A program made the position numbers and the translations under genes. A DNA stretch of 46,857 nt from a bacterium. GTDB lineage: Bacteria; Chloroflexota; Dormibacteria; Aeolococcales; Aeolococcaceae. Below are positions 1 through 46,857 of this stretch, piece after piece. Within the stretch, counting starts at the first letter, position 1, and every line of letters begins with the position of its first letter. The stretch lies in contig JAJZLL010000021.1 in NCBI GenBank assembly GCA_021803465.1, positions 1 to 46,857 on the forward strand, read 5' to 3'. Under the pieces are notes generated by a model. That model did not search any database. It had not been told where the DNA came from and saw nothing but the letters and a program-made list of their open reading frames with translations.

Positions 1-2
1 GG

Positions 3-740
3 CTGCAACCTTCGGTGAAGGTGCAGCATTCCGTCGCCATGGAGCAGTGGCAGGCACTGAAGTCGATGTACGAGAAGCTCGGTGCCAAAGTCACGCTTGT
101 GGACCAGATTGAGGGGCTTCCAGACATGGTGTTCACTGCGAATGCAGGACTTGTCTGGAACAACCGGGCGATAGTGAGCAGGTTCCAGCATCCCGAGAGG
201 CAGGGCGAGGAGCCGTACTGGCGTCGGGCCTTCGAGGGGCTCGGTATGGAGACCTTTGACACTCCTGGCGTGAAGCCGTTCGAGGGAGCAGGAGACGGAC
301 TCTTTGTGGGATCGACGCTCTTTGTCGGCTATGGACCTCGGTCAGACAGGGAAACGCATGCAGCCATTTCGGACCTGCTCGGTGTGGAACATGTGAGTCT
401 GGAGCTTGTCGATCCACGGTTCTACCATCTCGACACCTGCTTTTCGCCTCTTGGTCCTGACGCTGCACTCTATCTGCCATGCGCGTTTACTGATGAGGGC
501 ATTGGGGAGATCCGGAAGCATGTCCCCCATGCCATACCTGTGCCGCAGGAAGTGGGTGATGGGTTTTCCTGCAATGCGCTTGTCGTTGGGGATGCCATTG
601 TGGCAACGTCAGCCCTGCAGGGTATTGCAGGCGAGCTGGCGGAGGTTGGACTTCACCACATTCCGATGGAGATGACAGAGTTTCTCAAGTCCGGTGGGGC
701 TGTGCGCTGCCTTTCTCTTCCCCTCGACACGGGTGCGTAG
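3..740 (+). CDS. ddaH: Dimethylarginine dimethylaminohydrolase-like amidinotransferase, 5' end missing
   Basis: Guanidino-group modifying enzyme of the DDAH/amidinotransferase (pentein) family, expected to hydrolyse N-methylated arginine to citrulline and methylamines in the cytosol. The open frame runs in from the window edge (LQPSVKVQHS...), so the first 30-50 residues lie outside. An in-frame GTG at 15 is probably internal. Visible family marks are the substrate segment LPDMVFTANAGLV, the gatekeeper region GEEPYWRRAFE, the catalytic histidine in RFYHLDTCFSPL and the catalytic cysteine near the C-terminus in GGAVRCLSLPL. All pentein residues appear intact, so it should be active. The next gene is convergent. 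A related amidinohydrolase or ornithine-forming enzyme cannot be excluded. Confidence 0.87.
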   Translation: MQPSVKVQHSVAMEQWQALKSMYEKLGAKVTLVDQIEGLPDMVFTANAGLVWNNRAIVSRFQHPERQGEEPYWRRAFEGLGMETFDTPGVKPFEGAGDGLFVGSTLFVGYGPRSDRETHAAISDLLGVEHVSLELVDPRFYHLDTCFSPLGPDAALYLPCAFTDEGIGEIRKHVPHAIPVPQEVGDGFSCNALVVGDAIVATSALQGIAGELAEVGLHHIPMEMTEFLKSGGAVRCLSLPLDTGA

Positions 741-781
741 CATCCGCGCAATCACTGCGGACAGCGTGGGAGACGGATGCT
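739..781. terminator. Weak inverted repeat between convergent genes
   Basis: AGCATCCG (739-746) and CGGATGCT (774-781) form an 8-bp perfect inverted repeat spanning the whole gap between the convergent dimethylargininase and transglycosylase genes. The loop is long (27 nt) and there is no T-tract. A bidirectional terminator role is only an inference from position. Confidence 0.3.
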
Positions 782-782
782 G

Positions 783-1622
783 CTAGAGGTCGTGCTGGGG
801 TGCGAACAGGGGAACCTCCCCGTCCGACTCCGCTTCCATGAGTGTGGAGACATCGGCTACGTACCGTTTCGTGTCAGCGTACATGCCAACATCCTGGAGG
901 GTCTTCTCTCCCTGGTAGTATGCTGCGAGCGCAAACTCGGTCGACTGGTCATGACGGTCAAGGAGATGCTGGAGGAGGAGTCCCCCTGCAGTGACATTGT
1001 CATCCGCCCGATGGAGATCGAGGGGACGGTGTGCAATGACATGGCTCACCCACTCGCCAGCGGAAGGCTCGAGCTGCATGATGCCCACTGCGCCAGTGGG
1101 GGAGATGAAGCTCTGGTCCCAGCCGCTCTCCATCCACGCCACTGCCCGCAGGAGTGGGGGATTGACTGCAATGTCCGCAGCAATTGTTGTGAGGAGCGCA
1201 TTCATTCTTCCCAGTCGTCCCGGCACTGCCACGACTGCGCCATCTGCAAGGGGCGCGTTCACCCCGATGCCGTTGGCCCGTGCAAGCGCTGTTGGATCGA
1301 TGCCGTAGAGCCGGGCAATTCTCACGACGCTGTCGTCACGTGATGCAGTGTGGAGGTCGAGATCGTTGCCTGCGAGGGCATACGGAGGAAGCGCGAGCGC
1401 TGCATCGGGAATGGTGAGCATCTGTCCGATCTTGAGCTCTGCACTGCTCGAGATGTTGTTCACTGCGGAAAGCGCCTGAACAGTTGTTGCATGGCGGAGT
1501 GCTATGTCGCGAAGCGTGTCACCAGGATGCACAATGCATGACGAAGCCACCATTGCAGTGGGATACGCTGCAAGCGCTGTTGCGCCAACAGCAAGGGCAA
1601 GACGCTGTGTGCGAGAGTTCAT
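783..1622 (-). CDS. Secreted LysM-domain lytic transglycosylase (SLT fold)
   Basis: Predicted cell-wall enzyme of 279 residues that binds peptidoglycan and cleaves the glycan strand. An N-terminal hydrophobic segment (LALAVGATALAAYPTAMVAS) should act as signal peptide. A first LysM repeat follows (VHPGDTLRDIALRH to KIGQMLTIP, about 30-73) and a second, more divergent one (about 92-133). The C-terminal half is an SLT domain with the catalytic glutamate in AWMESGW, then GAVGIMQLEP and LAAYYQGE, the usual order in family 1 transglycosylases. The frame is open far upstream, but the ATG at 1622 is the one directly before the signal peptide. No clear Shine-Dalgarno is seen. It is divergent from the HAD gene. 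Confidence 0.88.
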   Translation of the reverse strand: MNSRTQRLALAVGATALAAYPTAMVASSCIVHPGDTLRDIALRHATTVQALSAVNNISSSAELKIGQMLTIPDAALALPPYALAGNDLDLHTASRDDSVVRIARLYGIDPTALARANGIGVNAPLADGAVVAVPGRLGRMNALLTTIAADIAVNPPLLRAVAWMESGWDQSFISPTGAVGIMQLEPSAGEWVSHVIAHRPLDLHRADDNVTAGGLLLQHLLDRHDQSTEFALAAYYQGEKTLQDVGMYADTKRYVADVSTLMEAESDGEVPLFAPQHDL

Positions 1623-1779
1623 AGTGGAAGTGTGGTGCGACGTGGACAGGATGATGAAAGCGGAGCTCTCAAGAACTGAATATACACCAAAGTGTGACGA
1701 TTGTTTCAACAAAACGACGAACCCACCAACCGCACCAAATCGTGCTATGATGCGTTGGCAACAGATAAAGGAGAAGAGA

Positions 1780-1880
1780 CGGGAGAGGGTCTCCCGCCGC
1801 ACAAGATATAGCGAGCGCCAGAGGGCAGGAGACATGCCTCGGGCCTGACTGCCCCATCGGCGCTGCTCGTAAGGAGCGGA
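1780..1880 (+). promoter_or_regulatory. Structured 5' leader of the HAD gene
   Basis: Three potential hairpins follow each other before the GTG at 1887: CGGGAGA/TCTCCCG (1780-1796, GGG loop); a two-tier stem AGCGCC/GGCGCT enclosing GGGCAG/CTGCCC (1814-1864); and a small GCTC/GAGC hairpin (1865-1877) whose loop and 3' arm hold the Shine-Dalgarno AAGGAG. A TATGAT at about 1745-1750 could be the -10 box. The layout suggests translation control, but I recognise no known riboswitch class. Confidence 0.4.
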
Positions 1881-1886
1881 AGTATT

Positions 1887-2546
1887 GTGAGACAGTATCG
1901 ATTTGTCGACGCCGTCATCTGGGATTATGATGGCACCCTTGTCGCGACACGGAATGCGGACAGGGAAGCAGTGGAACGCCTGCTCGGCGATGAGCCGGAG
2001 GCGCATGCTGGTGTGCAGGAGTTCTGGGCTACGGAGGGACTCCCGATCCGGACACGGATCGAGCGTGCATGGCCAGGCCGGTTGGATGACATCCTGCCGT
2101 ACTTCAATGCCCACGTGGATCCGCAGCGCTTTCGCGGAATACTCACAGTCATCCAGACACTCAGGAGGGATGGCTACAGGCTTGGCGTCGTCTCATCACG
2201 GCAGCGTGACCTTCTCGAGTGGGGCCTCAAGGTGAGTGGACTCCGACCATACTTTGAATCCGTCATCGGGCTGGATGATGTCTCTGCCCCAAAGCCGGAT
2301 CCTGAGGGTCTTCTGAAGACAGTCCACCGGCTTGAGGTGCATCCGTCTCAGGCGCTCTTCATTGGTGACAGCGATGTCGACATCCTTGCGGGGAAGGCTG
2401 CCCGCATTGCGACCTGGCATGCTGCGTGGTCGCTCGAGGGGCGGAGATCCCACTTTGCTGCAACGTACCAGCTGCACACGCCAAAGGATGTGCTCACAGC
2501 CATTGACATGCTCGGTCAGGAACCGACAGGTACAGAGGGAAGGTAG
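1887..2546 (+). CDS. HAD-superfamily phosphatase (phosphoglycolate phosphatase/PpaX-like)
   Basis: A 219-residue haloacid dehalogenase-fold hydrolase. Motif I is WDYDGTLV (D13 nucleophile, D15 acid), followed by a helical cap of about 60 residues, motif II VVSSRQ (about 101-106), motif III lysine in PKPDPEG and motif IV GDSDVD (about 159-164), so the catalytic set is complete. This pattern fits subfamily IA enzymes acting on phosphoglycolate, pyrophosphate or similar small phosphates; the substrate cannot be read from sequence. The GTG at 1887 is preceded by AAGGAG and motif I sits at the expected distance. Its TAG stop lies in a hairpin shared with the convergent udp gene. Confidence 0.85.
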   Translation: MRQYRFVDAVIWDYDGTLVATRNADREAVERLLGDEPEAHAGVQEFWATEGLPIRTRIERAWPGRLDDILPYFNAHVDPQRFRGILTVIQTLRRDGYRLGVVSSRQRDLLEWGLKVSGLRPYFESVIGLDDVSAPKPDPEGLLKTVHRLEVHPSQALFIGDSDVDILAGKAARIATWHAAWSLEGRRSHFAATYQLHTPKDVLTAIDMLGQEPTGTEGR

Positions 2547-2576
2547 CGCCACTCCCGAAAAGGGGGGCAAGCTACC
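2542..2576. terminator. Bidirectional hairpin containing both convergent stop codons
   Basis: GGTAGC (2542-2547) pairs with GCTACC (2571-2576). Inside, CTCCC and GGGGG pair around a GAAA-type loop. The TAG of the HAD gene and the complement of the TAG of udp form the base of the stem, so one short structure closes both genes. There is no strong U-tract on either side. Confidence 0.5.
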
Positions 2577-3339
2577 GGGCAGCGACCTTTGCCGTGTCCT
2601 GGGCAATGAGGGTGCGCACACCACCGATGGCAACGCGTATTGCCACATCGATTGGGAGCTCGACTCCTCCTGGGAGAGTTCCATCACCTGACTGCGCAGT
2701 GTTCACGACTGCCATGACTGCACCTGCACGGAAGCCCCGGATGGCGCCAATGACAAAAAGCGTTGAGGATTCCATTTCGGCCGCAATGCAGCCAGCACGC
2801 TTCCAGGCTTCGAGTTTCGCACGGATCATCGATTCGACAGGGACAGTCTCCGGTGCGATCTCACTGTAGAGCGCATCGTTGCACTGCACAATGCCAAGCT
2901 CATGTGGAAGCTGCTGCTCCCGTGCTGCATGTTCGAGCGCAAGCAGCACATCGAAGTCAGCAACAGCAGGAAACTCCGCGGGAACGTACTGGTGGGAGGT
3001 TCCCTCGTTTCGGATTGCGGCCTGGACAAGGACTGCATCACCCAGCCTGAGGGAGTCTGCGAGACCACCGCATGTGCCAACACGGATCATGGTGCGGGCA
3101 CCAATCGTGAAGAGTTCCTCCGCAGCAATCGCTGTCGAAGGACCGCCAATGCCTGTCGAGACAGCGCTTACCTTCACACCATCGAGTGTTCCCGTGTACG
3201 TGGTGAACTCGCGGTTGCTGCGGACATGCACAGCATCTGTGAAGTGCTGGGCAATGCGCTCACATCGACCGGGATCGCCAGGCATGAGAACGTATTCTCC
3301 GACTTCCCCTTCTTCGAGCTGTATGTGGTACTGCCGCAT
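2572..3339 (-). CDS. udp: Uridine phosphorylase
   Basis: Cytosolic nucleoside phosphorylase of 255 residues that converts uridine and phosphate to uracil and ribose 1-phosphate. Family signatures are YVLMPGDPGRCERIA near the N-terminus (phosphate-binding GDPGR), TGIGGPSTAIAAEEL, RVGTCGGL and, late in the protein, AAEMESSTLF (ribose-binding MESS). Length is normal for Udp (about 250). It starts 5 bases after the stop of queG and is certainly in the same operon. Purine nucleoside phosphorylases share the fold, but the order of motifs favours the uridine enzyme. Confidence 0.9.
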   Translation of the reverse strand: MRQYHIQLEEGEVGEYVLMPGDPGRCERIAQHFTDAVHVRSNREFTTYTGTLDGVKVSAVSTGIGGPSTAIAAEELFTIGARTMIRVGTCGGLADSLRLGDAVLVQAAIRNEGTSHQYVPAEFPAVADFDVLLALEHAAREQQLPHELGIVQCNDALYSEIAPETVPVESMIRAKLEAWKRAGCIAAEMESSTLFVIGAIRGFRAGAVMAVVNTAQSGDGTLPGGVELPIDVAIRVAIGGVRTLIAQDTAKVAAR

Positions 3340-3344
3340 GACAT

Positions 3345-4472
3345 TCAGTGTAGCGGGAGTCGTGCAGGGTTGGCTTGGCGTCTCCGTATGGACATGACTG
3401 CCCAGGCAGCAAGCTCTTCCATGGCTCCATCCGCGCTTTCCATGAACGTTGCGAGGTGGGGCAGGACTTCCAGAGTGCCCACATTGCCCAGCGCTATGAC
3501 CACATTCCTGACAAGCCTGATCCTGCCGGTGCGCTCAACGGGCGTTCCTGCGAACAGGTCGAGGAAGCCCCCGTCATCGAGGAAGAGGAGCTGGACGAGA
3601 TCCATGCGGGAGGAAGGAAGCTCTCCACCTGCATGCAGTCCAGGAAGGGCCTTTACTCCATTGATTGGGCACACGTCCTGGCAGAGATCGCATCCGAAGA
3701 TCCAGTCCCCAAGAAGGGGTCGGATATCCTCGGGAATGTCTCCTTCGTGCTCGATTGTCCAGTATGAGATGCACTTCCGTGAATCGATGACTCCAGGTGA
3801 CAGGATTGCTCCAGTTGGACAGCCGCTCATGCATGCCGTGCACGAGCCGCAGGATTTCCTTGAGGGAGCGGTAGGAGGAAAGGGAAGGGATGTGACAATG
3901 GAGGCAAGCAGAACAAAGCTTCCCCCATGCGGAGTGATGAGGCAGGCATTCTTGCCAATGAACCCTATTCCAGCCCGTTCCGCAATGGCACGGTCCACTG
4001 CCCACCCATGATCGACAAAGATCTTTGCGCGGCAATCCGGATGGGTGGTGCGGAGGTGCTGGACAAGCTCACGGCATTTTCGCTCAAGGAGGGAATGGTA
4101 GTCTTCTGCCCGTGTGGCTCCCGACTCCCGGAGCAGCGCATACGAGGCGATCCTTCCTGCACCACCAGGGGCTGGATTGGCGGTCATTCCACCTGGAGGA
4201 TATGGCCATGCAAGGGCAATGATGGACTTCGCCCAGGGAAACCGTTCATCGAGATGGGCTGCTGCATGGGCACGGCGTTCGTGCATCCAGTCCATTCCGG
4301 TAAGCCGTCCCTGCCTGATGGCATCAAGGAGGTGCTGCTCAGCATCGGGAAACGGGTCGACTGTGGCTGTTCCTGCTGCACACCAGCCAGCTGCCAGGGC
4401 AGCATCGAAAACCCGATCCCGTTCCTCCTGCCAGGGGGCATGGCGCTTCCCAATGAATCCTGCGCTGTGCAT
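3345..4472 (-). CDS. queG: Epoxyqueuosine reductase
   Basis: Cobalamin- and iron-sulfur-dependent enzyme that reduces epoxyqueuosine to queuosine in tRNA, the last step of queuosine synthesis. The 375-residue protein has the N-terminal reductase region (AKSIIALAWPYPP), the active-site stretch VDHGWAVDRAIAER followed by AGIGFIGKN, two 4Fe-4S cluster motifs (CGSCTACMSGCP and GCDLCQDVCP, with CIS between) and a C-terminal HEAT-like segment. Length matches the family. It lies between an unknown gene (10-base gap) and udp (5-base gap). No other queuosine gene is in the window. No clear Shine-Dalgarno precedes the ATG, consistent with reinitiation from the gene before it. Confidence 0.93.
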   Translation of the reverse strand: MHSAGFIGKRHAPWQEERDRVFDAALAAGWCAAGTATVDPFPDAEQHLLDAIRQGRLTGMDWMHERRAHAAAHLDERFPWAKSIIALAWPYPPGGMTANPAPGGAGRIASYALLRESGATRAEDYHSLLERKCRELVQHLRTTHPDCRAKIFVDHGWAVDRAIAERAGIGFIGKNACLITPHGGSFVLLASIVTSLPFPPTAPSRKSCGSCTACMSGCPTGAILSPGVIDSRKCISYWTIEHEGDIPEDIRPLLGDWIFGCDLCQDVCPINGVKALPGLHAGGELPSSRMDLVQLLFLDDGGFLDLFAGTPVERTGRIRLVRNVVIALGNVGTLEVLPHLATFMESADGAMEELAAWAVMSIRRRQANPARLPLH

Positions 4473-4482
4473 GGATCACATC

Positions 4483-4983
4483 TTAGGACAGGAACTGCTC
4501 AGCTGTTCCTCTTCCTGCACTGGAGTGTGTGTGCTGCGGTGTTGATGATCCCGTAAGCCGCGTGACGGGGTCGACTGCTGTCACATTCATGCCCCGCTGG
4601 GAGAACTGCCACACCTCGTGGTGGGTACCTGTGCTGAAGACGACACTGCAGTCCGAGGGGATGAGGGAACCCAGTGCATGGAAGACTGCATGGTCATGGT
4701 CACGTGAGCCAGAGAGGTCCACCACGCGTATTTCCCGGTCCCCGTAGGCTCGGTACACATGCTCGCCAAGACGAGTGAGCGCATCCTGGAGATCGCGGAG
4801 GGCAAATCCTGGATTGCGGCTGTGATACCTGGGGAGATTGGGAAATGCAGCCTGGAGTGAAGTAAGCGCTTCACGGGCACGGGTTTCCGGGATCCGGATG
4901 TCGACATCGTGCGCGTCAGACTGGCTGACACGGGGTGCCGAATGGGTGATGTGACGGAAGAATCCGAAAAGTGAAGCGTTCAT
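4483..4983 (-). CDS. Protein of unknown function, first gene of the queG-udp operon
   Basis: 166-residue soluble protein that I do not recognise. The middle reads as a folded domain (ALRDLQDALTRLGEHVYRA, then REIRVVDLSGSRDHDHAVF and a beta-rich segment CSVVFSTGTHHEVWQF). The C-terminal 25 residues are polar and probably disordered. The frame is open to 5028, but the ATG at 4983 gives the more typical N-terminus (MNASLFGFF). Its stop is 10 bases before queG. No role in queuosine synthesis can be inferred from sequence. Confidence 0.6.
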   Translation of the reverse strand: MNASLFGFFRHITHSAPRVSQSDAHDVDIRIPETRAREALTSLQAAFPNLPRYHSRNPGFALRDLQDALTRLGEHVYRAYGDREIRVVDLSGSRDHDHAVFHALGSLIPSDCSVVFSTGTHHEVWQFSQRGMNVTAVDPVTRLTGSSTPQHTHSSAGRGTAEQFLS

Positions 4984-5117
4984 GACTGTCTTCACCGTAG
5001 TTACGGGAAACGGACACAGGAGGGACAATCATCGCTCGCATACGAGGTTGTCACCTGTCTGTCACGCATCATGCGACACCCTGTGGGAAGTCGTATGTCC
5101 TTGACGTGGCCGTTACC

Positions 5118-5537
5118 TCAGTCGAGCACCACTCCCAGTCCCCTGCAGGGAAGGATTCTTGGATCGTTGATCTCAGGCATGGCCCTGAGCTGCTCCAGCA
5201 GTGCAGGGGCAGCGCTCCTGTGGACATGGATGACAACTACTGGCCAGGCGCAGGACCACTTCAGGATGCTGCCTGTCTTCACGGAGGGTTCAAGGCGCGA
5301 AGAGAGCTTGGCCACCTGGTCGCGGATGTCCTGCTCTATCCAGGCATTCTGGAGTGCGTAGGGCACAGAATGCGAGGACTGAAGGCGCTCTGCAAGCGAT
5401 GTTGAGAGGAGAAGCGTTGCATTGATGACTGCACGGTCTGGGACATTGCACTGGGTGGTGCAGGACTGGACTTTTCGGGCATGGGCGGTGTGCGGGTGGA
5501 AGATGCTGCGCGCGGAGGGGACTTCAGTGCTTCTCAC
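5118..5537 (-). CDS. Small protein of unknown function, coupled to the membrane protein upstream
   Basis: Frame of 139 residues starting at a GTG that overlaps the TGA of the preceding gene (GTGA), a typical translational-coupling junction. The N-terminal 30 residues are basic and cysteine-containing. The C-terminal half (WIEQDIRDQVAKLSSRL, then WPVVVIHVHRSAAPALLEQL) looks like an amphipathic helix followed by an alpha/beta element. No family is recognised. Two opposite-strand frames cover the same bases but are less protein-like. The true start might be an internal codon. Confidence 0.5.
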   Translation of the reverse strand: MRSTEVPSARSIFHPHTAHARKVQSCTTQCNVPDRAVINATLLLSTSLAERLQSSHSVPYALQNAWIEQDIRDQVAKLSSRLEPSVKTGSILKWSCAWPVVVIHVHRSAAPALLEQLRAMPEINDPRILPCRGLGVVLD

Positions 5538-6055
5538 TTCACAGTCACATGATCATGGCGGACAGGACCAACAATCCGTGAGCTGTTCATGGGAGAAAGG
5601 GTCAGCACATAGTTCCCCGGTGCAGCGAACGTGATGGTAAAGCGGAAGTTCACAGGCTCGCTTGCTCCGAGATAGCCACCGCAGATGGCGCCGTTGTGGA
5701 GTGTGGCAGGCTCGCTGTTGCCTATGACAATGCTGCTCACGCTGAGTTCAGGTCCTCCACTGACCCCAAGGCAGATCGGACTGATGCCAACCTCGCCAAG
5801 ATTTTCGTAGTCGAGCGAGAGCTGGTACCCTTTGCCCGCTGTGAGGGTTGTAGGGACTGTGCCCGAGATCTGGGCGGATGGAGGTGTGGAGTTCGAAGTG
5901 AAGAGGGGTGCAATGATGAACTCGAGGATGGCAAGGAGGAGGAGGAGTCCAACGACGAAGAGGACAGGTTCCCGATATGGCGGGACAAAGGGGACTTTCC
6001 ATGCTGGCACACGTCGTGCGTGAGATGACTGCTCCACCCCTATATCATGAAGCAT
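5534..6055 (-). CDS. Single-pass membrane protein with extracytoplasmic beta-domain
   Basis: About 173 residues from the ATG at 6055. A short cytoplasmic N-terminus ends in PPYREP, followed by one strong membrane helix (VLFVVGLLLLLAILEFIIAPLF) and an outside domain of about 120 residues rich in G, S, T and V that resembles an immunoglobulin-like or CARDB-type beta-sandwich (SAQISGTVPTTLTAGKGYQL; FTITFAAPGNYVLTLSP). No enzyme motif is visible. It probably shares a divergent promoter region with the gene at 6125. A GTG a few codons downstream is an alternative start. Confidence 0.65.
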   Translation of the reverse strand: MLHDIGVEQSSHARRVPAWKVPFVPPYREPVLFVVGLLLLLAILEFIIAPLFTSNSTPPSAQISGTVPTTLTAGKGYQLSLDYENLGEVGISPICLGVSGGPELSVSSIVIGNSEPATLHNGAICGGYLGASEPVNFRFTITFAAPGNYVLTLSPMNSSRIVGPVRHDHVTVK

Positions 6056-6124
6056 GCCGCATGCCTGTCGCGGTGGAGCATGCGACAATATCGAGGGGTT
6101 TCAGGACAGCACAGCGGAGAGGCC

Positions 6125-7021
6125 ATGCTATTTCCCATCACTGACGAGGTTGTCGACCGGCAGCTCGCACGGTTCCACGAGCATGGAATCGTACCCACGC
6201 CAAAACACCTCTACTACGCTGCATGCGCTGCTGTTGAGGCGCCAACAGCCTCCATTGCGTCAGGCCAGATTGGACTTGGGGCAATGCTCCTTGTCATTGC
6301 AGTGCTCCTTCCCTGGAGAATCTGGCAGATAGGCGTTGCTGCTGCAGGTGCGTGCATCCTCCTGCTTGGCGTGAGGAGCCGCATCCTTGAGGGGAGGCGT
6401 CCAAAGGGCAGGGTGCTTGCGACATCGTTTGACGCGTTCACAAGGGACTATCTTGCAGGAAATGGAGATGGCCCCTCACGGGAGGAGGAACTCCTGCAGC
6501 CAGGCCACTGGCATCAGGTCGGATTCCACCACGGCTGCAGGATCATTGTCTGCGACACGGATGAGATGGCGGCCCTTCTTTCAGGAAACAGGGAATTCCT
6601 GGAGGGTGACTACATTGTCTGCAGGGAGGAAGGGCTTTCAGCACTGGAGCCTGGATTGATGCCTGACCGCATTCTCGTGGTCCACGATGCGACACCTGAC
6701 GGGTGCAGCCTTCCTGGACGGGTGCGGGCACTTCCCAGCTGTGCTGCATCCATGGTCATCGACTGCGGACTCCGGCCAAACCAGGACCTCGCACTCCGCC
6801 TCCCCTGCTATGAGGGAGCTCCCCTCCAGCTGCCAGACGCACCTCCAGAGGATGTCCATGCGTCTGAGTGGGACTGGCTCCGGGAAGGACACCGTGCTGA
6901 GGCATCCGCACTGTCGCTCTTCGCAGTGAAATCTCTCCTCCGCACAGCTGAAGCCATGCCCCATGCGAGGGACATGCCTGGCGTGCTGTGGATACCGCTC
7001 CCTGAGGACCTCTCGTTCTAG
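6125..7021 (+). CDS. Two-TM membrane protein of unknown function
   Basis: 298-residue protein. The N-terminal 45 residues are soluble, then a hydrophobic hairpin of two helices (LGAMLLVIAVLLPW and IGVAAAGACILLLGV, about residues 55-95) anchors a cytosolic domain of about 200 residues (GHWHQVGFHHGCRIIVCDTD; DRILVVHDATPDG). I do not recognise the domain. Histidines and aspartates are frequent but form no known catalytic motif. The frame opens at 6047; the ATG at 6125 is chosen because GGAGAGG precedes it and it does not overlap the divergent gene. Its TAG stop directly abuts the stop of the convergent glycosidase (TAGCTA). Confidence 0.65.
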   Translation: MLFPITDEVVDRQLARFHEHGIVPTPKHLYYAACAAVEAPTASIASGQIGLGAMLLVIAVLLPWRIWQIGVAAAGACILLLGVRSRILEGRRPKGRVLATSFDAFTRDYLAGNGDGPSREEELLQPGHWHQVGFHHGCRIIVCDTDEMAALLSGNREFLEGDYIVCREEGLSALEPGLMPDRILVVHDATPDGCSLPGRVRALPSCAASMVIDCGLRPNQDLALRLPCYEGAPLQLPDAPPEDVHASEWDWLREGHRAEASALSLFAVKSLLRTAEAMPHARDMPGVLWIPLPEDLSF

Positions 7022-8620
7022 CTACGATCCCAGCTGGGAGCCAGCAGGCAGCCTGTGACGGAACGGGAGACGCATGTGATGGCGGCTCCGAGGCAGTTCA
7101 GTCTCGAGCGCCTTGCCACGCGCGATGTTGATGCCAGACAGATTTCGTGGTGTTGTCTCCTGCTCGATGTCGTGTGCATGGACATGGAGGGGGATGGCAG
7201 GAATGGCATGGAGGATGTGCTGCTCGAGCGCACCATGCCATGGAGTTGGCGCCTCCGGCTCTTCACGACCCTTACCAAGACGGCGCTTGATGGCGTACGC
7301 TGCGGAGACGGACCACGCCTGGGCGTTCTCGGGAATGTTCGTTCCTGCGCAGGAATGGGCATCATCAGTGGAATACGGACGGGTGATGGGTTCTCCGGAG
7401 ACGGGGGCGTAGAGGAACTCGACATGGGCTCCCGACGAGTTCATGCCATTGAGGAGCCGCACCTCAAGCGCGCGTGCAAGACGGGAAAAGCCATGCTTCC
7501 GCAGTCCCTTTGCGATGTCATACGTCTCCTTGGGCCACACGGTCTGGCTCCCCTGATAGTCTGCGTAGCCTGTGAGCGAGGCATGCTTCAGTGACCTGCA
7601 GCGGACACCGACTCCCGTGAGGAAATCCTTCCTCATGATGTGCTGCACAATGCCTCCGACATATGTGCGGTACAGGTCAATGGGGAGATTGTCGAAGAGC
7701 GTGGTGTCAAGGAGCGTACCAGGATTTGAGCTGAGGGTTTCCACCTTGCGGACAGCGCCTGTCACGGGGTGGCGGTCGAGCGCCATCGCGAAATATCCTT
7801 CCTTTGGCATCCAGAATGCGGAGAGGATGCGGCTCTGGAGACTCTGCGAGAGCCGTTCCCACCGGGCTGCATGGAGTGGGTCCGTCTCGCGGATGAGGGC
7901 AGCAGCGCCACGAAGGGCATCGTAGGCGACTCCCTGAACCTCGACTGGAGCGACAGGAGCATCGTAGTTCACGAACGAACCGTCAGCATGAAGGTAGGAG
8001 GCAAAGCCATCCTTCCACGCCTGGTTGGGAAGACCACTGGGATTGCGCCGGTGGAACTCGATGAATCCCGTTCGGGAGGATGAGATGCGCTGGTCTATCC
8101 AGTCCGCTGCACTGACGAGAGAATCACGGACAGTGATGGTCGCGCCCGTGTGCGTGGTGATGTGCTCATCGAGAAAAGCAGTGCCGTACTGTGCGCAGAA
8201 TCTGCTCACGAGTCGGACAAACAGGGGTGTCGCATCAATGGAGCCGTAATAGACGAAGCCGTCCTTTGAGCCTCCCCATCGGGATGCGAGCCTGTCAATG
8301 ATGGCCTGGGATTGGGGATCGACAGCCGCTCCGTCCACAATGCGAAATCGTGCTTCATGGTGGATCTTCCCGATCTCCTCCTCACTGGTGTCGGGACCTG
8401 GAGCAGCTTCCCTGCGTCCCTGGAGCGCAGCAAGCGCACGGATGACTGAATGGGCAATCTCGGGGTGGAAGTCGAGGAGATCCTCGGATGCCTCGAGCGC
8501 ATCCCGTCCGAAAAGTGCGCTCCGGAAGAGTGTGCCATCACTTGCGAAGATGCCAAACGTTGCGGACCTGATGGCATGAAGATCCCGGAGAACGCTCGGT
8601 AGCGCGTTCGACTGCTGCAT
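7022..8620 (-). CDS. (Alpha/alpha)6-barrel glycosidase, amylo-alpha-1,6-glucosidase (debranching) type
   Basis: 532-residue predicted cytosolic glycoside hydrolase. Family marks of the GDE_C/debranching group are LFGRDALEASEDLL near the N-terminus, EEEIGKIHHEARF, FVYYGSIDATPLFVRL (substrate-binding and acidic residues), RNPSGLPNQAWKDG, the loop PKEGYFAMALD, and NAQAWSVSAAYA toward the end. Known relatives trim alpha-1,6 branch glucosyl units of glycogen or act on related alpha-glucans; the exact substrate is not visible. The start at 8620 (MQQSNALPS) has AGGGGG about 7 bases upstream, whereas the longer open frame would begin with a low-complexity, atypical sequence. It lies downstream of pckA on the same strand with a 136-base gap. 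Confidence 0.8.
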   Translation of the reverse strand: MQQSNALPSVLRDLHAIRSATFGIFASDGTLFRSALFGRDALEASEDLLDFHPEIAHSVIRALAALQGRREAAPGPDTSEEEIGKIHHEARFRIVDGAAVDPQSQAIIDRLASRWGGSKDGFVYYGSIDATPLFVRLVSRFCAQYGTAFLDEHITTHTGATITVRDSLVSAADWIDQRISSSRTGFIEFHRRNPSGLPNQAWKDGFASYLHADGSFVNYDAPVAPVEVQGVAYDALRGAAALIRETDPLHAARWERLSQSLQSRILSAFWMPKEGYFAMALDRHPVTGAVRKVETLSSNPGTLLDTTLFDNLPIDLYRTYVGGIVQHIMRKDFLTGVGVRCRSLKHASLTGYADYQGSQTVWPKETYDIAKGLRKHGFSRLARALEVRLLNGMNSSGAHVEFLYAPVSGEPITRPYSTDDAHSCAGTNIPENAQAWSVSAAYAIKRRLGKGREEPEAPTPWHGALEQHILHAIPAIPLHVHAHDIEQETTPRNLSGINIARGKALETELPRSRHHMRLPFRHRLPAGSQLGS

Positions 8621-8756
8621 GTGTGCCCCCTGACTCGGCAGGAGCAGCATGGCTCGTGCATGAGCGCAGGAGCTCCCGCGATTGGCGTGTCCATCATGCC
8701 AGATTGGGAGCAGGTCTGAAAACCCTGACTCTGGCAGAGAGGCGGGTGGGGGGCTG

Positions 8757-10310
8757 TCAGTGGCCATCGAGAGCTGCTTGGAGATCCCTGTCAAGGCCGG
8801 GATACCTTCCAAGGGTTGCCCTCCGTTCATGCAGCAGCATCGTGACAGTCTCACTGTACGCAGCCGACCTCCCTGTCCGTGCATAGAGCGCAAGGGGAGC
8901 CAGCAGTTCACCATCCTCCACTCCCGGGCATGAGACAGCAGTGTCATAGCCGAAGTCGGGGTCCCTGGTCCAAGAGATGGTCCCATCGACTGCGCCTGCG
9001 ATGCATGCTGTGGAAGTTGCAATAGTCATCTTTTTGCGCTCATTTCCCGCTGGGCCGCCAATGCTTCCTGTGTTGCATAGAAGAATGGAGCAGTCCATGC
9101 CGGTCACAATTTCCCTGAACCTGTTCCCCTGCAGTGCGTCAGGGTAGGGGAAGAATGGATTCGTTCCAGGGACGTGGAGGAACTTCCCATCCTCTGTCAC
9201 ACCGCCTGCAGCAGTGCCCTCAGTTTCACCAAGCATGAAGTATGCAGCACCCTCCACGGAGGTGCAGCGGGCAATTGCTGGGAGGATGGTGGAACTCCGG
9301 TTGAGGATGACAATCGTGCCAACGGGTTCAATTGTCCTGGCATCACGGACAGCAGGCAGCGAAGCGAGGGAAAAGGTCGCCCTGCCATTGTCGGAAAGCG
9401 AGTCATCCTGGAAGTCTGGCATGCCGCTCGCGTCAAGCGCAACATTCTCGAAGAGGGTGTCCTTGTGGAGCGCTGCAGCATGGACTGCGGGCTCCTGTTT
9501 CGGATCAAGGCCAGTGACCTTCGCGAAGCAGCCATTCTCACCAGCAATGACGGTTCCCCCGGGAAGGAGTCCCACGAAGTCATCCTGCACGGGAAGGCTT
9601 CCATGGACATCAGCGAAGGTGGTGGTCGTCTTCCCTGTTCCGCTCATGCCAATGACGAGGACGGTTGCCTCGTCTCCGCCAGTGGGGATGACCTTGCATC
9701 CTGCATGGAGTGCGAGTCCACCCGCATCATATACGGCAGCATTCCAGTGGCGGAAGCCTGCCTTCTTCACCTCTCCAAAGTAGTCAGAGCCGAGAATCCT
9801 CGTGGTGCGTGTCGCGAGATCGACGAGAACGGCTTTCCCACCGGGAATGCCTGGTGCTGCACAGTCTGGTGTCACGATGACAGTGCACGGTGGAAGGGTG
9901 GGGTCGACCTCCTGCCAAGTGGGGAAATGGAGGATCTGCTGCATGGCAGCAAGATGGGGGTAGGACGCGTCAGCAATGAGGCGGACACGGCCCTGGAGGG
10001 GGGAGGAGCCACCTATCAGACCGTCCAGGACGAAGACTTCCTTCGTGGAGAGGTGCTCGTCCTGGGCCCTCCTGATGCGGGATGCCATTTCTGCGGACAG
10101 ATGCGGTCCCTTCGCTCTTCCATCCGTTCCGGGAAGTATGAAGGTCGCTTCGGGAATCCTGCTTTTTACCCGTGTAGTGATGCTGTACGTGCCAGTCGCA
10201 GTGGGCAGGGCTCCATGCTGTGAAGCGATGCGGTCCCGGAGCTCGGCTGGAGTGGGGTTCCAGTGGCTGGACTGGACAGGGACGGGGAGGGCGGGAGTGG
10301 AAGGTGTCAT
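8757..10310 (-). CDS. pckA: Phosphoenolpyruvate carboxykinase (ATP)
   Basis: Gluconeogenic enzyme that converts oxaloacetate and ATP to phosphoenolpyruvate, CO2 and ADP. The 517-residue protein is of the usual length for the ATP type and carries the kinase-1a P-loop GMSGTGKTTTTF (about 230), the metal-binding VQDDFVGL after it, FENVALD, and an arginine-containing R/NRSSTILPAIAR segment. The N-terminus contains the substrate-binding TGRAKGPHLSAE. The ATG at 10310 has no convincing Shine-Dalgarno. It is divergent from ilvE across a 143-base gap. Confidence 0.92.
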   Translation of the reverse strand: MTPSTPALPVPVQSSHWNPTPAELRDRIASQHGALPTATGTYSITTRVKSRIPEATFILPGTDGRAKGPHLSAEMASRIRRAQDEHLSTKEVFVLDGLIGGSSPLQGRVRLIADASYPHLAAMQQILHFPTWQEVDPTLPPCTVIVTPDCAAPGIPGGKAVLVDLATRTTRILGSDYFGEVKKAGFRHWNAAVYDAGGLALHAGCKVIPTGGDEATVLVIGMSGTGKTTTTFADVHGSLPVQDDFVGLLPGGTVIAGENGCFAKVTGLDPKQEPAVHAAALHKDTLFENVALDASGMPDFQDDSLSDNGRATFSLASLPAVRDARTIEPVGTIVILNRSSTILPAIARCTSVEGAAYFMLGETEGTAAGGVTEDGKFLHVPGTNPFFPYPDALQGNRFREIVTGMDCSILLCNTGSIGGPAGNERKKMTIATSTACIAGAVDGTISWTRDPDFGYDTAVSCPGVEDGELLAPLALYARTGRSAAYSETVTMLLHERRATLGRYPGLDRDLQAALDGH

Positions 10311-10453
10311 TGTTGTCGAGGTTCTGCAGTGATGTCGGGCACGGCTCTCCGTTCAGGGTACGCTTTCCATGGAGGACGGAGACAGGATGGGATGTGGCAT
10401 AGTGAACCAGTGCACATCATCTCCGATGTGTCATCTTGTGGGAGGCTGCGACA

Positions 10454-11416
10454 ATGGTGCAAACAGCATCGTCACCCACTGCGGCAGATGAGGCGCAGCG
10501 GCGGGACCAGACATGGGTGTACTTCAATGGCAGGACATGCCAGTACGCTGATGCCAAAGTGGGACTCATGACTCATGGCCTGCACTATGGAACAGGCTGT
10601 TTCGAGGGCATCCGGGCATACTGGAATGCGGAGCAGGAGCAGATGTTCGTGCTTCTCATGGCAGAGCACTACGACCGCATGCGGCAGAGTGCGGGAGTGC
10701 TCCGCATGTCGCTTGACCTCTCGACGAAGGAACTGTGTGACATCACGCTAGACCTCATACGGAAAAACGGTTTCCGCGAGAACATCTACATCAGGCCACT
10801 CCTCTACAAGAGCTCGGAAATCATTGGAGTGCGTCTCCACGATCTTCCCGATGGATTTGCGATCTACATGACACCAATGGCTGACTATGTGGACACGAAC
10901 GGCATCTCCTGCATGGTGTCCTCCTGGCGAAGAATTGACGACACGATGGCTCCAGTCCGAGCGAAGTGCACTGGTGTGTACATCAACAGTGCGCTTGCGA
11001 AATCCGAGGCCGTGGAGAACGGCTTTGACGAGGCGATCATGCTGAGCACGGATGGCCATGTCTGCGAGGGGAGCGCGGAAAACCTCTTCATTGTGAGGAA
11101 CGACACTGTCCTCACGCCACCAGTGACGGACAACATACTTGAAGGGATCACCCGCCGTGTCGTCATCCGGCTCGTCCAGGAGGATCTCAAGCTTCCCGTG
11201 ATAGAGCGGACCATAGACAAGACTGAGCTGTACATTGCGGACGAGGTGTTCCTCTGTGGCACGGGGGCCCAGCTCTCGCCTGTGGTGAGCATTGACCACA
11301 GGACGGTTGGCAGTGGCACGCCAGGTCCGGTGTCAAAGGCGCTCCAGGACATGTATGGCACGATCGTCTACGGTAGGGATGCCCGCTCCAAGGAGTATGT
11401 GACACCTGTCTACTAG
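10454..11416 (+). CDS. ilvE: Branched-chain amino acid aminotransferase
   Basis: PLP enzyme of fold type IV that interconverts leucine, isoleucine and valine with their 2-oxo acids. The 320 residues include FNGRTCQYADAKVGLMTHGL, HYGTGCFEGIRAYW, IRPLLYKSSEIIGV, the PLP-lysine region VRAKCTGVYINSALAKSEA, EGSAENLFIV and, near the end, ADEVFLCGTGAQLSPV. Length is slightly over the usual 300-310. The ATG at 10454 has GGGAGG eight bases before it, while a TTG at 10436 lies upstream of that site and is not used. D-amino-acid and aminodeoxychorismate-lyase relatives are less likely because of the FEGIRAYW and TGTA-type motifs. Confidence 0.92.
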   Translation: MVQTASSPTAADEAQRRDQTWVYFNGRTCQYADAKVGLMTHGLHYGTGCFEGIRAYWNAEQEQMFVLLMAEHYDRMRQSAGVLRMSLDLSTKELCDITLDLIRKNGFRENIYIRPLLYKSSEIIGVRLHDLPDGFAIYMTPMADYVDTNGISCMVSSWRRIDDTMAPVRAKCTGVYINSALAKSEAVENGFDEAIMLSTDGHVCEGSAENLFIVRNDTVLTPPVTDNILEGITRRVVIRLVQEDLKLPVIERTIDKTELYIADEVFLCGTGAQLSPVVSIDHRTVGSGTPGPVSKALQDMYGTIVYGRDARSKEYVTPVY

Positions 11417-11479
11417 CTGCTGGCGCATCCCTGGGCACTTCCTGGGGTCAGCACTGCAGGAGGGACAGGGAAATCCCAG

Positions 11480-12613
11480 CTACGGAAGAGAGCCAAGGGA
11501 CTCCATGATCCGCGCTGCAGCCACGCGAAGGGCACGGCGAGGAGCCACCCGGGGATTCAGCGGGTGGCAGACTTCCGTGCAGTCAACACATCCCGTGAAT
11601 GGCGAGAGTGCAGGATCTAGGTTGACGCTTCCACCAACCGCAAAGCAGGGCACTCCATGGTCGTGGCATCGCTTGGCGACAGCGTACGGGGCCTTGCCCT
11701 GGAGCGTTGTCCTGTCAATGCTTCCTTCACCAGTGATGACAAGCAGTGCAGTTCTGAGCGCCTCATTGAAGCCAATGGCATCGAGGATGAGACCAGCTCC
11801 TGGTGCAAGTTCCGCTCCAAGGAGGGCGAGTCCAAAGCCGGTTCCGCCTGCTGCTCCAGCACCAGGAAGGTCTGCTAGTGAGCGCAGATCATCCTGGAGG
11901 AGGGAGACGAAGTGGGCAAGAGCGGCATCAAGCACAACAACATCCTCTGGTGCTGCTCCCTTCTGGGGTCCAAACTGGCTTGCGGCTCCGTGTGGGCCGA
12001 GGAGCGGTGCATCAACATCCACTGCGACAGTGATGGTGATGCCGCGCACGGTCTCCTGAGCCCGAGTCAGGTCGACCTCCGCAAGCGATGCGAGCGCAGC
12101 GCCTCCAGGGGGGAGAGGCGCACCTTTGGCATCGAGAAAGGAAGCGCCAAGCGCAGCGAGGAGTCCAGTTCCCCCATCTGTCGAGGAGCTGCCGCCGAGT
12201 CCGACAAGGATCTGCTGTGCGCCACGGCTGCATGCTTCAGCAATGAGTGCGCCACAGCCGTAGGAACTTGCCATGCGGGAAGTGTGCGGGCTCGGCACGA
12301 GGTGGACAATGCCAGATGCTTCAGCGAGCTCAACGACTGCATGGGATGGAGAGAGCCATCCCATGCGTGCAGTGACAGGCGTTCCAAGTGGTCCTGGCAC
12401 AATGTGTGTCGTGAACGATGCGCCCGCTGCGCTGTGGAGGAGGACATCGAGCATGCCGTTTCCCCCATCCGCCACAGGCAGGATGCGCACTGGCAGAGCT
12501 GGAGCAGCACTCCTGCATCCCCGGGCCATGGCGACGGCAGCGCTGTAGGCGGAGAGGGTTCCCTTGAAGGCATTGGGTGCAATGAGGATGGAGTGTGGGG
12601 AGTGTGCCATCAC
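11480..12613 (-). CDS. Glycerate kinase (GK1/GarK-GlxK family)
   Basis: Phosphorylates D-glycerate with ATP, giving 2-phosphoglycerate in the GarK/GlxK family. The 377-residue sequence has the family opening IAPNAFKGTLSA, the DGGNGMLDVL loop, VELAEASGI, GGSSSTDGGTGLL and VITGEGSIDRTTLQGKAP, in the normal order and with normal length. The start ATGATGG at 12613 overlaps the TGA of the hydrolase upstream (4-base overlap), so the two are translationally coupled. That neighbour is predicted to release glycerate from a glycosylglycerate, so the kinase would draw the product into glycolysis. Its last metres toward ilvE are a 63-base convergent gap. Confidence 0.92.
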   Translation of the reverse strand: MMAHSPHSILIAPNAFKGTLSAYSAAVAMARGCRSAAPALPVRILPVADGGNGMLDVLLHSAAGASFTTHIVPGPLGTPVTARMGWLSPSHAVVELAEASGIVHLVPSPHTSRMASSYGCGALIAEACSRGAQQILVGLGGSSSTDGGTGLLAALGASFLDAKGAPLPPGGAALASLAEVDLTRAQETVRGITITVAVDVDAPLLGPHGAASQFGPQKGAAPEDVVVLDAALAHFVSLLQDDLRSLADLPGAGAAGGTGFGLALLGAELAPGAGLILDAIGFNEALRTALLVITGEGSIDRTTLQGKAPYAVAKRCHDHGVPCFAVGGSVNLDPALSPFTGCVDCTEVCHPLNPRVAPRRALRVAAARIMESLGSLP

Positions 12614-13764
12614 TGCACTGTGGGTGCAGCAACTGTCGCGAGTGTCGAAAAGCCGCAGGGCGTTGCACCATTTCCCTTGCCCGTCTCGGGATTCCAGTGC
12701 TCCGCAGCATGCGAAGCTGCAACACCCTTAGTGAGAAGGCGTGCTAGTTCCTTTGTCCGGGGATGGCCCTCGCGGTCAGCAGCAACCCACAGGAGATACA
12801 TCATCTGGGCCCACGATCCACCTCGCCAGTATCCATCAGGAGCATATGTGGGCTCGGACTTCGACACAGCCCGCAGTCCGTATGGTGCAAGAAACTCCTC
12901 AGGGCTGAACACGGCTTCCCAGGCAGCCTTCCGGTGCGCAGCATTGCTGCTCACAAGGAGGGGGAGGAGCGCATCCAGTGTGCGGATCGCTGAAGAAGGA
13001 CGTGAGCCTCCATCCGGCGTCTGATCCACCCAGGTGCTTCTCGTCCCGTTCCAGGTGCGCTCTATGGCAGCAGTCAGTGCATCCGCCTCCCTTGCGAGGG
13101 CAGTGTCTCCTGTGATGGAGGCAAGCTCACGCGCATTGAATGCGACAAGCGCATTGAACGATATCGCATCGACAGCAAACGCGGGATTCGCGATGGAGGC
13201 CTGATGGTCCAGTTTCACCCGTCGGAGGAAGTAGTACTTGCGGATGTTCCAGGTGGATCTGTGGTAGTGGCCATGCGTCCAGCTGTCCCACCTTGGCAGA
13301 TCATCGCAGCCTGACTCCCACGGATGGATGATCCTGAGCAGGCCGGTTGCGGCATCGCGCCTCTCGTTCAGGAGAAACTGGAGTCCCTTCCGTGCAGGCT
13401 CGACAAGGTGGGATACATCGTATCCGCGGTCATGGAGCACACGGAGCGCATGTCCGTACATTGGGGGCTGGGTGATGTCCGAATAGCCTGACAGGCCATT
13501 TTTCCAGAGGGCCCGGGATAGTATGGACCGCGGTCGGTAGATGAGATTGGGCATGAACCCTGAGGGCAGCTGCGCTGCAAAGAGGGATTCGAGTTCCCTG
13601 AGTGCCCTCGGATCCCGGTACTCGGACCAGGAAATGGCATGGAAGCATGAGTCCCAGAGCCACTGGTACGGGTATTTCCGAGGATGCGGCGCAGTGTAGC
13701 CGTAGCGGTCGTTCCACGATGACTCGAGAACGCCCTTGAGCGCATCCTGCAGTGGAGTTGTCAT
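12610..13764 (-). CDS. GH63-type mannosylglycerate/glucosylglycerate hydrolase
   Basis: 384-residue inverting glycosidase with an (alpha/alpha)6-barrel. It carries the family segment KYPYQWLWDSCFHAI (about 30-44), HPWESGCDDLPRWD with the likely catalytic acid, YWRGGSWAQMMYLLW, and the C-terminal AEHWNPETGKG with the likely second carboxylate. These match bacterial GH63 enzymes that split mannosylglycerate or glucosylglycerate into sugar and glycerate (Thermus MgH, Mycolicibacterium GgH). It is somewhat shorter than the 420-450 typical. The coupled glycerate kinase supports this substrate class. AGGAA lies 5 bases before the ATG and is part of an inverted repeat. Trehalase-like or generic GH63 activity is the alternative. 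Confidence 0.82.
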   Translation of the reverse strand: MTTPLQDALKGVLESSWNDRYGYTAPHPRKYPYQWLWDSCFHAISWSEYRDPRALRELESLFAAQLPSGFMPNLIYRPRSILSRALWKNGLSGYSDITQPPMYGHALRVLHDRGYDVSHLVEPARKGLQFLLNERRDAATGLLRIIHPWESGCDDLPRWDSWTHGHYHRSTWNIRKYYFLRRVKLDHQASIANPAFAVDAISFNALVAFNARELASITGDTALAREADALTAAIERTWNGTRSTWVDQTPDGGSRPSSAIRTLDALLPLLVSSNAAHRKAAWEAVFSPEEFLAPYGLRAVSKSEPTYAPDGYWRGGSWAQMMYLLWVAADREGHPRTKELARLLTKGVAASHAAEHWNPETGKGNGATPCGFSTLATVAAPTVQ

Positions 13765-13769
13765 AGATA

Positions 13770-13812
13770 TTCCTGTGTGATCTCTGGTGCCATGGTAGTG
13801 AAATCACAGGAA
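13770..13812 (-). promoter_or_regulatory. Inverted repeat covering the Shine-Dalgarno of the GH63 gene
   Basis: TTCCTGTGTGAT (13770-13781) faces ATCACAGGAA (13803-13812): ten base pairs with a two-base bulge. In the mRNA the 3' arm holds the Shine-Dalgarno AGGAA, 5 bases before the ATG at 13764. It could be a translation-controlling hairpin, or, if the promoter is TTGGCT-18-TGTGAT, an operator overlapping the -10 box. Confidence 0.45.
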
Positions 13813-13855
13813 AACCGCAATCTTTCAGCCAAGGCGTGCAGGGAGGACAGCCGCT

Positions 13856-15616
13856 TTACGGGCCGGCCTGCAGCGTGAGAATCCACGTGGAGCTGTATGA
13901 GCCGCTCAGCGCGGAGGCAGGAACGGAAACCTGCCAGGGGATGGTGACTGTCTGGTTCGCCATTCCGGATGCGGCTGCAGCTTCAAGAAGGGGAGCCGCT
14001 GTCGTGCCAGGAAGTGCATACGCGGAGTAGAGGTTCGTGAGACTCGCAGGAGAGCAGGTCACACCCGCATCGCATGCGACAGAGGGCATGGCGGGTATGG
14101 TGAAGTCCGCATTGGCAAGCGTGCCGCTTCCTCCATTGCTGAATGTCGTGTTCGACAGCGTGACGTTCCATCCAGAGCCTGAACCAGTGTTGTCGCCGAC
14201 ATCGATTGATTCCGTGCCAGTCATGGTCTGGTTGGTGCCATTGAGCGTTATCGCAGTGAAGGTGAAACCTGCTGGAGGCGTGATGAATGCGAGCGTGCCT
14301 GCCTGCACTGGATCGGTAACAGTGATGGAACCGGTATTGGAGTAGCCTGCAATCTCCCGGACAGCGTTGTTGAGCTCATCCGTGATGTAGAGGTCTCCAG
14401 CGGAGTCAACGACTGCCCTACCGGGATTGTCGAAGGTTGCGGAGAGGGCTGCACCGCCGTCACCGGAGTAGGAGGCAGTGCCTGTGCCCGCAATGGTGTA
14501 GATGTCGCCTGCTGTCATTGGCACCTGATAGTACGTTCCTGACACTGCAGCGACCATCCGGATGCGCTGGTTGAGGTAGTCGACAACCACAAGATTGCCA
14601 TTTGGAAGGACAACTGCTCCGGCCACCTGGTTGAGTGTGGCGGCTGTTGCAGCTCCACCATCTCCGGAGTAGGATGCGGTTCCCGTGCCTGCTATGGTGT
14701 AGATGTCATTAGCAGTCATGGCGATGCCGAACTGGGAGTGCGCTGTGGCAGCGACTTCCCTGACGATGTTGTTGCCCTGGTCAGCAATGATGATGTCGCC
14801 TGCACTGTCGAGCGTGACATCACAGGGACCATTGAGTTCCGCACTCGTTGCAGGACCAGCGTTTCCCGTGTTCCCTGAAGTACCTGTTCCCGCAACAGTG
14901 TAGAGATCGTTCGCAGTCATGGTCTGTCCCCACTCAGTCTCGTTCGCGGCTGCGAGCTCCTCAATGACTCCATAGGAGGACCCTGCAATGTAGAGGTTCC
15001 CGGTGCTGTCCATGGCAAGCGAGCGGGGAGCAGCTATTGCAGCAGATGTCGCTGGCCCTCCAATGCCGGAGTATGCTGCAGCGCCAGTGCCAGCGATGGT
15101 GTAGATGTCATTCGCAGTCATCGTGATGCCGAACTCGGTCTCGCTCGTGGCGGCCACTTCCTGCACGATGTTTCCTGCCGAGTCAGCGATGAAGAGATTT
15201 CCGCTGCTGTCGACATAGACCCCCCATGGCTGATTGAGCTCAGCAGATGTGGCTGGTCCCCCTGCACCAGTTGTTCCTGCTGTGCCTGTTCCCGCAACGG
15301 TGTAGATGTCCCCTGCTGTCATGGAGATTCCAAATTGGGTGTGCGTCGTGGCAGCAATCTCCCGGACTACGCTGTTCTGCATGTCAGCAACGTAAAGGTT
15401 CCCTGAGCTGTCGATGGCAATGCCGATGGGGGTGCTGAGTGTCGCACCTGTTGCGGGAGATCCGTCGCCCGTGTATCCTGCGGTTCCCGTGCCAGCAGCA
15501 GTGTAGATGTCATTTGCGACCTGGCTTGCGCTGACAGTGGGCGCAGTGCAGGTGCAGAGCACAATCGTGAAGATGGCAGCGATGCTGACGGCGCAGTGCG
15601 GGATCCGGAACCTCAT
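13856..15616 (-). CDS. Secreted NHL-repeat (beta-propeller) protein
   Basis: 586 residues. A signal peptide (SIAAIFTIVLCTCTAPTVSA) precedes six repeats of about 67 residues, each with DIYT(I/V)AGTGT, a GGPATSAEL-like loop, D(S)SGNLYIAD and (V)VREVAA, the NHL signature. These should form one six-bladed beta-propeller at the cell surface. After about residue 440 comes a T/S/G-rich region (ITVTDPVQAGTLAF; SGWNVTLSNTTFSNGG) like an adhesin-type beta-sandwich domain. No anchor or sorting signal is visible, so it is probably released or wall-associated. A cysteine pair (CDAGVTC) may form a disulfide. Ligand unknown. The start lacks a Shine-Dalgarno but has a promoter placed for a leaderless mRNA. 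Confidence 0.85.
   Translation of the reverse strand: MRFRIPHCAVSIAAIFTIVLCTCTAPTVSASQVANDIYTAAGTGTAGYTGDGSPATGATLSTPIGIAIDSSGNLYVADMQNSVVREIAATTHTQFGISMTAGDIYTVAGTGTAGTTGAGGPATSAELNQPWGVYVDSSGNLFIADSAGNIVQEVAATSETEFGITMTANDIYTIAGTGAAAYSGIGGPATSAAIAAPRSLAMDSTGNLYIAGSSYGVIEELAAANETEWGQTMTANDLYTVAGTGTSGNTGNAGPATSAELNGPCDVTLDSAGDIIIADQGNNIVREVAATAHSQFGIAMTANDIYTIAGTGTASYSGDGGAATAATLNQVAGAVVLPNGNLVVVDYLNQRIRMVAAVSGTYYQVPMTAGDIYTIAGTGTASYSGDGGAALSATFDNPGRAVVDSAGDLYITDELNNAVREIAGYSNTGSITVTDPVQAGTLAFITPPAGFTFTAITLNGTNQTMTGTESIDVGDNTGSGSGWNVTLSNTTFSNGGSGTLANADFTIPAMPSVACDAGVTCSPASLTNLYSAYALPGTTAAPLLEAAAASGMANQTVTIPWQVSVPASALSGSYSSTWILTLQAGP
14315..15520 (-). repeat. Six tandem 201-bp repeats encoding NHL blades
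   Basis: The coding sequence contains six units of about 201 bp, each translating to about 67 residues and starting near the codons for (A)NDIYT or (A)GDIYT. Units 1-4 and 5-6 form two more similar groups. DNA identity is partial, so these are old duplications and not recent expansions. Confidence 0.8.
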
Positions 15617-15651
15617 GCCATTATCCTACGGGCTATATTGCGGTATGACAT
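15617..15651 (-). promoter_or_regulatory. Predicted promoter for leaderless NHL-gene transcript
   Basis: On the minus strand ATGTCA (15651-15646), a 17-base spacer and TAGGAT (15628-15623) are followed after 6 bases by the ATG at 15616. With normal spacing transcription would begin at or within a base or two of the start codon. Confidence 0.45.
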
Positions 15652-15737
15652 ACCTGAAAACAGGGTCTTTACATTTCGTTGACGAGTCTTCGTCCCATTC
15701 CTCTGGCAGCACTCCCACAAACCTGTCCGTGTTCGGA

Positions 15738-15749
15738 CATAATGTGCAC
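15738..15749 (+). promoter_or_regulatory. Possible -10 box immediately before the Cof-type phosphatase
   Basis: CATAAT (15738-15743) ends 6 bases before the ATG at 15750 and no Shine-Dalgarno is present, as at the NHL and tyrS genes. No convincing -35 element is found 16-18 bases upstream. Confidence 0.3.
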
Positions 15750-16466
15750 ATGCCACACCGACTCATCCTCGCTTCGGACTATGACGGCACACTTGCTGAG
15801 CACGGCGTCCTGTCCGCGGATACAGTTGCAGCACTCAAGGCGTTCAAGAATGCTGGAGGCGTCCTCATTCTTGTCACGGGACGGGACATGCAGGACATTG
15901 CAGGTGAAGGAAGACCCCCCATGACTCCGCATCTTGGTCTTTTTGACTGTGTTGTCGCCGAGAACGGGGCAGTCCTCTGGGATCCCAGATCGGGCACGGA
16001 AGAACGCACATCCAGGCCCATTCCCGATGCCTGGAGGAATGCGCTCTGCGTACGGTTTCCGAACATGTTTGCAGGACATGAGATCCTATCCATTCCCACC
16101 GCATATGAGAAGCAGGTGCGCACTTTTCTCAAGGATCAGGGGATCGACATGAAGTGTGAGCGGAATGTGGGATCCCTCATGCTCACCATGCCAGGCGTCG
16201 ACAAGGCTTCGGGGCTTCGGGCAGCAGCGCGTCGTCTTCATGTGGATCTGCGCGATGCAGTGGGCGTGGGAGATGGCGAAAATGATGCAGCACTTCTTGG
16301 GTCAGTGGGTACAGCAGTCGCAGTGGCAAACGCGCATCCAGATGTGAAGCGCATTGCGGACTATGTCACTGCAGGACAGGCTGGAGCCGGTATCAGGGAG
16401 CTTCTCGCCCTCATGGTCGAGGGGAAGCTTCCGGGTCTCAGGGGAAAGGGAGCAGGGCTCGCCTAG
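15750..16466 (+). CDS. HAD phosphatase, Cof type (subfamily IIB)
   Basis: 238-residue phosphatase. Motif I is ASDYDGTLAEHG (residues 8-19), motif II ILVTGRDMQDI, then the IIB-type cap containing VVAENGAVL, the conserved lysine in GVDKASGL and motif IV GVGDGENDAALL with the downstream VAVANAHPDVK. Related enzymes remove phosphate from phosphoglycolate, sucrose phosphate or mannosyl/glucosyl-3-phosphoglycerate. The last is interesting beside the glycosylglycerate hydrolase, but no sequence feature proves it. The ATG at 15750 is chosen because motif I follows at the normal distance; the frame is open upstream. Its TAG stop is the insertion site of the IS481-family element, so the protein is intact. 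Confidence 0.85.
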   Translation: MPHRLILASDYDGTLAEHGVLSADTVAALKAFKNAGGVLILVTGRDMQDIAGEGRPPMTPHLGLFDCVVAENGAVLWDPRSGTEERTSRPIPDAWRNALCVRFPNMFAGHEILSIPTAYEKQVRTFLKDQGIDMKCERNVGSLMLTMPGVDKASGLRAAARRLHVDLRDAVGVGDGENDAALLGSVGTAVAVANAHPDVKRIADYVTAGQAGAGIRELLALMVEGKLPGLRGKGAGLA

Positions 16467-16467
16467 G
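16462..16467. repeat. Left target-site duplication CCTAGG
   Basis: CCTAGG abuts the left inverted repeat and recurs at 17493-17498. It fits the NCTAGN target preference and 6-bp duplication known for IS481. The TAG inside it ends the Cof-type phosphatase on the plus strand and the transposase on the minus strand. Confidence 0.75.
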
Positions 16468-17407
16468 TGTAGTGTCTAAACAGGTTGTTTACACGTGAGA
16501 TAGGCGGGGCACCATCCAATGCAGAATGCGCTCTGTGGAAATTGTACCTGTGGATGAAGCCAGCCAGTGCACGTGTCCGTCCTGAGTTGGTGGTGTATGG
16601 TCGTACGTACGCCCATTCATCAGCGAGCGTCCTGTTGAAACGTTCTCCCTTGCCGTTTGTTTGGGGGTGATACGGCTTCGTTCTCCTTTGCTTGATGCCC
16701 AGTGCGGTTCTCGTGTCCTGGAAGTCCTTCGAGACATAGCAGCTGCCGTTGTCGGTGAGTACCGCTTTGACTCGGATGCCAAATGTGCTGTAGTGCTCGC
16801 ATGCACGACGAAGGAAACCGGATGCTGTGGCTCCCTTCTCATCACGAAGCACCTCGACATAGGCCAGTCTCGAGCGGTCGTCGATTGCGACGTGAAGGAA
16901 GTCGTAGCCGACATGAGTTCGCGTGTGGGTCCCACGGCCATGGATCCTGTGACCTCCACCACTCGGTATCCTGCCCAGCTTCTTCACGTCGATGTGGATG
17001 AGATCTCCAGGCCTCTTGTGCTCATATCTGCGGATGGGAACTCCTGTTGGTCTATCCAACCATGACAGCACGTTCATCTCCTCCCGGACCAGCACGCGAT
17101 GGACAGTCGACGGTGGCAGCCCGAGCGTCGCACCGATGCGGAACGGGCCGATCTTTCGCTTTGTCCGGAGCTGCACAATCCGACGAACCTGATGCTGTGG
17201 TGTCTGCTTCGGCGATCTCAGTGGGCGTGAACTCCTGTCAGTGAGACCTGCCGTTCCCTCGGCACAGTATCGACGCCACCATTTGTGCGCTGTGGCCCGC
17301 GACAGTCCCATCTGTCGAGCCACATGGCTGACTGGCTGGCCCTTCTCGATCCGCTTGCACAGAATCCTTCTTCCCAGCGGAGTCAGCGGTGCATTACGAT
17401 GAGACAT
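16463..17407 (-). CDS. IS481-family transposase (DDE integrase fold)
   Basis: 314 residues from the ATG at 17407. An N-terminal helix-turn-helix (VSHVARQMGLSRATAHKWWR) and a second HTH-like segment (PFRIGATLGLPPSTVHRVL) precede the rve catalytic core: first Asp in LIHIDVKKLG, DDRSRLAYVEVL, second Asp in LTDNGSCYVS and Glu in NGKGERFNRTL. The GQPVSHVARQ and YHPQTNGKGERFNR signatures are typical of IS481. No frameshift or stop interrupts it, so it looks functional. The frame is open to 17458, but GGAGG lies just upstream of 17407. Its final codons run out of the element and the stop TAG is provided by the duplicated target. Confidence 0.93.
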   Translation of the reverse strand: MSHRNAPLTPLGRRILCKRIEKGQPVSHVARQMGLSRATAHKWWRRYCAEGTAGLTDRSSRPLRSPKQTPQHQVRRIVQLRTKRKIGPFRIGATLGLPPSTVHRVLVREEMNVLSWLDRPTGVPIRRYEHKRPGDLIHIDVKKLGRIPSGGGHRIHGRGTHTRTHVGYDFLHVAIDDRSRLAYVEVLRDEKGATASGFLRRACEHYSTFGIRVKAVLTDNGSCYVSKDFQDTRTALGIKQRRTKPYHPQTNGKGERFNRTLADEWAYVRPYTTNSGRTRALAGFIHRYNFHRAHSALDGAPPISRVNNLFRHYT

Positions 17408-17492
17408 GGAAACCTCCTTGTTGGTGTTGTATTCACATCCAACTTTGGAGGTTTCCACCTCCTATGTGTCAACAACGTCTATGGACACTACA
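16468..17492. mobile_element. IS481-family insertion sequence, complete
   Basis: The element is 1025 bp with imperfect terminal inverted repeats of about 32 bp (24 matches), both outer ends reading TGTAGTGTC. It is flanked by CCTAGG on both sides and holds one intact transposase. Removing the element and one CCTAGG restores a 20-base convergent gap between the Cof-type phosphatase and an AIM24 gene. Because CCTAGG is palindromic, it could formally belong to the inverted repeat, but then no target duplication would be left. Confidence 0.9.
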
Positions 17493-17498
17493 CCTAGG
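17493..17498. repeat. Right target-site duplication CCTAGG
   Basis: Copy of the hexamer at 16462-16467, directly after the right inverted repeat GACACTACA. Confidence 0.75.
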
Positions 17499-17516
17499 AA
17501 GCGCTCTTCTCCTCAG

Positions 17517-18428
17517 TTACCACTGGTGCATTGTCATTGGCGAGTGCTGCGCGAGCATGGTGAGATTTGGAGACTCCCCAGGTTCGGTGACTGACTGGAT
17601 GCCAATCCTCCCTGGGCCGGTTGCGCGGAGCCACAGGTAGCTTGGAAAGAGGGACATCCCGCCAAAGAGTGCTGAGGGTGCACCGTGGGCTGTTTCCAGA
17701 TGCATTGTGAGAAGCACAGTCGAATCCTTGAAGAGGAATGATGAAGGCTGGATGAGGATGGACTCATTCGCCTGGAGGTTCCTCACGAAGCCATTCCCGA
17801 CAGCGTGCATGATGACGAGACCCGGAAGCTCGGATTGGGCAGCAAAGATGTCAAGGAACTGGCCAATGGGAAAGTGGTACTCGACATTGTTGTCCGAGTC
17901 ACGGGTGTTGAACCACGTGGGGGCTGTGACGAAGCTGTAGGTCAGCGAATGGGTCGCAAGAAGGAAAGTGCTCTCCTTGGCCTCAAGGGAGTGTCCAGGA
18001 TGGACAGGAAGCGCGATGAGCTCACCGGGCATTCTCCTTGAGATGCAGAGTCGGCCTGGTCCCTGTGCCTGGGTGAGGAAGACAGGGAGTCCTCCGATGA
18101 GGCGCTTCCAGCCTCCTGGGGGATTCACCTGAGAGAGCTGCACCTGGTCATCCCTCCACAGAAGCACGTGGTGGAGGAAGTCGAGGGCGTCTCCCTGGCC
18201 AACATTTGCCTCGACAACAGGTGCCATCGAACCATGGATCTGCAGCTGGGTATTGTTGCACTGGATGCGGGTCATGCCCTTGATGGGAGGGAGTTCCACC
18301 CACCCTGAGCTGTCCACGCGGAGCCGGATGTCCGTCGGGGCACCGCATGCGGGACATGATGTTGCTGTGCCTGTGGACTGGGTGCCGCACCAGGGGCAGG
18401 TGTATGTTGTGGGAGGATTGGCTGCCAT
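17517..18428 (-). CDS. AIM24-family protein with N-terminal zinc ribbon (copy 2)
   Basis: 303 residues. An N-terminal zinc ribbon (CPWCGTQSTGTATSCPACG) is joined to an AIM24/TIGR00266 beta-helical domain with LLWRDDQVQLSQ, GPGRLCISR, PGELIALPVHPG, LLATHSLTYSF, PGLVIMHAVGNGF, LQANESILIQPSSFLFKDSTV and ATGPGRIGIQS. It is a paralogue of the next gene upstream and contains an insert after SYSF (NTRDSDNNVEYHFP) and a longer tail. AIM24 proteins have no established enzymatic role in bacteria. The frame is open to 18476, but the ATG at 18428 starts directly before the ribbon. The gap to the upstream copy is 10 bases, so they form an operon. Confidence 0.85.
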   Translation of the reverse strand: MAANPPTTYTCPWCGTQSTGTATSCPACGAPTDIRLRVDSSGWVELPPIKGMTRIQCNNTQLQIHGSMAPVVEANVGQGDALDFLHHVLLWRDDQVQLSQVNPPGGWKRLIGGLPVFLTQAQGPGRLCISRRMPGELIALPVHPGHSLEAKESTFLLATHSLTYSFVTAPTWFNTRDSDNNVEYHFPIGQFLDIFAAQSELPGLVIMHAVGNGFVRNLQANESILIQPSSFLFKDSTVLLTMHLETAHGAPSALFGGMSLFPSYLWLRATGPGRIGIQSVTEPGESPNLTMLAQHSPMTMHQW

Positions 18429-18438
18429 GTCCTGCCTC

Positions 18439-19254
18439 CTAGCCTGCGTGGACGTACATCGACTGGATGCCGACACGGCCTGGGCCAGTCATGCGGGCCA
18501 TGTACATGCCCTGACCACCTCCGAACATGCCGCCGCCCTGGATCTTCTGTCGCTCAGCCGTCATGGTGACAGAGGAGTCCTTGTACAGGAATGCTCCAGG
18601 CTCGACGAGAATGGATTCGTTAGGCTGCAGTGTCCGTTCGAAGACATTGCCGTAACCGTGGAGAAGAACGATTCCCGGGTACTGCTGCGTCACGAACCTG
18701 TCCATGTACATGCCCTGCCCCCCATGGAGGATGTTCGCGAGTCCCTGGATCTGGACGAAGGAGTAGGAGACGGTATGCGAGGACATGAGGAATGCATGTT
18801 CCCTGACATCGAGTTCGACACCGGGCTGCAGCGGCATGACGACAATCTCGCCTGTCGCATCACGCGAGAGGGCGAGCCGTCCAGGACCCTGGCCGACAGT
18901 CACACGGAAGGGCATTCCTCCAAAGAGACGCTTCAGTCCGCCAGGGAGGCTCATGGAGCTGATGGCGAGAGCTTCGTCCTTCCACAGGAGTATGTGGTGC
19001 TCGAAGAACACGGCATCGCCCTGTGCGAGTTTGAGCTCGGCAATGGGAACGATCTCGCCTTCGACCTGGCAGGTGCTGCCCTGGCCGAAGTTGATCTCTG
19101 TCATGTCACGAAGCTTGGGCGCCTCCCTCCATCCGGAGTCGCTGACAACATCCGCCACCGAGAGCGGTGCGCCGCAGACCACGCATGTGGTGCGGTCTGG
19201 TGGGTTCTGTGCCCGGCACCAGTGGCAGGCAAGGCGTTGTCCGACAGCTTCCAT
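18439..19254 (-). CDS. AIM24-family protein with N-terminal zinc ribbon (copy 1)
   Basis: 271 residues with the same plan as the downstream paralogue: zinc ribbon CHWCRAQNPPDRTTCVVCG, linker SDSGWREAPKLRDMTEI and AIM24 domain (LLWKDEALAISS, GPGRLALSRDATGEIVV, LMSSHTVSYSF, YPGIVLLHGYGNVF, LQPNESILVEPGAFLYKDSS, TGPGRVGIQSM). Two GGGQGMYM glycine-rich loops (about 192 and 254) are seen here and not in copy 2. It is the first gene of the pair and is divergent from the coiled-coil protein gene. Function unknown; the conserved core suggests a beta-helix scaffold possibly at the membrane. Confidence 0.85.
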   Translation of the reverse strand: MEAVGQRLACHWCRAQNPPDRTTCVVCGAPLSVADVVSDSGWREAPKLRDMTEINFGQGSTCQVEGEIVPIAELKLAQGDAVFFEHHILLWKDEALAISSMSLPGGLKRLFGGMPFRVTVGQGPGRLALSRDATGEIVVMPLQPGVELDVREHAFLMSSHTVSYSFVQIQGLANILHGGQGMYMDRFVTQQYPGIVLLHGYGNVFERTLQPNESILVEPGAFLYKDSSVTMTAERQKIQGGGMFGGGQGMYMARMTGPGRVGIQSMYVHAG

Positions 19255-19465
19255 ATCCGGCTCTCCTGAACAAAGTGGGGTTTGGTGCCATGATACGGCA
19301 AGCGGGAAGCGGTGTGGGAAATCGTGGCCGGTGAGCGCCGCCTGTCACGGTTTGGTGGACATGCCCGCAGCGGGGGGCGGGATCTGCTTCGATGGGAGCA
19401 CACGATCCCAGGGGCCATTGTCCGTAACCTGTCCGCTGGTCTCTGGAAGGATAGGGGTACAGTCA

Positions 19466-19483
19466 CCTCCCAGAACTGGGAGG
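19466..19483 (+). other. Hairpin in the leader of the coiled-coil membrane protein gene
   Basis: CCTCCCA (19466-19472), loop GAAC, TGGGAGG (19477-19483) form a 7-bp perfect stem 15 bases before the Shine-Dalgarno TAGGAGA. No T-run follows. It could be a transcription attenuator or a leader stabiliser. Confidence 0.35.
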
Positions 19484-19509
19484 AGTACGAATTTGGTAGG
19501 AGATACAGT

Positions 19510-20574
19510 ATGGAGACGGTCCAGCAGGTCGAGGCGGAGGGAATGCAGGCTCAGGCTCAGGCGCAGCAGGAAGCCAGTCAGCAAGGCCAGGATCATGAGG
19601 CTATTGAGGAACTGCTCCGACTCCGTGATGCCCAGGGTCGTCCACCCATCCAGTTCAATGAGGTTCCCCAGCATGATGCTGTGCCTGCTCCTGTGCAGAA
19701 GAGGCATCCACTTCGTGTGAAAGCATGGGGTGTTGTCGCAGTGGGTGTGGCAGTCATTGCAACCTGGCCTGTTCTTGCTGCACTGGTGACACCTTCCGTG
19801 CTTCCCATCTCCCTCACCATGGTGGTGGGAACAGTGGGACTTCGGTACATGAGAAAGCACCATCTTCTTTCGCCGAAACAGTGGAAAAACCATGTTGCTG
19901 CACTGCGTGAGAGGCGAGCTCTCAGGAAGCAGCAGGGTGCGGAAGAGCCAACGATGGAACAGAATGCTGTGGACGCTCCCGAGAGGGTGGGAACGGACGA
20001 GCATACGCCAACGCCTGAGGAGCGGGAAGCGATGCGGGCACAGGAACGTGCGGAGGAAGAGGCATACCAGAAGGAGCAGGAACAGGGATTTCGTGTCCGG
20101 GACAACAGGAAGCTCGATCCTGACCTGCAGAACGATGTCCGGAAGCCGTGGAAGACTGCTGCGCCTGCGGATCCCGCTGTGGCGGCAGCACCAAAGGCGG
20201 CCGTTCCAGATGTTGTCGTGAAGGGGCAGCGCGGATACTACCGGAGCATTCTCCGGGAGATAGCTGATGCACCGCTTCTCAGGCAGAAGCGGCTCCTTGC
20301 GGCCGCAGCCCTCCTCAAGACGAAGGAGGATGTCAGGAGCGGTGGCGAGATCCTCGACTACAGATGGGCACTTGAGCAGGTACAGGGTACAAGGCGGCTT
20401 GATGTTGCTGAAACCATTGCACGTGGCGTTCTTGAGCTCTACCCGGAGCGCACTGCACAGAAGAGTGCAGAGGCGAAGGGGAGAAAAGGTGCGGGAGAGC
20501 GGAAGGCTCCTGAAGCGGTCGCACCCGAAAAAGTCACCCTGCCGCGTGTCCGTCAGGGCGCGGACCTTTCATAA
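19510..20574 (+). CDS. Coiled-coil membrane protein of unknown function
   Basis: 354 residues. A glutamine/glutamate-rich N-terminus (METVQQVEAEGMQAQAQAQQ) with coiled-coil character leads to two closely spaced membrane helices (GVVAVGVAVIATWPVLAALV and VLPISLTMVVGTVGL), then a basic and acidic, strongly helical region (EEREAMRAQERAEEEAYQ) and a C-terminal helical domain (YYRSILREIADAPLLRQKRL) that may be TPR- or ANTAR-like but is not recognised. The frame opens at 19312, but GGTAGGAGAT sits before the ATG at 19510. It is followed by a strong hairpin and the kinase-like gene. Confidence 0.7.
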   Translation: METVQQVEAEGMQAQAQAQQEASQQGQDHEAIEELLRLRDAQGRPPIQFNEVPQHDAVPAPVQKRHPLRVKAWGVVAVGVAVIATWPVLAALVTPSVLPISLTMVVGTVGLRYMRKHHLLSPKQWKNHVAALRERRALRKQQGAEEPTMEQNAVDAPERVGTDEHTPTPEEREAMRAQERAEEEAYQKEQEQGFRVRDNRKLDPDLQNDVRKPWKTAAPADPAVAAAPKAAVPDVVVKGQRGYYRSILREIADAPLLRQKRLLAAAALLKTKEDVRSGGEILDYRWALEQVQGTRRLDVAETIARGVLELYPERTAQKSAEAKGRKGAGERKAPEAVAPEKVTLPRVRQGADLS

Positions 20575-20618
20575 GCACTTTGGCTGGCACCACATTTCGA
20601 TGGGGAATGTGGAAGCGG

Positions 20619-20648
20619 GGCGGGAGACTGGACATCCAGTCTCCCGCC
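20619..20648 (+). terminator. Perfect 14-bp hairpin, possible terminator
   Basis: GGCGGGAGACTGGA (20619-20632) and TCCAGTCTCCCGCC (20635-20648) are perfect reverse complements separated by CA. Only TTGT follows, so it is not a canonical U-tract terminator, although the stem is very stable. It lies between two genes of the same strand and stands 22 bases before the ATG of the kinase-like gene. Confidence 0.6.
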
Positions 20649-20670
20649 TTGTCGCATGCTGAGGTGAGGA

Positions 20671-21414
20671 ATGACTAGGCAGTGTAAGAGTGTCGAGGAG
20701 CTTGAGGAGCATCGCAAGGAGCATGCATGCGGGGGGGGGCGCAAGCTCACTGAGCTGGATCGGAACATGAGGGCGGTGGCGCTTCCCATGCAGGGTGCGT
20801 TTCGGAAGGTGCTACTGCAGGATGCTCGGAGGCAGTACTGGCTCTTCAAACCGGAACAGGGTGATCGGCTCGATTCTGCGCTTGTTCCGGAGCATGCTGT
20901 GGCTGCAGCCCGCGTTGCCTCACTTCTTGGTGTGCGCACTCCGGCTGTAACCATTGCTGAGTATCTGGGTGAACGGGGTCTCCTCATGGCGTGGGACGCG
21001 CAGGGAATGACCCTCGATGATGCAGTCTCTGCAGGACTCTGTTCAGAAGAGGTGGCATGGGAAGTGCTGAATGCTGCGGGGGCAGTGTTTGACTGGGTTG
21101 TGGGAAATGGGGACCGGAAGCTTGCCCATGCGCTTGTGCCCCATGACGCGCATTTCCCTCCACGGCTGAATCAGGTGAGCCTTATCGATCTCGACATGGC
21201 ATTTTCTCCAGAGGAGTACGGACCCGATCCCCCCAAAACGGTAACTGCGAGGCAGCAGCACAGTGCACAGACGCTCATCCGCCGACCAGAACTTCTCACC
21301 TCCCAGGTGGCGACACTCCTGACTGTGGAAGAACAGGCCCGCCTTGCAAGGCGGCTTGCAGTGGTTGCGCAGGGACGCATCTTGGGGGATGTGGGAGCAC
21401 TACACCTGTTCTGA
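20671..21414 (+). CDS. HipA/PI3K-fold protein kinase-like protein
   Basis: 247-residue predicted atypical kinase. The N-lobe contains YWLFKPEQGD (lysine for ATP), then the helix EHAVAAARVASLLGVRTPAV and ERGLLMAW as hinge. The catalytic-loop equivalent is FDWVVGNGDRKLAHAL, and LIDLDMAF supplies the metal-binding aspartate. This order is shared by HipA, PI3K/PI4K-like and FAM20-type kinases. The loop has His where the DRHxxN consensus has Asn. The ATG at 20671 has GAGGTGAGGA just before it. No HipB-type antitoxin lies beside it. The last 15 bases overlap the 3' end of gltX on the other strand. Substrate unknown. Confidence 0.7.
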   Translation: MTRQCKSVEELEEHRKEHACGGGRKLTELDRNMRAVALPMQGAFRKVLLQDARRQYWLFKPEQGDRLDSALVPEHAVAAARVASLLGVRTPAVTIAEYLGERGLLMAWDAQGMTLDDAVSAGLCSEEVAWEVLNAAGAVFDWVVGNGDRKLAHALVPHDAHFPPRLNQVSLIDLDMAFSPEEYGPDPPKTVTARQQHSAQTLIRRPELLTSQVATLLTVEEQARLARRLAVVAQGRILGDVGALHLF

Positions 21415-22863
21415 TGTGGGCACGAGCCGCTCCCGTGCAGCAGCAAGCCGGGCAGCTGTGCGCTCACTGCCAAGCACGGCCATTGCATCAAAGACGGGAA
21501 TGCCAGTGGGCTGCCCGAAAAGTGCGCAGTAGATGACACGGAACGCGTCCCTGGGCTTCAGTCCAAGAGATGTGACAGTTTCCGTCAGCCGAGTCCTGAG
21601 GCCTGTCGGGTCTCCTGTGCCATGTGCTGCGATGTCAGTGCTGCAGGCATCAAGAAGTGTGAGTGCCTGCTCAGACGTCACATTCTTCGGTGGGAACGCG
21701 ACATCGGTACCCCACTGGACTGCAGTGGAGAAGACTGGCTCGAGGAGTGTTGCTGCATCCGCGAGAGTCGTGATCCTCTCCTGGAGGAGGGGCACCAGTG
21801 GGAGGAGGGATGCTGGATCACGTGTGAGCCAGATGCCGAGAATGTCTGCAAGCTCCTCGTGTGACAGGAGACGGATGTGGTGCGCATTGATGGAATCGAG
21901 TCGCTGGGGGTCAAAGACAGCTGGCGAGGCATGGACATCATGGATGTCGAAGTGCTTCACGATGTTGTCCACGCTCAGGACATCCTCATCGCCAGGTGGC
22001 GACCATCCAAGGAGCGCCATCGCATTGATGAGTGCGGACGGGAGGTAGCCATCAGAACGGTAATCCAGCAGCCTCTTCGCACCATGGCGCTTGCTGAGCT
22101 TCTTCTTGTCCGGACCAAGCACGATGGGGACATGGGCAAATGCTGGAGCATCCCAGCCAAACGCCTTGTAGAGCGCAAGATGCTTCGGTGTGGAGGGAAT
22201 CCACTCCTCCGAGCGGATGACATGGGTGATATCCATGAGGTGGTCATCCACAACGACTGCGAGATGGTACGTGGGAAATCCATCACTCTTCAGGAGGACG
22301 GAATCATCAATTTCCGCGTTGCTGAACTCGATTGTTCCGCGCACCACATCATCCCATGTGGATATTCCCTCAGGCATGCGAAGCCGGAGCACTGCGGAGC
22401 CTCCCGCATCGCGGTGTGCCTGGATCTCCTCCTGGCGTGCGAGGCAGTTGCGGTCATACCGGGTTGGCTGCCCACGGCGCTGCTGCTCAAGCCGCATTGC
22501 CTCGAGCCTGTCTGGAGTGCAGGTGCACCAGTACGCATGTCCGGATGCAACAAGCTTCTCGCCATATTCCTGGTACAGTGCCTTCCGCTGGGACTGGACA
22601 TATGGTGCGTGCGGACCGCCCACCTCTGGTCCCTCATCCCACGTGAGTCCAAGCCAGCGGAGTGTTTCAAAGACAGTGAGATCTCCGCCTTCGACATACC
22701 GCTCCTGGTCTGTGTCCTCGATCCGGAGGATGAACTGGCCCCCTGTTGCACGCGCTGCAAGCCAGGAGAAGAGGGCAGTGCGGACATTTCCAAGGTGGAG
22801 CGCACCTGTTGGTGATGGTGCGAACCGGACTCGCATGGGTGCCAATTCGTGGTCGCGTTGCAC
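21400..22863 (-). CDS. gltX: Glutamyl-tRNA synthetase (bacterial type)
   Basis: Class I synthetase that charges tRNA-Glu. The 487 residues contain RFAPSPTGALHLGNVRTA (HIGH motif within HLGN), RIEDTDQERYV, the zinc-region remnant YWCTCTPDRLEAM, VVDDHLMDITHVIRSEEW and the KMSKS-loop variant KKKLSKRHG, followed by the helical anticodon-binding half. Length is normal. The GTG at 22863 is preceded by GGAGGAG; an ATG at 22836 is the alternative. The gene overlaps the kinase-like gene tail to tail by 15 bases. Cognate tRNA-Glu(TTC) lies 2.5 kb away. A possible tRNA-Gln mischarging role cannot be judged. Confidence 0.95.
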   Translation of the reverse strand: MQRDHELAPMRVRFAPSPTGALHLGNVRTALFSWLAARATGGQFILRIEDTDQERYVEGGDLTVFETLRWLGLTWDEGPEVGGPHAPYVQSQRKALYQEYGEKLVASGHAYWCTCTPDRLEAMRLEQQRRGQPTRYDRNCLARQEEIQAHRDAGGSAVLRLRMPEGISTWDDVVRGTIEFSNAEIDDSVLLKSDGFPTYHLAVVVDDHLMDITHVIRSEEWIPSTPKHLALYKAFGWDAPAFAHVPIVLGPDKKKLSKRHGAKRLLDYRSDGYLPSALINAMALLGWSPPGDEDVLSVDNIVKHFDIHDVHASPAVFDPQRLDSINAHHIRLLSHEELADILGIWLTRDPASLLPLVPLLQERITTLADAATLLEPVFSTAVQWGTDVAFPPKNVTSEQALTLLDACSTDIAAHGTGDPTGLRTRLTETVTSLGLKPRDAFRVIYCALFGQPTGIPVFDAMAVLGSERTAARLAAARERLVPTSEQV

Positions 22864-22876
22864 GGTTCTCCTCCGG

Positions 22877-23365
22877 TCAGTGGGGTGCGAATGCGAGTGT
22901 CGCTATGGCTGTCCAAATGAGGAGGAGGCCGATGACGATGGGAACATCAAGCGAGGAGACAGTGACGGACACTGTGTGGATGCCACCCTTTCCCTGGAAG
23001 AGTGGCTGGACAGGACCTGCGGGAGTGTGGATGCGCTCTTCGGATTCGGAGCCTTCAGTGCCTGGCCTGCCAATCGCCTCCATGCCCCATGGTGTGGGAG
23101 GTGCAGGTTCTCCTGGACGGGGAGTGATGATGAGCCTGCTTCTGCTGCTCTGTTGGGCAGCGTCGTATGCAAGAAAGATGGTCATGCCCCAGCCGACAAC
23201 AAGCACGACAGCACCAAAGATGACGATGCTCCACCCAAGTGGCTGGGCGATGTAGTCTGCCTGCGCCTGTGGCTGTGCGAGGATGATTGCTCCAAGGATG
23301 ACAAAGAGTGCGGCTACGATCAGCACGCCAATGAACCGGTAGACAGTGTGCCTCATGGTACTCAT
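22877..23365 (-). CDS. Three-TM membrane protein of unknown function
   Basis: 162 residues from the ATG at 23365. Helices are predicted at about 6-28 (FIGVLIVAALFVILGAIILA), 43-67 (WSIVIFGAVVLVVGWGMTIF) and at the C-terminus (VPIVIGLLLIWTAIATLAF). Between the second and third lies a proline- and glutamate-rich cytosolic or outside loop of about 70 residues. No motif is recognised. GAGGAG and GAGAG lie upstream of this ATG. The stop is 13 bases before gltX, so both are likely co-transcribed. Confidence 0.7.
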   Translation of the reverse strand: MSTMRHTVYRFIGVLIVAALFVILGAIILAQPQAQADYIAQPLGWSIVIFGAVVLVVGWGMTIFLAYDAAQQSSRSRLIITPRPGEPAPPTPWGMEAIGRPGTEGSESEERIHTPAGPVQPLFQGKGGIHTVSVTVSSLDVPIVIGLLLIWTAIATLAFAPH

Positions 23366-23433
23366 GAACGCTCTCTCACTCCTCAGTGCAATGTCCCATC
23401 GAGCCACTTCCCGATGCCTTTTGAGTATACCGG

Positions 23434-23449
23434 GTAGCGGTATCGCTAC
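23434..23449 (-). terminator. Hairpin at the end of the double-YbjQ gene
   Basis: GTAGCG (23434-23439) and CGCTAC (23444-23449) form a 6-bp perfect stem with loop GTAT. The TAG stop of the gene lies in the stem. On the minus strand TATACT (23429-23424) follows and may be the -10 box of the next gene. Confidence 0.4.
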
Positions 23450-24273
23450 ATGACAGCGTTCGCATTGACAACAAGGGACGGGGTGAGATTCTTGACAGCG
23501 CCTGGGATGGCCTTCGCAGCAGTGCCAAGCGCGAAATACTCGAGCACATGGGACTCCCAGGTATGGTTGCTTGGCGTGATGCTTGATTCCACCACGAGAT
23601 CCGCTCCAAGCCGTTCCGCTTCGGACTGCATGCGACCCATCGCAAGTTCCCGAGCATCATAGATCGCCTGCGTGAAGGTAGGATTCTCCACGTTCTGGCC
23701 AGTCTGCTTCATCTGCTGGATGGCACCCTGGTAGGCGATGTGGTACACACAGTTGCCAAGCACCATGCCAACTGGCCTGTATCCGGCCTTCACGAGCTTC
23801 CAGAGAGCCTGGCCTGAGACATGGGATGTGAATGGTCCCCCATCAGTGGATTTCCAGTCGTTCCCATCCTGTGCATGGCGGACAGCAGTGCCGATGCATG
23901 TGAACTCTGCAGTGTTCTCACTCCATGCATGGTACGTGATGAGGAGCGACACGCTCACAATGCCATCCGCCTGGAGTGCTGCCGCTTCCATCCGCATCCT
24001 GTTCATTGCGAGCTCCCGAGCCTGGTACATTGCGCTTGTGAGCACCTGGAGCTCCTGGTTGCCCCATTTCCCCATCTGGAAGCCGATGTGGTAGATGGAG
24101 CTTCCCATGACCATGCCAAGGGATGTGAAGCCAGCATCCTCAATGAGCAGGAGCTCATCGACACTGAAATCCGTGAGGGCAGTGGTGTGGCCACTCGCTG
24201 CCTTCTGTGCGAGATCCTGAAGGCGCTGCTGCGCAGCGGGAGGAAGCTGGTAGCTGTCAGGTGCATTCTGCAT
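23446..24273 (-). CDS. Protein with two YbjQ/DUF74 (heavy-metal-binding-like) domains
   Basis: 275 residues made of two homologous halves. Each has a (GMVMG/GMVLG)(S/N)xxYHI core, a Q/E-rich helix with AxYxARELAMxRM and a beta-strand ending in (SVSLLITYHAW/VVESSITPSNHTW), then an EF(T/F)xxGTAxR/K closing strand. This matches the YbjQ fold, which forms pentameric rings in structural work and has no firmly known function. Fused duplication is less common than the single 110-residue form. The ATG at 24273 has AAGGAG upstream, so the longer open frame is not used. It is separated from the zinc-ribbon gene upstream by 19 bases and is in its operon. Confidence 0.8.
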   Translation of the reverse strand: MQNAPDSYQLPPAAQQRLQDLAQKAASGHTTALTDFSVDELLLIEDAGFTSLGMVMGSSIYHIGFQMGKWGNQELQVLTSAMYQARELAMNRMRMEAAALQADGIVSVSLLITYHAWSENTAEFTCIGTAVRHAQDGNDWKSTDGGPFTSHVSGQALWKLVKAGYRPVGMVLGNCVYHIAYQGAIQQMKQTGQNVENPTFTQAIYDARELAMGRMQSEAERLGADLVVESSITPSNHTWESHVLEYFALGTAAKAIPGAVKNLTPSLVVNANAVM

Positions 24274-24292
24274 GGAGACTCCTTGGGGACTG

Positions 24293-24742
24293 TCAGGTGC
24301 GGTTGAAGAACGTCGAGAGTGTATCAGGGTTTGCGCCATGGAGGATGGCATGCTGCTGGAGGGAGGCAGCAAGGGAAGAGGTCCACTTCGCAAGCGGAAC
24401 AGTCGCGTGGCTCAGCGCAATGCCGCCACTCACAAGCGCAGTTGTCGCCGTGAGAGCGCCATGGTTCACCTCAAGCTCGTAGTGCGCATCGTCAAGCTCG
24501 ATCAGTACAGACTTCATGGCACCTCCAACGAGAGCACGCTTCACATGGACCCTGCCAGGAAGAAGGTGGGAGAGCTCGTCAACGAATGGAGCGAGCGCAC
24601 GTGCTGCTGCTGCAGGATCTCCAGAAGCGAGCTGCTTCACATCGGCAATCGATGATGACGGTGTGCCTGCACCGCAGTAGAAGCATCCAACGCGGTCAGG
24701 GGCGAGTGGAGCACCGCAGACAGCGCATCGGGACTGGCTCAT
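24293..24742 (-). CDS. Small zinc-ribbon protein
   Basis: 149 residues. The N-terminus is a zinc ribbon (CAVCGAPLAPDRVGCFYCG) of the same type found on the AIM24 proteins of this window. A helical linker (AAAARALAPFVDELSHLL) and a beta-alpha domain follow (VKRALVGGAMKSVLIELDD; VSGGIALSHATVPLAKWTSS). No catalytic motif is visible. The ATG at 24742 has GGAGG 6-8 bases upstream. Operon with the double-YbjQ gene. Function unknown; protein- or metal-binding is only an inference from the ribbon. Confidence 0.75.
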   Translation of the reverse strand: MSQSRCAVCGAPLAPDRVGCFYCGAGTPSSSIADVKQLASGDPAAAARALAPFVDELSHLLPGRVHVKRALVGGAMKSVLIELDDAHYELEVNHGALTATTALVSGGIALSHATVPLAKWTSSLAASLQQHAILHGANPDTLSTFFNRT

Positions 24743-24867
24743 GCTGACCTCCAGGAGAGGGGTGGGTACTGCAAGGCAGTATACCGCCGTGCGACAGAGT
24801 GGCGACCACCATGGAGTGGAGTGGTTCCATGCCCGGAATGGGAAGGACGGATACCACAACACGTTAC

Positions 24868-25337
24868 ATGGGGGCGGGAAGCGATGATGTGTAGCAAGCC
24901 CTCCTTGATCCTGGACTGCTCGTGCATTGACTTCAGCCAGGTGAGATGACTGCTGAAGTCGGAAGCTTTCTCCTCAGGCACCTGGGGGATACCGGATGGT
25001 GCTTCAGTATGTCGAGGTGATGGAGCAGCAGGGGAAGACTGCACCGGACAGGGATGCTGTCCAGGTCAGGTTTCTCGATCTCGTTCCGTGTGTGCGGGTT
25101 GTCACGGGTGTGAGGTTCCTGCCAGAACATGGATCAGATGTCAATGAGATGGTGATGACTTGGGAGATACGTCTCGCGAAAGGGGGAGTGGAACTATGCA
25201 TCACAGCGGAGCATGTCCCTGAAAATGTCTCTGAAAAGGACCATCCTGCAGACATGGCTTCCAGTCGTGAGAAGCTTGCGCATTCTCCAAAGAGGGCAGG
25301 AAATGGTGTGTGGGGAGATTGCCCCCAAGGAGAATGA
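24868..25337 (+). pseudogene. Decayed AHSA1/SRPBCC-family gene
   Basis: Remains of an activator-of-Hsp90-ATPase-like (SRPBCC) protein. From 24868 one frame gives DDV, a TAG, QALLDPGLLVH, a TGA, then LQPGEMTAEVGSF, where living relatives read Y at the first stop and W at the second. After about 24970 the similarity jumps to another frame (PGGYRMVLQYVE), which continues as GKTAPDRDAVQVRFLDLVP, VMTWEI, ITAEHVPE, and ADMASSREKLA to the stop at 25337. Two nonsense changes and one frameshift separate the halves. The downstream half has no interruption, suggesting recent decay. Sequencing error could mimic one change but hardly three. Confidence 0.75.
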
Positions 25338-25343
25338 CAGTAC

Positions 25344-25372
25344 TTCACGCCCTGGGAGTCTTCGCGTAGGAT
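25344..25372 (+). promoter_or_regulatory. Predicted promoter of tRNA-Glu
   Basis: TTCACG (25344-25349), a 17-base spacer and TAGGAT (25367-25372) lie 15 bases upstream of the tRNA, the right distance for a short leader. Each hexamer matches the sigma-70 consensus at four of six positions. Confidence 0.5.
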
Positions 25373-25387
25373 GGGAGTGGAGCGCGT

Positions 25388-25459
25388 GCCCGCATCGTCT
25401 AACGGTTAGGACATCACCCTTTCAAGGTGGAAACCAGGGTTCGATTCCCTGTGCGGGTA
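25388..25459 (+). tRNA. tRNA-Glu (anticodon TTC)
   Basis: A 72-nt cloverleaf. Acceptor arm GCCCGCA pairs with TGCGGGT (first pair G-U) and A is the discriminator. The D-arm contains CTAACGGTTAGGA, the anticodon loop CTTTCAA sits on CACC/GGTG with anticodon TTC, and the T-arm CAGGG-TTCGATT-CCCTG is intact. CCA is not encoded. Identity elements fit bacterial tRNA-Glu. It stands 2.5 kb from gltX on the opposite strand. Confidence 0.95.
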
Positions 25460-25652
25460 GACCACTCCATCATGCATCCCGCATGCGCGTTCTGCCCACT
25501 GACAAGTCGCGCTGGAAATTATGGATCGCTGGGTGCGCAGCGAATACAGGGCTGGTGCGCATTTCCCGTTGCTCCTCTGGATGTAGCACAGGAGCTGCCC
25601 TGCCGGGGGGGTGGATTACTCCACATTCTCCACAGGCAGGCTGCGCACGTGT

Positions 25653-26153
25653 CTACTCCAGGGCTGCAGCAGCGCGCGCAGGTGCTGAAAGCCGTCGCCT
25701 CATGGTTGCTGTCTCCGCCTGCGCAGCAGCAGTCCGGGCTTTCATGACAGACATGATGTGACTGACGAAGGTGTCTGGGTTGTCAAGGATACGGTTACGG
25801 AAGCTGTGTACCACGTGCTGGTTCACATCATTCAGCCCAGAGTCTGCTGCTGCCGTGCTTCCGGGTGTGCTGCCTGCGATGAGAATGCGCTTTACGTCGT
25901 TGCCGTACACGCGCTCCCTGAACCATATGCCGTCCTTCTTCACCTCAAGTCCGCAAAATGGTCCTGCTCCGAGCTCGACTCCACTGCCGACATGCGGCAT
26001 CAGCATGACTGCGATGCGTTCGAGTGCTTCACGGGAGAGATCGTCAAAGCGGTTTCTTTCAAGTGCGTCGACCTGTTCTGCCTGATGCATCTCCGAGGAA
26101 ATGCGAGCCAGATCATCAGCCACTGCTGGGGTCCGTCGTGTGAACCATTTCAT
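25653..26153 (-). CDS. Protein of unknown function
   Basis: 166 residues from the ATG at 26153, which has AGGAGGAG 8 bases upstream. The N-terminal half is helical and charged (DDLARISSEMHQAEQVDALE; FDDLSREALERIAVMLM). The middle is strand-rich (GAGPFCGLEVKKDGIWFRER), and the end is a long helix with many alanines. No family or motif is recognised. It is followed by about 190 bases before the tRNA in which no gene is seen. Confidence 0.6.
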   Translation of the reverse strand: MKWFTRRTPAVADDLARISSEMHQAEQVDALERNRFDDLSREALERIAVMLMPHVGSGVELGAGPFCGLEVKKDGIWFRERVYGNDVKRILIAGSTPGSTAAADSGLNDVNQHVVHSFRNRILDNPDTFVSHIMSVMKARTAAAQAETATMRRRLSAPARAAAALE

Positions 26154-26280
26154 GACCCTGCTCCTCCTGGACAGAAGTGACCCGTCTGAGTGCTTGAATC
26201 CCGTCTCCGGTTGACCTCGAGACATGTCGTGCCAGACGTTGAGTCATGCTGCCTGAATGCGCAGTGAAGGAAGATGCGGC

Positions 26281-26820
26281 TCACGCTTCGAGCCCCGCAG
26301 CGCTGTTGTTCCCCTCGGTCTTCTGGGCAATGGCGTCAATCCGTTGATGCGCTTCGCTGCGACGGCTGGAAGTAGTGCTCCTGGAAGCCATGTACCTCTC
26401 ATAGAGTTCTGCCGCAATGTCAGGGAGGTCATTGACGAGGCGGGTCGCAGCCTCTGGCCGTGCAAAGCTCAGACGCCTGACTGCATGCCTCGGAAGCGCC
26501 TGGTCGCTGGGAATGTTGGTGAGGATCTCTCTGTTGGCAATGAGAAGCAGGTAGGGGTGGTATGTGGTGTACCCCTCCGGACTGTAGGGGCCACTTGCGA
26601 TCTTCTCCCCAGCAGCGTTTGTCCAGTAGCCTGTTTCGTGGAATGTCGTGGCTGTTACCTTGCGGACTTCGTACTGTGTGCCATTGACAACAATTGATGG
26701 TCCACCAGGGCTCGTCAGCAGCATGCGTGAAACCGCCTCCACTGCCTGTTCCGGATCCGTCATGTCTGCGAGGCGCCGGAAGGGTGTGGCGAGTATTTCG
26801 CTCATGGATGCATGTGCCAT
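26281..26820 (-). CDS. Protein of unknown function
   Basis: 179 residues. The first 120 residues look like a compact alpha/beta domain (AVEAVSRMLLTSPGGPSIVV; YEVRKVTATTFHETGYWTN; YHPYLLLIANREIL), followed by an alpha-helical, charged and probably disordered tail. I recognise no motif. An overlapping frame on the same strand (26429-26863) is a shadow. The stop lies 127 bases before the gene at 26153 and the two may be co-transcribed. Confidence 0.55.
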   Translation of the reverse strand: MAHASMSEILATPFRRLADMTDPEQAVEAVSRMLLTSPGGPSIVVNGTQYEVRKVTATTFHETGYWTNAAGEKIASGPYSPEGYTTYHPYLLLIANREILTNIPSDQALPRHAVRRLSFARPEAATRLVNDLPDIAAELYERYMASRSTTSSRRSEAHQRIDAIAQKTEGNNSAAGLEA

Positions 26821-26901
26821 GACGTGGAGTATTGCATACGCTCCTGGGACATGTAACGCCCAATAACGCAGTCCTGCGTTGGAGGTTTCCCTGCTAGGTG
26901 A

Positions 26902-27552
26902 CTACTCGGATGGCCATGTTATGTCGCCATACCTGTACCGGACAGGAGCTCTCTCAAGAGCCTCCATGCCCCGCTGAGTCTCACCGACACTGCCAGGCTC
27001 TCCATGGCCTGGACGGATGATGGTCTCCGCTGGCATGGGAAGGAACGTCTTCCGGATTGTAGCGAGCAGTGTCGTAAGCTCATCTGGCGTGTTCGTGTGC
27101 CCAGGACCACCTGCAAAGAGCGCATCTCCAGTGAAGCATGTCGTGCCAAGCACGAAGCTGAGGTGGCCAGGAGTGTGTCCTGGTGTATGGAGGGCTGTGA
27201 TCCTTCCAGTGCCAAAGGGAATGACTTCGTGGTCTGCGAGCCTTCGGTCAATGCGTTCCGGGGCGATGTTGATCTCGTGTTCACCGACAAGCACGGGTGC
27301 TGCTGTATGGGAACGGACATCGTCATAGCCTGCCCAGTGATCATGGTGCCAGTGGGTGACGAGGATGGCATCGAGCGTCACAACAGACTGGAGTGCCTTG
27401 AGGAACTCCCCATCGACAGCAGGAAGATCGATGAGGACTGCATGCTTCCTGGAAGTGTCTGTGCAGATGTACGCATTGTTGTTGTATTCGCCGCAGCCGA
27501 GAACTGCCGTGACGCGCAGGCTGTCCTCCTCGAATTCGACTATTCTGCTCAT
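26902..27552 (-). CDS. Metallo-beta-lactamase-fold hydrolase (glyoxalase II-like)
   Basis: 216-residue cytosolic MBL-fold protein. The metal ligands are LVTHWHHDHWAG (HxHxDH), the histidine of HTPGHTPGHLSF, the aspartate in CFTGDALFAGGPGH and the terminal histidine in RPGHGEPG, so a two-metal site is complete. It resembles thioesterase-type relatives such as glyoxalase II but lacks the C-terminal substrate domain, so hydroxyacylglutathione is not certain. Its ATG overlaps the TGA of the HhH-GPD gene (ATGA), so translation is coupled to it. Confidence 0.87.
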   Translation of the reverse strand: MSRIVEFEEDSLRVTAVLGCGEYNNNAYICTDTSRKHAVLIDLPAVDGEFLKALQSVVTLDAILVTHWHHDHWAGYDDVRSHTAAPVLVGEHEINIAPERIDRRLADHEVIPFGTGRITALHTPGHTPGHLSFVLGTTCFTGDALFAGGPGHTNTPDELTTLLATIRKTFLPMPAETIIRPGHGEPGSVGETQRGMEALERAPVRYRYGDITWPSE

Positions 27553-28112
27553 GCCCGTACCTTCTGTGATGCCTTCCAGGCCCGTTTCGCCTCACGGTAG
27601 GCAATGCGCTCCTCGCGTGTGGCAACGATGCCAAGCGTTGGGTGGTCTGGCAGCTCCTCCTCCCATCCTTTGGGATGGACATTGAACTGGAGCGCAAGGG
27701 TCGCATACAGGCTTCCCGCCTTCATTTCGCCGAATCCTGGCAGCGCGCGAAGGCGTCGTGTGAGCTCTTTCGCAGTGGGGGCCGTTGTCCAGAGCTGCTC
27801 GACAGACGATCCGTACGGGACAAGCGCTTCACAGAGCTCGTGGATGCGGGCAGCCATGGCCGTGGGAAACCTGTGGATGGCAGGCTTCTCTGCCATCAGG
27901 GCTGCGAGTGCTGGAATGGACATGTCCGAAATCCTTTTGGGATCAAGGTGTCCAAGACGGGATTTGAGCGTGTAGGGTCCAAGAAAGGCGCGTTCAATGG
28001 GCATCTGCTGGTCGAGCGTGTAGCCGATGAGCAGTGCGACAGGCGACTCGGTGATGAGCAGGTTCGCTTCTGGATTGTCTGTCCATTCAAGGGGGGATGG
28101 GGGAACGTCCAT
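27549..28112 (-). CDS. HhH-GPD-type DNA glycosylase-like protein (TIGR03252 family)
   Basis: 187 residues of a helix-hairpin-helix base-excision fold. Marks of this group are NPEANLLITESPVALLIGYT, LDQQMPIERAFLGPYTL, ISDMSIPALAALMAEKPAIH, RFPTAMAARIHELCEALV and the hairpin LRRLRALPGFGEMKAGSLYA. Most members are described only as uncharacterised HhH-GPD proteins of high-GC Gram-positives. A catalytic aspartate comparable with MutY/Nth is not obvious. First gene of a two-gene unit with the MBL hydrolase, and divergent from the small gene before the potassium channel. Confidence 0.85.
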   Translation of the reverse strand: MDVPPSPLEWTDNPEANLLITESPVALLIGYTLDQQMPIERAFLGPYTLKSRLGHLDPKRISDMSIPALAALMAEKPAIHRFPTAMAARIHELCEALVPYGSSVEQLWTTAPTAKELTRRLRALPGFGEMKAGSLYATLALQFNVHPKGWEEELPDHPTLGIVATREERIAYREAKRAWKASQKVRA

Positions 28113-28192
28113 ACCACCATGCTAGGACGATTGGCTTCAGGAATGGTTTTCCCTGTCCACAGAGCCGGTCCAAGGGTCGTACACTCTTCACC

Positions 28193-28519
28193 ATGGGATG
28201 GTTTTTTCAGCGGCGGAAGACGGAGGATGCGGGAGCAGCAGCCAATGTCGTCCATCTCGATCCTGATGTGCTTGGAGCACTTGAGTCCCGTCGAGGCGAA
28301 AGGCCCCTTGCTGAATTTGTGAATGCGCTTCTCAGGGAATCTGTGGAGGAGCAATCAGTGCGGGAGGTGACTCCTGCCAGGTCTGGGTCGAAGTCTTCGG
28401 ACCGTGCCCTCCCCTTCTGGCTCGAGAAGGAGCATGCTGCGCACGTGGACACTCCCGATGATGAGCTCCGCAAGCGTGTGACCGAACGGCGCATGTCGGA
28501 ACCGCATGGAACAGAGTAG
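28193..28519 (+). CDS. Small protein of unknown function upstream of the K+ channel
   Basis: 108 residues starting MGWFFQRRKTEDAG. The middle holds a helix (DPDVLGALESRRGERPLAEF; VNALLRESVEEQS) that could be a ribbon-helix-helix-like or coiled element, and the C-terminus (FWLEKEHAAHVDTPDDELRK) is charged. The first residues are amphipathic and might associate with the membrane. The last 14 bases overlap the start of the channel gene in another frame, which indicates translational coupling. A subunit or regulator of the channel is possible but unproven. No family recognised. Confidence 0.6.
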   Translation: MGWFFQRRKTEDAGAAANVVHLDPDVLGALESRRGERPLAEFVNALLRESVEEQSVREVTPARSGSKSSDRALPFWLEKEHAAHVDTPDDELRKRVTERRMSEPHGTE

Positions 28520-29582
28520 GGCACCGGTTCTCCTCCGGGAGCCACCGAGGAATCCGTGGTTCCGGCTCGCCCGGGTTGGGATCGCACTCATTCTCCTCAC
28601 TCTCTATGGCACTGCGGGATACGTCTTCATTGAGCACTACCCGCTGCTTGATGCCGTGTTCATGACCATCATCACCATCTCGACAGTTGGATATGGGGAA
28701 GTCCATGCCCTCACGCCGCGGGGAGAGGTGTTCACCATTACGCTCATCCTGCTTGGTGTTGTTGGCTTTCTCTATACACTCGGTGTCATTGTCGATATTC
28801 TGTCTGGCGGGGATCTCGAAAAGTACAGGAGATATCGGAAGATGCATCAGGCTCTCACTGCCATGCGGGATCACATCATTGTGTGCGGGTATGGACGCAT
28901 AGGACGGAATGTCCTGCGTGAGATCCATGCTGCAAAGCAGCGGTGCGTAGTCATAGAGCGCGACCCCCACCGCATCGAAGAGTCGGAGCTTGACGGGGAC
29001 CCCGTCATCATTGGCGATGCTGCCTCGGACGAGGTGCTTCGGGATGCTGGCCTCGAGCATGCGCGTGCGCTCGTGAGCTGTGTAGACAGCGATGAGCGGA
29101 ACGTCTACGTGGTGCTGACTGCAAGGACAATGAACCCAAGGATCTACATCGTTGCGAGGTCTTCGTATGCGGAGTCGTACCAGAAGCTGCTTCATGCAGG
29201 AGCGAACAGGGTACTGAGCCCGTATGTCATGAGCGGGAGGCGCATGGCTATTGCTGCAACGCAGCCTCTCGTGGGCTCCTCGATGCAGCTCGATGATCTG
29301 ACTCCGGGAGACCAGCGGTACATCGAGGAGATCGTCATTCCTGGCGGCTGGAGCGAGGGCATCACGGTGGCGGATCTCCAGGCGCACGGGGGCACAGTCC
29401 TCATGGTGCGCTCACATTCTTCAGGTGAAAAGATTGCGCCGCCTTCGGAAACGCAGGCAGTGACTGCGGACCATGTCGTGGTCGCTGGGACGCCTGACCA
29501 GCTTCATGACATTGCCCACCATCTCTGGAAATCTCCATCGCAGCAGGGCAGTGCTGTGGACTCAACTGAAATACTTGACTGA
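28506..29582 (+). CDS. Two-TM potassium channel with RCK (TrkA-N) domain
   Basis: 358 residues, MthK-like. TM1 is about residues 22-44 (RVGIALILLTLYGTAGYVFI), the selectivity filter is TISTVGYGE (about 59-67) and TM2 covers FTITLILLGVVGFLYTLGVI. The cytosolic RCK domain starts at HIIVCGYGRIGRNVLRE (Rossmann GxGxxG) and continues with VVIERDPHRIEE, IIGDAASDEVLRDAGLEHARAL, and a TrkA-C domain at about 265-345. Ligand binding (Ca2+, NAD or cyclic di-AMP) cannot be told. Translation is probably coupled to the small gene before it. Confidence 0.93.
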   Translation: MEQSRAPVLLREPPRNPWFRLARVGIALILLTLYGTAGYVFIEHYPLLDAVFMTIITISTVGYGEVHALTPRGEVFTITLILLGVVGFLYTLGVIVDILSGGDLEKYRRYRKMHQALTAMRDHIIVCGYGRIGRNVLREIHAAKQRCVVIERDPHRIEESELDGDPVIIGDAASDEVLRDAGLEHARALVSCVDSDERNVYVVLTARTMNPRIYIVARSSYAESYQKLLHAGANRVLSPYVMSGRRMAIAATQPLVGSSMQLDDLTPGDQRYIEEIVIPGGWSEGITVADLQAHGGTVLMVRSHSSGEKIAPPSETQAVTADHVVVAGTPDQLHDIAHHLWKSPSQQGSAVDSTEILD

Positions 29583-29606
29583 CAACAGGTGAAGAAGGAG
29601 GTATCC

Positions 29607-30653
29607 ATGCAGGCAGTCGTCTTTCGTGACATTGGTGAAGTGGCGCTTGCGGATGTGCCAAGGCCGCAGCTCGAGGAACCTGGCGATGCGATTGTGCGCA
29701 TTACGCGTGCTGCCATCTGCGGGAGTGATCTCCATGTGCTCCATGGCCGCATACCTGGCATGACTGAAGGCGGCATCATGGGCCACGAGTTCACTGGCGT
29801 TGTCGAAGAGGTGGGCAGCAGCGTGGCGAAACTCCGTACGGGAGAACGCGTTGTGGGGTCGTTCATGCTTCCGTGCGGAACATGCTGGTTCTGCGCGAAG
29901 GGATACTTCAACAGGTGCCCAGACCAGAGGGTATTCGGCTATGGCGCCTTCTTTGGCGCGCTCGAGGGAGCGCAGGCCGAGTATCTCCGGGTTCCCCAGG
30001 CGGATCTCGTACTCCATCCCATTGGAGATCTGGATGAGGAGAAGGTCCTCTTCGTGGGAGACATCTTCACAACTGGCCTTGATGCTGCGACGGAGGGCCG
30101 GATAGCGAAGGGGGATGTTGTCGCTGTGCAGGGCTGTGGACCTGTGGGACTCATGGCGATCCAGTGCGTGAAGACCTTCAATCCAGGCGAGATCTACGCC
30201 TTCGACAGTGTTCCCGAGCGACTTGCGCGTGCAGCCTCGTTTGGCGCCATTCCCGTGAACACGTCCGAGGTGCATCCCGCAACGTACATGCAGGACCACA
30301 CGGATGGCAGGGGAGCGGATGTCGTCATCGAATGCGTTGGCGCTGTTCCCGCACTCCTCCAGGCGCTTGATGTGGTCAGGGCAGGGGGGCGGATCAGCGT
30401 CATTGGCGTCTATGCGGAGCCGGACATGGAGTTTCCGCTCAATGTCACTTTCATCCGGGGAATCGACATCAAGTTCTGTGGCACTGCGAACATCATTGGA
30501 CGGTGGGATGAGGCGCTCAGGCTCATTGAGGAGGGCGTGGTGGATCCAAGCTCCCTCATTTCGCACAGAATGCCACTCAGCGATGCTGTCGAGGCCTACA
30601 GGATGTTCGATGGGCGGGAAGCGCTGAAGATTGTCCTTATCCCCGGGAAGTGA
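29607..30653 (+). CDS. Zinc-dependent medium-chain alcohol dehydrogenase
   Basis: 348 residues. Catalytic zinc ligands are ICGSDLHVLHG (Cys) and MGHEFTG (His, Glu). Structural zinc ligands are the four cysteines in PCGTCWFCAKGYFNRC. The cofactor site is VVAVQGCGPVGLMAIQ, followed by AFDSVPERLARA (acidic residue favouring NAD). It resembles threonine/sorbitol dehydrogenase-type enzymes; the substrate is not evident. The ATG at 29607 is preceded by AAGGAGG. It lies 24 bases after the channel gene and may be transcribed with it. It ends convergent to tyrS with a 17-base overlap. Confidence 0.9.
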   Translation: MQAVVFRDIGEVALADVPRPQLEEPGDAIVRITRAAICGSDLHVLHGRIPGMTEGGIMGHEFTGVVEEVGSSVAKLRTGERVVGSFMLPCGTCWFCAKGYFNRCPDQRVFGYGAFFGALEGAQAEYLRVPQADLVLHPIGDLDEEKVLFVGDIFTTGLDAATEGRIAKGDVVAVQGCGPVGLMAIQCVKTFNPGEIYAFDSVPERLARAASFGAIPVNTSEVHPATYMQDHTDGRGADVVIECVGAVPALLQALDVVRAGGRISVIGVYAEPDMEFPLNVTFIRGIDIKFCGTANIIGRWDEALRLIEEGVVDPSSLISHRMPLSDAVEAYRMFDGREALKIVLIPGK

Positions 30654-31797
30654 GAATCGCCTCCATCCGGACTTTCGCCTCCTGGAAGCGGGAAGACGAG
30701 GCAAGATACTCGCGGGCTGGTTCGAGCTGGTCGATGAGGATCGTTGCAAGCGCATCCTTCGCATCGAGGGGATGGAGCTTCTCGTCAAGGTAGGCAGCCT
30801 CAAGCTCCCCATATGAGGCGAACGAAATTGGGCCACCATTTTCCGGGGTGCGGGGAATGGTGACAGGCTCTGCCGTTTCAGAAAACACGAGCGTCTTCCA
30901 CCAGTTGAGGACAGGATTGTAGGCTGCTTCTCCTGGGGGACAGAACGCCTTTCGCACCTTCTTGCGGATCGTGTCGGGATCATCGTCGATGAACACGGCA
31001 CTCTGGGGATCCGACTTGCTCATCTTCATCGAGGCTATGACATCCCGGGCATCGCCATCATCAGGGATGGGCCACACGGGTGGCTTCTTCAGTCCGAGAA
31101 GGAGCGGGTGGTGCACGGCCATCGGCTTGATCTGCTTTCCAGACACGGTGCGGAGGGGAAGCATGCGCAGCTGGAGGGCAACATCCCGTGCAATGACATG
31201 CGCTTTCCGCTGATCGATGCCTGCATGGGCAAGGTGGACTCCCTGGGCGAAAATGTCCGCTGCCTGCATGGCAGGGTAGATGAGCTTCGCGAAGTCGACG
31301 TTCGCGCCTTCCTGGCGGCCAAGGATGGTGATGCTCCTCTGCATGCGGGCTAGCGTTGTGTGCTTGCTCACATCAACGACACAGCTCCAGTAGTCGGAAG
31401 TTGACGTGTAGAGATCGCTGCCAAGGAGAAAGGTGAGGTCTTCCTCCCTGCCTCCCACAGCGCGGTATGCAGCAACGAGTCCCTCCTGGAAGTAGTCACG
31501 TGCAAGTGAGCGGATGGTGTTGCGGTCATCGTCAAGCTTCTCATTGATCCACGTGTGCCAGTCCGCAAGGAAGACTGTGCAGGAGATGCCTGCCTTGGTG
31601 AAGTCACGGAGCTTTGCCATGCAGACAAGTCCTGTGCCAAGGTGGATCCGCCCTGAGATCTCGAAGCCGATGTAGTGCCGGAGTGCAGGCTCTGTGGCGA
31701 GGAGCTCCCGCAGCTCATCGACAGTGAGGACTTCTTCCGTGTTACGGGTTACAAGATCGACCCGTTCATCGATGCTCAGTGCAGTTGTGGCAGCCAT
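30637..31797 (-). CDS. tyrS: Tyrosyl-tRNA synthetase, archaeal type
   Basis: Class I synthetase for tyrosine. The sequence is of the archaeal/eukaryal type: HYIGFEISGRIHLGTGL, CTVFLADWHTWINEKLDDD, LARMQRSITILGRQE, IYPAMQAADIFAQGVHLAHA, GIDQRKAHVIARDVALQL, SMKMSKSDPQSAVF and LHPLDAKDALATIL. Bacterial TyrRS, with its S4 tail, looks different. No S4-like C-terminal domain is present. The ATG at 31797 sits 7 bases after TATGAT, so the mRNA may be leaderless; an ATG at 31809 lies in that -10 box and is unlikely. The wider archaeal TyrRS-type protein is about 306-390 long, which fits. Confidence 0.9.
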   Translation of the reverse strand: MAATTALSIDERVDLVTRNTEEVLTVDELRELLATEPALRHYIGFEISGRIHLGTGLVCMAKLRDFTKAGISCTVFLADWHTWINEKLDDDRNTIRSLARDYFQEGLVAAYRAVGGREEDLTFLLGSDLYTSTSDYWSCVVDVSKHTTLARMQRSITILGRQEGANVDFAKLIYPAMQAADIFAQGVHLAHAGIDQRKAHVIARDVALQLRMLPLRTVSGKQIKPMAVHHPLLLGLKKPPVWPIPDDGDARDVIASMKMSKSDPQSAVFIDDDPDTIRKKVRKAFCPPGEAAYNPVLNWWKTLVFSETAEPVTIPRTPENGGPISFASYGELEAAYLDEKLHPLDAKDALATILIDQLEPAREYLASSSRFQEAKVRMEAILTSRG

Positions 31798-31810
31798 GGA
31801 GTAGATCATA
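31798..31810 (-). promoter_or_regulatory. -10 box for leaderless tyrS
   Basis: TATGAT (minus strand 31810-31805) is followed by 7 bases and the ATG at 31797. No Shine-Dalgarno is present. A -35 element is poor (TGGATG with an 18-base spacer). Confidence 0.4.
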
Positions 31811-31963
31811 CGGCAATGGCGCTTTGGGCATCCACCAGGGCCTGCGGAATCACCACAGGGGCGTTCAGTCCATGTTACAGATCATCACAGTTCCGCGCAA
31901 AATGCGACACGCATATCACAATGGTGCATAGAAATACCCCCTACCAGATGGAGCAGCTGCAGT

Positions 31964-32878
31964 ATGGAATTCTCGTCTGGTCCGACACGAGAGATATTCC
32001 GGAGCGTCACGATACCAGCCTCGCTTTCTCACATCATGGAGGAGCGGGCAGCGTACATGCAGGGCGCATTTGCCAAGGGCGTGAGTGATGGACATGTGTA
32101 CTTTGTGTACCAGCCAATCGTCGAGCCCAGGTCAGGCGCATGCAGGGCTATCGAGGTGCTTGCACGCTGGGAGGATGAGACGCTTGGTCCCATCAGTCCA
32201 GCAGAGTTTGTACCCGCACTTGCGGACACTCCTCTCATTCACCTGCTGAGTGAAGCGTCGCTGAGCACTGCGCTTGCCCAGTACACGACGTGGAAGGATG
32301 AGGGCATTGCGCCTGAGTACATCGCTGTGAATGTCTCTCCTGAGCAGATGCGGGAGCCAGGATTCTCCAAGCGGGTGCTCCAGATTCTCAGAGAGCGGGG
32401 ACTCCCACCCGGGGTGCTCTGCATCGAGATCATGGAGGGGCAGCGGATCCGGAACATCCGTTCGTGCAGGAATGAGATCCATGAACTCTCAGAAGACGGA
32501 GTCCACATTGCCATGGACGATTTCGGATCCGGGCACTCGGGACTGCTTCGCCTCTCGGAACTTCCCATCGATATCCTCAAGCTGGACCGGATACGCGGTT
32601 CGCGGTATCTCAGGAACGATTTCACGATGTGGAGGCTCCATGTCTTCGTGGACAACATGCGCCTCAAGGGCATTGGTGTCATTGCGGAGGGAATAGAGGA
32701 GATGACCCATGCGGAACGCATGGGCAAGGTTGGAGTCAAGGCGATCCAGGGGTACTGCTACTCGAGACCGCTGGATGCGGATTCCATCGGGTCCTACCTG
32801 AGGGAGCATGGCACGACTGGCGATTTCCTCGAAGAGGGCAGTCCCCAGGGGCCAGCATCTGTCGAGAAGCATGCGTAG
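31964..32878 (+). CDS. Stand-alone EAL-domain cyclic-di-GMP phosphodiesterase
   Basis: 304 residues of one EAL domain. The signature glutamate is in AIEVLARW (EVL in place of EAL), VNVSPEQ supplies the Asn, IEIMEG a second Glu, MDDFGSGHSG the Asp pair, ILKLDRI the Lys and IAEGIE the last Glu, ending with the QGYCYSRPL motif. All catalytic positions appear kept, so it should hydrolyse c-di-GMP. No GGDEF, PAS or membrane segment is attached. The ATG at 31964 has GGAG about 10 bases before it; an ATG at about 32036 is the alternative. It is followed by a secreted-protein gene 14 bases later. Confidence 0.87.
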   Translation: MEFSSGPTREIFRSVTIPASLSHIMEERAAYMQGAFAKGVSDGHVYFVYQPIVEPRSGACRAIEVLARWEDETLGPISPAEFVPALADTPLIHLLSEASLSTALAQYTTWKDEGIAPEYIAVNVSPEQMREPGFSKRVLQILRERGLPPGVLCIEIMEGQRIRNIRSCRNEIHELSEDGVHIAMDDFGSGHSGLLRLSELPIDILKLDRIRGSRYLRNDFTMWRLHVFVDNMRLKGIGVIAEGIEEMTHAERMGKVGVKAIQGYCYSRPLDADSIGSYLREHGTTGDFLEEGSPQGPASVEKHA

Positions 32879-32892
32879 ACAGAGAGTTGTCC

Positions 32893-33495
32893 ATGCCTGA
32901 AAGAGGATGGGGAGCCAGGTTCTGGAAGTGGCCATCCTGTGGCAGGAGGAGCATGGGTCTGGCTGCAGGAGCCGTGTTGCTGACTGTGGTCAGTGCTGCA
33001 ACTGTCTCTTCGGCTGCGCTGGAAACGCATCCGGCACCACCAACCTGCATTCCCGATGATGTGGTAGGCACGACATTCTGTCTCAGTTCGGAAGAGCGGG
33101 CGCTTGGAGAAGTGCCTGTCCACTCCCCAACAGTTCCAGATTCCATCCTGATCGACTTTGGCATCTCACTGACACGTGCACCACAGGACAGTGCACGTGC
33201 GACTGTCACTGAGCGGGAAGCGGAAAGGGAGGCTCTCCAGAATTTTTCTGGAGGGGATGCGCATTCCGCAGTGCTCGCAGAATGGCATTCGAGCACAGGG
33301 GAACCTGCACGTGGACCACTCGTCTGGGTTGTTGATGTGTCCCCTGCGCAGGCAGTACTTCCACCTCCTGGAAGAACGAGGTATGTCATTGTTCTTGTGG
33401 CAGCAAGATGGGGTGCATCAGGGTATCTTCCTGGATTTGGCTACTACACGGGCATCTTCGAGACAGGCGTGGCAGGCACTCCTACGTTGCGATGA
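32893..33495 (+). CDS. Secreted or membrane-anchored protein of unknown function
   Basis: 200 residues. Basic N-terminus (RFWKWPSCGRRS) and a hydrophobic helix (MGLAAGAVLLTVVSAATVSSA, about 21-41) look like a signal sequence or anchor. The outside part begins with a cysteine pair (CIPDDVVGTTFC) and has a central strand-rich segment ending in LVWVVDVSPAQAVLP, GRTRYVIVLVAARW. I recognise no family. It starts 14 bases after the EAL gene and overlaps the convergent CopD-like gene by 14 bases. Confidence 0.65.
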   Translation: MPERGWGARFWKWPSCGRRSMGLAAGAVLLTVVSAATVSSAALETHPAPPTCIPDDVVGTTFCLSSEERALGEVPVHSPTVPDSILIDFGISLTRAPQDSARATVTEREAEREALQNFSGGDAHSAVLAEWHSSTGEPARGPLVWVVDVSPAQAVLPPPGRTRYVIVLVAARWGASGYLPGFGYYTGIFETGVAGTPTLR

Positions 33496-33904
33496 GGACT
33501 CCGTAGCAAGCGGCTGCCACAGCTGTTCCGAGTGCAGCTGTGCCGAGCACAGCGGAAAGCGTGCGGGATGGCTTCCGCTTATCTGAGGATTGGAGCAGTG
33601 CATGGGCAAGGGCTGTACCTCCGGAGAGGAGGACAAGGATGAGTTTCACATCAAGCAGATGTCCAATCCTGGAATGGAGGAGGTCGCTTACACCAAGGTG
33701 GAGAAAGAGCATGTTTCCCAGCCCTGTGAGGACAAGGATGGCAAATGCGCTCCATGCAAGCTTCTGGAAGCGGAGCCCCAGTGCATATGCACGTTCAGGC
33801 ATGTCATGGAGTGCTGGCATGAGGTAGGCGACTGTCGCCTGTCCGCCAATCCAGATGCATGCAGCAAGGATGTGGATGACGAGATTGAGCGCGAACCAGG
33901 ACAT
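33482..33904 (-). CDS. Four-TM CopD-like membrane protein
   Basis: 140 residues with four predicted membrane helices: NLVIHILAACIWIGGQATV, FQKLAWSAFAILVLTGLGNM, LDVKLILVLLSGGTALAHAL and LSAVLGTAALGTAVAAACYG. Histidines in NLVIHILA and FLHLGVSD, and the W/GG pattern, resemble the CopD/YcnJ C-terminal domain implicated in copper uptake or resistance. Related 4-TM families such as DUF2269 share this pattern, so copper is inference. A CsoR-like palindrome lies about 240 bases upstream. Confidence 0.65.
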   Translation of the reverse strand: MSWFALNLVIHILAACIWIGGQATVAYLMPALHDMPERAYALGLRFQKLAWSAFAILVLTGLGNMLFLHLGVSDLLHSRIGHLLDVKLILVLLSGGTALAHALLQSSDKRKPSRTLSAVLGTAALGTAVAAACYGVLIAT

Positions 33905-34138
33905 CCGTCACCTCCCGCAAAGATGCATTCACCGTGATTGTACGGGAGCAGTTGAGGGGCAAGCGAACGCAGTGGTCAGCGGAAGGGCCAGAACCTGGGA
34001 GCTTTCCACTGTCGGGGTTCAGGGGGTGGACACTGGCACCGCTCGCTCTTTGGAACACTGCCAAGCACCTGCTCGACATGCGCACCGCAGCCACTCCAGG
34101 TGGGACGTCCACATCGCGAACACGTTACTGCACGACAC

Positions 34139-34154
34139 ATACCCACTAGGGTAT
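34139..34154. promoter_or_regulatory. Palindrome resembling a CsoR-type operator
   Basis: ATACCC-ACTA-GGGTAT is a perfect 6-bp inverted repeat with a 4-base centre, the type of (A)TACCC-N4-GGGTA(T) pseudopalindrome bound by copper-sensing CsoR-family repressors. It lies upstream of the CopD-like gene, with a possible -35 TTGACC near 34168-34163. A simple hairpin ending the gene at 34169 is the alternative. Confidence 0.4.
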
Positions 34155-34168
34155 CAGATTGGGAACGG

Positions 34169-34777
34169 TCAACCGCCTGAGTACTTCGCGATCTCCCCGA
34201 TGAACCTGATGATTGCCTCCACGAAGAAGAACGGATTGAAGAACCGGAGAGGGGAGAAGCCAGCGTTCACTGCGAGAAAGGTCAGGATGAGGCCAGCAGT
34301 GACTGCAAGGCCAGCTCCCCATGCAAGGAAGAGTGGTGATGTGTAGGAAGGGTTTTCCATGGTGTGAATGACAGTGCCGTTCGGCTCATCGATCGTGATC
34401 ACCTGGTCATTCCAGGTCTCGACGCGGTCTGGTGTGGTGCTGAACTGGTTCAAGGCACTGAATGGATTTACTGAAAGGATGGTGACGTCAACTGGCGGAA
34501 GCGTGCAGGACGACGTGCAGCTTGCGGGATCGACGCCAGGCTTCCACAGATACACGCGTTCCGATTCCGTGAAGAGGCTGAAGAAGCTCGTGTTCGATGA
34601 ACTGATGAAATATCCATTGGCAAAGCTGAGACACGTTGTGGATGGCGAGATCTCTGAGGTGGGGCAGTAGGCAGCTGCAGCCAATGTCCGCTCATTGGAC
34701 AGCGCCAGCATTCCCTCCACTAGAAGCACGAGCCCAAAGCAGAAGAGCACAAGAAGGAATCCGAGAAACGCCTTCAT
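34169..34777 (-). CDS. Membrane protein of unknown function with extracytoplasmic loop
   Basis: 202 residues. An N-terminal helix (FLGFLLVLFCFGLVLLVEGML) and a C-terminal helix (LAWGAGLAVTAGLILTFLAV) bracket an outside domain of about 120 residues containing four cysteines (two in CTSSC) that may form disulfides. No motif is recognised. The phenylalanine-rich tail (FFNPFFFVEAIIRFI) may be an amphipathic membrane helix. It stands alone on the minus strand with the CopD-like gene downstream after 264 bases. Confidence 0.65.
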   Translation of the reverse strand: MKAFLGFLLVLFCFGLVLLVEGMLALSNERTLAAAAYCPTSEISPSTTCLSFANGYFISSSNTSFFSLFTESERVYLWKPGVDPASCTSSCTLPPVDVTILSVNPFSALNQFSTTPDRVETWNDQVITIDEPNGTVIHTMENPSYTSPLFLAWGAGLAVTAGLILTFLAVNAGFSPLRFFNPFFFVEAIIRFIGEIAKYSGG

Positions 34778-34828
34778 GGGAGAACTTCCCTGAACAGGAA
34801 GGACGGCATACGGGGCCCGCTTTTGCGC

Positions 34829-35206
34829 CTACGAAATTTCAACATTCCGTGGCGAGGGACCTGTCCTAAGCGCAGTCGCCTCAGTGCCGATGAGCGCAAG
34901 GAGTTTCCGGCAGCCACTTTTCACCATTGCATCCAGCACGGTCTGCATTCCTGCAAGGCGGGGCAGTGCGGACGTCTGCGTGAAGGTGAGCTCGAAGTCA
35001 GTTGTGTTGCCATTTGGCATGAGACAGACGACAGTTGTGCGGGTGATGCCACCTGATGATTCGCCATAGGTGAGGCGTGTGCGGCTGGCATTCCATACTG
35101 GACGTCGGGAAGAGTCGACAGCTGCGAAGAGTGCATCCGCACGGCTGCGGAGCTCATCCAAGGAAAGCGGCACAGTGCCGTGGACAGTGGACTTCTGTGC
35201 TTGCAT
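34829..35206 (-). CDS. Small protein of unknown function
   Basis: 125 residues, probably cytosolic. The N-terminal part (PLSLDELRSRADALFAAVDS) is helical, then a beta-sheet (RLTYGESSGGITRTTVVCLM; TDFELTFTQT) and a helix (RLAGMQTVLDAMVKSGCRKL) follow, so it may be a small alpha+beta domain. No family is recognised. GAGGGGGAT lies about 8 bases before the ATG at 35206. It is divergent from the phosphatase gene across 94 bases. Confidence 0.6.
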   Translation of the reverse strand: MQAQKSTVHGTVPLSLDELRSRADALFAAVDSSRRPVWNASRTRLTYGESSGGITRTTVVCLMPNGNTTDFELTFTQTSALPRLAGMQTVLDAMVKSGCRKLLALIGTEATALRTGPSPRNVEIS

Positions 35207-35300
35207 CGCTCATCCCCCTCAAAGCGCAGTATGTTGCACCAATTATATCCACAACAGGTTGGGACCAGATACCCGGGGTGTGGAGTACGCTACGAAAGGC

Positions 35301-35783
35301 ATGTACACCATCCACTTCATCTGCGTTGGCAACACTTTCCGTTCGCGGCTTGCGGAAGCATATCTCAGATCGAAGTCGCTTCCCGGTATTGTTGCCACAT
35401 CGAGCGGATTCCACGCCACACAGGACAGGATGGGTCCCATCACACCGTACGCGACAAGGCTTGCCAGACTCCACTCATTTGAGGAGCATCTCAAGCCCCA
35501 TTGGGACCAGCTTTCCCAGGAGCGCATTGATGCAGCGGACCTCCAGGTCATCATGTACCCTCCAATCCTCGAGCAGATTCAGGCAAGCTACCGCCTCAGC
35601 ACCCCCTATGAGGTGTGGGACATTCCCGATGTCGATGATGTGCGCCCTGGACAGCGCCTGACAACGGAGGAGATCGCAGACACCACGGACATCATCTTCG
35701 TGCGGCTTCGGGAACGGGTGGATGCACTTGCAGAGCAGGTTGAATCCCGGAAGAGTGGAAGCAAAGGAACAGGGCGGGGATGA
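35301..35783 (+). CDS. Low-molecular-weight protein tyrosine phosphatase-like protein
   Basis: 160 residues. The N-terminus carries the phosphatase loop FICVGNTFRSRLAEAYL, i.e. CxxxxxRS with the nucleophilic cysteine at about residue 8, typical of LMW-PTP and arsenate reductase. A partner acid is probably in VWDIPDVDD (about 112-120), close to the usual DP motif. The chain is normal in length. Start ATG at 35301 follows AAAGG; upstream frame would be unusual for this fold. The stop overlaps the start of the SDR gene (ATGA). Substrate unknown. Confidence 0.8.
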   Translation: MYTIHFICVGNTFRSRLAEAYLRSKSLPGIVATSSGFHATQDRMGPITPYATRLARLHSFEEHLKPHWDQLSQERIDAADLQVIMYPPILEQIQASYRLSTPYEVWDIPDVDDVRPGQRLTTEEIADTTDIIFVRLRERVDALAEQVESRKSGSKGTGRG

Positions 35784-36586
35784 CCACGTCTGCACGTCCC
35801 CTGGAAGGTGTGCGTGTCCTTGTCACGGGCGCATCGAGCGGCATTGGCAGAGCCATGGCGGATGCCCTACTTCAGGCAGGTGCCGAGGTGGCTGCGAGCG
35901 CACGCCCGGGAGAGAGGCTCACGGAAGCAGTGGCTCGATGGGAATCACTCGGTCTTGCCGTGAGGGCACTGCCGATGGATGTGCGTGATGAGAAGTCCGT
36001 CGAAAAGGCGTGTGTGGAACTCGCCAGCGTGTGGGACTCGCTCGACCTTCTCGTGAACAATGCTGGAATCGGAATGCGGACAGTGAATCCCAGGTTCATT
36101 GAGGAGCCAAAGCCGTTCTGGGAAGTTCCCCCTGACGGATTCCGTGATGTGCTCGCAGTGAACTGCACAGGATATTTCCTTGTGGCACGCACATTCTTTC
36201 CCCTCATTGCAGCGAAGACGCCAGGAAGGATTGTGAACATCACCATGAACCATGCGACCATGCGTCGAGCGGGGTTTGTGCCGTATGGTCCGTCACGAGC
36301 GGCAGCAGAGTCGCTCAGCAGGATCATGGAGGAGGATGCGAAATCGGCTGGCATCACAGTGAACATGCTCCTTCCCGGTGGTGCAACAAGCACTGGCATG
36401 ATTCCGGAGGAGATATCTCCTGCATTTGCCAGCGCCCTTCTTCCTCCCGACATCATGGGACCTCCCATCGTCTTTCTCGCATCGCCCGAAGCAGCAGGCA
36501 TCACGGGGGAGCGGATCACGGCAACGCAGTGGGAAGCATGGTGCAGTGAACATGGTGTGGCACCCCGGCCAGGAAGTGCTGGATGA
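35780..36586 (+). CDS. Short-chain dehydrogenase/reductase with altered catalytic residues
   Basis: 268 residues with a Rossmann fold. VLVTGASSGIGRAMA (TGxxxGIG) binds the nucleotide, DVRDEKSVEKA and NNAGIG are normal. The active-site serine position falls in IVNITMNHATM, and the YxxxK motif reads YGPSR, with Arg in place of Lys, so the catalytic triad is not standard. The family occasionally tolerates Arg but activity may differ or be lost. Translation is coupled to the phosphatase-like gene (ATGA). Confidence 0.85.
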   Translation: MTTSARPLEGVRVLVTGASSGIGRAMADALLQAGAEVAASARPGERLTEAVARWESLGLAVRALPMDVRDEKSVEKACVELASVWDSLDLLVNNAGIGMRTVNPRFIEEPKPFWEVPPDGFRDVLAVNCTGYFLVARTFFPLIAAKTPGRIVNITMNHATMRRAGFVPYGPSRAAAESLSRIMEEDAKSAGITVNMLLPGGATSTGMIPEEISPAFASALLPPDIMGPPIVFLASPEAAGITGERITATQWEAWCSEHGVAPRPGSAG

Positions 36587-36685
36587 TTCATCGACAGGGC
36601 TGCAGGTGAGCAGTACACTGTAAATGTAGAGTAAGTAACTACACATTATTGGTGTGTCGATCACAGCATAGGTGGGGTGTCCGCC

Positions 36686-37834
36686 ATGAAGATGTCCATC
36701 CGTCTTGCCAGGATCAACGGCATCGATGTAGGGGTGAACTGGAGCGTTCTTGTCATAGTCGTGCTGTTCGCGTGGGATTTCGCAACGTACGGCACTGGTG
36801 TTGCATCCCATCAGGCGACTGTCCTTGACTGGGTGGTGGGAGGTGTGGCGGCAGTTGTGCTCCTCCTTTCGCTTCTGGCGCATGAGCTTGCCCACGCGCT
36901 CGTTGCACTCCGGAGTGGAGTTGTTGTCCATTCCGTGACCCTCTTCATGTTTGGAGGCATGACGCAGCTTGAGGGAGAGGCGCACACACCAGGATCCGAT
37001 TTCCGCATTGCAGCTGTTGGCCCACTCACAAGCATTGTGCTTGGCGCTGCCTTCTTTGGGCTTTTCGTTCTTGGCGTGGTGTTCAAGGTGCCAACGCTCC
37101 TTTCGAGCGCCCTCGCTTGGCTCGCAGTGCTCAATGGCATGCTTGCTGTCTTCAACCTCATTCCTGCAGCGCCGCTCGATGGTGGACGCATTGTCCGCTC
37201 CCTCCTGTGGAAGCGCTGGAAAGACAAGGAGCGCGCATCTGTCGCATCATCCCGTGCTGGAAGGGCATTCGCAGCCCTCCTTGTGGGCCTTGGACTTGTC
37301 GAGGTGTTCTATGGTGCCATCAGTGGAGTGTGGCCCGTCCTCATTGGCATGTTCCTCTACTCCGCTGCGAGGGCTGAGGAGGGGTTTGCCACGCTCCAGC
37401 AGAACCTCCGCAATCTTGCAGTGGCGGATGTCATGACCCAGCATCCCCTTGCGGTTCCCGCGTCGACTTCCCTTGCCTCGCTCATTGCCCATGAACTCCG
37501 CGAATATTCTGGGGAATGCATTGTGAGCACAGGACGTGCTGGGCAGGCAGAGGCGATCTCGAACATTCGGGCTCTGGGAACAGTGCCACCTGGTGAGCGC
37601 GGAAATGTCACGCTTGGCATGGTGGCGACTCCCATTGCCCAACTTGGTCAGGCGCATGCGGGAGACCCAGCGAACACCATACCCGAGAAGATTGCTGCTC
37701 ATGGGGGAGGGCCGGTTGCCGTGTTCGATGATGCGGAGCAGCTTGTAGGTGTCGTCACGCTTGATGGCATTGAGCGCACCATCTCCCTTGCCGGAACTCC
37801 TCGGACAGTCTTTGGGAGCAGGGCAGGAAGATGA
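36686..37834 (+). CDS. Site-2 protease family M50 metalloprotease (Rip3-like)
   Basis: 382 residues. The zinc site is LLAHELAHALVA (HExxH, about 63-72) in the second membrane helix, and the third ligand is the aspartate in NLIPAAPLDGGRIV. About five or six membrane helices cover residues 15-215. The C-terminal 150 residues are likely CBS-like (VADVMTQHPLAVPASTSLAS; VAVFDDAEQLVGVVTLDGIE). The architecture fits Rip3/SpoIVFB-type intramembrane proteases. Start: ATG at 36686 behind AGGTGGGG, with GTG 36677 and ATG 36692 as alternatives. The upstream 99 bases are AT-rich with an imperfect TGTAG/CTACA repeat. Confidence 0.88.
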   Translation: MKMSIRLARINGIDVGVNWSVLVIVVLFAWDFATYGTGVASHQATVLDWVVGGVAAVVLLLSLLAHELAHALVALRSGVVVHSVTLFMFGGMTQLEGEAHTPGSDFRIAAVGPLTSIVLGAAFFGLFVLGVVFKVPTLLSSALAWLAVLNGMLAVFNLIPAAPLDGGRIVRSLLWKRWKDKERASVASSRAGRAFAALLVGLGLVEVFYGAISGVWPVLIGMFLYSAARAEEGFATLQQNLRNLAVADVMTQHPLAVPASTSLASLIAHELREYSGECIVSTGRAGQAEAISNIRALGTVPPGERGNVTLGMVATPIAQLGQAHAGDPANTIPEKIAAHGGGPVAVFDDAEQLVGVVTLDGIERTISLAGTPRTVFGSRAGR

Positions 37835-37870
37835 TGAGGATGGAGCTGGGGCAGTGGAGAAAGAACTCTC

Positions 37871-39973
37871 CTAGGCAGCAATGCCTGCTGCGCCATCAGC
37901 GCCGTCACGTCCCTTCTGCTGGCGCTGGCCAAGAGCGAGTCCGAGCTGCTTCGCAAAGTAGCCGAGGACATCGGCTGTCTCCTGGAAGTAGAGGCGGATG
38001 CTTCCTCCCTGGTGCCCCGCATCGGGCTCCCTGCGGAAGAGCACAGCGCCCTGTCCACTTGTCGCCCACTGCACTGCAGCAGTGAACTTCCTCGCATGGG
38101 CAGGATCCGTTCTCGCATCGTTGTCCCCTGTGGTCACAAGAAGCGACGGATATGCTGTTCCTTTCACCACGTGGTGGTAGGGAGAGTACTTTCGCAGCCA
38201 TTCAAACTCCGTCGGATTCGCAACGGTTCCATACTCGTCGTTCCATGTCCGTCCCATGCCAAATGACTCGTACCGGATCATGTCCGTAAGCGGAACTGCG
38301 CAGTGGACTGCACGGAACAGGTCAGGACGCTGTGTCATCGCAGCTGCGACAAGAAGTCCACCGTTGCTCCCACCCTCAATGCCAAGATGCGACTTCGAGG
38401 TGTACCCCTCCGAGATGAGATGTTCAGCTGCCGCAATGAAGTCGTCGAAGACATTCTGCTTGTTCTCTCGCATGCCAGCCCTGTGCCACTCTTCACCACG
38501 CTCATTCCCGCCACGGAGGTTCGCAATGGCGTAGACTCCACCCTTCGCGACCCATAACGCCTGTTTCGGACTGAACTGCGGCTGCATACCCCTGTTGAAC
38601 CCGCCGTATCCGTAGAGAATGGTTGGATTCTTTCCATTGAGCTGCACATCGCTCCTCGCGATGACGGTCATCGGTACCATCGTTCCATCCTTCGACCGGT
38701 ACTGGACCTGACGGACAGTCATCTGTGGGAGGTCACGCTTCTGTGCTGGAGACTTGAACATCGTGAGCTCATCCGTGAGTGCGTTGTACCGGTACACCGT
38801 TTGGGGTGTCACTGCATCCGTGTAGGAGAGAAGGACTGTGTCCCCCATGCGCGGAGCATTGCGGAAGGTGCTTGCTGTGCCAGCACCTGGCAGGGAGACC
38901 GTGTGGAGATACTTGCCCGTGGTCCTGTCATGGACAGTGAACTCGGAAATGCCATCCTTCTGCCACTCGGCAATGACTGTGTTCTTCGTGATCATGTAGT
39001 CCTCAAGAACAGCATCTTTCCGCTCAGGAATGAGGAGCTGCCAGTTGCTCCTCTGCGGGTGGTGGGGGTCCGCCACGTACATCGCTCCGCGCGGGGACCC
39101 ATCATTCGTCAGGATGTAGCAGCGGCCATCATCGGAAACGGCAGCGTGTGTTGCTGCATTGACGTGCTCCTGGAGGGCAACAGGAGGCCCACCGGAGAGT
39201 CGGTCGACAAGGTAGACATCGTTCCGTGGTTCCGTTCCCCGCTTTGCTGCGAGAACAAGCCAGTTTCCATCGGATGAGACCGAGGTGCTGTAGTACTCCG
39301 TCTTGTCTCGGCCCTGGCCAAAGACCATGGGGTCTGACGTGTGAGGTGTCCCCATGCGGTGGAAGAACAGCTTACGGTGGAACATCGACTCATGCGGTGG
39401 GAGAAAGGCGGGATCGAGACGCTGGCCGTAGTAGTAGCCGGAACTGTCGGGAAGCCAGCTGAAGGGACTGTACCTGACCCGCTCGATGGGTCCATCGACA
39501 CGTGCGCCTGTGGCAGTGTCAAGGATGTAGAGCGTTGTCTCCTCCGTGCCACCGCTTGCAAGCGTGTATGCGACATACCTGCCATCTGGAGAAGGGGTGT
39601 ACGACATGAGGGCGAGCTTCCCATCCGGCTGGATGGCGAGCGGATCAACAAGCGTGCGTGTGATGCGGTCAGGGCCAATGACATTGAGGTGGCTCTGTTC
39701 CTGTCCAGCGCGCCGTTCCGTATAGAACTGGTACTTGCCACGCACGAAGACAGTGCTTCGCTGATCGTGGTTGTACATGGCAGCAATCTCCTTCTGGAGC
39801 TGCTTTCTGCCAGGTGTCCCGGCAAGCGCGCGCTTTGTGAGCGCATCCTCGTCTGCAATCCACTGCTGCGTTTCCGGTGAGTTCCGGTCCTCGAGCCAGC
39901 GATAGGGATCCTCCACGGGAACGCCATGATACGTGTCAATCTGGTTCTCACGACGTGCAGCAGGATACTTCAT
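37871..39973 (-). CDS. Prolyl oligopeptidase family serine peptidase (S9A)
   Basis: 700 residues. The N-terminal region (KYPAARRENQIDTYHGVPV; EDPYRWLEDRNSPETQQW) is the S9A opening, a seven-bladed propeller follows to about residue 430, and the alpha/beta-hydrolase domain has the nucleophile in GGSNGGLLVAAAM (about 535), Asp in DNDARTDPAHA (about 618) and His in DAGHQGG (about 652). PTILYGYGGF and RGGNERGEEWH are also conserved. No signal peptide, so cytosolic. GGAGGAGAGG precedes the ATG at 39973; the longer open frame would add an atypical leader. Confidence 0.94.
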   Translation of the reverse strand: MKYPAARRENQIDTYHGVPVEDPYRWLEDRNSPETQQWIADEDALTKRALAGTPGRKQLQKEIAAMYNHDQRSTVFVRGKYQFYTERRAGQEQSHLNVIGPDRITRTLVDPLAIQPDGKLALMSYTPSPDGRYVAYTLASGGTEETTLYILDTATGARVDGPIERVRYSPFSWLPDSSGYYYGQRLDPAFLPPHESMFHRKLFFHRMGTPHTSDPMVFGQGRDKTEYYSTSVSSDGNWLVLAAKRGTEPRNDVYLVDRLSGGPPVALQEHVNAATHAAVSDDGRCYILTNDGSPRGAMYVADPHHPQRSNWQLLIPERKDAVLEDYMITKNTVIAEWQKDGISEFTVHDRTTGKYLHTVSLPGAGTASTFRNAPRMGDTVLLSYTDAVTPQTVYRYNALTDELTMFKSPAQKRDLPQMTVRQVQYRSKDGTMVPMTVIARSDVQLNGKNPTILYGYGGFNRGMQPQFSPKQALWVAKGGVYAIANLRGGNERGEEWHRAGMRENKQNVFDDFIAAAEHLISEGYTSKSHLGIEGGSNGGLLVAAAMTQRPDLFRAVHCAVPLTDMIRYESFGMGRTWNDEYGTVANPTEFEWLRKYSPYHHVVKGTAYPSLLVTTGDNDARTDPAHARKFTAAVQWATSGQGAVLFRREPDAGHQGGSIRLYFQETADVLGYFAKQLGLALGQRQQKGRDGADGAAGIAA

Positions 39974-40152
39974 GTCCCTCTCCTCCCAACAGTGATGGAT
40001 GTGAGTGTAGCACTGGAGCCGGGACACATCACGGACGGAACTTCCAGTCCGCTGACGGGCATGCAGCACACCATTGGGTGTGGACTGTCCGCAAGCAGGC
40101 CGTAGGCTCTGTATATGCGCTGCATTGCAGCACGGGAGGGCGGATAGGGGAT

Positions 40153-41961
40153 ATGCCAGGAAGTACACACCGTATGGGCTCCACAATCGCAGATGCTGCC
40201 CACATGGAGACCAAGGAGCTCCGTGCCATCCAGGTCGGCTTCGATAGGCTCATTGCGAAGATTCTTCCAGCAGTGGAGGCTGGGGAGTTCGGCATGGTCA
40301 TTGGCGATGACACCACAGGAAGGATTCCTGCACGGTTCATCCACTCGTTTATCAATTCGTGGAATGATGCCCACAATCTGCCGCGAATTCCGCTTGTCTT
40401 CATCCAGGGCACATCGTCAGGAGACCAGCTGCCAAAACTCAGGCATGCGCTGGACCAGCGTGCGCACCTGCTTGCGAAACGCCTTCCGGACACGCGTGCA
40501 CTGGTGGTCACTGAGGGCATATCGACTGGGGGGAGCATTGCGAGGCTCGGAGGTGAACTCACTGCCAGGGGAATCACGTTCGATGTCGCAGTGCTGGATG
40601 GAGAGAAGTTCACCCGCAATCCCGATGTGGACACGACACCCGCATCGCGTGCGGACATCGACGCGTTTGCTGCTCTCCTGAGGAGTGCACAGCATCCGGT
40701 CTCACTCCGCACCGAGGATCTGATCGGATTCTGGAATTCCCATGTGGAAGCAGACGTGAGGCCTGCTGATGTGGACCGCTTCAACGAGGCATTCACCACG
40801 GGAACGCTCACGGGCACAGTGTTGCACTCCATTCCGTGCCATCAGGTCCGCAGTTCGAAAGCCACAAGTGGCACCGTTCTGGCACAGCAGGTCGTGCTTG
40901 CGGCAAACAGCCAGCGATTCCCGAGCGATGCCATCGAATCCTTCATTGGCGTTTTGGCGACTCATGATCTTCCGGAACAGGTGTTCCAGTCAATGAAGAG
41001 GGAATGGTTCACCATCCTCACGACGGACAGGATCCTGATGGAACGGGGAATTCAGAAAGTCACACAGCAGGCGACACCCCGGGACCATACGGTCACGGTG
41101 AGCACGATAGACGCGGTTGGCTGGCCAACGGAAACGCGACTGTTCCGGGGGAAGATGAATGCTGGTCCCATCCGCAACCGTCCAGACCTTACAGGCCTCG
41201 CCCTTGAGAAGTTCTCCAGCAGGCCGCTGTACGAGAGCACGAAGGAAGACAGTGAACGGCAGCGCCAGGTGCGTGCGGATCTCCGCAGGTACGCGAAGTG
41301 GAGCTGTGAGCGTGCAGGCTTCACCAATGATGCCGTCCCGTCAATCCTTCCCCACCTGTCCTCTGTACTGCAGCAGCTTGAGCCTGCACTGCAGAAGGAG
41401 GAGTATGCCTTCATTCTTGGACAGAACACAGGGGGACGGCTCCCTGCGAAGTTGCTCGGGAAAGCCATCAACGCGTGGCGCAGCTCCCAGGGAAAGGCAC
41501 CGCTCCCCATCGTGTTCCTCGATGGCAACAGGATTCCCCATACGCCATATCAGATCGCTGCCGCAGAGCGTCTTGCGACCCATCTTCCTGCGCCCAGTGG
41601 GGGAAAACGGGCTCTCATCGTTGCGGATCCGTCGGATGCTGGCACATCGGTGCCGAGCATTGTCGAGCGGATGAATGACATCGGCTTCGCCAGTGATCTC
41701 GTGCATCTGCTTGGACTGTCTCAGGACAGGATAAAGGAGTATCTCAGTCAGGGGCTGCTCCGGCCAGAAACACGGGCATTCAGCTCAGCCCAGGGGATCG
41801 ACGACTGGTCATTCCAGAGTGTGTTCACCAGGACAGCAGGTGTGAGTTCCAGTGCGGGAGGCACAGCACGGGACCTGTCAGTACGCTCTGCTCAAGAAGC
41901 TTCCCTTCTTCAGAAGGATCTCGTCAAAGCAGCAGGTCTTCTGGCAAGGGAACTGGGCTAG
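40153..41961 (+). CDS. Duplicated PRTase-like protein of unknown function
   Basis: 603 residues in two similar halves. Each contains (EFGMVIGDDTTGRIPARF/EYAFILGQNTGGRLPAKL), (IPLVFIQG/LPIVFLDGNR) and a Rossmann-like ending: ALVVTEGISTGGSIARLGGE, the PRPP-loop pattern of type I phosphoribosyltransferases, in the first half, and ALIVADPSDAGTSVPSIVER, degenerate, in the second. The first half looks closer to a working site. No partner gene suggests a role. The ATG at 40153 has AGGGG close by and GGAGGGCGG further up; 40174 and 40204 are alternatives. Convergent to the VWA gene. Confidence 0.65.
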   Translation: MPGSTHRMGSTIADAAHMETKELRAIQVGFDRLIAKILPAVEAGEFGMVIGDDTTGRIPARFIHSFINSWNDAHNLPRIPLVFIQGTSSGDQLPKLRHALDQRAHLLAKRLPDTRALVVTEGISTGGSIARLGGELTARGITFDVAVLDGEKFTRNPDVDTTPASRADIDAFAALLRSAQHPVSLRTEDLIGFWNSHVEADVRPADVDRFNEAFTTGTLTGTVLHSIPCHQVRSSKATSGTVLAQQVVLAANSQRFPSDAIESFIGVLATHDLPEQVFQSMKREWFTILTTDRILMERGIQKVTQQATPRDHTVTVSTIDAVGWPTETRLFRGKMNAGPIRNRPDLTGLALEKFSSRPLYESTKEDSERQRQVRADLRRYAKWSCERAGFTNDAVPSILPHLSSVLQQLEPALQKEEYAFILGQNTGGRLPAKLLGKAINAWRSSQGKAPLPIVFLDGNRIPHTPYQIAAAERLATHLPAPSGGKRALIVADPSDAGTSVPSIVERMNDIGFASDLVHLLGLSQDRIKEYLSQGLLRPETRAFSSAQGIDDWSFQSVFTRTAGVSSSAGGTARDLSVRSAQEASLLQKDLVKAAGLLARELG

Positions 41962-42014
41962 GAGAAGGCTTTCACTTGCTGCCCTTGACGCAGCAGCGTG
42001 GCTCGGGCAGAGTG

Positions 42015-42539
42015 TCAGTCCAATCCCCGCGAGAGATCCTGAAGTGCAGGAAGATCGAGAACGAGGATGTCCTGCACATTGGTTGAGGCAGTGCAGGGGG
42101 GGAGTTTGTATACGTGGTTCGGGCCCATCTTTGCGATCGTAGGGCCATGACGGTCAATCAGGAGGATGGTTGTGGGCACGGGGAAGCGGGCTGGCCATCG
42201 TGCTGATTCACCATCTGAAATGAGCGCGAGGTGCGGTGGGCACCCTGTCCGCTTCCACGCATCCTCCGCGATTCTGGAGAAATCTGTTCCACCACCATAA
42301 TTCCGGCTACTCAGGATGCTGTACAGGATCTCGTCCCGGCTGCCTGATTTCTGCACCTGCGTGTCAGTGAGTGCGATGCCAGAGATGGCGGATGTGGGAA
42401 GGTCTGCTGTGGCCACCATGACCTGGTGGAGCTCCGACTGGGGGACGGAGCCGGACGTGTCGAGAATGATGCCAACTGAACTGACACCAGTACCCTGCAG
42501 CCATGCTGCAAATGTGGTGTGTGGGAATGTCGTTGGCAT
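42015..42539 (-). CDS. VWA-like (DUF2201 C-terminal type) protein
   Basis: 174 residues of a single von Willebrand A-like domain. The MIDAS motif is VGIILDTSGSV (DxSxS), followed by a conserved glycine-threonine GGGTDFSRIAED and the aspartate in LALISDGES. It matches the C-terminal half of DUF2201 proteins, normally joined to or followed by a metallopeptidase-like domain that is missing here. Probably a metal-dependent binding module acting on a partner protein. Next on the same strand after 168 bases is the DUF4239 gene upstream, with no link visible. Confidence 0.75.
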   Translation of the reverse strand: MPTTFPHTTFAAWLQGTGVSSVGIILDTSGSVPQSELHQVMVATADLPTSAISGIALTDTQVQKSGSRDEILYSILSSRNYGGGTDFSRIAEDAWKRTGCPPHLALISDGESARWPARFPVPTTILLIDRHGPTIAKMGPNHVYKLPPCTASTNVQDILVLDLPALQDLSRGLD

Positions 42540-42707
42540 GCGGTCTGCTCCTTTCGTGTGGGCGCACTGGCTCTGTCACACTGCAGCCATTCTAGCGTGG
42601 GTATGTGGACATCGCACGGACCTCTGCAGCTGGCGTGCATTGGCACATGCGGCATGCAGCTCAGGTAGCAGCGGGAAGGCGCAAGCCTGTGGGGGGATGA
42701 CAGGGGG

Positions 42708-43502
42708 CTAGTGGGGCATGACTACGAGATGGTGCAGGTATCCATGCGTGAATGCGGCAGTTGACACGGATACTGATCCGGAGAATGGAAACTCGAGTAT
42801 GGCGACAGTGAGCCAGCCGATGCCAATGGCTGCAGCAATCGATGCAGTGAGGGCTGACTCGAACGTGGGCGATTCAGCCGAGAGGAGAAGAGATGCAGCA
42901 AGGGTGAGGATGGCCGTGACTGCAAGAAGGGCAAGAAACGCAGCGGGCAAGGAGGAAGTGCCATCACTCACGAACTGCTGCTCATTTGAGAGTAGTGTTC
43001 CAAGCTCGGCAATTGAGGCATCATAGAACGACACTTCCGTTGGAGTAGCTGGATGGTATGACTCCAGCACCTGGTACAGGCGTCCAAGACCGGGATCCGT
43101 TCCTTGTGGGAGTGTTCCCTTCCGGAGTCCTGGGAAGACGACAGAGGTGAGGCGTGCTGCATAGGCTCCCACAGCTTCATCGATCCGCTGCTGCTCAGGA
43201 GCGGGAAAGGCAGCAGCATCATGCGTGAGGACAGTGAGGGAGGCTGCAGTGGCATTTACCCGGTAGGAAGCATCCTCATAGCGCTGATACAGGTTCACGA
43301 TTGCAAAGGCGAGCACCAGTGCGAAGAACGTGCTGACGAGTCCGACGACCGTTCCCACAGTCTCCTGGGCAGAAGCACGTTTCCAGCCCGGCAGAAACTT
43401 TCGGATGCACCAGGTGCCAGCGAGTGCAAGGCACACTGGAACAAGGAGAAAGAGGATGAAAAGCATCCACTCCGGAAGAGCGTTGAGGAGTGCGCGGGTC
43501 AT
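42708..43502 (-). CDS. DUF4239/bestrophin-like membrane protein
   Basis: 264 residues with four predicted membrane helices: EWMLFILFLLVPVCLALAGT, TVGTVVGLVSTFFALVLAFA, then a soluble helical middle, and two C-terminal helices (LPAAFLALLAVTAILTLAAS and LTASIAAAIGIGWLTVAIL). VGLVSTFFALVLAFAIVNLY and YEDASYRVNATAASL are typical of the family, whose function is not known. GGAGG is 8 bases before the ATG at 43502. Upstream is a divergent gap to the ABC operon. Confidence 0.72.
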   Translation of the reverse strand: MTRALLNALPEWMLFILFLLVPVCLALAGTWCIRKFLPGWKRASAQETVGTVVGLVSTFFALVLAFAIVNLYQRYEDASYRVNATAASLTVLTHDAAAFPAPEQQRIDEAVGAYAARLTSVVFPGLRKGTLPQGTDPGLGRLYQVLESYHPATPTEVSFYDASIAELGTLLSNEQQFVSDGTSSLPAAFLALLAVTAILTLAASLLLSAESPTFESALTASIAAAIGIGWLTVAILEFPFSGSVSVSTAAFTHGYLHHLVVMPH

Positions 43503-43733
43503 GCGGGTACCTCCAGGGGAATGGGGAAGGGAATGCGTCTGTTTGCACTGATGCGCTGCACTGCGCACATTACCATGGCTGCAGGAGGGGGAGTGCGGGA
43601 AGCGCGTTTCCCACTTGTCCCATAGGGCATTTTGCGGTACGGTTGCTCCATGTCCCACGATGGGCAACGCCTGCTGCAGTGCAGCTTTGGGTGATGCCAG
43701 AGATCGGCCGGGTCAGTGCAGGAGGGGGAATCC

Positions 43734-44693
43734 ATGGGCGAACGTCCACGCCTGTCCCAGGGAATCGTGGTCGATGAACTGGGAAAGACGTTTGGCAGTG
43801 GCAGAAGGGGAAGCGCGAGAGTCGATGCTGTCGCAGGCATCAGTTTTCATATTGAGCCTGGTGAGAGGTGCGCATTCATTGGACCGAATGGTGCCGGAAA
43901 GTCCACCTCCATCAAGATGCTCACGGGCATCCTCCGGCCAACCTCGGGGACGGCAACAGTCCTTGGACTTGTTCCGTGGGAACAGCGGCTCACCCTTGCC
44001 CGGCGCATAGGAACACTCTTCGGTCAGCGTTCACAGCTGTGGTTCCAGCTCACACCACGCCGCACATACGCGCTTCTAGCCAGCATGTACGGTGTTCCTG
44101 GAAGTGACCGGGATGCGAGGCTTGCCTCACTTGGCGAACTCCTCGATGCCACACACCTCTATGACAGGCCAGTGCGGACGCTGTCACTTGGAGAGCGGAT
44201 GCGTTGCGAGCTCGTGGCAAGCCTCCTTCATGAACCGGAGATCCTCTTTCTCGATGAACCGACAATAGGGCTGGATCTCGTCGCGAAAACGCGCTTCAGG
44301 GATCTCATTGTCCGCATCAATGAGGAACAGGGAACAACGATTTTTCTCACATCGCACGATGTCTCGGACATAGAGCGGGTGGCAAACAGGGTCATCATCA
44401 TCAACCATGGACGCATTGTCTTCGATGACAGCGTGCAGATGCTCCGGCAGTCTCTCCTGAAACGGAAGCTCATTGGCGTGCGGTTCGAGGAGGCTGTTCC
44501 AACGCTCAGGGTGAGCGGTGCTGCAGTCCTTACCCATGATGGTGCTGTCGCACAGCTTGAGGTCAACACGGAAGAGTCGCCAATTCGAAGTGTGCTCGAT
44601 GCGCTTCTTGAGCAGTATCCCGTTGCGGACATCTCCGTTGAGGATCCTCCACTTGAGGAAATCGTTTCGCACATGTATGAGAGGCGGCCATGA
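43734..44693 (+). CDS. ABC transporter ATP-binding subunit (COG4586 type)
   Basis: 319 residues. Walker A FIGPNGAGKSTSIKM, Q-loop LFGQRSQLW, signature LSLGERMRCELV, Walker B ILFLDEPTIGLD and switch histidine LTSHDVSD are complete. A C-terminal domain (after about 230) is longer than in simple NBDs, as in the COG4586 group. It starts at 43734 with AGGAGGGGG upstream. It overlaps the permease gene by 4 bases. With the two permeases it forms an ABC-2-type exporter; substrate unknown. Confidence 0.93.
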   Translation: MGERPRLSQGIVVDELGKTFGSGRRGSARVDAVAGISFHIEPGERCAFIGPNGAGKSTSIKMLTGILRPTSGTATVLGLVPWEQRLTLARRIGTLFGQRSQLWFQLTPRRTYALLASMYGVPGSDRDARLASLGELLDATHLYDRPVRTLSLGERMRCELVASLLHEPEILFLDEPTIGLDLVAKTRFRDLIVRINEEQGTTIFLTSHDVSDIERVANRVIIINHGRIVFDDSVQMLRQSLLKRKLIGVRFEEAVPTLRVSGAAVLTHDGAVAQLEVNTEESPIRSVLDALLEQYPVADISVEDPPLEEIVSHMYERRP

Positions 44694-45466
44694 ACGCATA
44701 TGGCATCGCGTTTCTGACAGGTGCAAGGAGGACACTTGCTGCTCGGGGAGATCTTTCGACCCAGGTGGGAATGATGCTCCTTGTCATCCTCGCGCTCTCC
44801 TCCGTCTGGCATGCTGCGACAGCTGCCCACGGAGGACACATTGGTGGCTATTCCTTCGGGGAACTTGTCTGGTACATCACGTTCGCAGAGGCATGCACTG
44901 TTCCTGTCCCTGCCCGGGCCATAGAGGACATCGGAGAGGAGATTGGCTCTGGGGAGGTGGCAGTAGCCATGCTGCGGCCAGCTTCTGTCGTTGGCATCCG
45001 CATGGCAATCGATGGTGGTGCAGCTCTTGCGAGGCAGTGGTGCTGCCTGCTGGCTGGGGGAGCGTTTGCATGGATCCTCGCTGGACCGCCTCCCTCAGGA
45101 CTGTCAGCCATCCTTGCAGTCGGAGCCTCATTCCTGTCACTCCTGCTGAGCATTGCGCTCCAGCATGCGCTTGGTGGCATAGCGTTCTGGCTAAAGGATG
45201 CCCGGTCAACGTGGTTTCTCTTCCAGAAGCTCATTCTCATTGGTGGAGGGGTGCTCATCCCACTCAACCTCCTTCCGCATGCGGTTGCAGCCTTCTTCAT
45301 TCCACTCCCCTTTGCTGCCATTGCCTACGTTCCGGGATCCTTCGCAGCAGGCCATGGATCGATCGCGCTTGTGCTTGAGCAGTGCTGCTGGCTCATAGTG
45401 GGTATGGGTGCAGCATTTCTTGTCTTCGCACGTGGAGAACGGAGACTGGAGGTGCTGGGAGGATGA
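44690..45466 (+). CDS. ABC-2 type permease (COG4587 type)
   Basis: 258 residues with about six membrane helices (VGMMLLVILALSSVWHAAT; LAVGASFLSLLLSIALQ; LILIGGGVLIPLNLL; LEQCCWLIVGMGAAFLVFA). Conserved-looking segments are SFGELVWYITFAEACT and GEVAVAMLRPAS, matching the DUF990-like permease group. The ATGA overlap with both neighbours couples translation. First of two different permeases of the exporter. Confidence 0.87.
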   Translation: MNAYGIAFLTGARRTLAARGDLSTQVGMMLLVILALSSVWHAATAAHGGHIGGYSFGELVWYITFAEACTVPVPARAIEDIGEEIGSGEVAVAMLRPASVVGIRMAIDGGAALARQWCCLLAGGAFAWILAGPPPSGLSAILAVGASFLSLLLSIALQHALGGIAFWLKDARSTWFLFQKLILIGGGVLIPLNLLPHAVAAFFIPLPFAAIAYVPGSFAAGHGSIALVLEQCCWLIVGMGAAFLVFARGERRLEVLGG

Positions 45467-46230
45467 GATCCGCACTTGCCACCCTCAGGACTGCGTTCGC
45501 AGATGGCCAGGCGAACCGCGCGTCATTCGTCTTTCAGATCGTCCTCATGGCTGTGAACGACATCGCGTGGATTGTCTTCTGGGGACTGTTCTTCCACCGT
45601 GTCGGGACTGCGAATGGCTGGACATTCCACGATATCATCGTGATGTTCTCGCTCCTTACGGTAGTGGCGGGAATAGGTCTTGGCCTCTTCGCAAACTGCA
45701 GACGGATCGGCCGGATGGTGGCGGACAGCTCGATTGACGAGGTGCTCATTCTTCCAGTTCGGCCGCTTGGGCAGCTGCTCTGCAGAAGGGTGGAACCGAT
45801 CAACCTTGGGGATCTTGTCTTTGGAGTCATCCTTTTTCTCGTTGCAGCTGGACCCACACCGGAACGGATTCTCCTCTTTGGCGCATGTGTGCTTCTTGGG
45901 GTATGCGTCATGGTGGCGTTCCTGGTGTGGGTTGGTTCGTTCACTTTCTTCGTGGGAGGGAGGGGAGAGCATGCGGACCTCGGTTTCAATGCCCTTCTCC
46001 TCCTTGCAAGCTACCCGCTCGACTTCTTTGGGGGACCAGTACGCGTTTTGCTCTTCACGATCGTGCCCGCAGCGTTCATCACTGGCGTTCCCGTGAGCCT
46101 CATGCGGCATTTTGCTCCAGGTCCATTCGCCCTCGTTGTCAGTGCAGCTGTGGTGCTTGGCGTTCTTGCATGGAGCACCTTCCATCTCGGGCTCAGAAGG
46201 TACGCTTCCGGCTCCCTTTGGATGCGGTAA
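45463..46230 (+). CDS. ABC-2 type permease (COG3694 type)
   Basis: 255 residues with six membrane helices (FQIVLMAVNDIAWIVFWGLF; IIVMFSLLTVVAGIGLGLFA; VFGVILFLVAAG; FGACVLLGVCVMVAFLVWVG; SYPLDFFGGPVRVLLFTIVP; LVVSAAVVLGVLAWST). The SIDEVLILPVRPLGQLLCRR segment is the usual cytosolic coupling loop. The ATG at 45463 overlaps the stop of the preceding permease. Together with the ATPase and other permease it completes the known three-gene order. Confidence 0.87.
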   Translation: MRSALATLRTAFADGQANRASFVFQIVLMAVNDIAWIVFWGLFFHRVGTANGWTFHDIIVMFSLLTVVAGIGLGLFANCRRIGRMVADSSIDEVLILPVRPLGQLLCRRVEPINLGDLVFGVILFLVAAGPTPERILLFGACVLLGVCVMVAFLVWVGSFTFFVGGRGEHADLGFNALLLLASYPLDFFGGPVRVLLFTIVPAAFITGVPVSLMRHFAPGPFALVVSAAVVLGVLAWSTFHLGLRRYASGSLWMR

Positions 46231-46290
46231 TCTTCAGGGAAAGGGGCGTTGAGATACCACTGCCGCAACTATGGAAGAGAGAGGTGGAGC

Positions 46291-46812
46291 ATGCCAGCTG
46301 AACTGTCGGATCCCCGAAGGAAAGAGCCGGGTGGGATGCTCCCTGAACGGGAGATGCTCGAGGGGTGGCTCGAATTCTACCGGACCACCCTTCAGCTGAA
46401 GTGTGAGGGTCTCACCGCGGAGCAGCTCAAGGTCATGCCGATAGCGACATCGAAGCTTTCCCTCCACGGCCTTGTGCGGCACCTCGCTGAAGTCGAGCAC
46501 CAGTGGTTTGTCCAGGTGCTTTCAGGAAAGTGGGAGGAGCCGTTTCCCTTCAGCACGGAGGATGGTGACGAGGATGCGGCTTTCGCACCGCTCGAGGGCG
46601 CCAACTGGGAAGGGGACTGGAAGGTGTGGGAAGCAGCATGCGCAAGGAGTCGTGAATGCGTGCAGCATGCTGAGCTCGAAGATCTGGGTGGCCGGGAGGG
46701 GCACCAGGTTTCACTTCGCTGGATCTACACCCACATGATCGAGGAGTACGCACGGCACTGTGGCCATGCGGACCTCATCCGGGAGTCCATTGATGGGGCT
46801 GTGGGGTACTGA
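46291..46812 (+). CDS. DinB/DUF664-family protein
   Basis: 173-residue four-helix bundle, likely metal-binding. Typical DUF664 sequence is TLQLKCEGLTAEQLKVMP, LHGLVRHLAEVEHQWF (first histidine) and WIYTHMIEEYARHCGHADLI RESIDG (the paired histidines). Relatives are thiol-dependent (mycothiol or bacillithiol) transferases of high-GC bacteria; the cofactor here is inference. The ATG at 46291 is preceded by GAGGTGGAG. It lies 60 bases after the ABC operon. Confidence 0.85.
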   Translation: MPAELSDPRRKEPGGMLPEREMLEGWLEFYRTTLQLKCEGLTAEQLKVMPIATSKLSLHGLVRHLAEVEHQWFVQVLSGKWEEPFPFSTEDGDEDAAFAPLEGANWEGDWKVWEAACARSRECVQHAELEDLGGREGHQVSLRWIYTHMIEEYARHCGHADLIRESIDGAVGY

Positions 46813-46857
46813 TTTCTGCATGCCCATAGCGCACAGGCGCAGCTGAACATCCTAGAC

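Follow-up and report, generated by a model that had tools for sequence, protein, structure and literature searches.

How can an insertion sequence enter the very end of a host gene and still leave both that gene and its own transposase with a stop codon? The question is raised by a locus in the window, that is, the whole stretch of 46,857 nucleotides that was analysed, where an earlier note had seen an IS481 element inserted at CCTAGG and had proposed that the CTAG within this target provides the stop codons of the transposase and of a neighbouring phosphatase gene. The features of the locus, with their positions in the window, are the following.

15750-16466, plus strand: host HAD/Cof-type phosphatase gene (Pfam Hydrolase_3, 1e-25), with its TAG stop in the target and its frame unaltered by the insertion
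16462-16467, no strand: target-site copy 1, CCTAGG, read from the sequence; holds the phosphatase TAG (plus strand) and the transposase TAG (minus strand)
16463-17407, minus strand: transposase gene, 314 aa, with its ATG at 17407-17405 and AGGAGG just upstream
16468-17492, minus strand: IS481-family insertion sequence (TGT...ACA ends, 6-bp target duplication, Pfam LZ_Tnp_IS481, rve and rve_3)
16468-16490, plus strand: terminal inverted repeat at the transposase 3' end; its minus-strand reading encodes the C-terminus NNLFRHY
17470-17492, minus strand: terminal inverted repeat at the transposase 5' end
17493-17498, no strand: target-site copy 2, CCTAGG, read from the sequence
17517-18443, minus strand: convergent host gene, AIM24-like (Pfam AIM24, 1e-14)

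The element proper is 1025 bp long and carries a single ORF between its TGT...ACA inverted ends. Both tips read TGTAGTGTC(T/C)..., with nine bases exact and 14 of the first 18 in agreement, and the hexamer CCTAGG is identical at either side, forming a 6-bp target duplication of the NCTAGN type. The insertion site and the two hexamers are therefore where the earlier note had put them, but the extent of 16462-17498 that it gave to the element takes in both hexamers, which lie outside the element. The transposase matches LZ_Tnp_IS481 (8e-13), rve (3e-15) and rve_3 (1e-15), its residues D139, D218 and E254 are invariant in an alignment of eight members and by their position are taken as the DDE triad, and its C-terminal motif VNNLxxxYx, encoded by the inverted repeat at the 3' end, is conserved among relatives. 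Judged by its sequence, the element is almost certainly an ordinary IS481-family insertion sequence, from a lineage whose members target NCTAGN, duplicate 6 bp there and obtain their stop from the target.

The transposase frame is open up to the tip of the element, with no stop inside it, and the TAG that closes the frame lies on the minus strand (plus coordinates 16463-16465), wholly within the first target copy. The last codons are CAC TAC ACC TAG; the CAC TAC of the original reading stands, whereas its placement of the tip does not, since the Thr codon ACC straddles the boundary, with A contributed by the element and CC by the target. The phosphatase ends GCC TAG, and its stop (16464-16466, plus strand) falls, as first described, in the hexamer that also holds the transposase stop. 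Homologs of the phosphatase align nearly to its C-terminal end. With the transposase frame open to the tip and the phosphatase frame unchanged, the claim that the element needs no stop of its own and leaves the host stop intact was borne out. Because CTAG is palindromic and presents TAG on both strands, one target copy can stop the host gene as well. The sequence shows that the transposase frame, open to the tip of the element, is closed by a TAG from the duplicated target, and that a host gene which approaches the element from the other side and ends in the same target copy retains its exact 3' end.

When the insert and one target copy are left out, the stops of the phosphatase and the AIM24-like gene are 19 bp apart, one fewer than the 20 bases previously given for this convergent gap. 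Positions 17517-19254 of the window hold two adjoining AIM24-like genes that are 43% identical, the second of which also ends at CTAG (18439), and this gene pair is conserved in genomes of genus g13. An empty site was looked for in the sole congener (G001) and not found: the phosphatase ortholog there has 87% identity and its contig ends after residue 191, inside the gene, and an AIM24 homolog was not found in that assembly.

The next question is whether a stop supplied by the target is a rule among related elements. Relatives were gathered from genomes of the same phylum, from named actinobacterial genomes, and from further copies in ten of the latter. A contig scan with a single transposase protein as query gave no match, and a scan with a transposase alignment gave 80 loci. 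Element ends were located by script and the counts rest on 110 copies with both ends resolved; another 24, which lie close to the end of a contig or have degraded flanks and whose ends were misplaced or unplaceable, were left out. In 106 of the 110, at many different sites, the stop lies beyond the tip of the element at a distance of exactly 5 bp, and 101 copies have CTAG on both flanks together with TAG at +5. In another five, CTAA or TTAG takes the place of CTAG at one side or at both and still supplies a stop at +5; three copies in Mycobacterium rhizamassiliense (L211, L212, L213) have such a target, CTAA or TTAG, perfectly duplicated over 6 bp and with a stop at +5. The remaining four (L042, L043, L048, L152) carry an internal TGA, 27 bp inside the element in three and 9 bp inside in L152. 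They form one group among target-stop members in a quick tree, where long branches leave both their placement and the order in which an internal stop was gained or lost not firm. In a more distant IS481 group (L253) the insertion site is again CCTAGG, and a TAA belonging to the element lies 21 bp inside it. The frequency of the stop at +5 points to more than chance, and the target-supplied stop is common to nearly all close relatives, as a feature of the clade and not of the family. The expectation that other copies would lie at CTAG with their stop in the target is accordingly upheld for the clade of the element (101 copies) and fails for IS481 elements at large, and internal stops were encountered in two other IS481 lineages, that of L042, L043, L048 and L152 and that of L253, but not in the element's own clade.

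The shared use of a single hexamer by two genes has to be seen against the rarity of the motif. The window contains 22 CTAG sites where 172 are expected from base composition, a depletion of about 8-fold, and a 720-kb sample drawn from the genomes of eight high-GC hosts contains 149 against an expected 1950. CTAG is thus depleted by about 8- to 13-fold in these genomes, and most of the surviving sites are found outside genes or at gene ends. With genes called from codon composition by a simple rule, the 99 insertions were divided into 42 (42%) at gene stops, 8 in gene interiors and 49 in intergenic positions, and 142 background CTAGs into 27 (19%) that were gene stops, 40 in gene interiors and 75 in intergenic positions; all of these figures are approximate because the rule missed the phosphatase of the window. 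The excess at host stops corresponds to an odds ratio of 3.1 (p 1e-4), or 2.4 (p 0.007) when gene interiors are set aside, with the proviso that copies from the same genome are not fully independent and that some insertions come from genomes outside the background sample. Multi-copy genomes considered by themselves gave a similar result, with 22 of 48 insertions at stops. With CTAG strongly depleted, and with gene ends holding a larger share of the insertions than of the CTAGs that are left, hits on a host stop are common; as 42% of insertions against 19% of background sites are so placed, the double use seen in the window is unsurprising. The shared stop is a frequent outcome, modestly above what is predicted from the availability of the motif. 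For the host, such a landing is probably mild.

How much should be read into this excess? One could go further and suppose that the CTAG lineage of IS481 seeks gene ends, in that a palindrome avoided inside genes and kept at some stops lets one hexamer stop transposase and host gene alike, and that the excess of 42% over 19% is the mark of a safe-site strategy, or else of an active preference that goes beyond motif availability; this proposal can be put forward only tentatively. The opposite position is that finding a host stop here is pure coincidence with no general meaning. It draws on the fact that host stops account for only about 40% of insertions while many are intergenic, and on the window itself, where an open frame of 150 codons or more terminates at about 10 of the 21 CTAG sites that are not duplicates, so that a random CTAG would often end a frame. 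This position is nonetheless unlikely, given that host stops make up a larger share of the insertions than of the background CTAGs, also after gene interiors are removed.

A different explanation is that the stop is essential for transposition, such that landing at CTAG is selected and the transposase is terminated only there. The absence of an internal stop throughout the lineage, and the stop that even the rare CTAA and TTAG targets provide, would fit this explanation, but lineages with an internal stop share the NCTAGN target and so show the preference without a need for the stop. Moreover, in one copy that lacks CTAG (L030) the transposase simply reads about 20 codons into the flank. That copy (1501-2445) has the inverted flanks TCCCCGCTTGG / CCAAGCGGGGA instead of a CTAG duplication. 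An essential role of the stop is therefore quite improbable. Because the internal-stop lineages use the same NCTAGN target, the target preference is independent of the missing stop; target choice is most likely a property of the transposase, and the lack of an internal stop would have evolved on top of it.

The weakest alternative, also raised in the earlier note, is that CCTAGG belongs to the inverted repeat, so that the element carries and moves its own stop; both ends of the window copy do read CCTAGGTGTAGTGTC, but the idea is virtually untenable in view of a truncated copy in the same genome with GCTAGG, of M. rhizamassiliense copies with CCTAAC or GTTAGA at both sides, and of 72 relatives in which the outer bases vary between copies and match across sides (first base equal in 66, sixth in 69, all six in 64). 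As the outer bases vary among copies and agree within a copy, and as the truncated end has GCTAGG, the hexamer is the target.

The genome has one full copy of the element, and no second full copy was found in it. The truncated copy, on contig C59 (L003 1496-1551), is a 51-bp solo left end that is 98% identical; unrelated sequence follows it near the contig end, and it may represent a truncated copy or an assembly joint. Contig C33 (L002 1501-1810) holds a decayed internal relic, 71% identical and without recognisable ends. An end-like site on contig C60 with one mismatch was discarded, being no more than chance allows in 2 Mb.

What is confirmed is a neat piece of economy on the part of mobile DNA, one that holds across a large actinobacterial lineage of IS481 and not across the whole family. 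For annotation, it means that the transposase stop has to be placed in the target duplication, beyond the element proper, and that such insertions need not truncate the adjoining host gene.

The family takes its name from IS481 of Bordetella pertussis, and the NCTAGN target appears in papers on IS481. IS870 is assigned to another family (IS630-like). Its 1993 report (J Bacteriol 175:3151) states in its title that the CTAG target is needed to generate the stop of ORF1, so that, as far as the title goes, the stop of a large ORF is generated by a CTAG target there as in the window. Within the IS481 family, ISLxc2 (1,105 bp) and ISLxx4 of Leifsonia xyli, described in 2008, are likewise single-transposase elements with stop codons inside the NCTAGN insertion site, a placement that the authors also noted for other family members; they come from another species, and the passages of that paper concerned with them do not discuss host gene stops (PMC2516522). 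The closest parallel to the double use is ISRe46/TnRErm46 of Rhodococcus equi, reported in 2019, an IS481-family element with a 6-bp NCTAGN duplication in which the target TAG ends the transposase and some target genes, such as parB, keep intact stops (PMC6794481). In the pRErm46 sequence, read directly, ISRe46 ends ...CATACA followed by ACTAGG, and the ACTAGG at its opposite end supplies the TAG with which parB closes. ISRe46/TnRErm46 differs from the window element in carrying passenger genes including erm(46), in a transposase of about 42% identity, and in having the host stop in the target copy at the other end, whereas in the window both stops lie in one copy. Because both halves of the arrangement have been stated for ISRe46 (PMC6794481), and the generated stop for IS870 by title (1993), what was noted at this locus is a correct reading of an arrangement that was already known.
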